Positions 1 through 64,000 of a DNA stretch of 64,000 bases are shown here, piece by piece (the stretch's first letter is position 1; every line of letters starts with the position of its first letter). Position numbers and translations under genes: made by a program. The notes under the pieces are model-generated. The model saw only the letters and a program-made list of their open reading frames with translations. It was not told where the DNA came from and did no database searches. The DNA is from Planctomycetia bacterium (lineage in GTDB: Bacteria > Planctomycetota > Planctomycetia > Pirellulales > JACPPG01): contig JACPPG010000039.1 in assembly GCA_016191115.1 (NCBI GenBank), positions 1 through 64,000 on the forward strand. The letters are read 5' to 3'.

Positions 1-138
1 AAGCTTGCCGGCGGCGCACCGGCGGGAAAGTGGGACAGGCACCGAGACGCAACGTTCGTCTGAAAGGACTTGCGCTGTTTATGCTCGGAGCCAGTCCCAT
101 TTTCCCGCCTCGCCATTTTGAAAAACAGAATGACCCTG
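1..138 (+). repeat. ~157-bp palindromic element, copy A (cut by window edge)
   Basis: First of six copies of a dispersed element. It begins inside the element at AAGCTTGCCGGCGGCGCACC and ends at the inverted terminus GACCCTG. The inner arms GGCGGGAAAGTGGGACAGGC and CCAGTCCCATTTTCCCGCC are imperfect inverted complements, so most of the element can fold into one hairpin. The left terminus lies outside the window, so no target duplication can be tested. The copy directly abuts a broken oxidoreductase gene. Confidence 0.85.
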
Positions 139-321
139 GCAATTGGGTCGCCGACAACCGGGGCACGCTGCGCTTTGCCCCAGGCGGTGCTCCTGGGCAA
201 CGTCTCCTACCGCACCGGCGGCAAGAAACTTGAGTGGGACGCCGACCGCTTGAAGGCCGCGAATTGCCCCGAGGCGGACAACTTTCTCAACCGCGAGTAC
301 CGCAAGGGGTGGGAGCTGTAA
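139..321 (+). pseudogene. C-terminal fragment of a Gfo/Idh/MocA-family oxidoreductase
   Basis: The reading frame ending at 321 encodes AVLLGNVSYRTGGKKLEWDA, followed by CPEADNF and a C-terminal REYRKGWEL. This is the usual tail of planctomycete Gfo/Idh/MocA oxidoreductases, where a conserved LLGNVxYR block is followed by a terminal RxGWEL. No Rossmann domain or earlier part of the gene is present. In the same frame the upstream bases belong to repeat copy A, so the gene appears interrupted or truncated at the repeat. The rest of the gene could lie left of the window if the element is simply inserted. The family call rests on recalled similarity of the tail only. Confidence 0.6.
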
Positions 322-672
322 GCGGCGGGCGGCGGGCAGCCGGCAGTTGGATACGCAGGCGCTGCCGCTTGTGCGGCGGATGGTCTTGGTCAGTGCGGTC
401 GTTCGCCTCGAAGTGGTCCGTCTGCTTGCCAGCCGGACGGCGGCGTCTTATCATCCTGGTGCCTGCCGCAAGCCCACGCCGAAGTACGACACGCCGCATC
501 TGTTTGCAGCCGCGCGAAGGACAGCCACCTGCCGCCGCGGGTGGGCTTTGCAAGCGTGTGCTAGACGTTGCGAGCGCGCGTGGGCTTCGCCCGCGCTGTC
601 GGCTGACGGCGCTAGCCCAATCGGCGCCGCCCGAGCATCCCTCCCCGTTCTCACAGCTCAACGGAACCCCTG
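322..672. other. Intergenic region with no gene seen
   Basis: About 350 bases between the oxidoreductase fragment and the MFS gene. Overlapping open frames here have no family resemblance and no ribosome site. The only structure noticed is a short hairpin near 575-598, with a GTGGGC arm, TTC loop and GCCCGC arm. No terminator or promoter is evident. Confidence 0.5.
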
Positions 673-2085
673 ATGGCCTCCTCTACCTTGCCTCGACGGC
701 GGCTTACGGCCGTGGAATGGCTGATCTGCGTCATCGCCTCGATCGGCTTTGCCTTCGATATCTACGAGCTGTTGATGCTCCCCTTGATTCTACGGCCAGC
801 CTTGGTCGAGCTGATTGGCGCCGCCCCCGGGAGCAGTGAGTTCGCGATGTGGCGCGGCATCCTTTTCTTCGTACCGGCGTTCGTCGGCGGATTGTTCGGC
901 CTGGTGGGCGGCTACTTGACCGACCGGCTCGGGCGCCGCCGCGTGTTGACGTGGAGCATTCTGTTGTACGCGTTCTCCGCGTTCGCGGGCGGGTTCTCCA
1001 CTTCGATCTGGATGCTATTGGTGTTGCGTAGCACGAAGTTCATCGGCGTGTGCGTCGAATTCGTGGCGGCCGTCGCCTGGCTCGCCGAGTTGTTCCCCGA
1101 GCCGGCGCGGCGCGAGCGCGTGCTGGGCTACACGCAGGCCTTCTCGTCGATCGGGGGCTTGCTAGTGGCCGGCGCCAACTCGCTGGCGCTCGCTTTCTCC
1201 GACAAACTGCCGGCCATCGCTATTCCCGACTTCGCCACGTCGCTCTTGGGCTCGATCGATCCGGCGCACCAGCACGAGGCGTGGCGCTATACGATGATGT
1301 CAGGGCTGATCCCGGCCATACCGCTGATTTTCATCAGGCCGTTCTTGCCAGAAAGCCCGATCTGGGCGCAGAAGAAAATGGCGGGCACTCTGAAGCGACC
1401 GAGCCTGATGGAACTGTTCCGACCGGAATTGCGCCGCACGACGCTCGTGACAACGCTGATCTTCGCGTGCAGCTATGGGGCGGCCTTCGGCGCCATCCAG
1501 CAAATCCCGCAGATCGTGCCGGGATTGTCGGAGGTCGTGGAGAAGGTCAAGGACATGCCCAAGCCCAAGCAGCGGGCCGAAGAGCAGGCCATCGCGGCGG
1601 ATGTCACGAAAGTGCAGGAGATCGGCGGTCTTGTGGGGCGCATTCTGCTGGCCGTTTTGGCCGTGCGGATTGTCAGTCGGCAAAAGCTGCTGCGCTTGTT
1701 CCAAGTGCCGGGCCTGGCAATCGTGCCGGCCGTCTTCGCCTACGCGGCGGTACACAGTTTGACGCTTTTGTACGTTGGCATTTTCTTCGCCGGGCTCGTG
1801 ACCGTGGCACAGTTCAGCTTTTGGGGCAACTACTTGCCGCGCGTCTATCCCGTTCACCTGCGCGGCACGGGCGAAAGCTTCGCCGCCAATATCGGCGGCC
1901 GCATGATCGGCACCTCCTTCGCCTGGGTCACCAGCGCCATCGCCGCGCTGCCGTTTGTCCCCGGCGGGTCCGATCCGGCCAAGATGGCCTATACGAGCGC
2001 CGGCGTGGCGTTATTCGTGTACGCCGTCGGTCTGGTCGCCTCGTTCTGGCTCCCGGAGCCCGGTGAGGAGGACCTGCCGGAGTGA
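673..2085 (+). CDS. MFS transporter
   Basis: A 470-residue polytopic inner-membrane protein of the major facilitator superfamily. About 12 hydrophobic segments are visible, with the first at residues 15-40. The loop 2-3 signature GGYLTDRLGRRRV lies at residues 79-91 and is the classic MFS motif A (G-x-x-x-D-R-x-G-R-R). A charged central loop follows residue 225, and an unusually hydrophilic insert rich in K, E and Q sits near residues 290-315. The substrate cannot be read from sequence, although the fold resembles sugar or metabolite:H+ symporters. The start ATG has no strong Shine-Dalgarno sequence. It stands alone, with repeats on both sides. Confidence 0.88.
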   Translation: MASSTLPRRRLTAVEWLICVIASIGFAFDIYELLMLPLILRPALVELIGAAPGSSEFAMWRGILFFVPAFVGGLFGLVGGYLTDRLGRRRVLTWSILLYAFSAFAGGFSTSIWMLLVLRSTKFIGVCVEFVAAVAWLAELFPEPARRERVLGYTQAFSSIGGLLVAGANSLALAFSDKLPAIAIPDFATSLLGSIDPAHQHEAWRYTMMSGLIPAIPLIFIRPFLPESPIWAQKKMAGTLKRPSLMELFRPELRRTTLVTTLIFACSYGAAFGAIQQIPQIVPGLSEVVEKVKDMPKPKQRAEEQAIAADVTKVQEIGGLVGRILLAVLAVRIVSRQKLLRLFQVPGLAIVPAVFAYAAVHSLTLLYVGIFFAGLVTVAQFSFWGNYLPRVYPVHLRGTGESFAANIGGRMIGTSFAWVTSAIAALPFVPGGSDPAKMAYTSAGVALFVYAVGLVASFWLPEPGEEDLPE

Positions 2086-2108
2086 GGGTGACGGAATCGC
2101 TCATACTC

Positions 2109-2171
2109 ACTAGCCCGACACGTAAGCGGAGGGTGTTTCACGCGTTTCCCTCGCTCGCGCTTCGGGCTAGT
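2109..2171. repeat. ACTAGCCCGA / TCGGGCTAGT inverted-repeat element
   Basis: Perfect 10-bp inverted termini ACTAGCCCGA and TCGGGCTAGT bound about 43 bp that contain CCCTCGCTCGCGCTTCGGGC. The same core (CCCTCGCT-N-GCGCTTCGGGC) recurs near 13088-13113 and, inverted, at 55327-55348. It lies right after the MFS stop codon and could form a hairpin in the 3' end of that transcript. Confidence 0.6.
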
Positions 2172-2214
2172 GTGCGGACGCAGACCGGTTGTCGGATATA
2201 GCCCGGGATGAACC

Positions 2215-2370
2215 CAGGGCCATTCACAGATTCAAGCTTGCCGGCGGCGCCCCGGCGGGAAAGTGGGACAGGACCGAGACGCAACGTTGGTCTGAAAGGG
2301 CTTGCGCTGTCTATGCTCGGAGCCAGTCCCATTTTCCCGCCTCGCCATTTTGAAAAACAGAATGGCCCTG
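2215..2370 (+). repeat. ~157-bp palindromic element, copy B, with target duplication
   Basis: A full-length copy. It starts CAGGGCCATTC and ends GAATGGCCCTG, which are inverted termini, and contains the same inner arms as copy A. Direct repeats GGATGAACC lie immediately outside at 2206-2214 and 2371-2379, consistent with a 9-bp target-site duplication. This is direct evidence that the unit has moved. Confidence 0.85.
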
Positions 2371-2531
2371 GGATGAACCACCGGCGGCTGACATTCGGCG
2401 GCGATTTTGTTTAGACTTGATTGACCTCTGGCAGCCGTTCCCCGGTGCTGATGGGCCGCTCTCGCGCGGCCACAGGAAAGGCATGCCAGCGTGGGACAGT
2501 ATCTTTGCGCTCACACTGGGGACCACCACAT

Positions 2532-5500
2532 ATGCTGTTTCGTCGATTGGTTTCCGCGCTGTTTTGGTGGTGCTCACACGGCACCCTACGATCGCGCTTA
2601 CGTTCAGAATGTGGGTGCCGTGGCCACGGAGCATGCCCGCGGCGAGCGTGGGCATGGCGCCCGTGCGCGGCTTGCTTCGCGTTGCTCTGCGCAGTGGTCG
2701 CCGCGCAGGCGGCGGATCGCTCGGCCGCGCCCCCGCGCGCGGGCGACGTGCCCAAGGCCCCCGACGGCCGCGCGCTGAATCTCGATTTCGAATCCGGCGA
2801 CCTGCGCGATTGGACCGCCGAAGGAGATGCCTTTGCGGGCCAACCGGTCAAGGGAGATACGGTCCACGCCCGTCGCAACGACATGCGCAGCGATCATGCG
2901 GGCGACTACTGGGTAGGCACGTTCGAGCGGAAGACGGACGCCCCGCAAGGCACCCTCACCAGCGTCCCGTTCCGTGTCACGCAGCCGTACGCCAGCTTTC
3001 TAGTGGCAGGCGGTGCGCAGCAGGAAACGCGCGTCGAGATCGTGCTGGCCGAAGGGCGGAAGGTGCTCTTCCACGTTTCCGGCGACGACACCGAGAGTCT
3101 CAAGCCCGCCCTGGTGGACCTGCGTCAGCACGTCGGCCAGGACATCCTCATCCGCCTCGTCGACGCGTCGAGCGTCGGCTGGGGGCACATCAACTTCGAC
3201 GATTTCCGCTTCCACGCCCAGAAGTCCGATTTCGGCGACCGCGCCACGCCGCAACCGCTCGACGTTTATGCCCACGCCGGGCTCGACCCGGTCGAGGCCG
3301 CCAAGACCATGACCGTGCCCGAGGGCTTTCGCGTCACGCTCTTTGCCGGCGAGCCCGACGTACGGCAGCCGATCGCTCAGGCGATCGACGACCGCGGGCG
3401 GCTGTGGGTGGCCGAGGCGTATTCGTATCCGATCCGCGTGCCGCAAGAGCAAGCCCGCGACCGCGTCCTCATCTTCGAAGACACCGACGGCGACGGGCAC
3501 TTTGATACCCGCAAGATCTTCGCCGACAAGCTCAACCTGGTGAGCGGACTGGAAATCGGCTTCGGCGGCGTGTGGATCGGCGCTGCGCCCGAGTTCCTGT
3601 TTATCCCTGATGCCGACGGCGATGACCGGCCCGACGGTCCGCCGCAAGTGCTTCTTGACGGGTGGGGCCACCAGGACACGCACGAAACCCTCAACACGTT
3701 CACCTGGGGACCCGACGGCTGGCTGTACGGCTGCCACGGCGTCTTCACCTATTCACTCGTCGGGAAACCCGGCACGCCCCGCGACAAGCGCGTGGGCATC
3801 AACGCCGGCGTGTGGCGGTACCATCCCACGAAGCACAAATTCGAAGTCTTTGCCGAGGGGACGAGCAACCCGTGGGGCGTGGACTTCAACGACCAGGGTC
3901 AGTGCTTCATCACGGCCTGCGTCATCCCGCACCTTTATCACATGATCCAGGGGGGCCGCTATCAGCGGCAGGCGGGTCAGCAGTTCAACCCGAACACGTA
4001 CGACGACATCCAGACGATCGCCCTGCACCGCCATTGGATCGGTGGCACGCCTCACTCCGGCAACAATCGCTCCGACGCGGCCGGCGGCGGCCACGCGCAC
4101 GCGGGCGCCATGATCTACCTCGGCGGCGCCTGGCCTGAGAAGTACCGCAACCAGCTTTTCATGAACAACATCCACGGTGCCCGCCTGAACGTGGACCAGC
4201 TTGCGCCGCGCGGGTCGGGTTACGTCGGCGATCGGGCGCCCGATTTCCTGCTGGCCAACGACAGTTGGTCGCAGATCATCAACCTGCAATCCGGACCCGA
4301 CGGTCAACTCTACATGATTGACTGGTACGACCGGAACCAATGCCACCACTTCGACGTCGATGGGCATGACCGCACCAACGGCCGCGTGTTCAAGGTTAGC
4401 TACGGAGATGCGAAGGCGACGCCGGTCGACCTGACAAAGCTCGACGAGGCGGCGCTCGTCAAGCTGCAAGTGGAGCGCAACGACTGGTACTGCCGGCACG
4501 CGCGGCGGATTCTGCAAGAGCGTGGACTGAAGGACCCGGCGGCCCGCGCGGCGCTCGTCGAAATGGCCTTTGCGCACGCCGATGAGACAAGGCGGCTGCG
4601 GGCCTTGTGGACGCTGCACTGCGCCGGGTCGCTCGATGAAGAGTTGATCGCCCGCGGCCTGACGAACGATTCGCCGCTGGTGCGGGCGTGGATGATCCAG
4701 TTGGCGTGCGAGGATCGGGCGCCGTCGGCGGCGAGCCTGGCGCGCTTCCGCGACATGGCAGCCAGCGACAATTCGCAGGTCGTGCGATTGTATCTGGCTT
4801 CGGCGGCCGGACGGCTGCCAGCCGATTCCCGATGGGACATCCTGGAAGGCCTTGTGCCGCATGACGAGGATGCCGGCGATCACAACTTGCCTTTGATGTA
4901 CTGGTACGCTGCCGAGCCATTGGCCGACGTCGACGCGGCGCGGGCCTTGGCGCTGGCGGCCGGTGCGCGCGTGCCGCCGCTGCCGGCGTTCATGGCCCGC
5001 CGCGTGGCCGCCGCCGGCACGCCCGAGGCGATCGCCCTGGTGGTCGAGCGGCTGGCCGGCGCCGACATGGGCGACGTCCGCGCGGCGTTGCTCGCCGGCT
5101 TGAGCGAATCGCTTAAGGGCCGCCGGCAAGTCGACATGCCTGCCGCCTGGCGGAGGGCCTTCCTGCAGATCAAGAAGGCCGGCGATCCGGCCACGGTGAC
5201 GCAGGCCACGGCTTTGGCTATTACCTTCGGCGACGCGAATGCGATCGAAGCAATGCGCGAGCGGCTGGCCGACACGAAGGCCCCGCTCGAAGACCGCCAG
5301 AAGGCGCTCGCCGCGTTATTGAAGGTTCGCGATCGAGAGCTGCCGGCGACGCTGCAAACGCTGCTGGCCGACCCGGCCATTCGCGGCGCCGCGCTGCGCG
5401 GACTGGCGGCGTACGACGACGCGCGCACGCCAACGGTCGTGCTCGAAGTGTACCCGGCGCTCAGCCAGGTGGAAAAACGCGACGCCCTGGCGACGCTCGC

Positions 5501-6710
5501 CTCGCGCGTCGAGTACGCGCAAGCCTTGCTGGCTGGCGTCGAACGGAAGACCGTCGCTTCCGCCGACCTCTCGGCCGATCTCGTGCGGCAGTTGCACAAT
5601 CTCAAGAATGCCGATCTCGATAGCAAAATCGCCGCCGTGTGGGGCACCGTCCGCGAGACCGCCGCCGATAAGGCGGAACTCATCACAGAATACAAGAAAA
5701 TGCTCACCCGCAAGGCAAAACAGAAGCCCGACGTGCTGTTGGGCCGCGCGGTATTCGCCAAGACCTGCCAGCAGTGTCACATGCTCTTTGGCACCGGCGC
5801 CAAAGTCGGTCCGGAACTCACCGGCTCGAATCGTACTGACCGCGACTACGTGTTGTCGAACGTGCTCGATTCGAGCGCCGTCGTGGCCAAGGAATACCAG
5901 GCCACGGTCATCGCCACCGGCGACGGCCGCGTGCTCACCGGCCTGATCCGCGCCGAAGACAAGGACGCCGTGACGCTCGTGACCGCCAACGAGACCGTCA
6001 TTATCCCCAAGGGCGAGATCGACCAGCGCGAGCTGAGCACCAAGTCGATGATGCCCGACGACTTGTGGAAGCCGCTCTCGGAACATGAGGTTCGCTCGCT
6101 CGTGATGTACCTGGCCAGCCCGGAGCAGGTGCCTATGTTGGCCACGGAAGAAAACGCGCAGAGCCTGTTCAACGGCCGGGACCTGACCGGCTGGCAGGGC
6201 AACGCCGCGTTGTGGATCGTCGAGAACGGCGAGATCGTGGGCCGCACGACGGGGCTGGCGCGCAACGAGTTCTTGCGCAGCGACATGGCGGCCGACGATT
6301 TCCGCCTGTCGCTCGACGTGAAGCTGCTCGACAATCGCGGCAACAGCGGCATCCAGTTCCGCAGCGAGGCCTTGCCCGACGGCGAGATGCGCGGCTACCA
6401 GGCAGACGTAGGCCCCGGCTGGTGGGGTAAACTGTACGAGGAAAACCGGCGTGGGCCGGTCTGGAAGGAGTCCGGCGAGAAGCACGTGAAACCGGGGGAG
6501 TGGAACCACTACGAGATCGTGGCCGTGGGGAACCGCATCCGCACGTGGATCAACGGCAACCTGTGCGTCGACCTGGACGACGCACAGGCAGGCGTGCCGC
6601 GCGGCATCTTCGCCCTGCAATTGCACTCAGGCGACGCCATGGAAGTCCGCTTCAAGAACCTGAAGCTGGAGCTGAACCCGCAGTTGGAATCGACCGCCGC
6701 AGGGCAATAA
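2532..6710 (+). CDS. PVC-type heme-binding CxxCH protein with dehydrogenase, HEAT-like and DUF1080 domains
   Basis: A giant secreted protein (about 1390 residues) of the planctomycete membrane-bound dehydrogenase type. Seen in order are a galactose-binding-like N-terminal region, a beta-propeller dehydrogenase region beginning near residue 260 (VPEGFRVTLFAGEP), an Ala/Leu-rich helical repeat region (about 650-1050) like HEAT repeats, a cytochrome c motif CQQCH near residue 1079, and a C-terminal DUF1080/3-keto-disaccharide hydrolase domain starting LFNGRDLTGW near 1211. It probably oxidises sugars or polymers outside the cytoplasm. The start is uncertain. The frame is open from 2421; ATG 2532 was chosen. 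The only hydrophobic signal-like stretch (CFALLCAVVAAQA) lies about 48 residues in, after a segment encoded by a degenerate palindromic repeat (2612-2664). Confidence 0.85.
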   Translation: MLFRRLVSALFWWCSHGTLRSRLRSECGCRGHGACPRRAWAWRPCAACFALLCAVVAAQAADRSAAPPRAGDVPKAPDGRALNLDFESGDLRDWTAEGDAFAGQPVKGDTVHARRNDMRSDHAGDYWVGTFERKTDAPQGTLTSVPFRVTQPYASFLVAGGAQQETRVEIVLAEGRKVLFHVSGDDTESLKPALVDLRQHVGQDILIRLVDASSVGWGHINFDDFRFHAQKSDFGDRATPQPLDVYAHAGLDPVEAAKTMTVPEGFRVTLFAGEPDVRQPIAQAIDDRGRLWVAEAYSYPIRVPQEQARDRVLIFEDTDGDGHFDTRKIFADKLNLVSGLEIGFGGVWIGAAPEFLFIPDADGDDRPDGPPQVLLDGWGHQDTHETLNTFTWGPDGWLYGCHGVFTYSLVGKPGTPRDKRVGINAGVWRYHPTKHKFEVFAEGTSNPWGVDFNDQGQCFITACVIPHLYHMIQGGRYQRQAGQQFNPNTYDDIQTIALHRHWIGGTPHSGNNRSDAAGGGHAHAGAMIYLGGAWPEKYRNQLFMNNIHGARLNVDQLAPRGSGYVGDRAPDFLLANDSWSQIINLQSGPDGQLYMIDWYDRNQCHHFDVDGHDRTNGRVFKVSYGDAKATPVDLTKLDEAALVKLQVERNDWYCRHARRILQERGLKDPAARAALVEMAFAHADETRRLRALWTLHCAGSLDEELIARGLTNDSPLVRAWMIQLACEDRAPSAASLARFRDMAASDNSQVVRLYLASAAGRLPADSRWDILEGLVPHDEDAGDHNLPLMYWYAAEPLADVDAARALALAAGARVPPLPAFMARRVAAAGTPEAIALVVERLAGADMGDVRAALLAGLSESLKGRRQVDMPAAWRRAFLQIKKAGDPATVTQATALAITFGDANAIEAMRERLADTKAPLEDRQKALAALLKVRDRELPATLQTLLADPAIRGAALRGLAAYDDARTPTVVLEVYPALSQVEKRDALATLASRVEYAQALLAGVERKTVASADLSADLVRQLHNLKNADLDSKIAAVWGTVRETAADKAELITEYKKMLTRKAKQKPDVLLGRAVFAKTCQQCHMLFGTGAKVGPELTGSNRTDRDYVLSNVLDSSAVVAKEYQATVIATGDGRVLTGLIRAEDKDAVTLVTANETVIIPKGEIDQRELSTKSMMPDDLWKPLSEHEVRSLVMYLASPEQVPMLATEENAQSLFNGRDLTGWQGNAALWIVENGEIVGRTTGLARNEFLRSDMAADDFRLSLDVKLLDNRGNSGIQFRSEALPDGEMRGYQADVGPGWWGKLYEENRRGPVWKESGEKHVKPGEWNHYEIVAVGNRIRTWINGNLCVDLDDAQAGVPRGIFALQLHSGDAMEVRFKNLKLELNPQLESTAAGQ

Positions 6711-6728
6711 AGGTACAGTTATAGGCGC

Positions 6729-6819
6729 CATGCCTACGCTCGCCGTGGGCATGTAAGCTGCGACCCATATGCGCCCAGGTCAGTCGGCATGGCCACGTCG
6801 GAGTTCGTCCGTGGCCATG
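6729..6819. repeat. Pair of CATGCCCACG / CGTGGGCATG short palindromes
   Basis: Two short hairpins lie in the gap before the alcohol dehydrogenase. CATGCCTACG-CTCGC-CGTGGGCATG is at 6729-6753, and CATGGCCACG with CGTGGCCATG around a 12-bp loop is at 6788-6819, followed by GCACCC. Related sequence occurs at 2612-2664 and 29661-29695. They look like a small dispersed palindrome family. Confidence 0.55.
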
Positions 6820-6841
6820 GCACCCAGCCGAGTCTACGCCC

Positions 6842-8044
6842 ATGCCCGCGCCACCGACGTTGTCCCTGTCTGCCGGGTACGACTTCCTCCCCCCGCCGCG
6901 GATTGTCTTTGGGTGGGGGCGACGGCGCGAGGTGGGCGCGATCGCTCGCACGCTTGGCGACCGCCGCGCGTTTCTCGTGCTGGGATCGCGAACGCTTGCC
7001 GGCAGCGGCGTCATGCAAGAAATCGAGCAGTCGCTCTACGATGCCGGTCTGCAGCCCTTGCAGGCGACCACTATCTCGCGCGAACCGGAGATCGACGACG
7101 TCGATCACCTCGTGCGCTGGCTCCGTGAGGAGCACGCCACGCGCGACGACGTGCTGGTGGCGATCGGCGGCGGATCGGCCATCGATCTGGCCAAGGCCGC
7201 CGGCGCGCTTGTGACGCAGCCATCGAGCGCCGGCGTCACCGATTACCTGGAAGGTGTCGGCCGGGGTCTGGCGATACGCGAGCCGCCGCTGGGGCTTGTG
7301 GCCGTGCCGACCACCGGCGGCACCGGCAGTGAGGCCACGAAGAACGCCGTCATATCGAGCTTCGATCCGCCCTTCAAAAAGAGCCTGCGGTCCGAGCGCA
7401 TGTTGCCGCGCGCCGTGCTGGTCGATCCGGAGCTGGCGGTCACGGCGCCCAAGTCGGTGACCGCCGCCAGCGGCCTGGACGCGATCACGCAGTGCATCGA
7501 AAGTTACATCTCGCGCCGCGCGAAGCCTATCCCGCAGGCCCTGGCCGCGGCAGGGCTCCGCCGCGCGGTGCCGGCGCTGCGCGAAGCCGTCGAAGAACCA
7601 GCCAGCCGGCCGGCACGCGAAGCGATGGCGCACGCGGCACTGCTATCCGGAATGGCGCTTGCGAATTCTGGATTGGGCATGGCCCACGGCGTCGCGGCGG
7701 CGCTCGGCGTGCACGCCCACGTCGCGCATGGGCTCGCCTGCGCCGTCATGCTGCCGATCGCGCTGCGGACGAATTTGCCGGCGTGTACGAGCGAACTGGC
7801 CGAGCTCGCCCGCGCGGTTTGGGACGATCACTGGCCCTCGGCGACCGCCGCGGCCGACGCGCTGGTCGCGCGGATCGACGAGCTATGTCGCGCGGTCGGC
7901 GTGCCGCAGCGGCTGCGGGACCTGGGCGTCGCGCGCGAGCAGATCCCGGCGCTCGTGGCCGGCGCGCACGGCAACAGCCTGGACGGCAACCCGATCACGC
8001 TCGGTGACGATCAGTTGAACGACATCCTGCAGGGTTGCTGGTGA
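6842..8044 (+). CDS. Iron-containing alcohol dehydrogenase
   Basis: A 400-residue cytoplasmic group III (Fe-dependent) alcohol dehydrogenase, which interconverts alcohols and aldehydes with NAD(P). The nucleotide-binding loop GGGSAIDLAKA lies at about residue 109, and VPTTGGTGSEAT follows near 158. The metal-site region ASGLDAITQCIESYIS and the later GLGMAHGVAAALG and HAHVAHG supply the usual Asp and His ligands. Length matches the family. A PfkB kinase follows 90 bases later on the same strand, suggesting a small carbon-metabolism unit. The substrate is not determined. No strong Shine-Dalgarno sequence precedes ATG 6842, so the start could be slightly off. Confidence 0.9.
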   Translation: MPAPPTLSLSAGYDFLPPPRIVFGWGRRREVGAIARTLGDRRAFLVLGSRTLAGSGVMQEIEQSLYDAGLQPLQATTISREPEIDDVDHLVRWLREEHATRDDVLVAIGGGSAIDLAKAAGALVTQPSSAGVTDYLEGVGRGLAIREPPLGLVAVPTTGGTGSEATKNAVISSFDPPFKKSLRSERMLPRAVLVDPELAVTAPKSVTAASGLDAITQCIESYISRRAKPIPQALAAAGLRRAVPALREAVEEPASRPAREAMAHAALLSGMALANSGLGMAHGVAAALGVHAHVAHGLACAVMLPIALRTNLPACTSELAELARAVWDDHWPSATAAADALVARIDELCRAVGVPQRLRDLGVAREQIPALVAGAHGNSLDGNPITLGDDQLNDILQGCW

Positions 8045-8052
8045 CTTGGGAG

Positions 8053-8071
8053 GGCGGGCGTCCTGCCCGCC
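8053..8071. terminator. GC-rich hairpin after the alcohol dehydrogenase
   Basis: A perfect 7-bp stem GGCGGGC / GCCCGCC with loop GTCCT begins nine bases after the stop codon. It has no T-run, so it is not a canonical intrinsic terminator. It may instead be an RNA 3' hairpin or one more small palindromic repeat. Confidence 0.4.
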
Positions 8072-8135
8072 TTGACCGGCTCAACGGCGCCGCCTCATCA
8101 CAAGCTACCGCAGCGTGCGCCAAAGGAGGGTGTTA

Positions 8136-9062
8136 GTGATCGTCGCCGCCGGACTTTCGCCTGCCTGGCAGCAGATTCTCGTCTTCGACGCCTTCGCGCC
8201 CGGCGCCGTGAACCGCGCGCGCGAGGTCCATTGGTGCGGTTCGGGCAAGGTGCTCAACGTCGGCGCGGGCCTGGCGCATTTAGGCGCCGAAAGCCACACA
8301 ATAGCCCCGCTGGGCGGCCCGGCGCGGGAGGTGATCGAGCGCGAGTTTTGCGCGATGAACGTGCCGCTGCGTGTGATTGCCTGCCGCGAGCCGACGCGGG
8401 TGTGCACCACCGTCCTCGATCGCGCCACGAGCACGACGACCGAGCTCGTCAAAGACGCCCGGCCGCTGGGCGAGGATGAAATCGCGTCTTTTGTCGACGC
8501 CTTCGCGCGAACGGCCGCGACGGCCCAAGTCGTCGTGTTCTCCGGTTCGCTCCCCTCCGGCGTGCCTTTGACGTTTTGTCGGGACTTGCTTGCGCGGACG
8601 TCCGCCGCAGTCATCCTTGACGCGCGCGGTCCGGAACTCTTGGCCGCACTGGATCGCCGCCCACGGCTCGTGAAGCCCAATCGCGAGGAGTTGGGGCACA
8701 CCCTCGGCCGGGACCTGTCGGGCGATCAGGAATTGCTGGCAGCGATGCGCGAGCTCAACCAGCGCGGCGCCGAGTGGGTCGTTGTGACGGGCGGCAAAAA
8801 ACCAGTATGGGTCACGTCGCATGACGCAACGTTCCGCATCGTCCCGCCACCGGTTGAACGAATGGTCAATCCAATCGGCTGCGGCGATGCACTCGCGGCC
8901 GGATTGGCGTGGGGAATCGAGCGCGGATTGCCGGTGATCGATAGCGTGCGGCTGGGCATGGCGGCCGCGGCAAATCGGCTCGAGCAGCTTCTGCCCGGCC
9001 GTCTCGCCGCCGCGCGCGTCGAGCAGATCGCGAGCCGAATCGTGGCCGAAGTGGCCTCGTGA
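8136..9062 (+). CDS. PfkB-family hexose kinase (1-phosphofructokinase/tagatose-6-phosphate kinase type)
   Basis: A 308-residue ribokinase-fold kinase. N-terminal MIVAAGLSPAWQQ, then GSGKVLNVGAGLAHLG, is the sugar-binding pattern of the fructose-1-phosphate/tagatose-6-phosphate branch (GGKGINVA in others). The catalytic signature near the C-terminus is NPIGCGDALAAGLA, with the expected Asp catalytic base and anion hole in GCGD where most members have GAGD. GTG 8136 was chosen because GGAGGG ends five bases before it; an upstream GTG at 8115 lacks such a site. It lies downstream of the alcohol dehydrogenase on the same strand. The precise sugar phosphate cannot be assigned. Confidence 0.85.
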   Translation: MIVAAGLSPAWQQILVFDAFAPGAVNRAREVHWCGSGKVLNVGAGLAHLGAESHTIAPLGGPAREVIEREFCAMNVPLRVIACREPTRVCTTVLDRATSTTTELVKDARPLGEDEIASFVDAFARTAATAQVVVFSGSLPSGVPLTFCRDLLARTSAAVILDARGPELLAALDRRPRLVKPNREELGHTLGRDLSGDQELLAAMRELNQRGAEWVVVTGGKKPVWVTSHDATFRIVPPPVERMVNPIGCGDALAAGLAWGIERGLPVIDSVRLGMAAAANRLEQLLPGRLAAARVEQIASRIVAEVAS

Positions 9063-9091
9063 CTCAGCAGCTCAGAGCCAATAGCAGGTTC

Positions 9092-9248
9092 CAGGGCCAT
9101 TCTGTTTTTCAAAATGGCGAGGCGGGAAAATGGGACTGGCTCCGAGCATAAACAGCGCAAGCCCCTTCAGACCAACGCTTCGTCTCGGTGCCTGTCCCAC
9201 TTTCCCGCCGGTGCGCCGCCGGCAAGCTTGAATCTGTGAACGGGCCTG
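9092..9248 (-). repeat. ~157-bp palindromic element, copy C, with target duplication
   Basis: A full copy in the opposite orientation to A and B. It starts CAGGGCCATTCTG and ends GGGCCTG, containing the same inner arms. Direct repeats TAGCAGGTTC flank it at 9082-9091 and 9249-9258 (10 bp), the signature of an insertion. It sits between the kinase and the YgiQ gene. Confidence 0.85.
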
Positions 9249-9355
9249 TAGCAGGTTCCCACGCTGTGTCCAGTCGCCGGCTACTCGGATAGAATGGAGC
9301 GACTTCTCGCATCACTTGCGCGTCCACGGCGACTGCACCGTCACTGCGACCAGAT

Positions 9356-11404
9356 ATGACGATCACCCCGCTCCCGATCCTCGGCCAATGGCCCGACGCC
9401 GGCTACGCCTGCCCGCCGCTTGCGGCTGGGCCGCTCCGCGCGCCGGCCGCGACGCCCTTGCCCATGTCGCGCGAGGAGATGCACGCCCGCGGCTGGGACC
9501 AGGTTGACGTGGTCTTCGTCACCGGCGACGCGTACGTCGATCATCCGAGCTTCGCCATGGCCCTTTTGGGGCGGCTCCTGGAAAGCGAAGGCTTTCGCGT
9601 GGGCATCGTCAGCCAGCCCGACTGGCACACCTGCGACGCCTGGCGGACGTTCGGCCGGCCGCGCCTGTTCTTCGCGATTAGCGCCGGCAACATGGACTCG
9701 ATGATCAATCACTACACCGCCAACCGCAAAGTGCGCAACGACGATGCGTACAGTCCCGGTGGGCGGATCGGCCGGCGACCCGACCGGGCGACGTTGGCCT
9801 ATTGCCAGCGGGCGCGCGAGGCGTATCGCGGCGTGCCGGTCGTGGCCGGCGGCGTCGAGGCTAGCCTGCGGCGCCTCGCGCACTACGACTATTGGAGCGA
9901 CAAGGTCCGCCGCGCGATCATCCTCGACGCCAAGGCCGATCTCGTGGTGTTCGGCATGGGCGAGCGGCCGATTGTCGAGATCGCCCGCCGCCTGGCCGCC
10001 GGCCAGACCGTGCGCGACTTGCGCGACCTGCGAGGCGTCGTCTATCGGTTGGGGGCGAGCGAATCGCCGCCGACCGAAAGCACGCTCAAGCTGCCCAGCT
10101 ACGAGGAGGCCGCTGCCGACCGCTTCGCGTTCGCCGAAATGACGAAGACCTGCCACGTCGAGACCAATCCACACAACGCCCGCCGGCTGGTGCAGTACCA
10201 CGATCGCGAGGCGGTCGTCGCAAATCCGCCGGCGCTGCCGCTGTCGGAAACGGAGATGGACCGCGTCTATGGGCTGCCCTACACGCGGCGGCCGCATCCG
10301 GCCTACGGCCGCGAGCGGATCCCGGCGTACGAAGTGGTGAAGGACTCGGTGCAGATCATGCGCGGCTGCTTCGGTGGCTGCACGTTCTGCTCGATCACGG
10401 CACACGAGGGCCGCATCATTCAGAGCCGCAGCCAGGAATCGGTGCTGGCGGAAGTGCGCGACATGGCCGCCGACCCGCAATTCACCGGCGTGGTGAGCGA
10501 TATCGGCGGCCCCACGGCCAACATGTACCAGATGCGCTGCACCCGGCCCGAGGTCGAGGCGGTCTGCCGGCGGCTGAGCTGCGTTCACCCCACGATCTGC
10601 AAGCTATTGGGCACCGACCACGGTCCACTCGTGCAGTTGATGCGCGAGGCGCGGGCCGAGCCGGGCGTCCGCAAGGTGCTCGTGGCCTCGGGCATTCGCA
10701 TGGACCTGGCACGCCGCAGCCCCGAGTACATGCGCGAACTGGCGACGCATCACGTGGGCGGGCATTTGAAGATCGCGCCGGAGCACACCGATCCCAATGT
10801 GCTGGCGACCATGAAGAAGCCATCGATCGACGATTTCACGGCCTTCGACGCCGAGTTCCGCCGGGCGTCGAAGCGGGCCGGCAAGAAGCAGTACCTGGTG
10901 CCGTACTTCATCGCCAGCCATCCGGCCAGCGACTTGGACGCGATGATCGGCCTGGCGCTATTCTTGAAGCGGAACCACTATCAGCCCGACCAGGTGCAGG
11001 ACTTCATCCCCAGCCCGTTCGACATCGCGGCCTGCATGTACCACACGGGGCTCGATCCGTTCAGCAAGAAGCCCGTCTACGTGGCGAAACACCTGCGCGA
11101 CAGGAAGCTGCAACGGGCGCTACTGCAGTTCTTCAAGGCGGAGAACTACTTCGAGGTGCGGCGCGCGCTCGAGCAAGCGGGCCGGCAAGACCTGATTGGC
11201 AGCGGCTGCGATTGCCTCATCCCCGACAGGCCGCCGAAGGCGGCGCTAGATCGCCGCAGGGCCAGCGCCAGCCGCGAGCTAAGCGAAGCGCGAGACGGCG
11301 ACCACATCCGCGGGAAGCCAGGATCAAGCGGCGCCGGCTACCGGCCCCATCGCAAGACAGCCACGCGACGGCGGAAGGACGAATGTCGAAAGCCAAAGGT
11401 CTAA
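9356..11404 (+). CDS. YgiQ-family radical SAM protein
   Basis: A 682-residue radical S-adenosylmethionine protein of the UPF0313/YgiQ family. The N-terminal domain begins with [13 protein letters not shown], and [21 protein letters not shown] is the conserved B12-binding-like region. The [4Fe-4S]/SAM cysteines are in [10 protein letters not shown], residues 338, 342 and 345. Later blocks [10 protein letters not shown] and [10 protein letters not shown] are typical of the family. The biochemical function of YgiQ proteins is not established. The last roughly ten residues and the stop codon are encoded by a palindromic repeat arm (from 11378), so the C-terminus probably differs from the ancestral one. 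Confidence 0.9.
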
Positions 11405-11507
11405 AGGAATCCGAAGCAGGAAATCCGAAGCAGTTCTTCCAAATTTCGGCATGCGTCGTTTGGGTTTCGTGCTTCTTTAGTTAGACATTTGACTTTCGAC
11501 ATTCGTC
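11378..11507. repeat. GAATGTCGAA inverted-repeat element, gene-less form
   Basis: Arms at 11378-11404 and 11481-11507 are inverted complements at 25 of 27 positions, beginning GACGAATGTCGAAAG. Internal sequence carries two copies of GAAATCCGAAG-like units. The arms match the terminal repeats around the four-helix-bundle gene at 22723-23231, but here only about 76 bases with no gene lie between them. The left arm overlaps the end of the YgiQ gene. Confidence 0.7.
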
Positions 11508-11521
11508 ATTTCGCCGCCCGC

Positions 11522-11908
11522 TTAGTCCTCGTAGTACACCGGTGCGCGGCGGCGGCGGTAAGAGCGCCGGCGGCCGAAGTGCGGGCCGTAGCCCTCGCCA
11601 TCTTCGCGGATAATGTAGCCGGCCAGAAGCTTGAAGAAGAACAAGAGCACAAACGCGCCGGTCGTCGCGACGACGAAGCCGACGGGCGTTAGCGGCGAGA
11701 CCCGATAGGTCGGAACGAAATAGGCCAGGATGCCACAGCCCACGACCGCCCCGCCGATGCCCACGGCCAGCGTGGCCACGGCCCCGCCCGGGTCGCGTCC
11801 CGGCATGATCGCTTTGGCCAGCAATCCGGCCAGCGTGCCGAATCCGACCCACACCAGCGCGTGGTTCGCCCATTGCTGGGCGGCTTGAGCGAGATCGGCA
11901 TCGGGCAT
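11522..11908 (-). CDS. GlsB/YeaQ/YmgE-like membrane protein
   Basis: A 128-residue integral membrane protein. Four hydrophobic stretches are visible. The block GTLAGLLAKAIMPGRDPGG near residues 20-38 is the hallmark of the transglycosylase-associated (GlsB/YeaQ) family of small stress-related membrane proteins. The usual length is about 80-90 residues; here there is an extra hydrophobic segment and a basic tail with RRRSYRRRRAP. ATG 11908 is preceded by GAGGA. It lies beside the inverted repeat following YgiQ and is transcribed towards it. The family function is unproven. Confidence 0.7.
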   Translation of the reverse strand: MPDADLAQAAQQWANHALVWVGFGTLAGLLAKAIMPGRDPGGAVATLAVGIGGAVVGCGILAYFVPTYRVSPLTPVGFVVATTGAFVLLFFFKLLAGYIIREDGEGYGPHFGRRRSYRRRRAPVYYED

Positions 11909-12254
11909 GGCGGTCCATCCTCGCGCGAACGGTTCATCGCGCTCGCGCGACCCAGCGCGCGACGTGGCGCCCGATCCGCGGCGACTCAAGGTCTCTCTCC
12001 GCCCGCTGGTGCCCGAGGAGCGCTCGTTGCAGGCACGCCTCGGACACCAGTGGCGAAGAGGCTCGGTCCCCCCAAGCACCGTGGCTGCATTCCTGAAGGA
12101 GTCCGCCGCTAACCGCGGTTCGCACGCACTTGTGCCAGGAATGTCGCCAGCAGCGTCCGAAAAACTCTTGGCAGCGGCTCGGCGGTTTACCCAATCGAGC
12201 CACCGGGCCGCTGCTGCGGCTCGTTCGCACGAGCCTTCTTAAACGATTGTCACG
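11909..12254. other. 346-bp intergenic region with one strong hairpin
   Basis: No convincing gene on either strand. A perfect hairpin GGCTCGT-TCGC-ACGAGCC lies at 12218-12235, just downstream of the lipoprotein gene read on the minus strand. It has no T-run but could still mark the end of that transcript. The rest holds several partly self-complementary GC-rich stretches. A structured RNA is possible but no known RNA family was recognised. Confidence 0.45.
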
Positions 12255-12677
12255 TCATTTAAATGGATCTTCTCCGGCCGGGGGCGGCTGCTCCGCGTCA
12301 GGGGCCGGGACATCGCCGGGCAATGGCGCGCCGGGCTCCGGTGCGCCAGGCGCCGGCAAAACGCCGCCGCCAGCCGGTGGGCCGCCACCGGGCGCGGGGA
12401 CGATGCCTGCGGCGCCGGGCGCCGGGCCGGGTGGCCCGATCGGGGCAGGCGCCCGTGGCGTCGCTCGCGCGCCACCGTATTCGTTCATGGCTGCCGCTTC
12501 CCGCGACAGCTTGAATTCTGGTCCAGCGGGGAAGTATTGAATGTCGTCGGTCATCCACCACGGGCTGGGCAGCGTCTGGCCCGAATAGTCGCTTTGGCAA
12601 CCCACGCTGCCGAGCAAAGTCAGCAGCCCGAGGCCAAAAAGACAAGTCCTTATGGGCCGCAGGGTCGGCTGTCCCAT
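12255..12677 (-). CDS. Planctomycete-type membrane or secreted lipoprotein
   Basis: A 140-residue predicted lipoprotein. A short basic start is followed by a hydrophobic segment and the lipobox-like LLGSVGCQSD, with Cys near residue 26. A conserved-looking block LPSPWWMTDDIQYFPAGPEF follows, then KLSREAAAMNEYG, which I associate with small planctomycete secreted proteins of unknown role. The C-terminal half is Pro/Gly/Ala-rich low complexity. ATG 12677 has AGGA seven bases upstream; a longer frame from 12761 lacks a ribosome site and would bury the signal sequence. No function can be assigned. Confidence 0.7.
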   Translation of the reverse strand: MGQPTLRPIRTCLFGLGLLTLLGSVGCQSDYSGQTLPSPWWMTDDIQYFPAGPEFKLSREAAAMNEYGGARATPRAPAPIGPPGPAPGAAGIVPAPGGGPPAGGGVLPAPGAPEPGAPLPGDVPAPDAEQPPPAGEDPFK

Positions 12678-12835
12678 CGACGTGTCCTGCCGTCCGTTGG
12701 TCGACATTGCTTTCGCGCCCACAAACGGCTGAAGAAACTGCTTGATCGATACAATCGGCACAATGAGTACCCTCGTTATCGTCAGGGGCTGGTAGCGGAC
12801 TTTGGGCCGTTTTGCCAGAAAGTGGGGGCGCTACT

Positions 12836-13002
12836 CAGGGTCATTCTGTTTTTCAAAATGGCGAGGCGGGAAAATGGGACTGGCTCCGAGCATAAACAGC
12901 GCAAGTCCTTTCAGACCAACGTTGCGTCTCGGTGCCTGTCCCACTTTCCCGCCGGTGCGCTGCCGAAAAATGTGCCAGACCCCGGACTTTGCAGTTCTCC
13001 TG
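12836..13002 (-). repeat. Chimeric palindromic element, copy D, with target duplication
   Basis: The left part (from CAGGGTCATTCTG to about 12960) is the ~157-bp family. The right end instead matches another element found at 31758-31862 (GCCGAAAAATGTGCCAGACC, then CCGGACTTTGCAGTTCTCC). Direct repeats GGGGCGCTACT flank it at 12825-12835 and 13003-13013. The whole chimera therefore appears to have moved as one unit, which suggests that the transposition machinery recognises only the CAGG/CCTG ends. Confidence 0.75.
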
Positions 13003-13087
13003 GGGGCGCTACTAGCAGTGCAGCCGCATGTGTCGATTGCGGCGCAGGCGGCTCCGCCAGCCCGAAGCGCCGGTGGACTGCCATGAT

Positions 13088-13113
13088 TCCCTCGCTGTCG
13101 CTTCGGGCTAGTG
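13088..13113 (+). repeat. Fragment of the CCCTCGCT/CGGGCTAGT repeat family
   Basis: TCCCTCGCTGTCGCTTCGGG followed by CTAGTG repeats the right half of the element at 2109-2171. The left half is missing, so this is a remnant between chimeric copy D and the promoter of the CHAT gene. Confidence 0.5.
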
Positions 13114-13139
13114 TCGCGCGGGACACCCGCGCCCCCGTT

Positions 13140-13168
13140 TTGCCACGGTTTAGGTGCCGTTGTATGCT
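13140..13168 (+). promoter_or_regulatory. Candidate sigma70-type promoter of the CHAT gene
   Basis: TTGCCA at 13140-13145, then a 17-base spacer, then TATGCT at 13163-13168. This gives a predicted start near 13175 and a leader of about 125 bases before GTG 13300. Both hexamers differ from consensus by few bases and the spacing is ideal, but planctomycete promoter rules are poorly known. Confidence 0.4.
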
Positions 13169-13299
13169 GGAAGCTGGGCCCGGATCGGCTTTTCGCGTGT
13201 CGGTCCGCCTGCCTTGCACGGACGCGCGGGGCCTTTGGGAACGAGGGGGGCTGCCGCGGCGCCGTCACGCTCCGCTTGCGCCCGAGGAGGAAAGAGGCC

Positions 13300-16200
13300 G
13301 TGGCCAGAAGTTTGCTCGCCGGCTCGCGCGGTGGCGTAAAGCCAGCGTTGTGCGCCGCTAGCCTCGCCAGCATGGCGCTTTTGCTGTCGGCGGTCTCTCC
13401 GCTCGCGGCCCAGATCGGCGTCACGCAGTCGGTCCCCTCGCCGTCCTATTTCCAGGCGCTCTCCGTTTACTGGGACGGGGACTACAAGGAGGCGCTGGAG
13501 CTCTTCCAGGACGAGTGGCGCGGCGGCATCAAGAACGGCACAAATCGATGGATCGATTCGATCTGCTACCACACCATGATCGGCGAGTGCTACTACCAGA
13601 TGGGGCAACACCAGCTTGCCCTCGATCAGTACACCCGCGCGTTGCAGCTCTATTACGTCTTCTCCGATTGGATGGTGCGGGTTCAGTTCCCGCCGAACGT
13701 CCGGCCATCGAACCCGGGCGAGATCAAAACGGTTCCATGGAGCCAAAGCACGCGGCAGCCGCGCTATGGCCACTACCCGGAAACGATGTCGATCGGCCAG
13801 GGCCAGTTCCTCACGCAGAACGCGCTGCGGCAGCCCGGCCCGATCGCCGTGCAGCAGCCGATCATGTTTCCGATTCACGTGCAGGAGATCGTGCGGTGCA
13901 CGGCGCTGTCGATGCGGCGGCGCCGCGAGCTGATGGGCCCGGCCTGCGCGCAAGATCAATTGACGGGCGACCTGGTGACGGCGCTGGCGCGGCGGCCGGG
14001 GCCGGCGAACCATTGGTCCGAGGCGTGGATCGAGCTCGAGCTGGGGATCGCGTACGCCGCGGCCGACAAAGACGTGCAGGCCAAGGCATCGCTCGAGCGC
14101 GCCGTGGTCGTGGCCGGCGAGTACGACCATCCCATGACCGGCATGGCCCTATTCGAGTTGGGGCGCATGGCGCTGGCGGCAGGCGAATTTGACGCCGCCG
14201 CCAAATACTTTGCCGAAGCCAGCTACTCGGCCGGCGCCTTCGTCGACGTCACGACCACCGAGGAATCGCTCCGCTATGGGCAATTGACGCACTTGCTGGC
14301 CAACCGGCAGGGCCTCTTTCCGCCGCTGGTGGCCGCGACGGCTTGGGCCCGCGCCAGTGGCCTGCGACAGATGCAAGCGTCGATGCTGATCCTGGCGGCG
14401 GAGAACTATTGCGTCCTCTCGCAGCCGCAGATGGCCGTGAATCTGCTGGCCGATGCCCGCAACGTTTGCGGCCGGCACGCGATGGTCGCCGGAAAGATCG
14501 GCGCCCGGCTCAACTTCATCACCGGACTGGCGGCGTACCAGCAAGGCAACGTCCAGGCGGGGGACCAGGCCACGGCTGCGGCGCTGGCGTTCCAGAAAAC
14601 CGGATCGTTGTGGCTGTTCCACATTGCCCTGGCCGACACGCTGTACACGCAGGAGACGATCACGCCGCGGATCGCCATGGAGCTGTACCAGAGCGTACTG
14701 CGCGATCCGACGGCCACGGATTGGGCCACCGATCCCCTGGAGTCGCTCTCGAAGATGGTTGTCCCGCAGACGCTGCCCTACGACCATTGGTTCGAGGTGG
14801 CGGTGGAACGGAAGGATCACGAGCGCGTGCTGGAAATCAGCGACCTGGCGCGGCGGCACAGGTTCCTCTCGACGTTGGACTTCGGCGGCCGCGTGCACAA
14901 CTTGCGGTGGCTGCTGGAAGGCCCCGAGGAAGTGTTGAGCGCCGAGGCCAAGTTGCAGCGGCAGGACTTGCTCGCCCGCTATGGCGCGTACGCCCAGCTC
15001 AAGCAGCAGGCGCAGGCGCTGCGGAAAGAGCTGTTGCAGGCCCCGCTGGCGGCGGGCCACGACCAGGCGGCGCGGCCGCAAAACGACAAGCTGGCCAAGC
15101 TATCCGAGGTGTCGGCCGCGCAAGAGAAGCTGCTGCGCGAGATGGCGGTGCGCCGCGAGCCGGGCGACATCGTCTTCCCGCCGTTCCGCCCGACCAAGGA
15201 AATCAAGGCCGGTCTGCCGGCGGGCGCGGCCCTGCTCAGCTTTTTCTCGACGGCGCGACAATCGTACGCGCTACTGCTGACGCGCGACAAATACGGCTAT
15301 TGGAAGATCCCTCGCGGGGACGCCCTGGCCAAGCCGATCGCGAAGCTCATGCAAGGCATGGCCAGCTACGAAAGCCGCGAGCTCACGCTTTCGGACCTGA
15401 AATCCGAGACATGGAAAGAGCCCGCCCGCCAGATTCTGGACTCGCTCACCAAGGACTCGCGCGCCGACCTGAAGAGCTTCTCGCAATTGATCGTCGTTCC
15501 GGACGGCGTGCTGTGGAACGTGCCGTTCGAAGTGCTCGAAATGCGCGACGGCGACAAGCTGGTGCCGCTGGCGAGCAGGATGCAGGTGCGGTACGCCCCG
15601 CTCGTGTCGTTGGCCGTGGCCGATCCGCGTCCGCGCCGTGCCGGCGCGCACACGGGCGTCGTGGTAGGGCGTCTGACCCCGGGGGGCGACGGGTCGCTCG
15701 CCCGCGCGACGTTCGAGGAGATCAACAAGTCTCTGCCGGGGGCCGTGGCGCTAACGCCGCCGCTGCCGCAAGACGCGCCGGCCTTTGCCTCGCTCTTGGA
15801 CGCATTGGTGGTGCTCAACGACGTGACGGTCGCCGACGGCGAGCCGTACGACTGGTCGCCGATGCCTGCCGAGCGGGCTGGCGCGGGTGGCACGCTCGAT
15901 AGTTGGTTCCCGCTCCCCTTCGGCGGGCCCGACGTCGTCGTCATGCCCTCGTTTCACGTCGCCACCGAGAAGGGGAAGAAGCAATCGCCCGGCGTGCAAG
16001 GAAACGACATGTTTCTGTCGATGTGCGGGCTGATGGCCAACGGCGCGCGGACGATTCTCGTCGGGCGCTGGCGCACGGGCGGACAGACAAGCGCCGATCT
16101 GGTGCGCGAGTTCGTTCAGGAATTGCCGCACGCCACGGCCGCCGACGCCTGGCAGCGGAGCCGGCTGGTAGTGTGCGAGAATCCGCTCAACCCGACGCTT

Positions 16201-16554
16201 GAGCCGCGCGTGAAGCTGACTTCGCACGACGACGCGCCGAAGGCGGACCATCCGTTCTTCTGGGCCGGCTATATGCTCGTCGATACCGGAGCGGTGCCGC
16301 AGGAGGTGGCCGACGAGCGCCGCGCGGCGCCGCCGGCCGACGCGGCTGCCGCACAAACTCCGGCGGACAAAGCTGCCGCGGCCATTCCAGCGGACCCCAG
16401 CGATAAACGGGCCGACGGCAGGAAGCCTGCTGCGAAAAAGCCCGCGGGCGACGCCCCCGCCGCGGCGGATCGCACCAAGCCGGCCGACGCCGCGGACCCC
16501 GCGGGCGAAGACGCACCGCCCGTGCGCGCGAAGCGGCCGCGAGAGCTACAGTAG
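13300..16554 (+). CDS. TPR-CHAT domain protein (putative caspase-like peptidase), secreted
   Basis: About 1084 residues. An N-terminal signal-like segment ends near LLLSAVSPLAAQ. Then a long helical region with TPR-like repeats (roughly residues 50-450) includes YWDGDYKEALELFQDEW. A C-terminal CHAT domain follows. CHAT peptidases belong to the caspase/separase fold and use a His/Cys dyad; here His886 in MPSFHVATE and Cys909 in FLSMCGLMANGARTILVGRW fit that dyad. The last 75 residues are Ala/Lys/Pro low complexity. GTG 13300 was chosen for the GAGGAGG upstream and the resulting signal peptide; the frame is open from 13111. No CRISPR, gasdermin-like or other partner gene is adjacent, so the substrate is unknown. 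Confidence 0.82.
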   Translation: MARSLLAGSRGGVKPALCAASLASMALLLSAVSPLAAQIGVTQSVPSPSYFQALSVYWDGDYKEALELFQDEWRGGIKNGTNRWIDSICYHTMIGECYYQMGQHQLALDQYTRALQLYYVFSDWMVRVQFPPNVRPSNPGEIKTVPWSQSTRQPRYGHYPETMSIGQGQFLTQNALRQPGPIAVQQPIMFPIHVQEIVRCTALSMRRRRELMGPACAQDQLTGDLVTALARRPGPANHWSEAWIELELGIAYAAADKDVQAKASLERAVVVAGEYDHPMTGMALFELGRMALAAGEFDAAAKYFAEASYSAGAFVDVTTTEESLRYGQLTHLLANRQGLFPPLVAATAWARASGLRQMQASMLILAAENYCVLSQPQMAVNLLADARNVCGRHAMVAGKIGARLNFITGLAAYQQGNVQAGDQATAAALAFQKTGSLWLFHIALADTLYTQETITPRIAMELYQSVLRDPTATDWATDPLESLSKMVVPQTLPYDHWFEVAVERKDHERVLEISDLARRHRFLSTLDFGGRVHNLRWLLEGPEEVLSAEAKLQRQDLLARYGAYAQLKQQAQALRKELLQAPLAAGHDQAARPQNDKLAKLSEVSAAQEKLLREMAVRREPGDIVFPPFRPTKEIKAGLPAGAALLSFFSTARQSYALLLTRDKYGYWKIPRGDALAKPIAKLMQGMASYESRELTLSDLKSETWKEPARQILDSLTKDSRADLKSFSQLIVVPDGVLWNVPFEVLEMRDGDKLVPLASRMQVRYAPLVSLAVADPRPRRAGAHTGVVVGRLTPGGDGSLARATFEEINKSLPGAVALTPPLPQDAPAFASLLDALVVLNDVTVADGEPYDWSPMPAERAGAGGTLDSWFPLPFGGPDVVVMPSFHVATEKGKKQSPGVQGNDMFLSMCGLMANGARTILVGRWRTGGQTSADLVREFVQELPHATAADAWQRSRLVVCENPLNPTLEPRVKLTSHDDAPKADHPFFWAGYMLVDTGAVPQEVADERRAAPPADAAAAQTPADKAAAAIPADPSDKRADGRKPAAKKPAGDAPAAADRTKPADAADPAGEDAPPVRAKRPRELQ

Positions 16555-16562
16555 CTCGCTTT

Positions 16563-16624
16563 CCTTCTTGGCGTCCTTGGCGCCTTGGCGGTTCCACTCC
16601 TCCTCCGCCAAGGTCGCCAAGAAG
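16563..16624. repeat. CTTGGCGCCTTGGCGG inverted repeat
   Basis: CCTTCTTGGCGTCCTTGGCG with CCTTGGCGGTT faces a shorter complementary arm CCGCCAAGGTCGCCAAGAAG at 16605-16624. Related copies occur at 17103-17190, 50990-51020 and 52766-52905. It begins eight bases after the CHAT stop codon and could act as an RNA 3' hairpin. Confidence 0.6.
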
Positions 16625-16650
16625 AACTTGCGATCGGGTAGGATGTGGGC

Positions 16651-17022
16651 ATGCTAGACGCAACTGCCAAATCTCGCCGTCACGGGTCCCGCTTCGTGCT
16701 CGGCCTGTTGGTCGCGGTTGCCTTGTTCGCCGGATGGCAGGCACAGGAGCTGGACACCGTACAGACGCGAAAAGCTTACGTCGGAATGTATGCCCACGGT
16801 CGATGGGATGACCGACTGGCGGCGGCTTTCAAAGTGGCGCGGCCACCGTCGGCGAAATCCGCAACGATTCCCTTTTGGCGGTCGTGGCTGGGCGACGAAC
16901 CGGTGGACTTCATCGTGCTTCCGAAAGCCGCGGTGACCGGAGAGCTGGAGGAGGGAAGCACGTTGTTCCCAGAGGCACGCATCTACAGGCAGGCGGCAGG
17001 GGGCGCAATACTAGAGAAGTAG
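16651..17022 (+). CDS. Small single-pass membrane or secreted hypothetical protein
   Basis: A 123-residue protein. After a basic N-terminus a hydrophobic segment FVLGLLVAVALFAGW lies at about residues 15-29 and could be an anchor or uncleaved signal. The remainder is soluble with no recognised motif. ATG 16651 has AGGA seven bases upstream. It lies between two copies of the CTTGGCG repeat, and its codon use resembles its neighbours, so it is probably real. No family or function was recognised. Confidence 0.5.
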   Translation: MLDATAKSRRHGSRFVLGLLVAVALFAGWQAQELDTVQTRKAYVGMYAHGRWDDRLAAAFKVARPPSAKSATIPFWRSWLGDEPVDFIVLPKAAVTGELEEGSTLFPEARIYRQAAGGAILEK

Positions 17023-17102
17023 TGCGCGACCTCGGACCCTGCCGCTGACGACGCGCCGCCCGCGCGTTCAAAGCGCCAGCGAGAGCTGCAGTAGCTCGTT
17101 TT

Positions 17103-17190
17103 CCTTCTTGGCGTCCTTGGCGCCTTGGCGGTTTCTGGCGTTGCGTACGAACGAGGAATGGAACCGCCAAGGCGCCAAGGACGCCACGAA
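17103..17190. repeat. CTTGGCGCCTTGGCGG inverted repeat, long form
   Basis: Near-perfect arms of about 30 bp, 17103-17133 (CTTCTTGGCGTCCTTGGCGC...) and 17162-17190 (AACCGCCAAGGCGCCAAGGA...), separated by about 28 bases. This is the most complete copy of this family in the window, and would fold into a long stem. Confidence 0.7.
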
Positions 17191-17249
17191 GAAGCAATCG
17201 ACGGGACCTGAAATCTCAGATTTGAGATTCTCAGATCTTCAGATTCTCC

Positions 17250-17390
17250 CAGGGCCGTTCACAGATTCAAGCTTGCCGGCGGCGCACCGGCGGGAAAGTG
17301 GGACAGGCACCGAGACGCAGCGTTGGTAGGAAAGGGCTTGCGCTGTTTGTGCTCGGAGCCAGTCCCATTTTCCCGCCTCGCCATTTTGAA
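17250..17390 (+). repeat. ~157-bp palindromic element, copy E, 3' truncated
   Basis: It starts CAGGGCCGTTCACAG and runs through both inner arms to CCATTTTGAA, where it stops. The expected AAACAGAATGGCCCTG terminus is replaced by the coding sequence of the MFS gene. No target duplication can be seen. The truncated copy overlaps the open frame of that gene. Confidence 0.8.
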
Positions 17391-18773
17391 TCTCACAGCC
17401 GTTTGGCGCCCGCCGTTCGCCGTCGCGCACTATCACTCGGGTACGCCAATGGCGTGCTATGGGCCGTCGGTAACGGGCTGACCACGGGGCCCTTGGTCTA
17501 CTACCTGGCGCAGGATCTGGGGGCGCGGGGCCTCGCCTTGAGTCTGCTGCTGGCGACGCCCAACCTGGCGGGATTGTTGCGGCTCTTTGCGCCGGCAGTG
17601 ATCGATAGGGCGGGGGACGCGCGGCGGGCCTGCCTCGCGCTGTCGCTGGCAAGCTATGTGTTGATCTTCGCCCTGCCGGCGGCCGGCGTGCTGCCGAACT
17701 TCGTCGCGCGGCCGACGGCGCTCGTGCTTCTCATCTCTCTGCTGTGCGTTCACCAGTTGCTGGAGTTCCTTGCGTCGGTGGCGCTCTGGTCATGGTTGGC
17801 TGATCTGGTGCCGCTTGCGATTCGCGGCCGGTACTTCGCCCGCCGGCAGATTTGGCAATTGGCCTTCCAGATTCCGATCATCCTGGCAAGCGGCTACTTC
17901 ACCGACGCCTGGCGCAGCCGCCACGCCGGAGAACCTAACGCGCTACTCCTCGGCTATGCGCTGCCGAGCCTTGCCGGCGCGATGTGCCTGCTGGCGTCGC
18001 TCGTGCCGCTGGTGTTCATGCCCGCCACGCCGTACGTGCGAGCGGCCGTGCGCGGCATCGCGTGGCGGGCGCTTGTCGCGCCGCTAGTGGACTGGCGATT
18101 TGTTCGGCTGCTCGCGTTCCGCGTGTGGTTCTCGTTCGCCAACGGCATCACGCAGGCCGTGCAGAGCACGTACCCGAAACGCGTGCTAAACCTGGGCGTG
18201 GGCGACCTGGCCGCGATGAGCACGACGATGCGCGTGGGCCAATTGGCCGCCAGCCGGTGGATCGGACCCTTTAGCGATCGTTACGGCAACCGGCCGACGC
18301 TGGTCGTCGGTCAGGCGTGCGTGGCCGCGAGCCTGCTCTTCTTCCTGGCGGCTTCGCCCGCCACGACCGCGACGCGGTGGCTGCTCCTCGGGGCGTGGGT
18401 CCTGTGGTCGGCCTATGCCGTGCACAACATTTGCCTGCCGAACTTGATGCTCAAGCTCGCGCCGCAAGACGACCGCCCTGCGTACATCGCCGCCCACGAC
18501 GCACTGGCCAGCTTGTCGCACGCGGCTGCCACGGTGCTGGGCGGATTCCTGTTCGATCGGCTGCTGACGCGCGAAGGCGCGACTGGCGGCGCACCGCCGA
18601 TCATGCCCTACACGATCCTCTTCTGGGGCGGGTTCGCCCTCCGCGCGCTGGCGGTGCCGCTCTTGTCGATCATCGTCGAGCCGGGCGCCCGCACCTGGCG
18701 CGAGATCGTGGCGGGTCTTGCCGCGCGCCGCGGAGTGCAGCGGCCCCGCGAGAGCAGCGGCCGCTCACTTTGA
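17298..18773 (+). CDS. MFS transporter with repeat-derived 5' end
   Basis: A polytopic membrane protein of up to 491 residues with about 12 hydrophobic segments. Features include NGVLWAVGNGLTTGPLVYYL in the first helix and YAVHNICLPNLMLKLAPQDD before a late helix. It looks like the MFS group found in planctomycetes; the substrate is unknown. The start is unclear. GTG 17298, GTG 17349 and TTG 17403 are possible, and residues 1-31 from GTG 17298 are encoded by repeat copy E. The ancestral start may have been lost when the repeat inserted. The 3' end overlaps the convergent DUF4432 gene by nine bases. Confidence 0.75.
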   Translation: MGQAPRRSVGRKGLALFVLGASPIFPPRHFESHSRLAPAVRRRALSLGYANGVLWAVGNGLTTGPLVYYLAQDLGARGLALSLLLATPNLAGLLRLFAPAVIDRAGDARRACLALSLASYVLIFALPAAGVLPNFVARPTALVLLISLLCVHQLLEFLASVALWSWLADLVPLAIRGRYFARRQIWQLAFQIPIILASGYFTDAWRSRHAGEPNALLLGYALPSLAGAMCLLASLVPLVFMPATPYVRAAVRGIAWRALVAPLVDWRFVRLLAFRVWFSFANGITQAVQSTYPKRVLNLGVGDLAAMSTTMRVGQLAASRWIGPFSDRYGNRPTLVVGQACVAASLLFFLAASPATTATRWLLLGAWVLWSAYAVHNICLPNLMLKLAPQDDRPAYIAAHDALASLSHAAATVLGGFLFDRLLTREGATGGAPPIMPYTILFWGGFALRALAVPLLSIIVEPGARTWREIVAGLAARRGVQRPRESSGRSL

Positions 18774-19943
18774 ATCCCCCTCGGGCGACCAGCCGGGCTG
18801 CGGCGCATTGAAAACGCGCGGCGACCGTCCCGCGGCGAGTGCCGCGATTTCCTGTTCCACCGCGTGCATCCGCTCGCGGCTCGTGACGACTTCGAAATCC
18901 AGGCTGAACGCGCGGCTGGCGCCTGGCTCCAGCCTGGCAGTCCGGCCCTGCCGCTCCTCGTACGAGCGGACGTTTGGGTAGTTGGTGCCCGGCTCGAGTC
19001 CCGTGACGTACCCGTCCGCCGCCGGCTGGTGGCACTTCCACAGGGTAAAGCAGGGGAGCTGCCGCGCGTCGTAGCGGAGCATGACGCCGCGATCCTCGGC
19101 CGTCTTCAAAAGCACGCCGGTCAGCCCGTCCCGATCGGCGGCCAGCTTGAAGAAGTGTACGAATTCATCCAGGCCGGGCTGCTCCGGCCCGTAGCTGTTC
19201 CAGTGGGCGACGTCGGTGGCCGAGTGCGGGTCGCGCGGGGCCAACTCCGCCACCGGCGCCACGAGCGACGCTCCCGGCCGTAGCCACGGCAGCCCGAAAT
19301 TGATGTGGTACAGGAGCTCGAAGTCGGTCGGCTCGGACGAGAGATTCGTCACTTCGTCAGTCACGGCGAAGCCGGGCACGGCTGATTGCATCCGTATGGT
19401 CGAAACGAGCCGCAGCTTGCGGCCAAAGAGCCGCGCTTCGTCCACAGTGCCCCGCGCGATGAGCTGGCCCGCCTGACCATCGCCCACGACTTCGACGCGA
19501 TGGGCCGGCAGATTGGCGATGCGGCCGTGCAACGGGTAGCGGAGCCGGCCGTCGGCATCCCATTCCGGCGCGCCGTTCGACTCCAGACCGCAACGGCACA
19601 GCCATTCGTCGAAGCCGGAAAGCCATCCGATGCCCGACGCCTCGTGCAGATTGACGAACTTGGGGTTCACCGGTCCGCGCACCGGCGATCGCCAGCCGAG
19701 CTCGACGTCGCCGCACCAGGCGCGCCAGATGCCCATGCCGCGCGTGGGGAGCACGGCCAGACGGACGGCGCCGTTTTCCAATTCCAGCACGTCCACGTCG
19801 TCCGAAAGCCCGCCGCGCAGCACGCGCTTGGTGACCCGCAGGCCACGGACGTAGTCGCCGGCGAAGTCGGCGGCGTTCAGATCGAGCTGCGGCAGGTAGA
19901 CGCCCGCTTCAGAATCAACGATGGTCCAGGTGCGTGGGGGCAT
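18765..19943 (-). CDS. DUF4432 family (aldose 1-epimerase-like) protein
   Basis: A 392-residue cytoplasmic protein resembling DUF4432 proteins, which have a galactose mutarotase-like beta-sandwich fold. Supporting blocks are LAVLPTRGMGIWRAWCGDVE near residue 70, PVNPKFVNLHEASGIGWL, LLYHINFGLPWL, and the C-terminal GLEPGTNYPNVRSYEERQGR. The family is thought to bind or epimerise sugars. ATG 19943 avoids a 23-residue N-terminal extension with no ribosome site. It diverges from the cupin gene across a 426-base region and belongs by theme to the sugar cluster that follows. Confidence 0.75.
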   Translation of the reverse strand: MPPRTWTIVDSEAGVYLPQLDLNAADFAGDYVRGLRVTKRVLRGGLSDDVDVLELENGAVRLAVLPTRGMGIWRAWCGDVELGWRSPVRGPVNPKFVNLHEASGIGWLSGFDEWLCRCGLESNGAPEWDADGRLRYPLHGRIANLPAHRVEVVGDGQAGQLIARGTVDEARLFGRKLRLVSTIRMQSAVPGFAVTDEVTNLSSEPTDFELLYHINFGLPWLRPGASLVAPVAELAPRDPHSATDVAHWNSYGPEQPGLDEFVHFFKLAADRDGLTGVLLKTAEDRGVMLRYDARQLPCFTLWKCHQPAADGYVTGLEPGTNYPNVRSYEERQGRTARLEPGASRAFSLDFEVVTSRERMHAVEQEIAALAAGRSPRVFNAPQPGWSPEGDSK

Positions 19944-20030
19944 GGCGGATCGGTTTTCCGGATGGTGCAAGGAATAGAGCGCGGAACTGAATGTACGCGG
20001 TGAAACGCGCAATTTCCACTACTGACAGGG

Positions 20031-20241
20031 GACTCACCACGGAGTCACGGAGACGCGCCGAGTAGGGGACGGGGGAAGAAAGTTGGCCGTGAATTGACGC
20101 AGATGGTCGCGGATCATATCCAGACCAAAGTATCACGATTCAATCTGCGTACATCCACGCCAATCCGTGGCTGCATTCCTCTTTGTGCATCTTCCCTCTC
20201 TTCCGGCGCGTCTCCGTGCCTCAGTGACTCCGTGGTGACTC
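20031..20241. repeat. CACGGAGTCACGGAGACGCG inverted repeat
   Basis: Outer arms CACCACGGAGTCACGGAGAC (left, about 20035-20060) and GTCTCCGTGCCTCAGTGACT, followed by CCGTGGTG (right, 20204-20241), are largely complementary. Inside them lies a second pair (GACGCAGATGGTCGCGGAT and ATCTGCGTACATCCACGCC). It fills most of the divergent gap between the DUF4432 and cupin genes. Confidence 0.65.
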
Positions 20242-20369
20242 TTTTCCGGTGCCCGACCTCCTCCTTGCGGACCCCTCTGGCGGCGAATAAAACAAGTCCT
20301 TCGGCCTTGGCTCCTGGGGGCGCCGGGCCATGGGGCTAAATCTCTCGCTCTTTGGCGGTGAACTGAATC

Positions 20370-21632
20370 ATGGCGACTGCGACCGTTTCGACCAAGGATA
20401 TCGTGGCCAAGGACAACATCGGTACGATCCTCGATCGCGCTTTGGCGGCCGGCGAGGGGCTGTTGCGGCTCACGCCCACCTGGGTGCCGCGCAGCTTCTT
20501 GCACCCCGGCAAGCGGATCAAGCTCGCGCCCGAGGACTGGTACGCTTTCGGCGCCCACCGCGGCGGCATCGACGAACGCTGGTTCGCCAGCACCACCGAA
20601 GCGGCCAACGAGAATCGCACGCCCGACGAGGGCCTGAGCTACGTCACGTTCGAGGGGAAGCGCTTCACACTCCGCGACGCCGTGGCCGAGGGCGGCCCAC
20701 GCCTCATCGCCCGCACAATGTTCGACCAATACAAGCGGTGGCCCGTCTACTCCAAGTTCTTCGACAACATGGGCCCCATCCCGCACCACATGCACCAGGG
20801 CTTCAAGCACGCCGCGCTGACCGGCCAGGAGGGTAAGCCCGAGAGCTACTACTTCCCGCCTCAATTGAACAACGTCGACAACAACTTTGCCTACACGTTC
20901 ATGGGCCTGGAGCCCGGCACGACCAAGGCCCAGGTCCGCCGCTGCCTGGAGAACTGGGACCAGGGGGACAACGGCATCCTCGACCTGTCGCGGGCTTACC
21001 GGCTGAAGCGCGGCACCGGCTGGCTGATCCCGCCCGGCGTGCTGCACGCCCCCGGCTCGCTGTGCACCTACGAGCCGCAATGGGGCTCGGACGTGTTCGG
21101 CATGTTCCAGTCGTTGGTCGAAGGGCGCGAGGTGCCGTGGGCGCTATTGGTCAAGGACGTGCCGAAGGACAAGCACCGCGATCTGGACTTCATTATCGAG
21201 CAGCTCGACTGGGAAAAGAACGTCGACACGCATTTCAAAGAGCACAACTACCTGGAACCGATCGTCGACGACGCCAAAAGCGGCCGCGGCTACACCGATC
21301 GCTGGATCGTGTACGGCACGATCGACGGGGCGCAACTGTTTAGCGCCAAGGAATTGACCGTCGAGCCGGGCGCGAAGTGCAACATCCAGGACCCGGGCGC
21401 AAGCGGCTGGATCACCGTGCAGGGCCGCGGCCGGCTGGGCAAGCTCGCCCTGCAAACGCCTGCCATGATCCGCTTCGGCCAGGCCACGGAGGACGAAGTG
21501 TTCATCACGCACGAAGCGGCCACGGCCGGCGTCGAGATCGAGAACACCGGCAGCGAGCCGCTCGTTGGGCTGCGCTACTTCGGGCCGGACACGCACGCGA
21601 AATTGCCGAAGGTCGGCGAGCATCGGACGTAG
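20370..21632 (+). CDS. Cupin / mannose-6-phosphate isomerase-like protein
   Basis: A 420-residue cytoplasmic protein. The stretch GPIPHHMHQGFKHA near residues 134-147 and GTGWLIPPGVLHAPGS near 216-231 resemble the metal-binding His-rich beta-barrel motifs of class I phosphomannose isomerases. Two cupin-like halves are likely, the second including EPGAKCNIQDPGASGWITVQ. Length fits the planctomycete isomerase-like family, but enzyme activity is inferred. It is the first gene of a co-directional run with the TIM-barrel isomerase and the oxidoreductase, consistent with catabolism of a modified sugar. A G-rich tract begins at its stop codon. Confidence 0.7.
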   Translation: MATATVSTKDIVAKDNIGTILDRALAAGEGLLRLTPTWVPRSFLHPGKRIKLAPEDWYAFGAHRGGIDERWFASTTEAANENRTPDEGLSYVTFEGKRFTLRDAVAEGGPRLIARTMFDQYKRWPVYSKFFDNMGPIPHHMHQGFKHAALTGQEGKPESYYFPPQLNNVDNNFAYTFMGLEPGTTKAQVRRCLENWDQGDNGILDLSRAYRLKRGTGWLIPPGVLHAPGSLCTYEPQWGSDVFGMFQSLVEGREVPWALLVKDVPKDKHRDLDFIIEQLDWEKNVDTHFKEHNYLEPIVDDAKSGRGYTDRWIVYGTIDGAQLFSAKELTVEPGAKCNIQDPGASGWITVQGRGRLGKLALQTPAMIRFGQATEDEVFITHEAATAGVEIENTGSEPLVGLRYFGPDTHAKLPKVGEHRT

Positions 21633-21664
21633 GGGTTGGGGGTTGGGGGTTAGGGATTAGGGGG
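21632..21664 (+). promoter_or_regulatory. G-quadruplex-forming tract over a ribosome-binding region
   Basis: Five runs of three to five G separated by TT, TT, TTA and ATTA lie between the stop of the cupin gene and ATG 21670, on the coding strand. The last G-run (GGGGGA) is also the only plausible Shine-Dalgarno sequence for the isomerase gene. Folding would be expected to hide that site. It may alternatively be a simple G-rich minisatellite. Confidence 0.5.
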
Positions 21665-21669
21665 AACCA

Positions 21670-22728
21670 ATGAGTGCGGCACACCTGAACGTGTTTCCAA
21701 AGCTCCACAACGCCGCCTGGCCGGGCGTGGTCGGCAAGGGGGAAGGCTCCGAGCCGCCGATTGAGCTGGACACGATGCTCGACCTGACGGCCGCGGCCGA
21801 GGTCGACGGCGTGCGGTTCGACGGCGTCGATTTGTTTCTCTTCGCGCCGCACGTCGATATCGACTCCTCGGATGATGATCTCAAGCGGCTGGCGGACAAG
21901 GTCCGCTCGCGGAATCTGGTGATCGGCTCGGTCGTGGCGCCGGTCTGGCCTCCCACCGGCGGCGGATCGGCGATGGGGAGCGAGCAGGACCGGCAGAGCT
22001 TCCTGACGCAAGTCCGCAAAGGCTGTCGGATTGCCAAGCGCCTTCGCGAACTGGGCGCCCGGCCCTACGGCGTCGTGCGGATCGACTCGGCCGTCGATCC
22101 GGGCACCTGGGCGCAAGGGGACCGCGACGCCAACAGCCGGCGGATTGCAGACACGTTTCGGCAGGCATGCGGAATTGCCGAGGATCACGGCGAGCGGCTG
22201 GCCGCCGAGGGAGAAATCTGCTGGGGCGGCATGCACAGTTGGAAACGCATGGTGCAGCTTCTGGAGCTGGTCGACCGTCCGAAGTCGCTCGGCTTTCAGG
22301 CCGACATGGCGCACACGCTTCTTTATCTGCTGGGCTATAACGCGCCGGAGGACCGCATCCTGCCGGTGGATTTCGATTGGAAGGACACGGCCGCACTCCA
22401 GCAGGGCTTGAAGACCCTCACGGCCGCCTTGCGCCTCTGGACGATCGACTTCCACGTCGCCCAAAACGACGCGACGGTGCACGGCGCCGGCTCGCACGAT
22501 AAGACGGGCCGCCACTGTCTGCCCAACGACCCGGCCGGCCGCCTCTCAATCGCCCGCGACGCCGGCCACTGGCTGCGCGACGAGCGTGGCGCGCTCACGA
22601 AGCGGATGACGCACATCTGCTGGGACGGCTGCATGTTCCCCAACGCCGTGATGATGAAGCCCCAGACGTGGAACGACATCCTGGGGGCGATGGTAGCGGT
22701 GCGGGACGCGCACGGCTGGCGCGAATGA
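21670..22728 (+). CDS. Sugar phosphate isomerase/epimerase-like TIM-barrel protein
   Basis: A 352-residue cytoplasmic protein of the xylose isomerase-like TIM-barrel superfamily. Supporting pieces are [20 protein letters not shown] near residue 45, [10 protein letters not shown]-like acidic metal-ligand region ([20 protein letters not shown]), [20 protein letters not shown] and a late HVAQND block, which supply the Glu, Asp and His ligands expected for a divalent metal. The substrate is not known. The gene ends CGC GAA TGA, with the last codon and stop inside the left terminal repeat of the downstream inverted-repeat unit. The original C-terminus may therefore have been altered by insertion. 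Confidence 0.75.
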
Positions 22729-23231
22729 CGAAGGACTAAGATCAAATGTCTCAAGAAATCCGAAGCACGAATGACGAAACGGCCGGTGGCGAACGCCGCT
22801 ACGATCTGGTCGAGCGGACCGCGTGCTTTGGTGAATCGACAATCATGTTGGCAAAGCAGTTGCCGACGAACCGGGTAACGGACCAGCTCATCGATCAGCT
22901 TGTGCGGTCAGCGACGAGCATCGGTGCGAACTACTGTGAGGCCGATGACGCCGGCTCCCGAAAGGAATTCTGTTATCGCGTCAGTGTGAGCAAGCGAGAG
23001 GCGCGTGAGGCAATGCACTGGTTGCGCATGATCGCGGCAGCCGTCCCGGAAATGAAGGACCAGGCACGCGAACAATGGCGCGAAGCCAAGGAATTGCATC
23101 TCATTTTGGCCGCCATTCACCGCAAAGTTCGAGACGACCGCGCCGCCAGACCCGCCCACCCAAAGTAGTTCGTCCTTCGGATTTAGACCTTCGGATTTCT
23201 TTAGACATTTGATTTTAGTCCTTCGTCATTC
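22723..23231. mobile_element. Inverted-repeat-bounded unit carrying a four-helix-bundle gene
   Basis: 43-bp termini at 22723-22765 and 23189-23231 are inverted complements at 41 of 43 positions; they begin GAATGACGAAGGACTAA and end AAGAAATCCGAAG. The 509-bp unit contains one gene only. It lies inside a sugar-metabolism operon and provides the stop codon of the upstream gene. No target duplication is visible. Shorter gene-less relatives of the termini occur at 11378-11507 and 50831-50981. No transposase is encoded, so mobility is inferred from the structure. Confidence 0.7.
22746..23168 (+). CDS. Four-helix-bundle protein (S23/Avd-like)
   Basis: A 140-residue, mostly helical basic protein. 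The core begins with YDLVERTACFGESTIMLAKQ and continues VTDQLIDQLVRSATSIGANY, then a central EFCYRVSVSKREAREAMHWL. These are the signature blocks of the four-helix-bundle family first known from 23S rRNA intervening sequences and related to the Avd proteins of diversity-generating retroelements. The family forms pentamers and can bind nucleic acid. The first roughly ten residues (MSQEIRSTNDE) are encoded by the left terminal repeat, making it longer than the usual ~120. No reverse transcriptase or rRNA lies nearby. Its role in this unit is unknown. Confidence 0.8.
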   Translation: MSQEIRSTNDETAGGERRYDLVERTACFGESTIMLAKQLPTNRVTDQLIDQLVRSATSIGANYCEADDAGSRKEFCYRVSVSKREAREAMHWLRMIAAAVPEMKDQAREQWREAKELHLILAAIHRKVRDDRAARPAHPK

Positions 23232-23243
23232 CAGAGGCCCCGC

Positions 23244-24401
23244 ATGTCCACCCCTCTCAACATCGGCATGATCGGCTACGGCTTCATGGGCCGGGCCCAC
23301 TCGAACGCTTATCGGCAGGTCAGCCAGTTTTACAAGCTCGAGCATCGCCCGGTCTTGAAGGCCTGTTGCGCACGCAATGCCGAGAAAATCAAGGCCTTCG
23401 CCGACAACTGGGGCTACGAGTCGTACGAAACCGACTGGCGAAAGCTGATCGACCGCAAGGACATCGACGTGATCGACATCGGCAGCCCCAACAACACGCA
23501 TCGCGAGATCGTGCTGGCCGCGGCCGAGCGGGGCAAGATGATCCTCTGCGAGAAGCCGCTGGCGATGAACGCCGCCGAGGCCGAGGAAATGTGCAAGGCC
23601 GTGGAGAAGGCGGGCGTGGCGAACATGGTGTGGTTCAACTATCGCCGCGTGCCGGCCATTTCGCTCGCTCGGCAGGTGGTCGACGAGGGGCGGATCGGCC
23701 GGCCGTTCCACTACCGCGCGACCTACCTGCAGGACTGGACGATCGCCGAGGACGTGCCGCAGGGCGGCGCCGCGCTGTGGCGGCTCGATCTGGCCGTGGC
23801 CGGCTCGGGCGTGACCGGCGACTTGCTCGCTCATTCGATCGACACCGCCGAGTGGCTCAACGGGCCGATCCGCCGCGTCACCGCCGCGACCGAGACCTTC
23901 GTCAAGGAGCGGATGCACGTCGAGACCGGCAAAAAGCAATCGGTCGGCATCGACGACGCCTGCATGTTCCTGGCCGTATTCGCCAACGGGTCGATGGGCA
24001 CGTTCGAAAGCACGCGCTACGCCCGCGGCCGCAAGAACTACAACACGTTCGAGCTTAACGGCGAGCGGGGTAGCGTGTTCTTCGATCTCGAGGACCCGCA
24101 CATCCTGCAATATTTCAAGCACGCCGATCCCAAGACGGGCGCGAAGATCGAAAGCCATCTCACCGGCTGGCAGCGGATCAACGTCACCAATTTCGAGCAC
24201 CCGTACATGGACAAGTGGTGGGTGCCCGGCTGCACGATCGGCTACGAGCACACGTTCACGAACGCCCTGGCTGATTTCCTCATCGGGCTGCAGACGGGCA
24301 AGCCGGCGCAGCCCGACTTCCGCTCCGGCCTGCGGACGCAAAAAGTGTGTGACGCGGTGTTGGCGAGCGGAAAAAGCGGCCGCTGGGTCGACATCGAGTG
24401 A
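23244..24401 (+). CDS. Gfo/Idh/MocA-family oxidoreductase
   Basis: A 385-residue NAD(P)-dependent dehydrogenase for sugars or inositols. The Rossmann domain starts [20 protein letters not shown] (residues 5-24), and the conserved catalytic Lys is in [17 protein letters not shown] near residue 100. The C-terminal alpha/beta domain includes [17 protein letters not shown] with the expected Asp and His. It ends with a planctomycete-like tail. It begins 13 bases after the right terminus of the inverted-repeat unit and presumably formed one operon with the isomerase upstream before that insertion. A clear intrinsic terminator follows. Confidence 0.9.
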
Positions 24402-24519
24402 GGCTGACGGCTTTTGCACTCGGCATGGGCACAAAGACCATCGCGGAGTCGCTTTCTTTGCCGCCGCGGTAGGATTGGCTTGCCTGAGGCACTCTAGCGT
24501 AGGCTTGGTTGTTCTTCGC

Positions 24520-24555
24520 CCCGAATCGGCCTTGCCGGGCTAATTCGGGTTTTTT
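24520..24555 (+). terminator. Intrinsic terminator after the sugar cluster
   Basis: CCCGAAT (24520-24526) pairs with ATTCGGG (24543-24549) around a 16-base loop that itself contains GGCC pairing, followed by a run of six T. It lies 118 bases after the oxidoreductase stop and closes the cluster. Confidence 0.75.
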
Positions 24556-24566
24556 GTTGCCGTAAG

Positions 24567-24593
24567 TTGACATCTTATTTTTATAGATATAAG
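24567..24593 (+). promoter_or_regulatory. Candidate promoter of the AAA/DUF4143 gene
   Basis: A consensus TTGACA (24567-24572) and TATAAG (24588-24593) are separated by 15 bases in an AT-rich island very unlike the surrounding DNA. The spacer is two bases short of ideal. It would give a leader of about 50 bases before ATG 24651. Confidence 0.4.
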
Positions 24594-24650
24594 TTGTAAG
24601 TAAAGTGACAAGTTATAAATCAACCGCGGCTGTTGTCGCAGGATGCAAAG

Positions 24651-26126
24651 ATGATAAAGCCTTCGTCCAGTGCCACCCAGGAAATCGTCCAGGTTCTGCA
24701 GGACCTAAACCCCTGGTGGACGACAAGGAAACTGCGAAAGCCGCCACCGAGCTACCTCAGGCGTGGAGTGCCCGAATTGGCGGCCCGGATAAGCCGCATC
24801 AAAGGGTTGATTGAGATCGTCAGAGGGCCACGACAGGTCGGAAAGACTACTGCTATTGAGCAAATCATCCACCAACTTCTTCAAAATAAAAAAATGGAGG
24901 CGACGGACATTCTGTTTGTCAGATTCGACCAGGAGGTGCTGAGAGAATATCGGGGCGGCCTGTTGGGAATCACGCGATGGTACGAGCATGCGATAAGAAG
25001 GCGCCCCTTCGAGACCGGGCCGATCAGCTTTATCTTCTTGGATGAGGTGCACAAGCTGCCCCGATGGGACGAAGACGTCAAACACTTGTTCGATACCTTT
25101 CCGGTGCGCGTGATGCTGACGGGCTCGTCGAGCGTCCTGGTAACGAAGGGAGGCCGAGAGAGCCTCGCGGGCCGAACGATCATGACCGACTTCCCGACGT
25201 TCCAATTCCGCGAGGTCTTGGAGGCCTGGATGCCGATCGCGCGACGACTTGGACCGCCCCGGAAATTCGCCGATCTATTCCAACTCAAGTCGCCGGGAGA
25301 CTTTTTTTCTGGAGTCCAAGAACTGCAATCACAGCAAAAACTCTCGCTGCGCCAGTGTCTTGAGAAGTACTACAATCGCGGGGGATATCCACGGTTATAC
25401 AATGGAGAAATCCAAGACGATGATTGGGCGGACTATCTTACGGCAACAATCTTTGATCGAGTCTTGGGGGTCGATATCCCAGACCTGTTCCCGGTAAGAA
25501 ACCCGCAACTATTGCGATGGATTTATGTCGAGGTCGCTAGATCGACAGGACAAGAAGTCGTGCAAAACCGACTAGCCGAAATGGCCGAGTCACTTGGAAT
25601 CAAGACGAGTCAGCCGCATATTGGCAACTATCTGCATTATCTGTCCGACGCGCTATTGACGCGGGAATTCCGCAGGTATCCCCTTGCAAAGACGAAATCA
25701 TCTCGCACGCCGGCCAAAATTACGCTGACGGACTTAGGCGCGCGTAACGCACTATTCAGAGGCGCGCCATCGTTATGGGAGTCCGATCCACAGCATATCG
25801 GACCATTGATAGAGACGCTCGCTCAGTCGGTCATTCGCAGTCCAGGTATTCAGGTGCACTTCTTCCGAGACCACGAGAATCCACGGAATAGGAATTCTCC
25901 TATCGTAGAGGTTGACTTCGTGCCGGAGGATCAGTCCGGCGCGGTCATTCCCATTGAAATAAAATTTTGTCATCAATTGCACGGCAAGGATTTTCGCGGA
26001 TTGCGATGCTTTATGAACCGCTTTCGATCGCCGTATGGGCTGATGGTGACGCGGGACGTGTTCGACTGGAAGATGGAGGATCGAATCCTTTGTGTCCCGT
26101 TGCTCGATTTCCTGTGCACGTTTTAA
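24651..26126 (+). CDS. AAA-type ATPase with DUF4143 domain
   Basis: A 491-residue ATPase of the AAA_14/DUF4143 type. The Walker A loop GPRQVGKTTAI lies near residues 59-69. Walker B FIFLDEVHKLPRW has Asp131. A sensor-like LTGSSSVLV follows. The C-terminal part ends with VEVDFVPED and VIPIEIKF, resembling the D-x-E-x-K core of PD-(D/E)xK folds seen in this family. The biological role of these stand-alone ATPases is not established; some are proposed to be mobile or toxin-like. ATG 24651 has AGGA upstream; TTG 24633 is an alternative. Its GC content and codon use are visibly lower than neighbours, suggesting horizontal acquisition. Confidence 0.85.
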   Translation: MIKPSSSATQEIVQVLQDLNPWWTTRKLRKPPPSYLRRGVPELAARISRIKGLIEIVRGPRQVGKTTAIEQIIHQLLQNKKMEATDILFVRFDQEVLREYRGGLLGITRWYEHAIRRRPFETGPISFIFLDEVHKLPRWDEDVKHLFDTFPVRVMLTGSSSVLVTKGGRESLAGRTIMTDFPTFQFREVLEAWMPIARRLGPPRKFADLFQLKSPGDFFSGVQELQSQQKLSLRQCLEKYYNRGGYPRLYNGEIQDDDWADYLTATIFDRVLGVDIPDLFPVRNPQLLRWIYVEVARSTGQEVVQNRLAEMAESLGIKTSQPHIGNYLHYLSDALLTREFRRYPLAKTKSSRTPAKITLTDLGARNALFRGAPSLWESDPQHIGPLIETLAQSVIRSPGIQVHFFRDHENPRNRNSPIVEVDFVPEDQSGAVIPIEIKFCHQLHGKDFRGLRCFMNRFRSPYGLMVTRDVFDWKMEDRILCVPLLDFLCTF

Positions 26127-26333
26127 AACAGGACTTCCGGCGGGAAGGGGATTAGAATGCCCCAATGCCCACCGATCCCCCACCCCACCGCCGCCGGATC
26201 CAGTTCGGGATGGGGACATTGGAAAACGGGCTGCCCATTCCGCGCCATGAAGGACCTATGGGGGGCTGCTTTGGCGGGGGTTGACGGAATACAAAGTCGC
26301 GTTTCGTGGATTCCCCCCCGTGAATCGCCACCT

Positions 26334-26339
26334 TATAAT
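26334..26339 (+). promoter_or_regulatory. Candidate -10 box upstream of the DUF1549/DUF1553 gene
   Basis: A perfect TATAAT lies 108 bases before ATG 26448. No good -35 box sits 17 bases upstream (TTCCCC is the best), so the call is weak. It is still the clearest promoter-like element in the 320-base gap. Confidence 0.3.
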
Positions 26340-26447
26340 GGGCCTCGGCGGCGATGGGCCGGCACGCCGTCCTCCCACCCAACCGGCAGACTATCCCTGG
26401 GGCGATCGAATTCGGTCTCCCGCCTGCAATTGCTCTCGGGGTTTCAC

Positions 26448-29400
26448 ATGATACGACGCGTGTGCCGGTGTGCCAGCGTGGCCGCCGCGATGCTATGGGC
26501 TTGCTGGCCGGTTCAGGCCGACGATCAGATCGGCTACAACCGCGACGTGCGGCCGATCCTGGCCGAGAATTGCTTCGCCTGCCACGGCCCCGACAGTGCC
26601 GCCCGCAAGGCGGATCTGCGCCTCGACCGCCGCGAAGTGGCCGTCGAGCGCGGGGCAATTCAGCCGGGCAAGCCGGACGAGAGCGAACTGGTGCGGCGCA
26701 TCCTGTCGGACGATGCCGGCGAGATGATGCCGCCGCCGGCCTCGCACAAGAAGCTCACGGCGGCGCAGAAGGACGTGCTCGCCCGCTGGATCGCGGCCGG
26801 AGCGGAATACCAGCCGCACTGGTCGTTCATCGCCCCCGTGCGTTCGCCTCTTCCCGAAGTGCGCGAGAGGAGCTGGCCCAAGAGCCCGATCGATTATTTC
26901 ATCCTGCCGCGCCTAGAGGCGGCCGGTCTGCAGCCGGCCCCCGAGGCCGATCGCCGCACGCTCGCTCGCCGCGCCGCGCTCGATCTGACGGGCTTGCCGC
27001 CAGAACCGGCCGACGTCGAGGCCTTCGTCAGCGACTCCGCGCCGGATGCCTACGAGCGGTTCGTCGATCGGCTGCTCGCGTCTCCGCAGTGGGGAGAGCA
27101 TCGGGCCCGGTACTGGCTCGACGCGGCGCGTTACGCCGACACGCACGGCATTCACTTCGACAATTTTCGCGAGATGTGGTCGTATCGCGATTGGGTCATC
27201 GGCGCGTTCAACCGCAACGTGCCCTTTGACCAGTTCACCGTCGAGCAGTTGGCCGGCGACCTCCTGGCCAATCATACGATGGACCAGGTCGTAGCGTCGG
27301 GCTTCAACCGCTGCAACATGACCACCAACGAAGGTGGCGCGATCGATGATGAATACCTGGTGCTGTACACCCGCGACCGCGCCGAAACCGTGTCGCAGGT
27401 GTGGCTGGGGATGACGGCCAATTGCGCCGTGTGTCACGATCACAAGTTCGATCCGCTCTCGCAGCGCGAGTTCTACGAGATGGCCGCCTTCTTCAACAAC
27501 ACGATCCAGCGGGCGATGGACGGCAACATCAAGGACACGCCGCCGGTGCTCGTGGTGCCCGCCGACTCGGATCGACAGGCGTGGGCGGACCTTCCTGGCA
27601 AGCTCGCCGCCGCTCGCCAAGCGGTCGACGCCCGCCGCGCCGCCGCGCGTGGCGAGTTCGACAACTGGCTGGCCGCCGTCCCGACGGCCGCCGTTGCCTC
27701 CAAGCTGCCCGCGGCCGGATTGGTGTTCCATGCCCCGCTGGATCAAACGGCGGGGAGCGCGCTAGCGGTCACCGTCGCCGGGCAGCCGCGACCGATTGCC
27801 GTCCAAGGCGAACCCGCCTGGGACGCCGGCGTGACGGCCGACAAGGCTTTCAAAAGCAAAGCCGGCGCCAACGTGGAAGCGCCAAGCGCCGGCGACTTCG
27901 AGAAAGACCAGCCATTTTCCTGCGGCGTATGGGTCAAATTGCCGCGCAACGGCATCGACGGCTCGATGATCGCCCGTATGGACGACGCGAACGGGCATCG
28001 CGGTTGGGACTTGTGGTTGGACAAAGGGCGCCCGGCCGCGCACATCATCCATAACTGGCCGGACGACGCCTTGAAGACAAGCGCCAAGACGGCGCTCAAG
28101 CGCGACAAGTGGCAACACCTGGTGATGACGTACGACGGCGGCGGTAACGCTTCCGGCATCAAGTTGTACGTCGACGGCGTGCCGCAAGAGGTCGAGATCG
28201 CCACGAACGCGCTCAAAAACTCCGTGCGGACCGCCGTGCCCCTCAAGCTGGCGCAGCGCCACACGGCCTCGCGGATCGACGAGCTGGCTTTGCAGGACCT
28301 GCGGATTTTCGACCGGGCGCTTGAGCCGACGGAGATCGCCCAACTGGCCGGTGCGACGCGCGCGGCCTATCTGGTCGCCAAGCCGGCCGAGGGCCGTAGC
28401 GCGGAGGAGCGGGACGAGCTATACGGCTGGTGGCTGGGGGCGCTCGATACCGCATTCCACGATCTTAACGCTCGAAAAAGCGAGGTCGAATCGCAGGAAG
28501 CGGCCATCAAGTCGCGCGGCACGATTGCGCACGTGATGCAGGAAAAGCCCGAGGCCCCGCTGGCCCACATCCTCTATCGCGGCGAATATGACAAGCGGCG
28601 CGATGAAGTGAAGGCCGACACGCCGGATATCCTGCCCCCATTCCCCGCCGACGCGCCGCGCAATCGTCTGGGATTTGCCCAATGGCTGCTGCGGTCGGAC
28701 CATCCGCTGACGGCCCGCGTTACGGTGAACCGCTTCTGGCAAGAGGTCTTCGGCAGCGGGCTCGTAAAGACCACCGGGGAGTTCGGCGTGGGGGGCGAAC
28801 CGCCGTCGCATCCCGAGTTGCTGGATTGGATGGCCGTCGAATTTCGCGAGAGCGGATGGGACGTGAAGCGCTTCTTCCGCATGCTCGTCTTGTCGTCGAC
28901 GTATCGCCAGTCGTCGGCGACGACGCCCGAGAAACTGGAGAAGGACCCGCAGAACCGTCTGCTGTCGCGCGGGCCCCGGTTTCGCATGGACGCCGAGATG
29001 GTCCGCGACTATGCCCTGGCCACCAGCGGCCTATTGGTGCGCAAGCTGGGCGGACCCAGCACGCGGCCCTATCAGCCCGAGGGCGTGTGGGAGGCCGTGG
29101 CCATGATCGGCAGCAACACCCGCGATTACCGCGCCGATAAAGGCGAAAACCTGTACCGTCGCAGCTTGTACACATTTTGGAAGAGAGCCGCTCCGCCGGC
29201 GTCGATGGAGATATTCAACGCCCCCAGCCGTGAAACGTGTACCGTCCGCCGCGAGCGCACCAATACCCCGCTGCAGGCGCTTGTCACGCTCAACGACCCG
29301 CAGTTCGTCGAAGCGGCCCGGCGCCTGGCCGAACGGGCCCTGCGCGAAGGCGGCGACACGACCGCGGGCCGGATGGAGTACATGGCCCGCAGGCTGATGG

Positions 29401-29609
29401 CACGGGCGCTTGCGAACGAGGAAACGCCGGTCGTCGAGCGGTCTTTGGCGGCGCTTTTGGACTACTACGGTCAGCATCAGGACGAAGCGCAAAAGCTCGT
29501 GGCGACGGGCGATTCGACACCTGACGCCGCGTTGGACGCGGGCGTCCTGGCGGCCTGGACGATGGTGGCCAACGAGTTGATGAACTTGGACGAGGTCCTG
29601 AACAAGTAG
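26448..29609 (+). CDS. PSD1/DUF1549-DUF1553 protein with cytochrome and LamG-like domains
   Basis: A 1053-residue secreted planctomycete protein. A signal peptide ends near WPVQAD. The N-terminal planctomycete cytochrome C motif CFACH has Cys42, Cys45 and His46. DUF1549 follows (KSPIDYFILPRLEAAGLQ and RYWLDAARYADTHG). An inserted concanavalin/LamG-like domain (about residues 425-640) starts at LVFHAPLDQTAGSAL. DUF1553 ends the protein (RNRLGFAQWLLRSDHPLTAR, then CTVRRERTNTPLQALVTLND). The family is probably part of extracytoplasmic redox or polysaccharide-degradation systems, but activity is unproven. ATG 26448 gives the signal peptide; the frame is open from 26157. The DUF1501 partner follows after 102 bases. 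Confidence 0.9.
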   Translation: MIRRVCRCASVAAAMLWACWPVQADDQIGYNRDVRPILAENCFACHGPDSAARKADLRLDRREVAVERGAIQPGKPDESELVRRILSDDAGEMMPPPASHKKLTAAQKDVLARWIAAGAEYQPHWSFIAPVRSPLPEVRERSWPKSPIDYFILPRLEAAGLQPAPEADRRTLARRAALDLTGLPPEPADVEAFVSDSAPDAYERFVDRLLASPQWGEHRARYWLDAARYADTHGIHFDNFREMWSYRDWVIGAFNRNVPFDQFTVEQLAGDLLANHTMDQVVASGFNRCNMTTNEGGAIDDEYLVLYTRDRAETVSQVWLGMTANCAVCHDHKFDPLSQREFYEMAAFFNNTIQRAMDGNIKDTPPVLVVPADSDRQAWADLPGKLAAARQAVDARRAAARGEFDNWLAAVPTAAVASKLPAAGLVFHAPLDQTAGSALAVTVAGQPRPIAVQGEPAWDAGVTADKAFKSKAGANVEAPSAGDFEKDQPFSCGVWVKLPRNGIDGSMIARMDDANGHRGWDLWLDKGRPAAHIIHNWPDDALKTSAKTALKRDKWQHLVMTYDGGGNASGIKLYVDGVPQEVEIATNALKNSVRTAVPLKLAQRHTASRIDELALQDLRIFDRALEPTEIAQLAGATRAAYLVAKPAEGRSAEERDELYGWWLGALDTAFHDLNARKSEVESQEAAIKSRGTIAHVMQEKPEAPLAHILYRGEYDKRRDEVKADTPDILPPFPADAPRNRLGFAQWLLRSDHPLTARVTVNRFWQEVFGSGLVKTTGEFGVGGEPPSHPELLDWMAVEFRESGWDVKRFFRMLVLSSTYRQSSATTPEKLEKDPQNRLLSRGPRFRMDAEMVRDYALATSGLLVRKLGGPSTRPYQPEGVWEAVAMIGSNTRDYRADKGENLYRRSLYTFWKRAAPPASMEIFNAPSRETCTVRRERTNTPLQALVTLNDPQFVEAARRLAERALREGGDTTAGRMEYMARRLMARALANEETPVVERSLAALLDYYGQHQDEAQKLVATGDSTPDAALDAGVLAAWTMVANELMNLDEVLNK

Positions 29610-29711
29610 CTTGGGTGCCAGGCGCGGCGGAACCTAAGTGGCCGCGCGCGGCGCGATCGGTATGTCCACGCTCCAGCGTGGGCATGGCACCCGCAGTAGT
29701 GGAGACAGACG

Positions 29712-31190
<1,479 letters not shown>

Positions 31191-31328
31191 GCCGCGGGCC
31201 GCGCGGCAAATCGCAAGCTGGTCACACGCCTGGCGTCGTCGGGAAGCACGAAAAAGGGACCTCGCCGATTCATCAGCGATGTCCGCCAATTCCATTGTCA
31301 TTGCCGGCCCAGGCGCCACCGCTGTCCG

Positions 31329-31631
31329 CTATGCCAGCGTGTGCGTGCCGTGAGTCATCGCGCCGCCGGCCCGCAGCGCCGCCGCGACCAACGTCGCTTC
31401 GGCCAGTTCCTGCTCGGTCGCGCCGGCCTTCTTTGCCTTTTGCGTGTGGACCTCGATGCAGTAGGGGCACTGCGTCGTCAGGGCGACAGCGACCGCCATT
31501 AGCTCCTTGTATTTGATGGGGATGGCCCCGTCTCGGAAGACCGCCTCATCGAACGCCACGAAGCCCTTGAATCCCTCGGGGGCCAACTCACCCAGCTTCT
31601 TGAACTTGGTCAGGTTCTTCATGTCGTACAT
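31329..31631 (-). CDS. Carboxymuconolactone decarboxylase/AhpD-family protein
   Basis: A 100-residue all-helical protein. The redox motif CPYCIEVHTQKAKKAG contains Cys55, Cys58 and His62, matching the CxxCxxxH centre of AhpD-like alkylhydroperoxidases. It probably acts as a small cytoplasmic peroxidase or thiol-disulfide protein. ATG 31631 has AGGAGA at a suitable distance; the open frame extends further but without ribosome site. It is transcribed against its neighbours and stands alone between the DUF1501 and sulfatase genes. Confidence 0.85.
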   Translation of the reverse strand: MYDMKNLTKFKKLGELAPEGFKGFVAFDEAVFRDGAIPIKYKELMAVAVALTTQCPYCIEVHTQKAKKAGATEQELAEATLVAAALRAGGAMTHGTHTLA

Positions 31632-31757
31632 CGCGATATCTCTCCTACTTGGATAAAGGTCGTTCGTGGCCAAGGCGCGCATGGCGCCGCGGCCGATCCG
31701 CATCGAGCAGGCTAACCCACCATCGCGAAATCACAAGCGCCGATGGTGGGAAGTGGC

Positions 31758-31862
31758 GGAGAACTACAAAGTCCGGGGTCTGGCTCATTTTTCGGCACAC
31801 GCGGTCTTCAATCCTTCCGACGGACCTTCGGCCGAAAAATGTGCCTGACCCCCTCTCCCAGG
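31758..31862. repeat. CCGAAAAATGTGCC inverted-repeat element
   Basis: Arms GGGGTCTGGCTCATTTTTCG (31775-31796) and CGAAAAATGTGCCTGACCCC (31831-31852) are imperfect complements around a GGCCGAAGGTCC-like loop region. The left flank GGAGAACTACAAAGTCCGG matches, inverted, the right end of chimeric copy D at 12962-13000. No target duplication was found. Confidence 0.65.
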
Positions 31863-31980
31863 ACTCATCCGATTGGCGACGTCGCGATCGGGCCTATGGC
31901 GGAAATTGACCCGCGCCGACCGGCTGGCCATACTGGCGTCCCTGGAAACACCACCGACCGCAATTCCAACGGCCAGCCCC

Positions 31981-33438
31981 ATGGGCCCCCAGCGTTGCCC
32001 CTCGCGGATCCTGCGCAGTCAGCAGTCTGGTCTCCGATATCTGCGCAGCTTGGCTACATCGGCTGGCGTCGCAATCTTTCTCGCGCTCGTCTTGGGCCGG
32101 CATTTGCCCGTTCAGTCCGCCGAAAAGTCAGGCCGCACCAACGTCGTCGTGATCCTGGCCGATGATATGGGCTATGGCGACCTCGGTTGCTACGGTCATC
32201 CGCGGTTTCGCACGCCCAACGTCGATCGGCTGGCCGCCGAAGGCGTCCGGCTTACGCAGTTCAACACGCCCATGCCGTTTTGCGCGCCCACGCGGGCGTC
32301 GCTCTTGACCGGGCGCTATCCGATCCGCTGTGGGATGAACACCAACCCCGCGCCCGACGGTGGGCCGCAGGCCGACGTGGTCGCCCTGCCTGATAGCGAA
32401 GTCCTGCTGCCGCAGTTGCTCAAAGGCGAGGGCTACGCCACCGCCATGGTCGGCAAGTGGCATCTCGGCCACAAGCGGCCGGAGAGCCTGCCCACCAGGC
32501 GCGGCTTCGACGAGTACCTGGGCATCCTGTACTCGAACGACATGCGGCCCGTGCAGTTGATCGAAGGCGCGCGGCCGATCGAATATCCGCTGGTGCAGGC
32601 GACGCTGACGCGGCGGTACACGGAGCGGGCTGTTGATTTTCTGGAGCGCAGCAAGGACCGGCCGTTTTTCCTCTATTTCGCCCACGCCATGCCGCACAAG
32701 CCGCTGGCCTGCTCGGAGGAGTTCTACAAGAAGAGCGGCGCCGGGCTGTACGGCGACGCGCTAGCGGAGCTCGACGGGAGCGTCGGGCAAGTGATGGCGA
32801 AGCTGCGCGAGCTGGGGCTCGACGAGCGGACGCTGGTCATCTTCACGAGCGACAACGGGCCCTGGTACGGCGGCAGCACCGGCGGTCTGCGCGGCATGAA
32901 GAGTACCACGTGGGAAGGCGGCTACCGTGTGCCGTGCATCGTCCGCTGGCCCGGCCACGTGCCGGCCGGCAAGACGAACGACGGGCTGGCCGTGATGATG
33001 GACGTCTTCGCCACCGCGCTGGCGGCCACGGGGGTCGCGCCGCCGGAGGGGCGCACGATCGACGGCCGCGATCTCGTGCCGATGCTTACCGGCGGCAAAA
33101 GCCCGCACGACGTGATCTTCGGCCAGCAAGGCCCACAACTGGCCACGGTCCGTGACGGCCGCTACAAGCTGCACGTCGTCGCGCCGCGCGACCGGCGACC
33201 ACCGTCGGGCGAAAAATGGATCGACCCGCGCGGGCCCGACGGCGTCACGATCCTGGCACCCTACGAACAAGCGACGCCGGACGAGTACCCGGGCGCCACC
33301 ACAGGCGACCCGGCCAAGGCGATGATGCTCTTCGACCTCGCGGCCGATCCGGCGGAGCAGCACGACGTGGCAGCCGAGCACCCGGACGTGGTCGAGCGGC
33401 TGAAAGCCCGCTACGACGCGATGGCGAAGGAGTTTTGA
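31981..33438 (+). CDS. Sulfatase (arylsulfatase family), exported
   Basis: A 485-residue sulfatase that hydrolyses sulfate esters, probably from polysaccharides outside the cytoplasm. The start of the mature part, VVVILADDMGYGDLGCYGHP, supplies the metal-binding Asp pair (residues 61-62). CAPTRASLLTGR contains the C-x-P-x-R motif whose Cys101 is converted to formylglycine. GKWHLGH and FTSDNGPW are further active-site blocks. A hydrophobic segment VAIFLALVLG near residue 30 is the signal peptide. ATG 31981 was preferred, although the frame is open from 31873. The activating enzyme is not in this window. REP-like palindromes follow immediately. Confidence 0.9.
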   Translation: MGPQRCPSRILRSQQSGLRYLRSLATSAGVAIFLALVLGRHLPVQSAEKSGRTNVVVILADDMGYGDLGCYGHPRFRTPNVDRLAAEGVRLTQFNTPMPFCAPTRASLLTGRYPIRCGMNTNPAPDGGPQADVVALPDSEVLLPQLLKGEGYATAMVGKWHLGHKRPESLPTRRGFDEYLGILYSNDMRPVQLIEGARPIEYPLVQATLTRRYTERAVDFLERSKDRPFFLYFAHAMPHKPLACSEEFYKKSGAGLYGDALAELDGSVGQVMAKLRELGLDERTLVIFTSDNGPWYGGSTGGLRGMKSTTWEGGYRVPCIVRWPGHVPAGKTNDGLAVMMDVFATALAATGVAPPEGRTIDGRDLVPMLTGGKSPHDVIFGQQGPQLATVRDGRYKLHVVAPRDRRPPSGEKWIDPRGPDGVTILAPYEQATPDEYPGATTGDPAKAMMLFDLAADPAEQHDVAAEHPDVVERLKARYDAMAKEF

Positions 33439-33448
33439 AGAAGAAGTC

Positions 33449-33511
33449 GTCAGGCACTCCCGTGCCTGACAGAACGTGCGGATGGGATTGTCAGGCACGG
33501 GAGTGCCTGAC
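33449..33511. repeat. REP pair (BIME) after the sulfatase
   Basis: Two 22-bp palindromes of the form GTCAGGCAC-TCCC-GTGCCTGAC and its inverse lie at 33449-33470 and 33490-33511, separated by 19 bases. The same unit flanks the RAYT pseudogene about 6 kb away. It lies between the convergent sulfatase and isochorismatase genes, where it could form a bidirectional 3' hairpin. Confidence 0.8.
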
Positions 33512-33549
33512 CTGCGACTACTGCCCTATTCGATTCCGCCATCGCCCTG

Positions 33550-34530
33550 CTACCGCCTTTTGTCTTCCGCAAACCGGAACGGCTGCCCGCCCAAGAGGTC
33601 CACGCTGGTGATCGTCGGGCACCAGTATTTTTCCACGTGCTCGACGACCAGGTCGGTGCCGGTGAAGTGATCGACGAAGGGCCGGCTCTTCGCGTTGTAC
33701 ATCGTGTCCGTCAGGTCGCGGACCAGCATCACTTTCTTGCCGGCTAGCACCAGTTGGCGGATAGCGAACGAGCGGCCCAGCACGCACATGTTCAGGTGAA
33801 CGCCGGCGATGAGGACGTTGTCGATGCCGCGCTCGGCCAATAGGTTGTAGACCTCTTGCCCGTCGTCGCTGATCGCGTCCCCGTCCTCGATATCGATGAG
33901 CTTGATCTGGCGCGTCCAGGGGGTGCGGATCTCGCACTTTGTCGCGCAGTCGCAGCCCATGTCCGAGTCGTCGATCGGTAGTTCCCCTTCGCGACCCTCG
34001 ACGGGGTAGCACCACCTGGTGCCCCAGCGGGTCGCCTGCGAGAGGACGACCGGCGGCTTGGCCAGCGTCGCGGCCTGCGCCCGGCGACGCTCGGGCGTGT
34101 CCTTGTAGAAATCGACGCACGTGCTGGGGGCGTGAATCACCAGCACTCCGCGCTTGCGGGCCGCATGGGCGAATTTATTGACCGGCTCGGCCAATTCGAC
34201 AACCCGCCGCGCCGCCCCCTGGCACCAATGCTGGTCCCACATGTCGCAGATGATGAAGGCCGTCTTTTTCGGGTCCCACTCGATGGGACCCCAGTTCGGC
34301 TTATATACCAGCGAGCCGTCTCCCCGCTGCTCGGGAACGTGAAGCCGTCGGTTGAGCTTGAGCATGCCGGCTTCATCGGCGGCGCGGGCGGCGGCGGCCC
34401 AAGCGACGAGCACAACGACCGCGAGCGCGGCGGGCCGAGAAAAGCGGGACAGGTCCGATATTGACGGAACGGGCCTACTCGCATCTGAGGTCGATTGTCC
34501 AATATCGGACCAGTCCCGCTTTTCTCTCAT
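33550..34530 (-). CDS. Isochorismatase-like cysteine hydrolase, exported
   Basis: A 326-residue protein with the cysteine hydrolase fold. TAFIICDMWDQHW holds the catalytic-site Asp (about residue 96), and VLIAGVHLNMCVLGRSFAIR holds the nucleophile Cys, matching the Asp/Lys/Cys triad of isochorismatase-type amidohydrolases. A hydrophobic segment AALAVVVLVAWAAAARA near residues 34-50 looks like a signal peptide, unusual for this mostly cytoplasmic family but common in planctomycete versions. The first roughly 33 residues before it are encoded by an inverted repeat, so the start at 34530 is uncertain. The substrate is unknown. It may be transcribed with the aldo/keto reductase upstream. Confidence 0.75.
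   Translation of the reverse strand: MREKRDWSDIGQSTSDASRPVPSISDLSRFSRPAALAVVVLVAWAAAARAADEAGMLKLNRRLHVPEQRGDGSLVYKPNWGPIEWDPKKTAFIICDMWDQHWCQGAARRVVELAEPVNKFAHAARKRGVLVIHAPSTCVDFYKDTPERRRAQAATLAKPPVVLSQATRWGTRWCYPVEGREGELPIDDSDMGCDCATKCEIRTPWTRQIKLIDIEDGDAISDDGQEVYNLLAERGIDNVLIAGVHLNMCVLGRSFAIRQLVLAGKKVMLVRDLTDTMYNAKSRPFVDHFTGTDLVVEHVEKYWCPTITSVDLLGGQPFRFAEDKRR
34437..34526. repeat. GAGAAAAGCGGGAC inverted repeat within a predicted N-terminus
   Basis: Arms of 27 bp at 34437-34463 and 34500-34526 are complementary at 26 positions (GAGAAAAGCGGGAC, then GGTCCGATATTG). The loop is 36 bases. The sequence resembles the inner arms of the ~157-bp family (GGGAAAGTGGGACAGG) but is a separate unit. It overlaps the predicted 5' coding region of the isochorismatase gene. 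Confidence 0.75.
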
Positions 34531-34534
34531 TCTT

Positions 34535-35527
34535 TCATCCCAGATCGTGCTGCTTGCGATGATACGGGCCATCGAACTGTTGCGTCGATTTGAAGAGCTC
34601 GAAGCGGCCGTCGCCGGCCAGGGCCTTGGTGTCGGCCAGGATCCGCGTCTTCTCCTCGTCGGTTAGCGGCTTGAAATTCCGCGCGAGCGCCACGTCCTGC
34701 TTCAGATTCTCGCGGCTGGCGATGCCGCACACAAGCGACGTGATCGGCAGCGACAGGGCCCATCGCCGGCACATGACGGCGTCCAGGCCCGCCTTCTGGG
34801 CGATCGCGCCGCCGCCCAGGGCCTTCATGCCCAACACGCCGATCTGCCGCCGGTTGCACTCCGGCACCACCTTGTTCTGAAAACTGCGGTACTGGGCGTC
34901 GAGCACGTTGATCGGCATCTGCACGCTTTGCCAGTCGTACGGCTTGCCGAGCATCTTCAAGTGGATGTCGGGGTGCTTGTGGCCGGTGAAGCCGATGTAG
35001 CGGACCTTGCCCGCCTTCTGAGCTTCGAGGGCCGCGGCCAGGCAGCCGCGCTCGAAAATCCAGTCGGGGTCGTTGTCGTAGTTGATCTCGTGGAACTGCC
35101 ACAGGTCCAAGTGATCGGTCGCGAGCCGCCGCAGGCTGTCTTCCAGGTGCTTCGTCGAGCCTTCGCGGTCGCGGGCGCAATTCTTGGTCATGAGGAAAAC
35201 TTTGTTGCGGCGTCCGCCGGTCGACAGGGCCTTGCCCATCACTTCCTCGCTGTGCCCATCGTGGTAGTCCCAGGCGTTGTCGAAGAAGCGGATGCCCTCG
35301 TCGATGGCCTCGTGCATGATGCGGATGGCGTCGTCGTCGGGGATGGAGCCGATGTGCCAGCCGCCGAGGCAGATGATCGACAGCTTCTCGCCGGTCTTGC
35401 CCAAGGGTCGGGTGGGGATGCCATGCGAGCTGTCCTCCTGCCCGGCGATGACGGAGGAGGCGAGCGTGGCGATAGCGGCCCCGGCGGCGGCGGTGGAGAG
35501 GAACTCGCGGCGGTTGGACGGGCTCAT
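34535..35527 (-). CDS. Aldo/keto reductase, Tat-exported
   Basis: A 330-residue TIM-barrel oxidoreductase. The N-terminus SNRREFLSTAAAGAAIATLA has twin arginines at residues 6-7, indicating Tat export. TRPLGKTGEKLSIICLGGWH begins the barrel, FFDNAWDYHDGHSEEVMGKA supplies catalytic Asp83 and Tyr88, and VFLMTKN the Lys. A NADPH site is expected near the C-terminus (PITSLVCGIASRENL). ATG 35527 follows GAGGAG; the longer frame from 35674 consists of repeat sequence. Exported aldo/keto reductases are common in planctomycetes, with unknown substrates. Confidence 0.9.
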   Translation of the reverse strand: MSPSNRREFLSTAAAGAAIATLASSVIAGQEDSSHGIPTRPLGKTGEKLSIICLGGWHIGSIPDDDAIRIMHEAIDEGIRFFDNAWDYHDGHSEEVMGKALSTGGRRNKVFLMTKNCARDREGSTKHLEDSLRRLATDHLDLWQFHEINYDNDPDWIFERGCLAAALEAQKAGKVRYIGFTGHKHPDIHLKMLGKPYDWQSVQMPINVLDAQYRSFQNKVVPECNRRQIGVLGMKALGGGAIAQKAGLDAVMCRRWALSLPITSLVCGIASRENLKQDVALARNFKPLTDEEKTRILADTKALAGDGRFELFKSTQQFDGPYHRKQHDLG

Positions 35528-35556
35528 GGTGGAGGCTCCTCGGCGGTTTGCGAAAA

Positions 35557-35630
35557 GGAGGGCGAGGCTCCCGCCGAACCGCGCAACGAAATTAGACGGC
35601 TCCGCGGGAGCCTTGCCCGCTTCGCCCTCC
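35557..35630. repeat. GGAGGGCGAGGCTCCCGCCG inverted repeat
   Basis: Left arm GGAGGGCGAGGCTCCCGCCG at 35557-35580 and right arm at 35598-35630 (GGCTCCGCGGGAGCCTTGCC, then CGCCCTCC) are imperfect complements. A related copy is at 38178-38246. It lies in the 5' leader of the aldo/keto reductase. Confidence 0.6.
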
Positions 35631-35780
35631 CGTGCCCAGCCTATCGGACGAAAACCGCCGAAGCGAGGGGGCAAAAAGCATGCCGGTAAGAGTGGCGAGA
35701 ATCATCCGCAGAGCGAGCCTTCGGTCCATTGCGAGCGTAGGAGTTAAGGTGCCGCCGCTGTGATCGCCACCCATGGGCTG

Positions 35781-38153
35781 TTACGCCGTCGTTTGCGGCT
35801 CGCGGTGATGGCTGTCGGCGGCATCAGGCTGCAGCGGCTGAATCTTGATGCCGTGCATGAAGAAGCGGCCCATCGGGCTGGCGAGGATCGCCGGCATCAG
35901 CACCAGGTCGGCAAACAGCCCCCACGCCAACAAGGTCGCCATCAAGATCCCGAACATCTTGGTGGGCACAAACGAACTGAGCGCGAAGACCGCCAGTCCC
36001 AGCCCGACGACGATCGAGCTTTGCGCCATGGCGACGGCGGCGTTGCGGTACGCGTAGATGACGGCCGTCTTGCGGTCGTAGCCTTTGGCGATACCGAAGC
36101 GGAACCAGGTGATATAGTGCGCGGCATCGTCGACCGACACGCCCATCGCGACGCTGGCGGTCATCATCGTGCCGATATCGATCACGGTGCCGGAATAGCC
36201 CAACAAGCCGAAGATAAGCGCCATCGGCCACACGTTGGGAAACATCACCAGGACGCCGGCCGGCGGGCTGCGATAAGTGATGGCCATCACCGCGGCCATG
36301 ATCACGAAGGCCCAGAAGAAGCTCTCGACCAGGCCATTGAGCAGGGTCCGCTCGGCCTTGTAGACGACGGGCGTGACGCCCGTGTACACGGCCGAGATCC
36401 CGTCGTGGCCCTCTTCGCGCTGTTGTTCCAGGAAAGGCTCGACCTGGGCGCGGATTTCATTGACGAACAACCCGTAGTCGATGTCGGCCATACCCAACAG
36501 GCGAACGCTGATCCGCCATTCTTCCTCGTCGGCCGCGGTGTCGTGGCTCAAATAGTCGCCGAACTCAAACTCGTCGCGGTGTTGCTCGAGTTGCTTGTTG
36601 AAGACGTCGCGGCGAACGTAGTCCGGGTTGCGCACAAAGCGCGAAACGGCACCGCCGATACCGCGCGGCCTGCGCGTCGACTCCGTGGGTAGTGGCGGCG
36701 TGAACGTCGCGGCCGACATGCCGCTCGAAACCTGCGGCAGCGAGACCAGGTGCGTCTCGATCCGCTCGACCAGCTCCAGCCGCTGCAAGAACGACATGTG
36801 GTTCACCTTGTTATCGAACCGCAGCACGACCTCCATCGGCACCAGCCCGCCCAAGTTGTCCTCAAGCCACGTGTACTCCTTGACGACGCGGGCGTCGGGT
36901 GAGAACAGGTTGGCGATGGCGACCGAGGTCTTGACGCGGAACACGCCCATGCCGAAGGCGACCAGCGTCACGGCAAAGGCGAGGCACACCCACACGTTGT
37001 TCCGCGCGACGAACCAGGCGCACTTCAGTCCCAGTTGGTTAATGAACGTCGGATGCGCCTCGGCCAGCGGATCCAAGGGGGGCGGGGGCTTCAGCTTGGG
37101 CGGCCAAAGCTGCAGGGCAGATGGCACGCACAGAAAGAGAAGGGTCAACGTGGCCATTACGCCCAGTCCGGCGTAAAACCCGAACGAGCGGATCGGCACC
37201 AATTCGCTCAAACATAGCGACCCCAAACCGATCGACGTCGTGCCGGCCGAAAGGGTGCAAGGAAGCCAAGCCCGCCGAAGCCCGCGGCCAGGGGCGCCTT
37301 TGAGCCCCGTTTCGTACACCGTGTTGCGATAGTAGTTGATGATGTGGATGGCGCCCGAGAGCGCGGCGGTGTAGACCACGGGCGGCATCGAGTACAGGAT
37401 GGCGTCCATCGTGTTGCCGGTGAAGTACACCAGCGCCAAGGCCAGGCACGCGCTATACACGGCACAGGAAAAAATCAGGATCGTCAGGTACACCTGCCGC
37501 ATGCACCAGTAGGCCAGGCCCAACCCCAACAGCGCCGATAAGCTAGCCAGGTAGCGAAGTGTCTTCTGCCCCTCGTCGTCGATGGCCACGTTGTCTACCG
37601 GCGGCCCGCCCATGTAGATCTCTTCGCGCGGCAGGCCGGTGGCCTCGATCGCGGCCTTCGCCAGCTCGGCGATCGAACGGTGCGGGTCGGCCTGCCCCTT
37701 GGGCGTGAGCGCCACGACGGCGCTGACTTGATCCTTCTTGCCCACCAGCAAGCCGCGCAGCCGTTCGGTCGCCTCGGCCCGCGTCAGGTTGACCGGTGGG
37801 TCCATCAGCCGCTTGGCGACGGCCGGCCCGGTGAGCACGCTCGAAAAGAGCGACGTGTCGATGTCGCTCCTGGCATCCCTCGACTCGGGCACGACCAGCC
37901 GGGCGAATTTTTCGACTCGCGGATCATCCAGCGTGGCCCCCGGCCAACTGACGAGCACCTGCGTCTCGTTCTCGAAGTGCGACTGGAACCAGCGATACTC
38001 GGACGTTTCGGTGAACGTCGTCGGCAGCCAATCCTTGACGTCGTTGCGGTTAGTCTGCGTGGCCAACTTGGCCCCGTAGACCAGCACCGGGAACAACAGA
38101 AGCGCGGCGACCAGGATCAGCCGGGCGTAGCGTTCGTAGAAGGTTTTCTTCAC
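35781..38153 (-). CDS. RND/MMPL-family transporter
   Basis: A 790-residue inner-membrane transporter. It has one N-terminal transmembrane helix (residues 10-28), a periplasmic domain, five helices at about 205-360, a second single helix near 390-410, another periplasmic domain, and five helices after about 625. This duplicated 6+6 layout is the RND/MMPL plan with a sterol-sensing-like region. Charged membrane residues such as in GVSVDDAAHYITWFRFGIAK fit proton coupling. These single-gene exporters often carry lipids or hopanoids; the substrate is unknown. It is transcribed away from the ferredoxin gene, with a shared leader containing a palindromic repeat. Confidence 0.88.
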   Translation of the reverse strand: MKKTFYERYARLILVAALLLFPVLVYGAKLATQTNRNDVKDWLPTTFTETSEYRWFQSHFENETQVLVSWPGATLDDPRVEKFARLVVPESRDARSDIDTSLFSSVLTGPAVAKRLMDPPVNLTRAEATERLRGLLVGKKDQVSAVVALTPKGQADPHRSIAELAKAAIEATGLPREEIYMGGPPVDNVAIDDEGQKTLRYLASLSALLGLGLAYWCMRQVYLTILIFSCAVYSACLALALVYFTGNTMDAILYSMPPVVYTAALSGAIHIINYYRNTVYETGLKGAPGRGLRRAWLPCTLSAGTTSIGLGSLCLSELVPIRSFGFYAGLGVMATLTLLFLCVPSALQLWPPKLKPPPPLDPLAEAHPTFINQLGLKCAWFVARNNVWVCLAFAVTLVAFGMGVFRVKTSVAIANLFSPDARVVKEYTWLEDNLGGLVPMEVVLRFDNKVNHMSFLQRLELVERIETHLVSLPQVSSGMSAATFTPPLPTESTRRPRGIGGAVSRFVRNPDYVRRDVFNKQLEQHRDEFEFGDYLSHDTAADEEEWRISVRLLGMADIDYGLFVNEIRAQVEPFLEQQREEGHDGISAVYTGVTPVVYKAERTLLNGLVESFFWAFVIMAAVMAITYRSPPAGVLVMFPNVWPMALIFGLLGYSGTVIDIGTMMTASVAMGVSVDDAAHYITWFRFGIAKGYDRKTAVIYAYRNAAVAMAQSSIVVGLGLAVFALSSFVPTKMFGILMATLLAWGLFADLVLMPAILASPMGRFFMHGIKIQPLQPDAADSHHREPQTTA

Positions 38154-38177
38154 GTGTGCTTCGAGGCCGCTTTGAAA

Positions 38178-38246
38178 GGGAGGCCGAGGCTCCCGCCGAG
38201 CCGTGGCGAACGTCGAGCCGTGGCTCAGCAGGAGCTTCGCCCTTCC
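38178..38246. repeat. GGGAGGCCGAGGCTCCCGCC inverted repeat
   Basis: The left arm at 38178-38202 and right arm at 38222-38246 are imperfect complements, the same family as 35557-35630. It lies in the divergent gap between the RND transporter and the ferredoxin gene. Confidence 0.55.
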
Positions 38247-38452
38247 GTCAACGAATCGCCGCCCGCGTGTATCCGCACGAATAGTCCACGCAGCTTATCA
38301 GATCGGCCCGGACAGTTTAACCCGAGTCGTCGCAAATACCGCGCCGGCCGCCGAAGCACAACCTCTCTACCAGCAAGCGCTTGCCGCGCGGTTTTGCAAC
38401 GGGAATAATGCGCCCCAGGGCAAGCGAGCAGCACTCGAATCAAAGGTGCGCG

Positions 38453-38812
38453 ATGCCAAAACTGTCGGTGGAAGGGGTCGGGGACTTCGATGTGCCGCCA
38501 GCCAAGCGGATGGTGCTGGCGCTCGAGGACGAGGCGGGAATCGACCAACTGCACGCCTGCGGCGGCAATGCGCGGTGCACTACCTGCCGCGTGGAGTTCC
38601 TGGCCGGCGAACCAGACACGATGACCGTCGCCGAGAAGAGCGTCCTGGCCGCCCGCGGCCTCACGGGCATCCGGCTCAGTTGCCAGATCCTGTGCGATCG
38701 CGACATGAGCGTGCGGGCCATCAGCCGGCTGGCCGGGAGCGGCCGCAAGGATGCCGGCACCCGCCCGGCCGATGATATCCACCCGCAGCCCGTGGAATGG
38801 ACAACGCGGTAA
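38453..38812 (+). CDS. 2Fe-2S ferredoxin-like protein
   Basis: A 119-residue electron-transfer protein with a plant-type [2Fe-2S] fold. The cluster ligands are Cys36, Cys42 and Cys45 in HACGGNARCTTCR, and Cys77 in LSCQI, with typical spacing. Family members supply electrons to oxygenases or cyclases. ATG 38453 is preceded by AAAGGTG. The enoyl-CoA hydratase begins seven bases after its stop, so the two are almost certainly one operon, though a link between ferredoxin and a crotonase is not obvious. Confidence 0.88.
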   Translation: MPKLSVEGVGDFDVPPAKRMVLALEDEAGIDQLHACGGNARCTTCRVEFLAGEPDTMTVAEKSVLAARGLTGIRLSCQILCDRDMSVRAISRLAGSGRKDAGTRPADDIHPQPVEWTTR

Positions 38813-38818
38813 CGCGCG

Positions 38819-39646
38819 GTGGACAAGCAGATGGCCCCAGACTCTGAAGCACCGGTTTTAACGAAGGTCCACCCAGGCGACCAGGGGGACATCTTTCAGA
38901 TCACGATCAACCGGCCGGCGGTGCACAACTGCGTCAACGGCGACGCGGCCGCCCTGCTCTTGGCCGCCTGGCGCCGCTTCCAGCAGGAGGATCGGCTGCT
39001 TGTGGCCGTGCTACACGGGACGGGGGATCAGGCCTTTTGCTCAGGCGCCGATCTGACGGCGCTCGATTCCTTGGCCAACCTCGGCGGTTCCCCGGCCGAG
39101 AGCGCCGACCTGGCCCGTCGCGGCACCGGGCCGATGGGCGGCAGCCGGCTGGTGCAGGTCAAGCCGGTCATCACCATGTCGCAAGGCTACACGTACGCCG
39201 GCGGGCTCGAACTGTTCTGCCACGGCCACATCCGCATCGCCGAGCCGCAGGCCACGTTTTCGGTCGCCTGCCGCCGCTGGGGCGTGCCGCTGGTCGACGG
39301 CGGAACCGTCTATCTGCCGCGGCTCCTGGGTTGGGGGTGCGCCTTGCCGCTCATCATCACCGGCGAGCGGATCACGGCCGAGCGGGCCCACCAGATCGGC
39401 CTGGTGTGGGAACTGGTGCCGCAGGGGGCGGGCCTGGCGCGGGCGCTCGACGTTGCCCGGCAAATCTGCCAGCAGCCGCGCGACGCCATGCTGGCCGATC
39501 TGGCAAGCGCGATCCGCGGTCTGCACTTGCCGCTGGAAGAGGCCTTCGAGATCGAGGCCGGCAACCTCTTCCCCGTCATGCTCAGCGAAAGCACCCGCCG
39601 CGGCCTCGAACGCTTCCTCTCAGGCGAGCGGTTTTGGTTCAAGTAA
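38819..39646 (+). CDS. Enoyl-CoA hydratase/isomerase (crotonase family)
   Basis: A 275-residue crotonase-fold enzyme acting on CoA thioesters. The first oxyanion-hole block is FCSGADLTALDSL near residue 72. The second is MSQGYTYAGGLELFCHGHIR near residue 120, with a Glu in the usual catalytic region. RWGVPLVDGGTVYLPRLLGW and GERITAERAHQIGLV are conserved downstream blocks. The start is GTG 38819; ATG 38831 is an alternative and neither has a strong ribosome site. It is operonic with the ferredoxin. The exact acyl substrate is not inferable. Confidence 0.85.
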   Translation: MDKQMAPDSEAPVLTKVHPGDQGDIFQITINRPAVHNCVNGDAAALLLAAWRRFQQEDRLLVAVLHGTGDQAFCSGADLTALDSLANLGGSPAESADLARRGTGPMGGSRLVQVKPVITMSQGYTYAGGLELFCHGHIRIAEPQATFSVACRRWGVPLVDGGTVYLPRLLGWGCALPLIITGERITAERAHQIGLVWELVPQGAGLARALDVARQICQQPRDAMLADLASAIRGLHLPLEEAFEIEAGNLFPVMLSESTRRGLERFLSGERFWFK

Positions 39647-39665
39647 TCCCGTAGTAATCCCGTAG

Positions 39666-39742
39666 GTCAGGCACCCCCGTGCCTGACACGAATTGGAAAC
39701 AGACCCGTCCATCGAAATGCGTCAGGCACGGGGGTGCCTGAC
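39666..39742. repeat. REP pair (BIME) upstream of the RAYT pseudogene
   Basis: Two 22-bp palindromes, GTCAGGCAC-CCCC-GTGCCTGAC at 39666-39687 and its exact inverse at 39721-39742, are separated by 33 bases. They lie 27 bases before the transposase start codon. Confidence 0.85.
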
Positions 39743-39769
39743 CTACGGGAGCGCGACGCCGGGGGCACC

Positions 39770-40314
39770 ATGTCGGACTATCTTCGTTATTTCGTTCCAG
39801 GTGCGACGTACTTTTTTACGGTGGTGACCGAACGCCGTGCCAGCCTGTTCGCGGATGACACGGCTCGGCGGCTGCTGGGTAGCGTGATGCGGCGTTGCTT
39901 CGAGCGCTATTCTGTTGAAGTGATTGCCATCGTGCTCTTGGAGGACACACGTTGTGGACACTGCCTCCAGAAGACGGTGCGTACTCGATGCGGTGGCGGT
40001 GGATCAAGCGAGAGTTCAGCCGCGAATGGCTGGCGTGCGGTGGCCTCGAACAGCCACAGCCGGTATCCAGACGACGCGAAAGGCGCCGCGGAGTGTGGCA
40101 ACGTCGGTTCTGGGAGCACACAATCCGCGACGAAGCCGACCTGGAAGCCCACTTCGACTACATCCACTACAATCCAGTCAAGCATGGGTTGGTGCGCAGG
40201 CCACGCGACTGGCCGTGGTCAAGTTTTCACCGTTGGGTTCGTGCGGGCCAGTACGATATCAACTGGGGCGGCGATGTAATCGGCATACAGCTTCCGGGTG
40301 ACGCCGGCGAGTAA
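39770..40314 (+). pseudogene. REP-associated tyrosine transposase (RAYT), frameshifted
   Basis: The first frame encodes MSDYLRYFVPGATYFFTVVT and on to VEVIAIVLLED, the start of a Y1/IS200-like RAYT transposase. The second frame begins LWTLPPEDGAYSMRWRW at 39952 and continues to the end, including WQRRFWEHTIRDEADLEAHF and the catalytic Tyr in DYIHYNPVKHGLV. Where RAYTs normally have D-H-x-H-x-LW (the HUH motif), only five bases separate GAGGAC and TTGTGG, instead of about twelve. This fits a deletion of about seven bases that removes the metal-binding histidines and shifts the frame. Matching REP pairs flank both sides. The enzyme should be inactive. Confidence 0.85.
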
Positions 40315-40333
40315 TCGCCCCGTATCCCCACAG

Positions 40334-40409
40334 GTCATGCACCCCGTGCCTGACGGCATCGGAAGCAGACTCGTTCATCGAGATTCCGTCAGGCACGGGA
40401 GTGCCTGAC
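40334..40409. repeat. REP pair (BIME) downstream of the RAYT pseudogene
   Basis: Palindromes GTCATGCAC-CCC-GTGCCTGAC (40334-40354, slightly degenerate) and GTCAGGCAC-GGGA-GTGCCTGAC (40388-40409) are separated by 33 bases. The spacer resembles that of the upstream pair. It overlaps the leader of the formamidase gene, whose GTG start lies 21 bases downstream. Confidence 0.85.
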
Positions 40410-40430
40410 CTACCAAGGGAGACACCCATC

Positions 40431-41390
40431 GTGCAACGCATCGAGCGCGAACAGGCTCGCAAGTACGCCTTCAATCCCCAGGACGAGCCCTTGCTGCGGG
40501 TGATTCCCGGCGAGACGTTTGAGATCGAGACGTACGACGCCAGCACCGGGTACTTTCGCACCGCTGACGACAAGGCCCTGCCGGGGCGGCGGCCGGGCTT
40601 CGATCGCAGCCCGCCCTTGGCCAATCCGATCGGTGGGCCCGTGTGGCTGGAAGGGGCCGCGCGCGGCGACACCGTCATCGTGACGATCGAAGAAATCCTC
40701 GTCGACGATTACTCGTGGATCGCGATCGGGCCGCGCCGCGGGCCGCTCGGCGAATCGACCCGCTGGCCCGAGCTGTCGGCCGACTACACGACGCGCATCT
40801 TCCGCCACACGCCCGGCTCAAGCGGCACGATGCGCGACGGCACGCTCCAGTTCAACCAGCGGATCAAGTGGCCAATCACGCCGTTCGTGGGCACGCTGGG
40901 CGTAGCGCCCGACCGCGAGGTGACCACCAGCGTCGATGGCCAGGGGGACTGGGGGGGCAATCTCGACATCCGCGACGCAACAACCGGCAACCGCATCCAG
41001 CTTCCCGTCTATCACGACGGGGCGCTTTTCTACCTGGGCGACGTTCACGCCAGCCAAGGGGACACCGAGTTCACCGGCACCGCGGCCGAGACCAAATCGA
41101 CCGTCCGCCTGCACCTGGATCTGGTCAAGGGGAAGCGGATCCCGTGGATGCGGATCGAGAAGCCAGATTCGATCGTGGCGGTACACGCTTTCCGGCCGCT
41201 CGAGGTGGCGGTCGAGACGGCTACGATCTACCTAATGGATTGGCTGATCGCCGACTATGGATTCACGCCGACCGACGCCTACTGCTTCGTCAGCACGTGC
41301 CCCGACTTCCGCATCAACGTGTATCAAATGTGCAAGCTGGGCAAGCTGAATTATGTGGCGGGCGCCGAAGTGCCCAAGCGGTACCTGTAG
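40431..41390 (+). CDS. Acetamidase/formamidase family protein
   Basis: A 319-residue cytoplasmic amidohydrolase that likely releases ammonia from formamide or related amides. Seen blocks include GGPVWLEGAARGDTVIVTIE near residue 65, the DGQGDWGGNLDIRDATTGNR region and the GDVHASQGDTEFTGTAAE region, which contains acidic and His residues typical of the family. Length matches. GTG 40431 was chosen because AGGGAGA lies eight bases upstream; the frame from 40401 starts within the REP repeat. Promoter sequences may overlap the REP pair just upstream. Confidence 0.87.
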   Translation: MQRIEREQARKYAFNPQDEPLLRVIPGETFEIETYDASTGYFRTADDKALPGRRPGFDRSPPLANPIGGPVWLEGAARGDTVIVTIEEILVDDYSWIAIGPRRGPLGESTRWPELSADYTTRIFRHTPGSSGTMRDGTLQFNQRIKWPITPFVGTLGVAPDREVTTSVDGQGDWGGNLDIRDATTGNRIQLPVYHDGALFYLGDVHASQGDTEFTGTAAETKSTVRLHLDLVKGKRIPWMRIEKPDSIVAVHAFRPLEVAVETATIYLMDWLIADYGFTPTDAYCFVSTCPDFRINVYQMCKLGKLNYVAGAEVPKRYL

Positions 41391-41548
41391 GGTCCGCTGC
41401 GCGGAGCCGACGGCTCGCCCATTGCGATTGGGCATCTTCACGGGGTCGGAATCCCGTTCCGCGTTCCCCGCCCCCGCCGGCAATCCTGACCTACCGTGAC
41501 CGCGACCTAATTGCTAAGACATACCCGGTCACGGAGGGCCGTTCGAGC

Positions 41549-42331
41549 ATGTCCCAAGCGCAATTCGTCCCTCGGATTCACGCCACGAGCCTGATTGTCA
41601 TCCCGGCGCGGCTCGCTTCGACCCGGCTGCCGCGAAAGATGCTTCTGCGCGACACCGGCAAGTCGCTCCTGCAGCACACGTTCGAGGCGGCCAGCCGGGC
41701 CGCGCGGCCGTCGGGCGTGTGCGTGGCCACGGACCACGAAGAGATTCTGGCCGAGGTCCGCTCGTTCGGTGGGCAGGCCGAGATGACGAGCGCCACCTGC
41801 GCAAGCGGCACCGATCGCGTGGCTGAGATCGCACGCCACCGCCCGGACGTGGACATTTTCGTCAACGTGCAGGGGGATGAGCCGGAATTGGCCGGGCATT
41901 CGATCGACCTGGTGGTCGAGCTCCTGGAGCGCGACCCAAGCCTGATGATGTCGACCCTGGCCACGCCGATCCGCAGCCGGGAGCAGCTATTGGATCCTGC
42001 CTGCGTGAAGGTGGTGTTCGACGGCCGCGGCCGGGCGATGTACTTCAGCCGCAGCCCCATCCCTTATGTCCGCGACTGGCACGATCGGTTGCTGCTGGAC
42101 CAGCCGCCGAATTTCTATCAGCACGTTGGGCTGTACGCCTACCGCCGCGAGTTCCTTCTCGAAATTGCCCAAACGCTGCCGGCCAAGCTGGAGCAGCTCG
42201 AAAAGCTCGAGCAATTGCGCGTCCTGGCGTCCGGCTACGCCATTGCCGTGGGGGTGGTCGACGATCCGACTTTCGGCATCGACACGGCGGCCGACTACCA
42301 GGCGTTTGTACGTCGGGTGCTGGCTCGCTAG
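41549..42331 (+). CDS. kdsB: 3-deoxy-manno-octulosonate cytidylyltransferase (CMP-KDO synthetase)
   Basis: A 260-residue cytoplasmic enzyme that activates KDO with CTP for lipopolysaccharide core synthesis. The N-terminal signature LIVIPARLASTRLPRKMLL (residues 15-33) is the nucleotide-binding loop. VCVATDHEEI, NVQGDEPEL, and YFSRSPIPYVRD are conserved KdsB blocks, and HVGLYAYRREFL follows. Length fits. ATG 41549 follows GGAGGG ten bases upstream. Its presence supports an outer membrane with KDO-containing LPS, consistent with planctomycetes. An intrinsic terminator lies about 80 bases after the stop. Confidence 0.93.
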   Translation: MSQAQFVPRIHATSLIVIPARLASTRLPRKMLLRDTGKSLLQHTFEAASRAARPSGVCVATDHEEILAEVRSFGGQAEMTSATCASGTDRVAEIARHRPDVDIFVNVQGDEPELAGHSIDLVVELLERDPSLMMSTLATPIRSREQLLDPACVKVVFDGRGRAMYFSRSPIPYVRDWHDRLLLDQPPNFYQHVGLYAYRREFLLEIAQTLPAKLEQLEKLEQLRVLASGYAIAVGVVDDPTFGIDTAADYQAFVRRVLAR

Positions 42332-42410
42332 AATGTGGTTCCAGGGTTGTTGGTGGCGTGTGGTACGCCGGAACCAACAATTGAGCGTGGCGAACCTGGC
42401 GCCCTCCCCT

Positions 42411-42436
42411 AGGCCTGTATGAGCGGGCCTTTTTTG
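42411..42436 (+). terminator. Intrinsic terminator after kdsB
   Basis: AGGCC (42411-42415) pairs with GGCCT (42426-42430) around a ten-base loop, followed by a T-rich run (TTTTTTG). The stem is short, but the position 80 bases after the kdsB stop and the T-run support the call. Confidence 0.55.
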
Positions 42437-42465
42437 TTTGGTTTTTTGCGTAGCGGCGGATCGCT

Positions 42466-42551
42466 GTAGGAGGCTTCTCCGTCGCCGAACGAACTTTGGC
42501 ACGACGTTGACTGTGCTCGCGGCCCGGTCGGCGTCAGGAGACGCCTCCTAC
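42466..42551. repeat. GTAGGAGGCTTCTCC inverted repeat
   Basis: Arms GTAGGAGGCTTCTCC (42466-42480) and GGAGACGCCTCCTAC (42537-42551) are complementary at 14 of 15 positions around a 56-base loop. It lies in the leader region of pyrG and may be another dispersed palindrome. Confidence 0.6.
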
Positions 42552-42598
42552 GGAATGCGGCGGCACAAATTCATGGAACCGCACGGATGGTGGACCAT

Positions 42599-44236
42599 AT
42601 GACCAAGCACATTTTCGTCACTGGCGGCGTGGTGAGCTCGTTGGGCAAAGGGCTGACGAGCGCCTCGATCGGCATGTTGCTCGAACGGCGCGGCCTCCGC
42701 GTCCGCATGCAGAAGCTCGATCCGTACATCAACGTCGATCCCGGCACGATGAGCCCCTACCAGCACGGCGAGGTGTACGTCCTGGACGACGGCAGCGAGA
42801 CGGACCTCGATCTGGGCCACTACGAGCGGTTCACCAACAGCCCTCTCGCGCGCGATTCGAACTACACCACAGGCCAGATTTACCTGTCGGTCATCAACAA
42901 GGAGCGGCAGGGTGAGTTCCTGGGCAAAACGGTGCAGGTCGTTCCGCACGTCACCGACGAAATCAAGGGCGTTATCAAGAAGCTGGCCGGCGACGACGTG
43001 GACGTCGTGATCACGGAGATCGGCGGCACCGTGGGCGACATCGAAAGCCAGCCGTTTCTGGAAGCCATCCGCCAGTTCTCGCTCGACGTCGGCAAGGAAA
43101 ACTGCCTGTACATCCACCTGACCCTGGTGCCGTACTTGAAGGCCGCCGGCGAGCTCAAGACCAAGCCCACGCAGCACTCGGTGGGGCAGTTGCGGCAGAT
43201 CGGCGTGCAGCCCGACATCTTGATCTGCCGGACCGAGCGGAGTCTGAGCCGCGAGGATCGCGAGAAGATCGCGCTGTTCTGCAACGTGCCGAAGGACGCC
43301 GTGATCGAGGAGAAGGACAAGGACTTCTCGATCTACGAGGTGCCGTTGAGCCTGATGGACAATCACCTCGACGAGTTGATCGTGCGGCGGCTCGCTCTCG
43401 CGGCTGGCCCCCTGCACATGGACGACTGGCGCGACCTCGTGCACCGGCTCCGCAATCCCCAGCACGAATTGGGCATCGCCGTGGTCGGCAAGTACGCCGA
43501 GCACCGCGACGCCTACAAGTCGATCTACGAAGCCATCGATCACGCTGGCGTTGCCCACGGCGCTCAAATCCGCATCCAGCGCATCCAAAGCGAGGAAGTC
43601 GAGCGTGAAGGGCCGGAATGCCTGCTGGCGGGCTACGACGGCCTGCTGGTCCCCGGCGGCTTCGGCGAACGCGGCATCGAGGGCAAGGTCGAGGCCATCC
43701 GCTTCGCCCGCGAACGCGACGTGCCGTTCTTCGGGATCTGCCTGGGCATGCAATGCGCGGCGATCGAGTTCGCCCGCAACGTAGTGGGGCTGGCCGGCGC
43801 GCACTCGACGGAATTCAACAAGGACACGCCGCACCCGGTGATCTGCCTGCTGGACGAGCAGAAGTCGATCACCGACAAGGGGGGCACGATGCGGCTAGGC
43901 GCGCAGGCAGCCCGGCTCGACCCGGACAGCGCCGCGGCGGCCGCCTATGGGAAGACGACGATCTGGGAGCGGCACCGGCACCGCTACGAGTTCAACAACA
44001 TCTATCGCCAGCAGTTCGAGGCGCACGGCATGTCGTTCGCCGGCACGAGTCCCGACGGCTCGCTCGTGGAATTGATCGAGCTGCCGTCGCACCCGTGGTT
44101 CGTGGCCGTGCAGTTCCATCCGGAGTTCAAGAGCAAGCCCACGGCGCCGCAGCCGCTGTTCGCGGCCTTCATCGGCGCGGCGCTGGCGCGACATGCGCAG
44201 CGCGGCGAGCGCTACCGGGAAGTGGAATTGCCGTAG
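42599..44236 (+). CDS. pyrG: CTP synthase
   Basis: A 545-residue enzyme that aminates UTP to CTP with glutamine-derived ammonia. The synthetase domain starts [20 protein letters not shown] with its P-loop, and [14 protein letters not shown] and [11 protein letters not shown] are diagnostic. The C-terminal class I glutaminase domain has Cys381 in [15 protein letters not shown] and His507/Glu509 in FHPEF. ATG 42599 gives the canonical N-terminus; ATG 42587 four codons earlier is an alternative. It supplies CTP used by KdsB encoded just upstream, but a terminator separates the two genes. Confidence 0.96.
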
Positions 44237-44467
44237 GGCCGCTGCAAAAAGCCTGGCGTTGGCGCGCGGCTATCAACGCCCCTGGGCACATCCTGCCGAC
44301 TTCTCACTTCGGCGCCACGCCGGACTCAAAAAAAGTCCATGCCCGGCCGGAGAAGAAAGTTGGCTTCCATGCCAAAAGGACCAATCCCTGGATCGAGTGC
44401 TTTCCTACCGGGTGACAAACGGGGAAACCACGTTCCTCCGCACCGGGCACGGACACTGGCTCTTTGG

Positions 44468-44953
44468 TTAGCTCGTCAAGCGATCGAACAAGCGACGGAA
44501 TTTGGGCATGCGGCGTTCCAGGTAACTAAGCCAGGCGGCCGGGCTCCAAATCTCCACGCACACGGCCGCCCCCACCAACAGCACGTCGCCGCCAGGTTCG
44601 ACGTGCAAGAACTCGCGAAATCCTTCCGGCAAAAGCAACCGGCCGCGCCCAGCGAGCGTCACAGGCACGTGACGCGTCGACAACAGGCGGCCGAGTAGTT
44701 GAACCTCCGCAAGACGCGACTCCAGTTTGCCGGCCCGCAGCTTGCCCTCAAGAATCGCGACGCCGGCCTCCAGCCCGCTCTGCGAGCGCTTCTCGTTCCA
44801 CAGGCTGAGGCAACCGAATCGCTCTTTGGCCAGGATGCAGGCGGCGTTTTCTCCTCCCAGGGGGTGAATCAATTCCGGCGGAATCGACAGACGATGTCGC
44901 TCGTCGAGCGTGCGTCGAAACTCGCCCAGGATTAGCTCGGGGTCCTTTGCCAT
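44468..44953 (-). CDS. mraZ: MraZ-like transcriptional regulator
   Basis: A 161-residue protein with two SpoVT/AbrB-like halves. ILGEFRRTLDERHRLSIPPE (residues 8-27) and VTLAGRGRLLLPEGFREFLH match the paired DNA-binding repeats of MraZ, where each has a D/G-x-x-x-R-x-x-x-P core. MraZ represses the division and cell-wall cluster in other bacteria. Here no rsmH, ftsL, ftsI, mur or ftsZ gene is adjacent; planctomycetes are known to lack ftsZ. ATG 44953 was chosen because the longer frame from 45079 would run through the putative operators. Two TGGG/CCCA sites lie upstream and suggest autoregulation. Confidence 0.8.
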   Translation of the reverse strand: MAKDPELILGEFRRTLDERHRLSIPPELIHPLGGENAACILAKERFGCLSLWNEKRSQSGLEAGVAILEGKLRAGKLESRLAEVQLLGRLLSTRHVPVTLAGRGRLLLPEGFREFLHVEPGGDVLLVGAAVCVEIWSPAAWLSYLERRMPKFRRLFDRLTS

Positions 44954-45041
44954 GGGCAGCGAGTTCGTAGCCGTTTTCTGCGATTTCTTCCGACCCGAGT
45001 GCGACTCCCTTCGTTCACGATCCGTCTGCTTCGAATCTGTT

Positions 45042-45098
45042 TTGGGTTGAACTCCCAATAAAAATGCTGTAATTAGCATCCATTGGGCTGAGTTCCCA
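45042..45098 (-). promoter_or_regulatory. Putative MraZ operator: two 16-bp TTGGG-N6-TCCCA sites
   Basis: TTGGGTTGAACTCCCA at 45042-45057 and TTGGGCTGAGTTCCCA at 45083-45098 are direct copies with 13 of 16 identical bases, 41 bp apart (about four helical turns). Each is itself a partial palindrome with TGGG and CCCA ends. MraZ boxes in other bacteria contain TGGG repeats upstream of mraZ. The spacing and position, 89-145 bases before the mraZ start, favour an autoregulatory site. Confidence 0.6.
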
Positions 45099-45109
45099 CA
45101 GCGTTGACG

Positions 45110-45607
45110 AGTTTAGCAATTTGAATCCGATTTACAACCCGCCCCGCGGAAAAAAATCGACGCCGAGGCGCGCGCTAATCCCCCAGGTGGTTTTGCCGCG
45201 ACCCGGAATCTTTCTCTCAAAAACGCGAATTGCTGCTGGGCTTCCGCTCAGGAGATTTGTTTAAGAGGGCAACCATGGCTCAGTCGGATTGCCAGGCGCT
45301 TTCCCAATCCGCACCCGATTGCTCCGCCCGACGAACGGTCGCTTCCGAGGCCTTCGTCACTTACCCAGCTTTAACGATCCACCCGACGCGGCTTGCCGTA
45401 CCAGTAATCTTGACGCACCCTCTCGCATTCTCCAAAATCCAGTGTTGGTCGGCAGTTGCGTGGAAAGGCAGGCCCATTCGCTGCTGAAGATTCTCGCCCG
45501 ATCCTTCCGATCCTGTCGATTGGGCGGGCTTGCGCTCGCATTGTCGATGGCTGCCGCCGTCCGACGATAGGTATTAGTCGCTCCTGCCGACCGGAGGCCG
45601 ACACATC
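45110..45607. other. Upstream region between mraZ and the ketoacyl synthase
   Basis: No recognised gene in about 500 bases. One short frame from ATG 45275 (70 residues) has AGAGGGC nearby but no resemblance to a known protein and skewed composition, so it is not called. The region lies between divergent genes and probably holds both promoters. No terminator or repeat was seen. Confidence 0.4.
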
Positions 45608-46882
45608 GTGCCGAGAAGCTTGCCGCCACCGAGCGACGAATCGGAGCCGATTGTCATCACCGGCATCGGCATGATTGCCTCGGTTGGTCGGGATCGCGAA
45701 AGCGTATGGCGGGCCGTTCGCCGCGGACAGAGCGGCGTTCGCAGCTTGCGCGGCCTGGAAGGCATACCGGACGACCTGTTGATCGGCGCGCCGGTCGACG
45801 TGCCCGTGCGGCAGCCTGGCGAACTAAAGGCCATAACGCTGTTGCACATCACGGCGGCCGAAGCCCTGGCCGATAGCCGCGTCAATCTCGAAGGCCTCGA
45901 TCTCGATCGATTCGCCTGCGCGATAAGCGGCCACATGGGGGACACCGGCTTCGTCACCGAACAACACGAGGGCCCCCACCACCACCGCATCGACGGCGCG
46001 GCGGTCCCCTGGTGGCAGCAGTGGATGCCCAATACCGGTTGCTCGTCGGTCGCCAATCGCTACGGCCTGCGCGGACCGCGGATCTGCCACTCCACCGCCT
46101 GTGCGAGCGGATTGATCGACGTGTTGGCCGCGGTCCGCGCGATTCGCGATGGCCAGGCCGATATCGCGCTAGCCGGCAGCGCCGAGGGTTTTCACCCCTT
46201 GTTCGCCGCCGGTTTTCATCGCATGGGCGTCCTCGCCCAGCACGAGGATCCCGCGCAGGCCTGCCGCCCGTTCGACAGCCACCGCAGCGGGTTCGTGATG
46301 GGCGAAGGCTCCGGCATGTTCGTCGTCGAGCGGCTCAGCCACGCGCTGGCGCGCCGGGCACGGATTTACGCCCAGGTCGCCGGCGGAAAGATGCTGGCCG
46401 AGGCGCATCACGTCACCGGGCTGGACGAAGAAAGCGCGGCGCTCGAGCGGCTGATCACCGACACGCTCGTCGACGCGCGGATGGTGCCCGACGAGGTGGG
46501 CTACATCAACGCGCATGGCACCGGCACGCAGCAGAACGACGTGGTCGAGACGCGCGGCATCCGCCGCGCGCTGGGTTCGGCGGCCGACTCGATCTGGGTG
46601 AGCGCGACCAAGTCGATGCTGGGCCACCTGGTGAACGCCGCCGGCAGCGTCGAGTTGGCGATCACGGCGCTCGCGCTGCGCGACGGATTTGCGCCCCCGA
46701 CGATGAACCTCACCGACCAGGACCCTCAGTGCGATCTGGATTGCATCCCCCTGGTGGGCCGGGCGCAGCGATTCGAGAGCGCGCTCAAGCTCTCGGTCGC
46801 CTTTGGCGGTCATCTGGCCGCCGTCGCGCTGCGACGCTGGACGGACGCGGAGACGGGCTTCCCCTACCCCGCCGCCGCGTAG
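45608..46882 (+). CDS. Beta-ketoacyl-ACP synthase (FabF-like)
   Basis: A 424-residue condensing enzyme that extends acyl-ACP with malonyl-ACP. The catalytic triad is Cys165 in CHSTACASGLIDV, His303 in YINAHGTGTQQND and His340 in KSMLGHLVNAAGSVE. The N-terminus IVITGIGMIASVGRDRESVW is typical. Central insertions and absence of an adjacent ACP or FabG gene suggest it is not the main FabF but a secondary or specialised synthase. GTG 45608 follows GGAGG at good distance. No co-directional partner lies downstream. Confidence 0.88.
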   Translation: MPRSLPPPSDESEPIVITGIGMIASVGRDRESVWRAVRRGQSGVRSLRGLEGIPDDLLIGAPVDVPVRQPGELKAITLLHITAAEALADSRVNLEGLDLDRFACAISGHMGDTGFVTEQHEGPHHHRIDGAAVPWWQQWMPNTGCSSVANRYGLRGPRICHSTACASGLIDVLAAVRAIRDGQADIALAGSAEGFHPLFAAGFHRMGVLAQHEDPAQACRPFDSHRSGFVMGEGSGMFVVERLSHALARRARIYAQVAGGKMLAEAHHVTGLDEESAALERLITDTLVDARMVPDEVGYINAHGTGTQQNDVVETRGIRRALGSAADSIWVSATKSMLGHLVNAAGSVELAITALALRDGFAPPTMNLTDQDPQCDLDCIPLVGRAQRFESALKLSVAFGGHLAAVALRRWTDAETGFPYPAAA

Positions 46883-47180
46883 TCGGCGGCGCGGACGCTG
46901 GGCACTCAGACTGGCGTCCCGACAACCGCGCGGGTCCGTCCCCGTTGCGCGAGGTTGCACACAACCAAGCGGTTTTCACCGTGCGCCAAAATCCGCGCCG
47001 CACGGCCTATGAATTGCAACGTCACAAGGACCAGAGCCGCATGAAGTAAAGTCCGGCACCGCTCGAAGCCTTGCTACGAGCAAAACGCGGGACATACGTT
47101 CAAGCGGCTCGCTTTGTTTGTCGCGGGCCGTGGGCGATCCGCCGGGGCTTCAACGCCCGGCTTGACGTACACTGGGGCTA

Positions 47181-47438
47181 ATGAGCACCATGGCGATTCA
47201 TCTTGACCGTCTGCTGGAACCTTTTGCCGGCTGTCGCTCGCCGGATGTCGCTGCCAAGGTCGCTGACTTGCGGGCAGACGACGCCATCAAGGACCGCATT
47301 GCCTATCTGGCGGAGCGGTCCAATGAAGGCTTGCTGACCGCGGAAGAGCGAGAGGAGTATACCGGCTATCTGCACGCCATCGACGTGATTGCGGTGTTAC
47401 AAGCCAAAGCACGCTCCCTGTTGCGGAAGCCATCGTGA
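47181..47438 (+). CDS. Small acidic protein, partner of a former HNH endonuclease
   Basis: An 85-residue, mostly helical protein beginning MSTMAIHLDRLLEPFAGCRS. Similar small proteins, with the LTAEEREEYTGYLHAIDVIA pattern and an AKARSLLRKPS tail, are often seen directly before HNH endonuclease genes in planctomycetes and cyanobacteria. Here the stop codon overlaps the next start (TGATG), which implies translational coupling. It may be an antitoxin or adaptor for the nuclease, but that role is not established. The nuclease reading frame that follows is broken. Confidence 0.7.
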   Translation: MSTMAIHLDRLLEPFAGCRSPDVAAKVADLRADDAIKDRIAYLAERSNEGLLTAEEREEYTGYLHAIDVIAVLQAKARSLLRKPS

Positions 47439-47553
47439 TGGATCAGGCGTTACGGGCACTCGTTCGCCGTCGAGCTGGCGACTTGTCCTCGATCCTGAAA
47501 GCGGACAGCTTGTGCCGCTGTTTGCCCCCCGTCAACACGAATGGATCGGATAA
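47438..47553 (+). pseudogene. HNH endonuclease remnant with internal deletion
   Basis: Codons from ATG 47438 give MDQALRALVRRRAGD, the usual start of small HNH nucleases. In a different frame from 47485 the sequence gives VLDPESGQLVPLFAPRQHEW, a fragment like the C-terminal region of the same family. The whole Cys/His nuclease core between them is missing and the frame shifts at the junction near 47483. The gene is therefore dead. It overlaps the preceding small gene by one base and ends eight bases before the convergent glnE gene. Confidence 0.65.
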
Positions 47554-47560
47554 CTGGCTA

Positions 47561-50500
47561 TCACCGCACGACCGCTGCCTGGAAGAGCCGGTCGAAGTGC
47601 TCGCGGTTGCCTGCACGGTACTTCTCACATTCCCCGAGCAGCGCTTCGGCCCCGGCGGCCCCTTGTCCCTCGGCCAGCTTCGCCAGCTCCAAGGGGTCGC
47701 TGGGCAGATCGTCCCGCGCCGTCGAGTTCATCAGCCGCAGGCGGCATTCGATCGAGCGCAGAAAGCGGTAGCTGGCCGTGAGGAGCTGGCAGTCGTCCTC
47801 GTTCAAAATGCCCACGGCGCCCAGGGCCGCCAAGGCCGCCAGCGTGTTGGGTGAGCGGACCGTCTTCTGCTTGCGGCCGTGCTTGAGTTGCAACATCTGC
47901 ACCAGGAATTCAATGTCGACAATTCCGCCCGGCCCGCGCTTGAGGTTTCCGGCCCCGGCGGTTTCCTCCAGCCGCCGGCGCATGGCGTGAATCTCCTCGG
48001 CGTATTTCTGCTGCCAGGCATGGTCGTAGGCGGCCCGCGCCGCTAGCTCCGCGGCGCGGGCGGCGGCGTCGCTTGTGCCGAAGACGGGCCGCGCCTTGGT
48101 GAGCGCTTGCCGCTCCCAAAGCTGCGCGTCTCCTTCGCTGAAATAGCGCTCGAATTCCGCGAAGCTCGTGGCCAGCGCGCCGCTGCGCCCGGTGGGCCGC
48201 AGCCGCGGGTCGATCTCATACAGCCGGCCATACGCGCTTAGGCGACTGGCGGTCTTGATAATCCGCTGCCCGAGCTCGCTGAAAAAATGCTGATTGTTGG
48301 TCGTCTGGACCTGGCGGCGCCGGACGTGCACCGTTTGTCCGTCGGCCTCGTACAGAAACACGACGTCCAGGTCGCTGTGGTAGTTGAGCTCCTGGCCCCC
48401 CAGCTTGCCCACGCCCAGGATGGCCCACGGGCAAGGCTGGCCGGCCCGCGGCCCTTCTCCGATGGTGGGCGTCCCGAGTTTCGCCGTCAGCTTGTCGTAC
48501 TCCACGAGCGCGATCCGCTCCAGACACACCTCGGCGATGTTCGTCAGCGCGAGGATCGTGGATTGGATGTCCTCTTTCCCCAGTATGCTCCGCACGCCGA
48601 CGTAGAGCTGCTGCGTGTTCTTGAAGCTGTGCAGAATGGGATCGAGGTCCTCGGCGCCGCGCGCCAGCTCGGCCAGCGTCGCGTGCAAGTCGGCCCGCGT
48701 CGGAAGCTTGCCCAACACCAGGCTGTCCATCAGCTCGTCGATCATGCCCGGGTTGCTGATCAACAGGCCGGACAGGAACTCGCTGAACGAGCAAATCTCG
48801 ACGTATAGCGCCATCGAGGGGGGATTGAAGCTGAACAGCTCCCACAGCACTCCCTTGCCGCCCAGCGAGTCGCTGACCTTTTCCAGGTTGGTAAGGGTCG
48901 AGTCGGGGTCGGGCGTGGCGGCGATCGCCTTCAACAGCCGCGGCGCGATCGAGGCCAGAAAATGCCGGCACCGCCGCGTCGACAGGAAGCGAATCTTCTC
49001 GGTCGAAAGCGCCACCAGGTTCTTGTACGCCAGGCGCACGTCGCGGAACGGATAACGGCCTAGCACCGCCGCGATCCGCTCCTTCGGCGGATCGGGGTCG
49101 AGCACCAGATCGACCTCTGGCTCGGTCTGGGCGTCGTCGCCGAACGCGTCGTGCAGCAAATGGTCGAGAATCTTGCGGTTAAGCGCCGTCTTCATGCGAT
49201 AGTCGTGCTCGAAGGCCGCCAGTGCCGTGCCGTTCGCCTTGTCCGCGTAGCCCAAGCGGATGGCCAGGCGCCGCGTCTCGCGTGGCTCGGTCGGCATCTC
49301 GTGCGTCTGCAGGTCGAACATGATTTGCAAGCGATGCTCGATCTTCCGCAAAAACCCGTAGTTCTCCTCCAACAGCGATCGTTCCTGGTGCGTCAGGCAG
49401 CCGGTGTTCTCCAACTGCGCGATGGCCGCGAGCGTGTTGCCGGTGCGCAACTGCGGCATGTCGGCGCCGTTGAGCAACTGCAGGAACTGGATCACGAACT
49501 CGATGTCGCGAATGCCCCCCTGGCCGGTTTTCACGTCGTGGGCTTCGGTGCCTTGCGACGCGGTCCGCTGCTCGATGCGCCGCTTGAGCGCCTTGATACC
49601 GGTGATATCGGCGATGGCCAGGTAGCGCCGGTACACCCACGGCTCGAGATATTCGAGGAACTCGCGCCCCAGGTCCAAGTCGCCGGCTACCGGCCGCGCC
49701 TTGACGTACGCCTGCCGTTCCCACGTGCGCCCCAGCACGTCGTAGTAGTGCATCGCCCGCTCGAGGCTCAGCACCAGCGGCCCGCGCTCTCCTTCCGGCC
49801 GCAGCCGCAGGTCGACGCGGTAGGGAAAACCCAGATCGGTCGTCTCGGTCAGCAGTCGCACGACGTCGCGGACCAGCCGGTCGAAGAACTCGATGTTGTC
49901 GAGCGGCCGTGCGCCGTCGGTCCGGCCATCGGCGTCGTACAGGAAGATCAAGTCGATGTCGCTCGAATAGTTCAGCTCGACGCCCCCCAGCTTCCCCATC
50001 CCCAAGGCCACGATCCGCGCCGGCTGTCCGTCGGCGCGGCGCGGACGGCCGCGCTTTTCCTCCAGGCGTCGCCGGGCAAAGCGGACCGCGCTTTCCACGA
50101 TGGCGTCGGCCAAGTACGAAATCTGGCCGGTGACCGTGGCCAGGTTCTGACCGCGGATGATGTCGCCGTAGGCGATCCGCAGCGTCTCGCGTCGCTTGTA
50201 GCGGCGCAGCGCCGTCAACACGGCCGCCTCGTCGTCCAAGGCCGCGACCTCGGATGCCAACTCCTCGACTAGGACTTCGCGCGCGGCCGGCTGCCCCTCG
50301 GTCAAACGCAACAGGTCGTACGCGCCAGGATCGTGGATCAACAGATCGCTCAGGTGCTGGCTGGTAGCGAAAATCTGCAACAGCACCCCGAGCGCCTCGC
50401 GGTCGCGATCGAAGAGCGATCCCAGTGCCAGCGGGCTCCGCGACGCCTCGACGAACCGGTCGAGGTTGTTGAGCGCCATGTCGGCATCGCTCGAGCCGGG

Positions 50501-50677
50501 CAGGTGCTCGGACAGTTGATCGCACATCGCGGCCAACAGATCGAGCGTCACCCCGGCCGTGGCCATGCTCACCAGGTTCGCGTGCGCGCGGCGCACGTCC
50601 TCGACGCCCCACGACTGCAACCAACTCTCCGCCTCGGCTGGCCGGTCGAGGTATTGACGCAGTCGGTCGATGTCCAT
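47561..50677 (-). CDS. glnE: Glutamine synthetase adenylyltransferase/adenylyl-removing enzyme
   Basis: A 1038-residue bifunctional enzyme that adenylylates and de-adenylylates glutamine synthetase in nitrogen control. Two nucleotidyltransferase domains are visible: ALGMGKLGGVELNYSSDIDL with IFLYD in the N-terminal half, and GVGKLGGQELNYHSDLDVVF in the C-terminal half, each with the G-K-L-G-G and D-x-D metal site. RPEGERGPL and LRPTGRSGALATSF are further conserved blocks, and a PII-binding helical region lies between. ATG 50677 gives the family's usual N-terminus; an upstream frame to 50722 adds 15 residues. No glnA or glnB gene is in the window. Confidence 0.93.
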   Translation of the reverse strand: MDIDRLRQYLDRPAEAESWLQSWGVEDVRRAHANLVSMATAGVTLDLLAAMCDQLSEHLPGSSDADMALNNLDRFVEASRSPLALGSLFDRDREALGVLLQIFATSQHLSDLLIHDPGAYDLLRLTEGQPAAREVLVEELASEVAALDDEAAVLTALRRYKRRETLRIAYGDIIRGQNLATVTGQISYLADAIVESAVRFARRRLEEKRGRPRRADGQPARIVALGMGKLGGVELNYSSDIDLIFLYDADGRTDGARPLDNIEFFDRLVRDVVRLLTETTDLGFPYRVDLRLRPEGERGPLVLSLERAMHYYDVLGRTWERQAYVKARPVAGDLDLGREFLEYLEPWVYRRYLAIADITGIKALKRRIEQRTASQGTEAHDVKTGQGGIRDIEFVIQFLQLLNGADMPQLRTGNTLAAIAQLENTGCLTHQERSLLEENYGFLRKIEHRLQIMFDLQTHEMPTEPRETRRLAIRLGYADKANGTALAAFEHDYRMKTALNRKILDHLLHDAFGDDAQTEPEVDLVLDPDPPKERIAAVLGRYPFRDVRLAYKNLVALSTEKIRFLSTRRCRHFLASIAPRLLKAIAATPDPDSTLTNLEKVSDSLGGKGVLWELFSFNPPSMALYVEICSFSEFLSGLLISNPGMIDELMDSLVLGKLPTRADLHATLAELARGAEDLDPILHSFKNTQQLYVGVRSILGKEDIQSTILALTNIAEVCLERIALVEYDKLTAKLGTPTIGEGPRAGQPCPWAILGVGKLGGQELNYHSDLDVVFLYEADGQTVHVRRRQVQTTNNQHFFSELGQRIIKTASRLSAYGRLYEIDPRLRPTGRSGALATSFAEFERYFSEGDAQLWERQALTKARPVFGTSDAAARAAELAARAAYDHAWQQKYAEEIHAMRRRLEETAGAGNLKRGPGGIVDIEFLVQMLQLKHGRKQKTVRSPNTLAALAALGAVGILNEDDCQLLTASYRFLRSIECRLRLMNSTARDDLPSDPLELAKLAEGQGAAGAEALLGECEKYRAGNREHFDRLFQAAVVR

Positions 50678-50700
50678 GGGACTAATGAACGGGACGGAGA

Positions 50701-50756
50701 ACCGCAAAGACGCGAAGGGCACAAAGTCTCTTCGTGTTCCTCGTGTTTGTGCGGTT
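50701..50756. repeat. ACCGCAAAGACGCGAAGGGC inverted repeat
   Basis: Left arm ACCGCAAAGACGCGAAGGGC (50701-50726) and right arm CTTCGTGTTCCTCGTGTTTG followed by TGCGGTT (50730-50756) are imperfect complements. It lies in the 5' leader of glnE (minus strand). Confidence 0.5.
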
Positions 50757-50830
50757 CAGCATGGTTTCTCTGGAAGTTCCATCGGCGGGCGTTTTGATGC
50801 GTCCACGGGCCACCAACCACTCAACGCGTG

Positions 50831-50981
50831 GAATGTCGAATGTCTAAATCCGAATGTCAAAAGAAGCACGAAATCCGAAATCCGAAGCGTCGCGAGGAGG
50901 CAGTAGCGCGGTGCCAACCGCCCTTCCGTCATTCGAGCCGTCGAATTTTTTTTGCCATTCAAGCTTCGACATTCGTCATTC
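50831..50981. repeat. GAATGTCGAA inverted-repeat element, gene-less form
   Basis: It begins GAATGTCGAATGTCTAAATC and contains two GAAATCCGAA units; it ends TTCGACATTCGTCATTC. Termini and internal units match those of the four-helix-bundle unit at 22723-23231, but no gene is enclosed. A fragment of the CTTGGCG repeat family follows at 50990-51020. Confidence 0.6.
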
Positions 50982-51055
50982 TTTCTTGCCTTCTTGGCGT
51001 CCTTGGCGCCCTGGCGGTTCGTCGTTTTGAGTCATCGCGCGCCGGCCGGGGCGCC

Positions 51056-52474
51056 TTACGCGTGCGGCGCTTGCAGGCTGTACACTTCGGGTCCGGCGTG
51101 CGCGGTGACAATGCTCGCGAACAACGTGAAGGCGTTGGCGTCGTACACGAGCACCGGAAGGAATTGCCCGACGAGCCGTTCCTGACCGTCGAACACCACG
51201 ATTCGATCACAGTTGGTGCGGCCGGTCAACTGAGGCAACTCGCTAGTGCCGCGGTTCAATTTGCTTTTGCCCTCGACCAGCACCTCGACCTGGCGCCCCA
51301 GAAACGCCTGGTTGTCCTCTTCGCTGATCTCGGTCTGAATCGCCAATAGCTCGTTATTCCGCCGCCGCTTGACGTCGTCCGGCACGTCGTCGGCCAATAG
51401 CTCGGCCCCCTTCGTGCCCGGCCGTTCGCTGTACTTGAAGACGAAGCTGTTCTTGAAGCGTGCTTCGCGCATCAGCCGGGCCGAGGCCTGGAAATCCTCC
51501 TCGGTTTCGCCGCAGAAGCCGACGATGAAGTCGCTCGTGACCGCGGCGTCCGGGATCATGTCGCGGACGCGGGCCAGCATGTCGCGATATTCCTCGACCG
51601 TGTAGCCCCGCTTCATCCGCCGAAGCACCGCGTTCGATCCGCTTTGCGCCGGCACGTGCAGGTAGTGCGAGCATTTTGGCAAGTCGCGCACCGCCGCGAG
51701 CAAGTCGTCGGTCATGTCCTTGGGGAAGTTGGTGACAAACTTGATCCGATCGATGCCGTCGATGTCGTGCAGCAGCGCGATCAAGTCCGACAACCGCCGG
51801 GTGCGCTCGCCGGCCGTGTGTTTGTAGCTATTGACGGTCTGGCCCAGAAGCGTGATCTCGCGGCAGCCCTCGGCGGCCAGTTGGCGAGCCTCGGCCTCGA
51901 TCTGGTGCGCCGGCCGGCTTTGCTCCGGCCCGCGCACCTTCGGCACGATGCAATAGGTGCAGAACTTGTCGCAACCGATCATGATCCGCACGAACGCCTG
52001 GTAGGGCGAGGGGCGCATCTCGTGGTCGCGCAAGGGATCGTAGCTCTCGAAGCTCCGCTCGACCTCGGCCCGGCTGCCGGCCGCGCGGTCCAGGCTGACT
52101 TCCATCCGCGGCCCGCTGCCGGCGGCGATCTCCGACAGTAGCGCCGGAATCTGGTGCAACTGCCCCGGCCCCACCACCAGGTCGACGTACGGCGCCCGCT
52201 CGAACACCAGCCGCTGGTCCTTCTGGGCCATGCAGCCCAGTACGCCGATGATTTTTTTGGGATTGTGCTTCTTGGCGTGCTTGAGCCGCCCCAGCGCGCT
52301 ATAGATCTTGTCCTCGGCGTGCTGGCGTACGCTGCAGGTGTTGAACAGGATCGTGTCGGCCTCGCGCGGCGTACCGACCAGCTCATAGCCCTCCTTGCGC
52401 AGACTGGCGACGACCAGCTCGCTATCGAGCATGTTCATCTGGCAACCGACGGTTTCAATGTAGAGCTTGGGCAT
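51056..52474 (-). CDS. miaB: tRNA-2-methylthio-N6-dimethylallyladenosine synthase
   Basis: A 472-residue methylthiotransferase acting on i6A37 of tRNAs. The N-terminal UPF0004 domain has cysteines in ETVGCQMN, FNTCSVR and LGCMAQK for one [4Fe-4S] cluster. The radical SAM motif GCDKFCTYCIVPKVRGPEQS supplies the second cluster. A C-terminal TRAM domain near residue 385 binds tRNA. LEVEGKSK-like (VEVLVEGKSKLNRGTSELPQ) sequence is typical of MiaB. Length fits. It stands alone, with repeats on both flanks. Confidence 0.93.
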   Translation of the reverse strand: MPKLYIETVGCQMNMLDSELVVASLRKEGYELVGTPREADTILFNTCSVRQHAEDKIYSALGRLKHAKKHNPKKIIGVLGCMAQKDQRLVFERAPYVDLVVGPGQLHQIPALLSEIAAGSGPRMEVSLDRAAGSRAEVERSFESYDPLRDHEMRPSPYQAFVRIMIGCDKFCTYCIVPKVRGPEQSRPAHQIEAEARQLAAEGCREITLLGQTVNSYKHTAGERTRRLSDLIALLHDIDGIDRIKFVTNFPKDMTDDLLAAVRDLPKCSHYLHVPAQSGSNAVLRRMKRGYTVEEYRDMLARVRDMIPDAAVTSDFIVGFCGETEEDFQASARLMREARFKNSFVFKYSERPGTKGAELLADDVPDDVKRRRNNELLAIQTEISEEDNQAFLGRQVEVLVEGKSKLNRGTSELPQLTGRTNCDRIVVFDGQERLVGQFLPVLVYDANAFTLFASIVTAHAGPEVYSLQAPHA

Positions 52475-52576
52475 CGGGGTCGTTCGCGCAGACGGGCACG
52501 CGGTGCCATCTTAGCCGCGGACCCTATATCGTACCGCGCCGACAGGCCGCTGAGCGAGGGGGACTGGCCAGCGAAG

Positions 52577-52733
52577 CAGGGCCGTTCTGTTTTTCAAAAT
52601 GGCGAGGCGGGAAAATGGGACTGGCTCCGAGCATAAACAGCGCAAGCCCCTTCAGACCAACGCTGCGTCTCGGTGCCTGTCCCACTTTCCCGCCGGTGCG
52701 CCGCCGGCAAGCTTGAATCTGTGAACGGCCCTG
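52577..52733 (-). repeat. ~157-bp palindromic element, copy F, with target duplication
   Basis: A full copy starting CAGGGCCGTTCTG and ending GAACGGCCCTG. Direct repeats GGCCAGCGAAG lie at 52566-52576 and 52734-52744 (11 bp, perfect), the clearest target duplication of the family. It sits between the MiaB gene and the metalloprotease-like gene. Confidence 0.88.
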
Positions 52734-52765
52734 GGCCAGCGAAGGGCCGCCCAAGCCGCCATTTC

Positions 52766-52905
52766 CTTGGCGCTCTTGGCGACTTGGCGGTTTACTCTGT
52801 CGTAGGATGTCCTGCGGACACCGGAAGAATAGGTGCTCGCAGAGCGCCCTACACTCTGCGTTCCATTCACGCCGGCGGACGAGCAAACCGCCAAGTCTTG
52901 CGCTA
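52766..52905. repeat. CCTTGGCGCTCTTGGCGACT inverted repeat
   Basis: A left arm ending ACTTGGCGGTTT (52766-52795) and a right arm AAACCGCCAAGTCTTGCGC (52887-52905) are the CTTGGCG family with a longer 90-base loop. The right arm overlaps the stop codon of the next gene. Confidence 0.55.
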
Positions 52906-54447
52906 CTCCTCCACCACCCGCACTGACAGCGTCCCCGCGTTGTCGGCCAGTTCCGCTGGCGAGTCGTTGACGCGCAGGTAGAGCGTGCCGGTGGTGGTCG
53001 GCGCGAGCCTCGCTTCCGCGCCCACCGCGACCGGCGAGACGAGCGCGCTGCGCGCAAGCGGGTCGTACGGCTCGGGGTGCACGGCCGCCAGCAGCGTGCC
53101 CAATGGCCGGCCATTGACGTAACGAATCGTGACGCCGCCGGGTTCGCTGATCCATGGCTTGGGATCATTGGCCACCTGATAGCGCCCCTCGGCGTGCAAG
53201 CGGTACGTCTTGCCCGCCTCGAGTTGCACGCCGGCGGACTGCCAGCCGCGGTCGGCCGCGATAGTCACCGTGGCGCCAGAGGCCGGCAGCGGTCGGCCGG
53301 GCCGAAAGTCGATCGCCATCCGCGCCAGGTCATATCCATATTCCAGGTTCGCCGCGAACACTTCCCATTCCTCGGCCAGTCGCGGCCAATCGTCGGCGTA
53401 CCGCTCGGTTACCAGGCGGTTGAAGTCCGGGGAACGCACGATTTCCGGCAGCCTCCGAAATCGCTCGCGGTAGCGCGGATGGCCGCCCAAGAACGCGGCC
53501 GCGGCCCAGCACCAGCCGTACGGCTCATTCTGCACGTGGGCCCGTGCGCCGTAGCGGAGCACGTCGTCGATCGTCAAGAGGCGGTGGTCGGCCACCGCGT
53601 CGCGAACCATGCGCACGCGGCCCCATCCCGGCACCTCATCGCGATCGACGGGCAAGTAGCCAAGCGCCACACGGCCATCTGCCACTTGGTGCGTCGCCAG
53701 CAACTCGGCCATGCCCTCCATGTACCACGGCGGACCGCACGAGCCGAGCGCGGCGTTCATGAAGGCGTGCGTCCCCTCGTGCAACAGCAAGTGGCGGCGG
53801 TAGTAGTCGCTTCCCTGCTCGTACAGCCACAGCCAGTCGCCGATCGCGAAGCCGTGCAGAAACGGCGGCAGGCCGTCGGGCAGAAGACCCGCCGCGCGAA
53901 AGCGCTCCTTGTCGCCGATCAAGCATCCATTGACGTGCCACGGTTGGTCGCGGAACGCGGGAACGGCAAAATAGTCGCACCACTGTGGATAAGCCTGGTC
54001 GAACACGTCGGGCAGCCGATCGACGGCGTCACTCTTCGGCACGTCGGTGTAAAGCGTAAGGTGCTTGCCTTCGACCTTGCGAATGCCGGCCGCCCGGACG
54101 CGGTCCTCGTCGACGGCCGGTTGCGTGATGGCCAGAGACTGCGCGGCGCGGGGCGGTTGCGTCTCGACGACTCGTGGGGCTTCCGCTTCCGGCTCGCTCT
54201 TGGCGGCGGTCAAAGTCGGACCGCTCTTGTCGTGCGAAGGCGGAGGAACGAACCGCTGGGCATGCCCCGCATCGACGGGCGCAGTCTGTCGTGGATTTGA
54301 GGCGATGTCGTCGGCATGGTGTGAGGCAGCCGAGGGCGTCCCTTGGGCGACTTCGACCGTTGCCGCGGTTGGCGGCGGATCGGCGGTCGACCCGCACCCG
54401 GCAGCGGCCAGGACGAGCACGGCGATCGTGAATACTTGAAGCTGCAT
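52903..54447 (-). CDS. Lipoprotein with metallopeptidase-like and lectin-like domains
   Basis: A 514-residue predicted lipoprotein: the N-terminus FTIAVLVLAAAGCGST gives lipobox Cys18. A central gluzincin-type site LLLHEGTHAFMNAALG has His223, Glu224 and His227, and WYMEGMAELLATHQ supplies a third Glu, as in MA-like zinc peptidases. The C-terminal region (from about 395) GATVTIAADRGWQSAGVQLE resembles a PA-IL-like carbohydrate-binding sandwich. The combination suggests a cell-surface peptidase, but the family was not firmly recognised and activity is inferred. It diverges from the DUF502 gene. Confidence 0.65.
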   Translation of the reverse strand: MQLQVFTIAVLVLAAAGCGSTADPPPTAATVEVAQGTPSAASHHADDIASNPRQTAPVDAGHAQRFVPPPSHDKSGPTLTAAKSEPEAEAPRVVETQPPRAAQSLAITQPAVDEDRVRAAGIRKVEGKHLTLYTDVPKSDAVDRLPDVFDQAYPQWCDYFAVPAFRDQPWHVNGCLIGDKERFRAAGLLPDGLPPFLHGFAIGDWLWLYEQGSDYYRRHLLLHEGTHAFMNAALGSCGPPWYMEGMAELLATHQVADGRVALGYLPVDRDEVPGWGRVRMVRDAVADHRLLTIDDVLRYGARAHVQNEPYGWCWAAAAFLGGHPRYRERFRRLPEIVRSPDFNRLVTERYADDWPRLAEEWEVFAANLEYGYDLARMAIDFRPGRPLPASGATVTIAADRGWQSAGVQLEAGKTYRLHAEGRYQVANDPKPWISEPGGVTIRYVNGRPLGTLLAAVHPEPYDPLARSALVSPVAVGAEARLAPTTTGTLYLRVNDSPAELADNAGTLSVRVVEE

Positions 54448-54618
54448 AAGGGATCGACCGTAGTCCGCGCCGCGGCGGCGAGACCCTGGCCGCGACTCCT
54501 GCTATTCTACCGTCCGTCGCGGCCTGCTGCCGATTTGTGCGGTTTCATTCCTGACGTCACAGCAGCGCCGCCCCAAGCAGAAATTCGACAGGGCGGCAAA
54601 AACCGCGGGGAGGACGCC

Positions 54619-55257
54619 ATGAAAGGGATCGGCCGATTCGTGAAGGCAACGCTCGTCGGCGGCGTTTTGTTCGTCGTGCCGCTGGTGGTCGCGCTGCTTC
54701 TGGTGCGTGAGGCCGTTCGGCTCGTGGCCCAAGTGCTGCAGCCGATCGCGAAACTGTTTCCCACCGACAAGTTCGCCGGCGTCCTGGTTGTCGACCTCCT
54801 CGCCCTGGCGGTGCTGGTGGCCGTGTGCTTTCTCGCCGGGCTCGTCGTCGCGACCCGGCCAGGCCGCGCCGTCAGTGGCCGCCTCGAGCACTTGATACTC
54901 AAACGTGTCCCGGGATTCACCTTGATCAAGGGAATTGCCCGCGCCGTCGTCGGCCTTGAATCCGACGATGCGGAGTTGGCCGTGGCCATGATCCGCTTTG
55001 ACGATGCCTGGGTGCTCGGCTATCTGATCGAGCGAAACGCGGGCGGCCTCGTCACGGTCTTCGTCCCCAGTGCCCCCACGCCCGCCGTCGGCTCCATCTA
55101 CTTCATGGAAGCGAGTCGCGTGCAACTACTCAACATCCCCGTCGTGAGCGCCGTTCGCTGCGTGATGGGGCTCGGTGTCGGATCGCGCGACTTGCTGGCG
55201 GCAGCCGCCGCGCGAGAAGGGCCGCCCCCGTCAGGTTCGCATACCGCGCCGGCATAG
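54619..55257 (+). CDS. DUF502 family membrane protein
   Basis: A 212-residue inner-membrane protein. Two hydrophobic hairpin segments lie at about residues 10-30 and 55-78. LILKRVPGFTLIKGIARAVV and VTVFVPSAPTPAVGSIYFME are characteristic of DUF502 proteins, whose function is not well known. ATG 54619 is preceded by GGGGAGGA at ideal distance, and the open frame upstream is ignored. It shares a divergent region with the metallopeptidase-like lipoprotein. Confidence 0.85.
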   Translation: MKGIGRFVKATLVGGVLFVVPLVVALLLVREAVRLVAQVLQPIAKLFPTDKFAGVLVVDLLALAVLVAVCFLAGLVVATRPGRAVSGRLEHLILKRVPGFTLIKGIARAVVGLESDDAELAVAMIRFDDAWVLGYLIERNAGGLVTVFVPSAPTPAVGSIYFMEASRVQLLNIPVVSAVRCVMGLGVGSRDLLAAAAAREGPPPSGSHTAPA

Positions 55258-55620
55258 ATGCCTGATTCCGCGTCATCGACGCACATGCGCGCTCCACGGC
55301 ACAGCCGCTCTGGGGCCGTTCCCACTGGCCCGAAGCGCCAGCGAGGGACACATCGAAGAGAGACTAGCCAGCGAGCACACCGAGGGCACCGAGGACAAGA
55401 GAGTGAAGAGGCCGCGTCGCCGTTTCATCATTCGGATTTCAGGTTTCGGACTTCTCTAGCCAGGCATTCAGGCTTCGACATTCGTGATCCCCGCCCCTCG
55501 ATTTGTCGACGTCGGGAGACGACATCCCTAGCGCTATTTTACCCCTCTGGTCCAGGGTACACTTGTCATTGGCGGCATCACTTCGCCGCCACACCGGCGA
55601 CGCAAACACAGGGGTCGCGC
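55258..55620. other. 363-bp intergenic region with repeat fragments
   Basis: No gene seen. It contains an inverted copy of the GCCCGAAGCGCCAGCGAGGGA repeat (55327-55348, related to 2109-2171) and half of the GAATGTCGAA family (right-arm part, near 55430-55485, ending CTTCGACATTCGTGATC). The remainder presumably carries the promoter of the solute-binding lipoprotein gene, but no good boxes were found. Confidence 0.5.
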
Positions 55621-56691
55621 ATGAAGGCCGCACTGATAAGGCTCATCGCCATTGCGCTCGCGGCCGCGGGCGCGGCGGCTGGTTGCACATCCCGTACGGC
55701 CGGACCCGAGGTCGTCGCCTATGCCGCGCTCGATCGCGAGTTCTCGGAGCCGGTGTTCAACGAGTTCAAACAGGAAACCGGCATCACGGTCCTCGCCAAA
55801 TACGACACCGAGTCGACGAAAACCGTCGGTCTCGCTACCGCGATCATGGAAGAAGCCGCTCGCCCCCGCTGCGACGTCTTCTGGAACAACGAAATCCTCA
55901 ATACGCTGCGGCTGGAGAAGCGCGGGCTGCTCGAGCCGTACGAGTCGCCCGCCGACAAGGACTTTCCCGCCATGTATCGTTCGCCGCGGGCGACGTGGCA
56001 CGCGTTCGCCGCCCGGGCGAGGGTACTGATCGTCAACACCGAGGAGCTCAAGGACGAGAAGCTCCCCAATTCGGTCCGCGACCTGGCCGACGGGCACTGG
56101 AAGGGGCGCGCCGGACTGGCCAAGCCGCTCTTTGGAACGACCGCCACACACGCCGCCTGCCTGTTCGCCTACTGGGGCGCCGACGAAGCCCGGCAGTTCT
56201 TCCGCGAGATCAAGGACAACGGCGTCCACATCATGGCCGGCAACAGCCACGTCGCGCGGGCGGTCGCATCGGGGCAGTTGGCGTTCGGGCTGACTGACAC
56301 CGACGACGCCATCGCCGAGCTGGACAAGGCAATGCCCGTGGCCATCATTTATCCGGACCAGGCCGAAGAGCAGATGGGCACGCTGTTCATCCCCAACACG
56401 GTGTCGATCATCAAGGGGTGTCCGCACCAGGTCGCGGCACGGCGGCTGGTGGATTTTGTCCTGGACCCCTCGATCGAGGCGCAGCTTGCCGCCGGCGCCA
56501 GCGCGCAGATTCCGCTCGGCTCAAAGGCCGAGACGCAGTCGCGATTGAAAATACCCTCGGGAGTCCGCCACATGCAGGTCGACTTCGACGCGGCGGCCGA
56601 CATTTGGGACGCGGCCGCCAAATTCCTGAGCGAGGAGTTCACCGGCGGCCAATTCAATTCGCCTCACGCCGCGGGCGCGAGCTCCGGCTAA
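55621..56691 (+). CDS. Extracellular solute-binding lipoprotein (iron(III)/ABC type)
   Basis: A 356-residue periplasmic binding protein. Lipobox LAAAGAAAGC puts the lipid on Cys22. VVAYAALDREFSEPVFNEFK begins the mature domain, and DVFWNNEILNTLRLEKRGLL and YWGADEARQFFREIKDNGVH, as well as ASGQLAFGLTDTDDA, are typical of the group 1 family that binds Fe3+ or organic anions (AfuA/FutA-like). No permease or ATPase gene is adjacent, so its transporter must be encoded elsewhere or it acts differently. The start ATG was preferred over the long upstream open frame. Confidence 0.8.
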   Translation: MKAALIRLIAIALAAAGAAAGCTSRTAGPEVVAYAALDREFSEPVFNEFKQETGITVLAKYDTESTKTVGLATAIMEEAARPRCDVFWNNEILNTLRLEKRGLLEPYESPADKDFPAMYRSPRATWHAFAARARVLIVNTEELKDEKLPNSVRDLADGHWKGRAGLAKPLFGTTATHAACLFAYWGADEARQFFREIKDNGVHIMAGNSHVARAVASGQLAFGLTDTDDAIAELDKAMPVAIIYPDQAEEQMGTLFIPNTVSIIKGCPHQVAARRLVDFVLDPSIEAQLAAGASAQIPLGSKAETQSRLKIPSGVRHMQVDFDAAADIWDAAAKFLSEEFTGGQFNSPHAAGASSG

Positions 56692-56714
56692 TCGCTAGTC
56701 GCTAATTGCTAGTC
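56687..56714 (+). repeat. Four tandem 7-bp repeats (GCTAATC/GCTAGTC)
   Basis: GCTAATC, GCTAGTC, GCTAATT and GCTAGTC follow one another without gaps. The first overlaps the stop codon of the binding-protein gene; the last ends nine bases before the pterin dehydratase start. Confidence 0.6.
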
Positions 56715-56723
56715 GCTTCCCCC

Positions 56724-57065
56724 ATGGTTGAAGATCACATCCTCACCGAGCAAGAGCTGCAAGCCGCGCTGGCCGGGTTGCCGGGGTGGGAGGTCCGCGA
56801 CGGGTGGCTGCGGCGCACGTACCACACGCCCGGTTGGACGCACACGATGCTCTTGGCCAACACGATTGCCTACCTGGCCGAGGCCGCCTGGCACCACCCG
56901 GACCTGTCGCTGGGCTACGCCCAGGTGACCGTGAAGCTACAAACGCACCGCGTGCGCTCGATCACCGATAGCGACGTGGAACTGGCCACGCGGATCGACG
57001 AGGTCGTGCTATGGAAGCCCGCGGGGGGCGCGCTGGGTGGTTTTCCCAAGAAGTGGATCCACTGA
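56724..57065 (+). CDS. 4a-hydroxytetrahydrobiopterin dehydratase (PCD/DCoH)
   Basis: A 113-residue enzyme that dehydrates 4a-hydroxytetrahydropterin. The active site is in YLAEAAWHHPDLSLGYAQVT, with His57, His58 and Pro59, and KLQTHRVRSITDSD provides the usual third His and Asp region. Length matches the family. No aromatic amino acid hydroxylase is adjacent; the protein may have another role in planctomycetes. ATG 56724 is used, with only a weak ribosome site among repeat units. Confidence 0.9.
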   Translation: MVEDHILTEQELQAALAGLPGWEVRDGWLRRTYHTPGWTHTMLLANTIAYLAEAAWHHPDLSLGYAQVTVKLQTHRVRSITDSDVELATRIDEVVLWKPAGGALGGFPKKWIH

Positions 57066-57164
57066 GGAAGTGGCGGTAGGCAGCCGGCAGTAGGCAGTAA
57101 CAAGGGTGGAGACTAGGGTTGGAGTTAGGGGCTTCTGCCATCCTTCTCGGAGAGTTGTTGGTCA

Positions 57165-58967
57165 ATGAATCCAAAATGCCGCCGGCGGTTCGTCATCGGA
57201 TCGGGAGTGGTGGCGCTCGTCCTCGTAGCCGGCACTTGCTCTGCGGCGGCTGAGACGACGGCGGGCGAGCGGCTGGCTGCGCTCTTCGCCGATAGTTGGG
57301 AATTCACGCTCCGCGAGGACCCGCTCTTTGCCACCAGCTTTGGCGACAGCCGATACGACGACCGGCTGCCGCGCGAGACGCTGGCCGATCAGCGCCGCCG
57401 CCTGGAGGCGGACCGGGGCTTTCTCGGGCGGCTCGAGCAAATTCCGCGCGATGAGCTCTCGCCCGCCGAGCGGATCAACTACGACATCTTCGCCCGCCTC
57501 AAGCGCGATGCGATAGCCGAGGCCGACTTCCAGGGCTACCTGACGCCGATCACGAATCGCTCGGGCTTTCACATCTCGTTCCCCGAGCTGCCGGTGGACG
57601 TGCCGCTTTCGACGCTCCGCGACTACGAGAACTACATCGCCCGGCTGGCCGCGTTCGGCCAATACGTCGACGATCACATCGAGCTACTGCGGGAGGGGAT
57701 CAAGCAGGGCGTAACGCAGCCTGCCGTGGTGCTTTTGGACGTCGACAAGTCCCTGAGGCCGCACATCGTCGACGATCCGGCCGCGAGTCTGCTCTACAAA
57801 CCGTTCGAGCGATTTCCGGACGCGGTGCCCGAGGGCGAGCGGGCGCGGCTCACAGGGCAGGGCAAGAAGGCGATTGCCGCGAGCGTCGTCTCGGGCTACC
57901 GCAAGCTGCTGGCCTTCCTGACCAACGAGTACCTGCCGGCGTGTCGCGAGCAGGTCGGCGCAAGCGCCCTGCCGCGCGGGCGCGACTTCTACCGCTATCG
58001 CGTCCACCACTTCACCACGCTCGACATCGATCCGCAGCAGGTGCACGACATCGGGCAATCCGAGGTGCGGCGGATCAAGGCCGAGATGGAGGCCCTGATC
58101 AAGCGGGTCGGCTTTCAGGGGGACTTTCCGGCGTTTATCGAGATGCTGCGGACCGACCCGCGGTTCTACGCCGACACGCCCGAGCAATTGCTGAAAGAGG
58201 TCAGCCTGGTGCTCAAACGGATGGACGGCGAGCTGCCGAAACTGTTTGGCAAGCTGCCGCGGATGTCGTACGGCATCCGCGAGGTGCCGGACTTCGTGGC
58301 CCCGCGCACGACCACGGCGTACTACAGCCCGCCGTCGGGCGACGGTCGCCGGGCCGGCTTCTATTATGTGAACACGTACAACTTGAAGAGCCGGCCGCTG
58401 TTCGAGATCGAGGCGCTGTCGCTGCACGAGGCGGTGCCGGGCCATCACCTGCAAATCGCCATCGCCCAGGAACTCGATAGCCAGCCGCCGTTCCGCCGGT
58501 TCGCGGGCTTTACGGCGTTCGTCGAAGGATGGGGCCTGTACGCCGAGCGGCTGGGGCTGGAGGTCGGTTTCTACAAGGACCCGTACCGCGACTTCGGCCG
58601 GCTCAGCTACGAGATGTGGCGGGCCTGCCGGTTGGTCGTTGATACCGGCATGCACTACCTGGGCTGGACGCGGCAGCAGGCGATCCAATTCATGGCCGAC
58701 AACACGGCCCTGTCGCTGCACAACATCACGGCCGAGGTGGACCGTTACATCTCCTGGCCGGGCCAGGCCACGGCGTACAAGATGGGCGAGCTGAAGATCC
58801 GCGAGCTACGCCGGCTGGCCGAAGAGCGGCTCAAGCACCGTTTCGACGTCCGGGCGTTCCACGACGTGGTCCTGGGCAGCGGCGCGCTGCCGCTCGACGT
58901 GCTGGAAGCGAATGTCCGGGTCTGGCTGGACGGGCAGATGCCAACGCAACCGGCGTCCGGCGAATAA
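57165..58967 (+). CDS. DUF885 family peptidase-like protein
   Basis: A 600-residue predicted exported protein. A signal peptide ends near AGTCSAAAE. The zinc-peptidase-like motif LHEAVPGHHLQIA (His421, Glu422, His427-His428) is diagnostic for DUF885 proteins. EFTLREDPLFATSFGD, RFAGFTAFVEGWGLYAERLG and RQQAIQFMADNTALS are further conserved blocks. The family is thought to be metallopeptidases but biochemistry is sparse. It stands alone. Confidence 0.88.
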   Translation: MNPKCRRRFVIGSGVVALVLVAGTCSAAAETTAGERLAALFADSWEFTLREDPLFATSFGDSRYDDRLPRETLADQRRRLEADRGFLGRLEQIPRDELSPAERINYDIFARLKRDAIAEADFQGYLTPITNRSGFHISFPELPVDVPLSTLRDYENYIARLAAFGQYVDDHIELLREGIKQGVTQPAVVLLDVDKSLRPHIVDDPAASLLYKPFERFPDAVPEGERARLTGQGKKAIAASVVSGYRKLLAFLTNEYLPACREQVGASALPRGRDFYRYRVHHFTTLDIDPQQVHDIGQSEVRRIKAEMEALIKRVGFQGDFPAFIEMLRTDPRFYADTPEQLLKEVSLVLKRMDGELPKLFGKLPRMSYGIREVPDFVAPRTTTAYYSPPSGDGRRAGFYYVNTYNLKSRPLFEIEALSLHEAVPGHHLQIAIAQELDSQPPFRRFAGFTAFVEGWGLYAERLGLEVGFYKDPYRDFGRLSYEMWRACRLVVDTGMHYLGWTRQQAIQFMADNTALSLHNITAEVDRYISWPGQATAYKMGELKIRELRRLAEERLKHRFDVRAFHDVVLGSGALPLDVLEANVRVWLDGQMPTQPASGE

Positions 58968-59177
58968 AATAGTGCGATGCAGCCACAAAAATCGCGCGTC
59001 CACGCGCTTGGCGAAGCCCAGGGGCAACCCCTGGGAGGTCGTACGGTGATCTTGATACCGCCACTCCTTCCAAAAACCATTGCAATTCCGCTTAACAAGC
59101 CGTAAGATACGCCGTGTGGCGGTGTGTTTCCCTGCGCCCATCTCTAACTTTCCGCCATTCTCGAAGGGTGACGAGCT

Positions 59178-61067
59178 ATGAAATCTCTGCTGCGCTGCGC
59201 TATCGCGCTTGTTCTGGCGTTGTCCATGGGCATGCATCGCACGGCGCCGGCCGTCGAGAATGCGAGCTCGGTCGGCAAGAAGGTCGACGCGCTCTCGCTT
59301 TCCGACTTCCGCGGCAAGGCGCACAAGCTCGACGACTACCGAGACGCGAAGCTGGTGGTGCTGGCTTTCGTCGGCGTCGAGTGCCCGCTGTGCAAGCTGT
59401 ACGGCCCGCGCTTGGCCGACATGGCCAAGGAATATGGTCCCAAGGGCGTGACGTTCCTGGGGATCGATGCCAATCGCCAGGACTCCCTGGCGGAGTTGAG
59501 CGCGTACGCCCGCGTACACGGCATCGAGTTCCCGCTATTGAAGGACCTGAACAACGCGATCGCCGACTCGATCGGCGCGCAGCGGACGCCCGAGGTGTTC
59601 GTGCTCGATTCAAACCGCGTGGTCCGCTATCAGGGCCGGATCGACGACCAGTACGGTTTCCAGTCGGGCACCGGATACGCGCGGCCCAAGATGACCCGCG
59701 GCGACCTGGCCGAGGCGCTCGATGAGCTGCTGGCCGGCAAGGACGTCAGCCAGCCCAAGGTCGAGTCGGCCGGCTGCCTGATCGGCCGCGTCAAGCCGGT
59801 CGACGAGAAGAGCAAGGTGACGTACTCGAACCAGATCGCGCGGCTGTTCCAGGACCGCTGCGTCGAGTGTCACAGGCCTGGGCAGATCGGCCCGTTCTCA
59901 ATGACCAGTTACGATGAGTCGGTGGGCTGGGCCGACATGATCGCCGAAGTGATCCGCGATTCTCGTATGCCTCCCTGGCACGCCGATCCGCAGTTCGGCC
60001 AGTTCGCCAACAATATCAGCCTGTCGAAGGACGAGAAGCAGTTGATCTACGACTGGGTGGCCGCCGGCGCGCCGCAGGGCGATCCCAAGGACATGCCTGA
60101 GCCGCGCAAGTATGCCAGCAACCTGCTCATGCCGATGGAACCGGACCTGATCATCCCCATGGCCGACGAACCGTTCGACGTGCCGGCCGAGGGGACCGTC
60201 GAGTACAAGTACTTCCGCGTCAATCCGGGCTTCAAGGAAGACAAGTGGGTGAAGGTGGCCGAGTGCATTCCGGATAATCGCGCGGTAGTGCACCACATTA
60301 TCGTCTTCCTCAAGCCGCCCGAGGGGACCCCGCGCGACGTCGCGGCCTTCGGCCACCTGACCGGTTACGCGCCCGGCACCCGGCCGCACGTGCTGCCCGA
60401 GGGGTTCGCGAAATTCGTCCCGGCCGGCTCCGAGCTAGTGTTCCAGTTGCACTACACGCCCAACGGCTCGCCGCAGAAGGATTGCAGCTCCGTGGCGATC
60501 AAGTTCGAGGACGCAAAGAACGTGAAGTATCGCGTGGCGACGATCGGCGCCTCGAACGGCGGCTTCGCGATCCCGCCGCACGACGACAATTACAAGGTCG
60601 AATCGCAACAGCAGTTCAATCGCGACATCCTCCTGATGTCGCTGTTCCCGCACATGCACCTGCGCGGCAAATCGTTCCACTACGAGGCGATTTACCCCGA
60701 CGGCAGCAAAGAAACGTTGATGAACATGCCTCGCTACGACTTCAACTGGCAGAACAGCTATATCTTCCAGGACATGAAGACGCTGCCCAAGGGGACCACG
60801 CTGCACTGCACGGCGCACTTCGACAACTCGGAGAACAATCTGGCCAACCCGAATCCGAACGAGACGGTGCGGTGGGGCGACCAGACGTGGGAAGAGATGA
60901 TGATCGGCTGGTACGACATGGCCGTCCCGGTCGAGGCCTCGCTGGCCGAGGCCGTGCCATCGCGGCTCGAGCGGCGCGAGCGCGGCCGCGGGCAGGAGCG
61001 TCGCAGCGGCGCGCCGGCGAATCGCGAGGCAGCCGGCGCCGCCGAAAGCGACGGCGACGCCGAATAG
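59178..61067 (+). CDS. Redoxin-cytochrome-copper monooxygenase-like fusion protein
   Basis: A 629-residue exported protein. A signal peptide (LLRCAIALVLALSMGMHRTA) is followed by a thioredoxin/redoxin domain with VECPLCKLYGPR (Cys69, Cys72). Then come a cytochrome-type heme site FQDRCVECHRPGQ (Cys228, Cys231, His232), and a C-terminal region with LHYTPNGSPQ, LFPHMHLRGKSFHYE and TLHCTAHFDNSENNLANPNP that resembles type II copper monooxygenases (PHM/DBM-like). The C-terminus is low-complexity, rich in Arg, Ala and Glu. It probably transfers electrons between domains in the periplasm; the substrate is unknown. Confidence 0.85.
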   Translation: MKSLLRCAIALVLALSMGMHRTAPAVENASSVGKKVDALSLSDFRGKAHKLDDYRDAKLVVLAFVGVECPLCKLYGPRLADMAKEYGPKGVTFLGIDANRQDSLAELSAYARVHGIEFPLLKDLNNAIADSIGAQRTPEVFVLDSNRVVRYQGRIDDQYGFQSGTGYARPKMTRGDLAEALDELLAGKDVSQPKVESAGCLIGRVKPVDEKSKVTYSNQIARLFQDRCVECHRPGQIGPFSMTSYDESVGWADMIAEVIRDSRMPPWHADPQFGQFANNISLSKDEKQLIYDWVAAGAPQGDPKDMPEPRKYASNLLMPMEPDLIIPMADEPFDVPAEGTVEYKYFRVNPGFKEDKWVKVAECIPDNRAVVHHIIVFLKPPEGTPRDVAAFGHLTGYAPGTRPHVLPEGFAKFVPAGSELVFQLHYTPNGSPQKDCSSVAIKFEDAKNVKYRVATIGASNGGFAIPPHDDNYKVESQQQFNRDILLMSLFPHMHLRGKSFHYEAIYPDGSKETLMNMPRYDFNWQNSYIFQDMKTLPKGTTLHCTAHFDNSENNLANPNPNETVRWGDQTWEEMMIGWYDMAVPVEASLAEAVPSRLERRERGRGQERRSGAPANREAAGAAESDGDAE

Positions 61068-61114
61068 CCGCCCGGGGCTCGATCGCTTTACGAATTCGAC
61101 ATGGAAATGACTAG

Positions 61115-61155
61115 AACCCCTCTCCGCGTTCCGGCGCGAAGAGGGGTTTTATTTT
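61115..61155 (+). terminator. Strong intrinsic terminator
   Basis: AACCCCTCTCCGCG pairs with CGCGAAGAGGGGTT around TTCCGG, followed by TTATTTT. It begins 48 bases after the redoxin-fusion stop codon and is the best terminator in the window. Confidence 0.85.
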
Positions 61156-61160
61156 GACGC

Positions 61161-61239
61161 AAATGACGAATGATGAATGCGGAATGATGAATGGAAGATA
61201 AACACCGGAACGTGTTTCCCCATTCATCATTCATCATTT
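61161..61239. repeat. GAATGATGAATG inverted repeat
   Basis: GGAATGATGAATGG (61181-61194) faces CCATTCATCATTC (61220-61232) around a loop with its own AACACCGGAACGTGTT palindrome. An extra GAATGATGAATG lies just upstream. The GAATGA core resembles the ends of the GAATGTCGAA/GAATGACGAA families. It is followed by CCCC-rich sequence just before the GNAT gene. Confidence 0.6.
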
Positions 61240-61261
61240 CCCCAAACCCCAACCCCTACTC

Positions 61262-62320
61262 GTGATTGAAACGCGCACCTACGAGGGAGGTCCCGATGAG
61301 CTGGCCGCGTTCGCCTCGCGCGTCTGGCATGGCACGTACGCCGGCAAGATGATGCTCCCCTTGTGGGACGCCCGTTATTTCGACTGGCAGCTTTTGAGCG
61401 ACCGGCCTGGCGGGCGCGACTTCCTGGTCACGGCCTACGACGGCACGAAGCTGGTCGGGTCGCTCTTGGGCGAGAAGTTCCGCTTCCGTCTGCACGACCG
61501 GGAGTTCGACGCCACGATGGGGAGCTGGCTCACGGTCGATCCAGAGTATCGACGGCAGGGCGTCGGCAAGCTTTTGTTCGAGGAGCAGCAGCGCCGCCAC
61601 CAGGCGCACGACGCCAAGTTCAACCTGGGCTACGGGTACACCGGCTCGCGGCTGAGCATGGGCCCGAAGTTCTGGGCCACGTTCCCGGCGAACACGGTCG
61701 TACTGGGGCACGTGGGCTTTTGGGCCCGCATGCTCGACCCGGCCACTGTCTCGCAGTGGGACCTGTCGCGGCGCGACCGCATTGGCTCGCGCATCCTGGG
61801 CCTTTTCCAGAACCACCACCCGCAGCCGCGCGACCCGGCGGCCTACCGCCCCTATCGGCCCGACGACTTGCCAGGCTGCCTGGAGCTTTCCCATCGGCTT
61901 CTGGACCGTGTCGATCTGGGCTACGTGTGGAGCGGCGAGAGGCTGGCGCACCAGTTGTCGTGGGGCGACATGCCGCGGACGCTCGTGGCCGAGCGCGGCG
62001 GCCGCGTGGCCGGCTTTGTGAACTGGTACCGCCTCAACTTCCTGGGCCGCTTTCCTATCCCCGCGGCGATGGTCGACTTGATGGCCTTCGGCTCGCTTTC
62101 GCTTTACGAGAGCAAGGAACTATTGCGCGCCGCTCTGGACCGGATGAAGGCCGAAGGGGTGAAGCTGGCCCTGGCCCTGCGGATCGCCAGCTACCCGTTC
62201 TGGCCGCTGGCGCAGACGGGGTGGATCGCGATCCCGCGGGAGTTCAGCCTGATCTGCGTGCGGATGGACCCGACGTTCTCGCTCGACGGCGCGCGCCGCA
62301 TGCATCTGCACTGGCGGTGA
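61262..62320 (+). CDS. GNAT-family N-acetyltransferase
   Basis: A 352-residue protein with an N-terminal GNAT domain. The acetyl-CoA-binding loop is seen in GSWLTVDPEYRRQGVGKLLF (about residues 82-101, R/Q-x-x-G-x-G/A pattern). The C-terminal half, with QLSWGDMPRTLVAERGGRVA, resembles a second GNAT-like domain. The start is GTG 61262, with C-rich DNA and no strong ribosome site upstream. The substrate is unknown. Confidence 0.8.
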   Translation: MIETRTYEGGPDELAAFASRVWHGTYAGKMMLPLWDARYFDWQLLSDRPGGRDFLVTAYDGTKLVGSLLGEKFRFRLHDREFDATMGSWLTVDPEYRRQGVGKLLFEEQQRRHQAHDAKFNLGYGYTGSRLSMGPKFWATFPANTVVLGHVGFWARMLDPATVSQWDLSRRDRIGSRILGLFQNHHPQPRDPAAYRPYRPDDLPGCLELSHRLLDRVDLGYVWSGERLAHQLSWGDMPRTLVAERGGRVAGFVNWYRLNFLGRFPIPAAMVDLMAFGSLSLYESKELLRAALDRMKAEGVKLALALRIASYPFWPLAQTGWIAIPREFSLICVRMDPTFSLDGARRMHLHWR

Positions 62321-62488
62321 AGGGGCATTTCGCGTCTCAGGCGAATACTATGGCGATGTTTGTGCACTTGACTGCGGAGTCACGCTTGGCGCGGGCGGTG
62401 CAGTTTGCGCGAGCGTCGCTCTTCGATCCGCAAGCATCCGCGCAGATCCGCGGCCGCTCCTACGGTCCACTGGGCGCTGCCGGCTGCC

Positions 62489-64000
62489 TCAAGTCACGGC
62501 ATCCGGCTCGGCCTCGCGGGTCGGGTGGCTGTGATGGGCGTGTCGCGAGGCGGCGTGGTGGTGGCCCATTCCTGACTTGCTGATGACGCTCGTCATGAAA
62601 TGGGTGCCCAGTTCCCATTCGCTGGTGACCTTCTCGATCGCCTCCAGGAATTCACCGACCTGCTCGCTGGTGATGGTCAAGGGCGGCTGGATCCGCAGCA
62701 CGCGCGGATTCGACCGGGCGACCTGCGTGTAGATGCCGTGGGTGTCCAAGAGGACCTGCATGACGTAGAGGGCCGGGATATTGTTGATCAGCTCGTCGAG
62801 CTTGGGAATCAGGTACGGCGTCAGGCCGCTCTCGTCCACTGCTTTCCAGGCCTTGGCGATAGCGTCGGGCATGGGCTCGAACTCGAGGCCCAACAAGAGG
62901 CCCCGGCCGCGCACTTCCCGCATGGTGTCGGATTGGCGCACCATCGCGGCCAGGCCCTGGTACAGCTCGCGTCCGCGAGCGGCGGCGTTCTCGATCAGCC
63001 CCTCGTCGCGGATCGAGCGGATCGCGGCCAAACCCGCGGCGCAGGCCAGGCTGCCGCCGCCGAACGTGCTCGTGTGCAATGCGAACTGGTCGAGGCTGCC
63101 GTAGGCTTTGTGCCATAGATCGCGGCGGCAAAGCATGGCGCCGATCGGCATCAGCCCACCACCCAGTGACTTGGCCAAGGTCATCACGTCGGGTTCGACG
63201 CCGTATTGCTCGACGGCGAACATCGATCCCGTGCGGCCCATGCCGGTCTGCACCTCGTCGGCCACCAACAGCGTGCCGGTCGAGCGGCAGATCGACTGTG
63301 CCTCGCGGAGGTAATGGTCGGGCGGAACGATCATGCCGGCCTCGGCCTGCAGCGGCTCGACCACGAACGCGGCAAAGCGTTTGGTCGAAAGGGCCCGCTC
63401 GAGTGCTTCCAAGTCGCCGAAATCCACGCCTTCGCAACCGGGCACCAGCGGACCAAACGCGTCCTGATAGGCGGGGTTGCCGGTGATCGAGAGCGAGCCC
63501 AGCGATTTGCCGTGGAACGACCGGTGGCAGTGCAAAAGGCCCTGGCGGCCGGTCGACTTGCGGGCGAGCTTCAAGGCGGCTTCGACCGACTCGGTGCCGC
63601 TATTGCAAAAGAAGACCATCTCCAGGCCGGCCGGCGAGATGTTGACCAGCTCTTCGGCCAGATGGGCGGCGAACGGATTGACGGCCGACTGCGCGAAGCC
63701 AGGAGCGTGCTGCCTTAGCGCCTCGGTCACCGCGGCGGAGACCGACGGATGGTTGTGCCCGAGGTTGACCGAGCCGAACCCGGAAACGAAGTCCAGATAG
63801 CGATTACCCTCGGCGTCCCACAAGTATTGCCGCTCGCCGCGGACGAATGTCTTGACGAAGCCCCCTTGGCCGCCCAGGGCCATGAGGACGGGATTCAAGT
63901 GGCGGGCGTGCAGCTTCGGGGCGCGAGCGGCCAGTTCCTCGGCGGTGCCGACGGGCGAGTGGTGCGCCGCGCCGTTGGTCGAGCTGGAGGTCGCCCCGGT
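62489..64000 (-). CDS. Class III aminotransferase (partial, runs off window)
   Basis: At least 503 codons of a PLP-dependent aspartate-aminotransferase-family enzyme (acetylornithine/4-aminobutyrate type). YLDFVSGFGSVNLGHNHPSV, FFCNSGTESVEAALKLARKS and VMTLAKSLGGGLMPIG with the PLP Lys are diagnostic. A TTG at 63898 begins LNPVLMALGGQGG, but the frame stays open for another 34 codons to the window edge (encoding ELAARAPKLHARH before it), so the true start lies outside. The C-terminus is His-rich (GHHHAASRHAHHSH), a possible metal-binding tail. The substrate is undetermined. Confidence 0.9.
   Translation of the reverse strand, partial: TGATSSSTNGAAHHSPVGTAEELAARAPKLHARHLNPVLMALGGQGGFVKTFVRGERQYLWDAEGNRYLDFVSGFGSVNLGHNHPSVSAAVTEALRQHAPGFAQSAVNPFAAHLAEELVNISPAGLEMVFFCNSGTESVEAALKLARKSTGRQGLLHCHRSFHGKSLGSLSITGNPAYQDAFGPLVPGCEGVDFGDLEALERALSTKRFAAFVVEPLQAEAGMIVPPDHYLREAQSICRSTGTLLVADEVQTGMGRTGSMFAVEQYGVEPDVMTLAKSLGGGLMPIGAMLCRRDLWHKAYGSLDQFALHTSTFGGGSLACAAGLAAIRSIRDEGLIENAAARGRELYQGLAAMVRQSDTMREVRGRGLLLGLEFEPMPDAIAKAWKAVDESGLTPYLIPKLDELINNIPALYVMQVLLDTHGIYTQVARSNPRVLRIQPPLTITSEQVGEFLEAIEKVTSEWELGTHFMTSVISKSGMGHHHAASRHAHHSHPTREAEPDAVT

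Follow-up and report, generated by a model that had tools for sequence, protein, structure and literature searches.

Introduction

The described systems closest to the locus analysed here are the intervening sequences (IVSs) of rRNA genes, in which the S23/IVP protein family was discovered, and arrays of intergenic heptamers, which in cyanobacteria go by the name of STRRs. In Coxiella, three tandem GACAGAT heptads, strain-variable in number, are reported to precede the start of the S23 protein gene, and the IVS is reported to be cut out by RNase III; the S23 protein of X. campestris is described in the same source as a homopentamer (PMC4990558). S23-type ORFs are also reported inside rRNA insertions of CPR bacteria (PMC11270868). 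Heptad arrays, including inverted heptad pairs in Xanthomonas, are likewise on record (PMC4692102, PMC4679880). In Rehm et al. (2015), GGGAATC-type repeats are described for Xanthomonas and Nostoc, with 70 and 75 convergent inverted pairs in two Xanthomonas genomes and few in Nostoc PCC7120, none of whose repeats lies on plasmids; the repeats are there considered generally not associated with mobile elements, and the term S23 is absent from the main text (PMC4692102). X. campestris encodes an S23 protein of known structure (2gsc).

The unit described here lies in the window, i.e. the whole 64,000-nucleotide stretch of planctomycete DNA that was analysed. It resembles 23S rRNA IVSs such as that of Coxiella in length (about 430-510 nt), in its terminal inverted repeats around an S23-family ORF, and in the long RNA stem that these can form; the link to rRNA IVSs drawn in the original prediction is thus borne out in anatomy. 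Unlike rRNA IVSs, such units occur in operon junctions and on plasmids, their heptads form both arms, and gene-less copies are abundant; the window unit is not itself an rRNA IVS, because it lies at an isomerase/oxidoreductase junction and not in an rRNA gene. The free-standing S23 genes are under purifying selection, in contrast to the reductive evolution reported for the Coxiella protein (PMC4990558). Intergenic tandem heptads are shared with the cyanobacterial STRRs and with the Xanthomonas/Nostoc repeats. The gene-less copies are short, palindromic, multicopy and intergenic, as are MITEs and REPINs, but they resemble an S23-only unit rather than a transposase element, their words are degenerate with a 7-nt period, and Y1 transposase loci lack such arms. 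Finally, the predicted four-helix-bundle fold would be shared with Avd of diversity-generating retroelements, whereas no reverse transcriptase was noticed among the immediate neighbours of the window copy and the Avd family profile was not matched at its cut-off. The original prediction had suggested that a free-standing unit of this kind may be an undescribed passenger or mobilisation system; among the papers listed in searches of the open literature, we found none describing it as free-standing, and recognised none that connects heptad arms with S23 genes located elsewhere than in rRNA. We propose, with a probability of roughly 0.7, that the unit is a mobile, transposase-less single-gene palindromic element, a free-standing relative of rRNA IVSs that has given rise to MITE-like derivatives.

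Anatomy of the window unit

The unit occupies 509 bp between a xylose-isomerase-like TIM-barrel gene (21670-22728, forward strand; PF01261) and a Gfo/Idh/MocA oxidoreductase gene (23244-24401, forward strand; PF01408) of its host operon, in a 6.03-Mb genome (G000, contig C76). As predicted, the S23 gene is flanked by inverted arms (22723-22765 on the left, 23189-23231 on the right) with 41/43 matching positions, whereas no 43-mer inverted repeat exceeded 30 matches when this 1.5 kb region was shuffled 20 times; a repeat search of the window extends the arms to 56 nt at 86% complementarity (22723-22778 and 23176-23231). Both arms are built of degenerate heptads (TTCGTCA TTCGGAT TTAGACA and so on) in inverted arrangement, the left arm mirroring the right. 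The original prediction did not mention this heptad structure, its generality, or the nesting and the cyanobacterial 5-bp duplications described below. On the forward strand, the left arm reads ATGACGA AGGACTA AGATCAA ATGTCTC AAGA AATCCGA AGCACGA ATGACGA, and the right arm TTCGGAT TTAGACC TTCGGAT TTCT TTAGACA TTTGATT TTAGTCC TTCGTCA TTC. Coordinates confirm that the left arm contributes to both adjoining reading frames, as it holds the isomerase stop codon (TGA, 22726-22728) together with the start and first codons of the S23 gene (22746-23168, forward strand), which encodes 140 aa of a divergent SIGANYCEADDAGS subfamily. The inverted repeats around the ORF are able to form a stem, as in an IVS, and the unit as RNA folds better than all 100 shuffles (z -8.1); the window gave no Rfam match at gathering scores. 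Neither a transposase nor a nuclease or integrase was found in the unit, and the search for a trans-acting enzyme covered one family (Y1). Visual inspection of the window copy revealed no target duplication, in agreement with the original prediction. A crude motif scan, which is a weak test, found no 23S rRNA in the loci scanned. At the other junction of the host operon, between a cupin-like gene and the isomerase gene, a one-sided heptad array of GGGTTGG/GGGTTAG words can be recognised by eye (21633-21669, forward strand), perhaps a remnant of another such element.

The encoded protein is a member of the S23/IVP family, matching PF05635 at 45.3 bits (cut-off 33.8, E 1e-11) and TIGR02436 at 61.8 bits (cut-off 24). 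The predicted monomer (pLDDT 88.8, 45 aligned sequences) places helices at 22-38, 43-67, 72-99 and 101-134, a four-helix bundle like those of the solved S23 proteins 2rld and 2gsc, which were the top Foldseek matches of the model (best E 2.2e-4 for 2rld; TMt 0.81-0.85 and E 0.008 or worse for 2gsc). The Avd structures 4dwl and 8ub7 matched more weakly than the S23 structures (E above 0.1); with the Avd profile NF033474, the window protein was not listed at E 0.001, and two relatives scored 29.7 and 29.8 bits against a cut-off of 80. Selection on S23 is purifying, with a median dN/dS of 0.107 and values below 1 in 37/37 usable pairs (finite dS above 0.1, saturated or tiny dS left out), although the pairs share sequences and are not independent; a value for the window and G003 genes was discarded because the extracted sequence was out of frame (37% identity). 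One query of a phage collection found no S23.

Heptad arms around S23 genes

We examined 33 S23 loci from the host genome and its relatives. An inverted repeat above all 20 shuffles is present at 30, the exceptions being L033 (at a contig edge), L040 and L002; a lag of 7 or 14 was the best among lags 3-14 at 28/33 loci upstream and 29/33 downstream. Y1-transposase control loci also have inverted repeats above shuffles (23/32), but a lag of 7 or 14 was best at only 4/32 upstream and 2/32 downstream (Fisher 3e-9 and 7e-12 for the respective comparisons with S23). The host genome encodes three other S23 genes, two of which have heptad arms of different words (AGTGGTC-like at L001, AGAGGCC-like at L003); the third, L002, shows ATTTGAGATC-like words by eye and was negative in both tests.

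A scan with the window subfamily returned at least 535 relatives among 579 stretches, of which the best 80, a set biased to that subfamily, were analysed. These best 80 of at least 535 come from Planctomycetota, Verrucomicrobiota, Patescibacteria and other phyla; inverted repeats exceed all 20 shuffles at 78/80, a lag of 7 or 14 is best at 63/80 and 54/80, and the word period, where callable, is 7 in 58/72 and 9 in 14/72. For further S23 loci from 36 genomes not labelled planctomycete (28 of 30 analysed), the corresponding counts are 22/28 for inverted repeats above shuffles and, for lag 7 or 14, 18/28 upstream and 19/28 downstream. Inverted repeats above shuffles were also present at all 12 cyanobacterial plasmid S23 loci examined, with arm words such as AGTAGGG, CCCCAAT, GTGTAGG and AAAAGTA. 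The design of an S23 gene between heptad arms therefore recurs in Verrucomicrobiota, Patescibacteria, Cyanobacteriota and others.

Within one set of genomes, the G+C content of the words differs by S23 subfamily: 0.60 for the mainstream (n=30), 0.33 for the window-like (n=7) and 0.37 for a third subfamily (n=14). Mainstream words are distinct in G+C from those of either other subfamily (p about 5e-4 in each case), and any word-protein specificity is only coarse, because no difference is seen between the window-like and third subfamilies (p 0.88); the association may reflect recognition or joint inheritance. S23 genes are sense to both neighbours in 60/72 neighbourhoods (44/52 plus 16/20) versus 7/16 for Y1, counting only neighbourhoods with both neighbours on one strand and taking strands crudely from the longest stop-to-stop frames (10/80 and 2/33 not callable). 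Some of the cyanobacterial plasmid copies are antisense to both neighbours, and heptad number differs between strains (L296 vs L297; L298 vs L310). By eye, some operon junctions shared between genomes seem to be occupied by S23 genes that differ both in subfamily and in words (L001/L121, L107/L111/L120 and L016/L114), as if such junctions were recurrent targets. One 3.8-Mb genome (G061, that of WOR-3 locus L141) contains 31 PF05635 matches, including a group of five in roughly 16 kb of contig C109.

Gene-less copies and nesting

The terminal pattern TTHGACWTTCGWCATTC, with at most 2 mismatches, gave 264 matches (144+120) in the 6.03-Mb genome and 1 (0+1) for the reversed-pattern control, with several matches per copy; a covariance model places the gene-less family at no fewer than 32 distinct positions, so that the termini are not confined to the S23 site. 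Two of these at least 32 places are the relatives predicted within the window at 11378-11507 and 50831-50981, both of which are real; the first is placed here at 11374-11511 and the second as given (both forward strand). Covariance scanning (model R1, up to 56 candidates scored per genome, palindromes matching both strands) detected the family in 29/57 genomes. S23 is present in 28 of these 29 versus 10 of the other 28, with a p of 6e-7 that overstates independence because related genomes share ancestry.

The consensus of 16 aligned gene-less copies contains ATGTCTAAAGAAATCCGAA, which translates as MSKEIR, compared with MSQEIR at the start of the window S23 protein. We read this S23 start context as a sign of descent by internal deletion, with the caveat that words of the start context are also present in the mirrored right arm. 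Arms match no better within copies than between them (p 0.22), so that selection for pairing is not visible in the gene-less copies. As in MITEs, these are multicopy, short inverted-repeat units; the target-site duplication of MITEs was not seen, as the flanks of 35 planctomycete copies, with boundaries drawn by pattern and by eye, show no excess of direct repeats (mean shared stretch 3.03 vs 3.24 permuted). No transposase-bearing parent with the same ends was found in the comparison with Y1 loci.

Nine of the 35 gene-less copies are bracketed by a further palindrome of CCACGGAG or CCAAGG words, with 0-18 nt separating copy and outer arm at either end; ten outer palindromes were significant, one of which (L058) was counted as chance. 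The idea that all CCACGGAG palindromes contain a second one was rejected by measurement. The survey comprised 30 stretches, 9 chosen for a known heptad copy and 21 for CCACGGAG words alone; among these 21 (one in the window), 13 have both arms, and 4 of the 13 hold at least 3 heptad words. A significant inner palindrome (p 0.01 or less) was present in 5/12 two-armed stretches long enough to test, and one CCACGGAG palindrome (L349) holds the GxxExxY gene of the host genome. Insertion into the middles of palindromes would explain both the nesting and the placing of IVSs in rRNA helices; other explanations, such as instability of palindromes that lack a spacer, are possible. Two further arrangements were seen in the window itself. 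At 20034-20239, CCACGGAG-type outer arms enclose GCGGATGGAC-like words of about 11 nt, with an inner palindrome at p 0.015 and no heptads of the window type; at 50982-51020, CTTGGCGTCCTTGGCGCCCTGGCGG 9-nt words directly follow the second gene-less copy.

Residence in the host operon

Isomerase junctions were compared in 30 of 42 matching genomes, plus G019 and G022. A window-type S23 gene occupies the isomerase/Gfo junction in G000 and G003 (same genus) and in G036, G019 and G022 (other families), and follows the isomerase gene in G048; G053, from another family, has an S23 of a different subfamily with AGGGGTT-type words at this junction. Gaps of 54-114 bp, with no S23, are found in G056, G017, G054, G021 and G042. 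G002, again of the same genus, has a 205-bp gap with no S23 and with end-like remnants, and the junction of G001 breaks off in another sequence; the remaining junctions have longer gaps, another insert (GxxExxY in G031), or no Gfo gene in the stretch examined. The comparison with related genomes is thus mixed, and qualifies the original prediction of an inserted, mobile unit. Its general part stands, in that the termini occur genome-wide, the family has gene-bearing and gene-less members, and S23 palindromic units are present or absent at matching sites of cyanobacterial plasmids (see below). Its application to the window copy does not: a fresh insertion was rejected and the copy read as an old resident, because S23 of the same subfamily occupies the same junction in several families.

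Of the best 80 of at least 535 relatives, 16/80 belong to this operon, with six located between the cupin and isomerase genes and ten downstream of the isomerase gene, and for 64/80 no operon gene was found in the stretch examined. All 21 operon copies included in an S23 tree (stop codons replaced by X in 9/80 loci, mostly near the ends of matched stretches and once internally, in L194) fall in one 26-row cluster of weak support (55/75); the best tree has 4 changes between the two junctions, one of which is forced by well-supported branches. Given the single cluster and the junction changes, the lineage appears to have resided long in the operon and to have switched junctions within it.

Clustering of this kind is the pattern expected of a resident gene, and we count it against mobility. 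A resident S23 would serve the host, with the arms acting as regulatory hairpins for mRNA processing rather than as ends of anything mobile; occupation of one junction in five genomes by one subfamily, the 16 operon loci, purifying selection and the strong RNA fold are all compatible with this. We nevertheless regard it as improbable, given that 6 of the 16 operon loci sit at the other junction, that four-fifths of the best 80 loci have no operon gene in the stretch, that five genomes have short junctions with no S23 and G053 has another subfamily and other words, and that gene-less copies are spread across the genome while plasmids form empty and filled pairs.

Empty and filled sites on cyanobacterial plasmids

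Evidence for mobility of whole units comes from matching plasmids. Site A is filled in plasmids of Trichormus and Scytonema (L298/L310) and empty in those of Nostoc linckia, Tolypothrix, N. carneum and Aulosira (L304-L307; four of six matches examined), which have 97.4-97.8% backbone identity to L298. The empty site reads AAAAAGTAATTAACAAAT and the filled site AAAAAGTAAT-AAATCAG...TTCTTCTTT-GTAATTAACAAAT, with GTAAT on both sides. More distant plasmids carry a truncated copy (Nostoc, L308) and a gene-less palindrome (Brasilonema, L309), and because such elements lie at the same place, precise loss is as possible as gain. Site D1 is filled in three Nostoc plasmids (L317/L319/L320) and lacks the unit in two (L299/L318); one more has another insert. 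TTCTA flanks both sides in L317 and L320, whereas L319 has TTCTG on the right, which leaves the right copy one target base short; owing to the resemblance between target and element end, the boundary on the right is uncertain. In one of the three filled plasmids, the S23 gene is interrupted by a gene-less copy, and the nested insertion in L320 shows no duplication. One plasmid has another S23 element, with AAAGGGG-type words, at the adjacent junction of this plasmid operon (Site D2), between imperfect TAATG/TTATG; for Sites B and C, relatives that lack the unit exist, with no readable duplication. The Site A and D1 elements belong to one family and align end to end, with similarity stopping at the ends. 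Since closely matching plasmids are empty or filled, whole units come or go, with the direction at Site A unsettled.

These sites also bear on a second alternative, namely spread through RNA, in which a reverse transcriptase acting in trans would copy the hairpin once excised, with S23 as an Avd-like partner. The fold in common with Avd, the sub-cut-off NF033474 matches of two relatives, the sense bias of S23 genes and the reported RNase III excision of the Coxiella IVS (PMC4990558) would accord with such spread. However, the 5-bp duplications suggest that DNA was cut in a staggered fashion, some plasmid copies are antisense, no reverse transcriptase is annotated in 12 plasmid neighbourhoods, and the Avd matches are far below cut-off; we therefore consider RNA-level spread unlikely.

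Other S23 inserts were noted in plasmid-borne CRISPR loci. In L302 and L303, an S23 gene lies between cas2 and cas1, an insert absent in L314 and L315; in L316, an S23 gene lies between cas10 and a cmr3-like gene.

Proposed mechanism

Under the preferred reading, a mobile palindromic element that encodes S23 alone, the unit would most likely move as DNA, leaving a 5-bp duplication (supported at two sites) and depending on an enzyme supplied in trans. S23, probably an oligomer by homology, would bind the heptad arms of its own unit and recruit the cutting and joining enzyme; the arms could pair as a long hairpin, and the unit would mostly be transcribed in sense from the host operon. MITE-like copies, still open to mobilisation, would arise by internal deletion, and insertion would favour gene junctions and perhaps the middles of other palindromes. 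Besides the lack of a mobility enzyme in the unit and the small number of readable duplications, the antisense plasmid copies and the few inverted pairs reported for Nostoc PCC7120 (PMC4692102) speak against this reading.

If an enzyme acts in trans, one candidate is a Y1 transposase (RAYT) that moves REPIN-like palindromes, with S23 as an accidental passenger. Y1_Tnp genes are present in 43/57 genomes, and inverted repeats surround most Y1 loci, as noted above, but the Y1 flanks are not heptad arrays, four exact arm words are absent from all three Y1 loci of the host genome, and S23 sits inside such arms regularly rather than sporadically. By these tests the window unit is not a REPIN, and RAYT mobilisation was rejected as the leading reading on the periodicity of the Y1 flanks. 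To our knowledge, 5-bp duplications are not expected of Y1 enzymes, which we also count against this candidate; we give it little credence. Least probable is that the heptads are slippage-prone simple repeats (STRRs) in the incidental company of S23, for although heptad number varies between strains and arrays with no S23 are abundant, both in the genomes studied here and as described in PMC4692102, the S23 association far exceeds that of the control loci and extends across phyla, the arrays are inverted, word composition differs by S23 subfamily, and whole units are present or absent.

A broader proposal, which we regard as possible but doubtful, is that the single-gene palindromic element represents a new class of mobile DNA, characterized by: (i) the lack of a catalytic gene, (ii) arms whose defining features are mirror symmetry and a 7-nt period instead of a fixed sequence, (iii) S23 as a word-reading mobility protein, and (iv) targeting of gene junctions and palindrome centres. 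Such a class might include rRNA IVSs, cyanobacterial heptamer repeats and Xanthomonas inverted heptad pairs as members or relics, with GxxExxY palindromes of 8-11-nt words as a parallel class. If the preferred reading holds, it would already place the S23/IVP family, whose function has been unknown ever since the rRNA IVSs in which it was discovered, in a general genomic context, and would account for how the degenerate heptamer repeats of cyanobacteria and Xanthomonas arose. A mobile unit that has no recognisable transposase and whose arms keep their period rather than their sequence poses a testable puzzle, for which the near-identical empty and filled plasmids are a ready experimental system.

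Parallel GxxExxY elements

GxxExxY (PDDEXK_3, PF13366) genes occur in 34/57 genomes (L232-L261, and L349 on contig C42 of the host genome). Of 30 loci, 26 were analysed; 24/26 lie in inverted repeats above shuffles, and lags of 8-11 were best in 16/26 upstream and 17/26 downstream. These loci are a parallel kind of single-gene palindromic element. The insert of this type mentioned above for G031 (L231/L237) is a GxxExxY gene with GCCAAGGAC-type 9-nt arms, located in the isomerase/Gfo junction.
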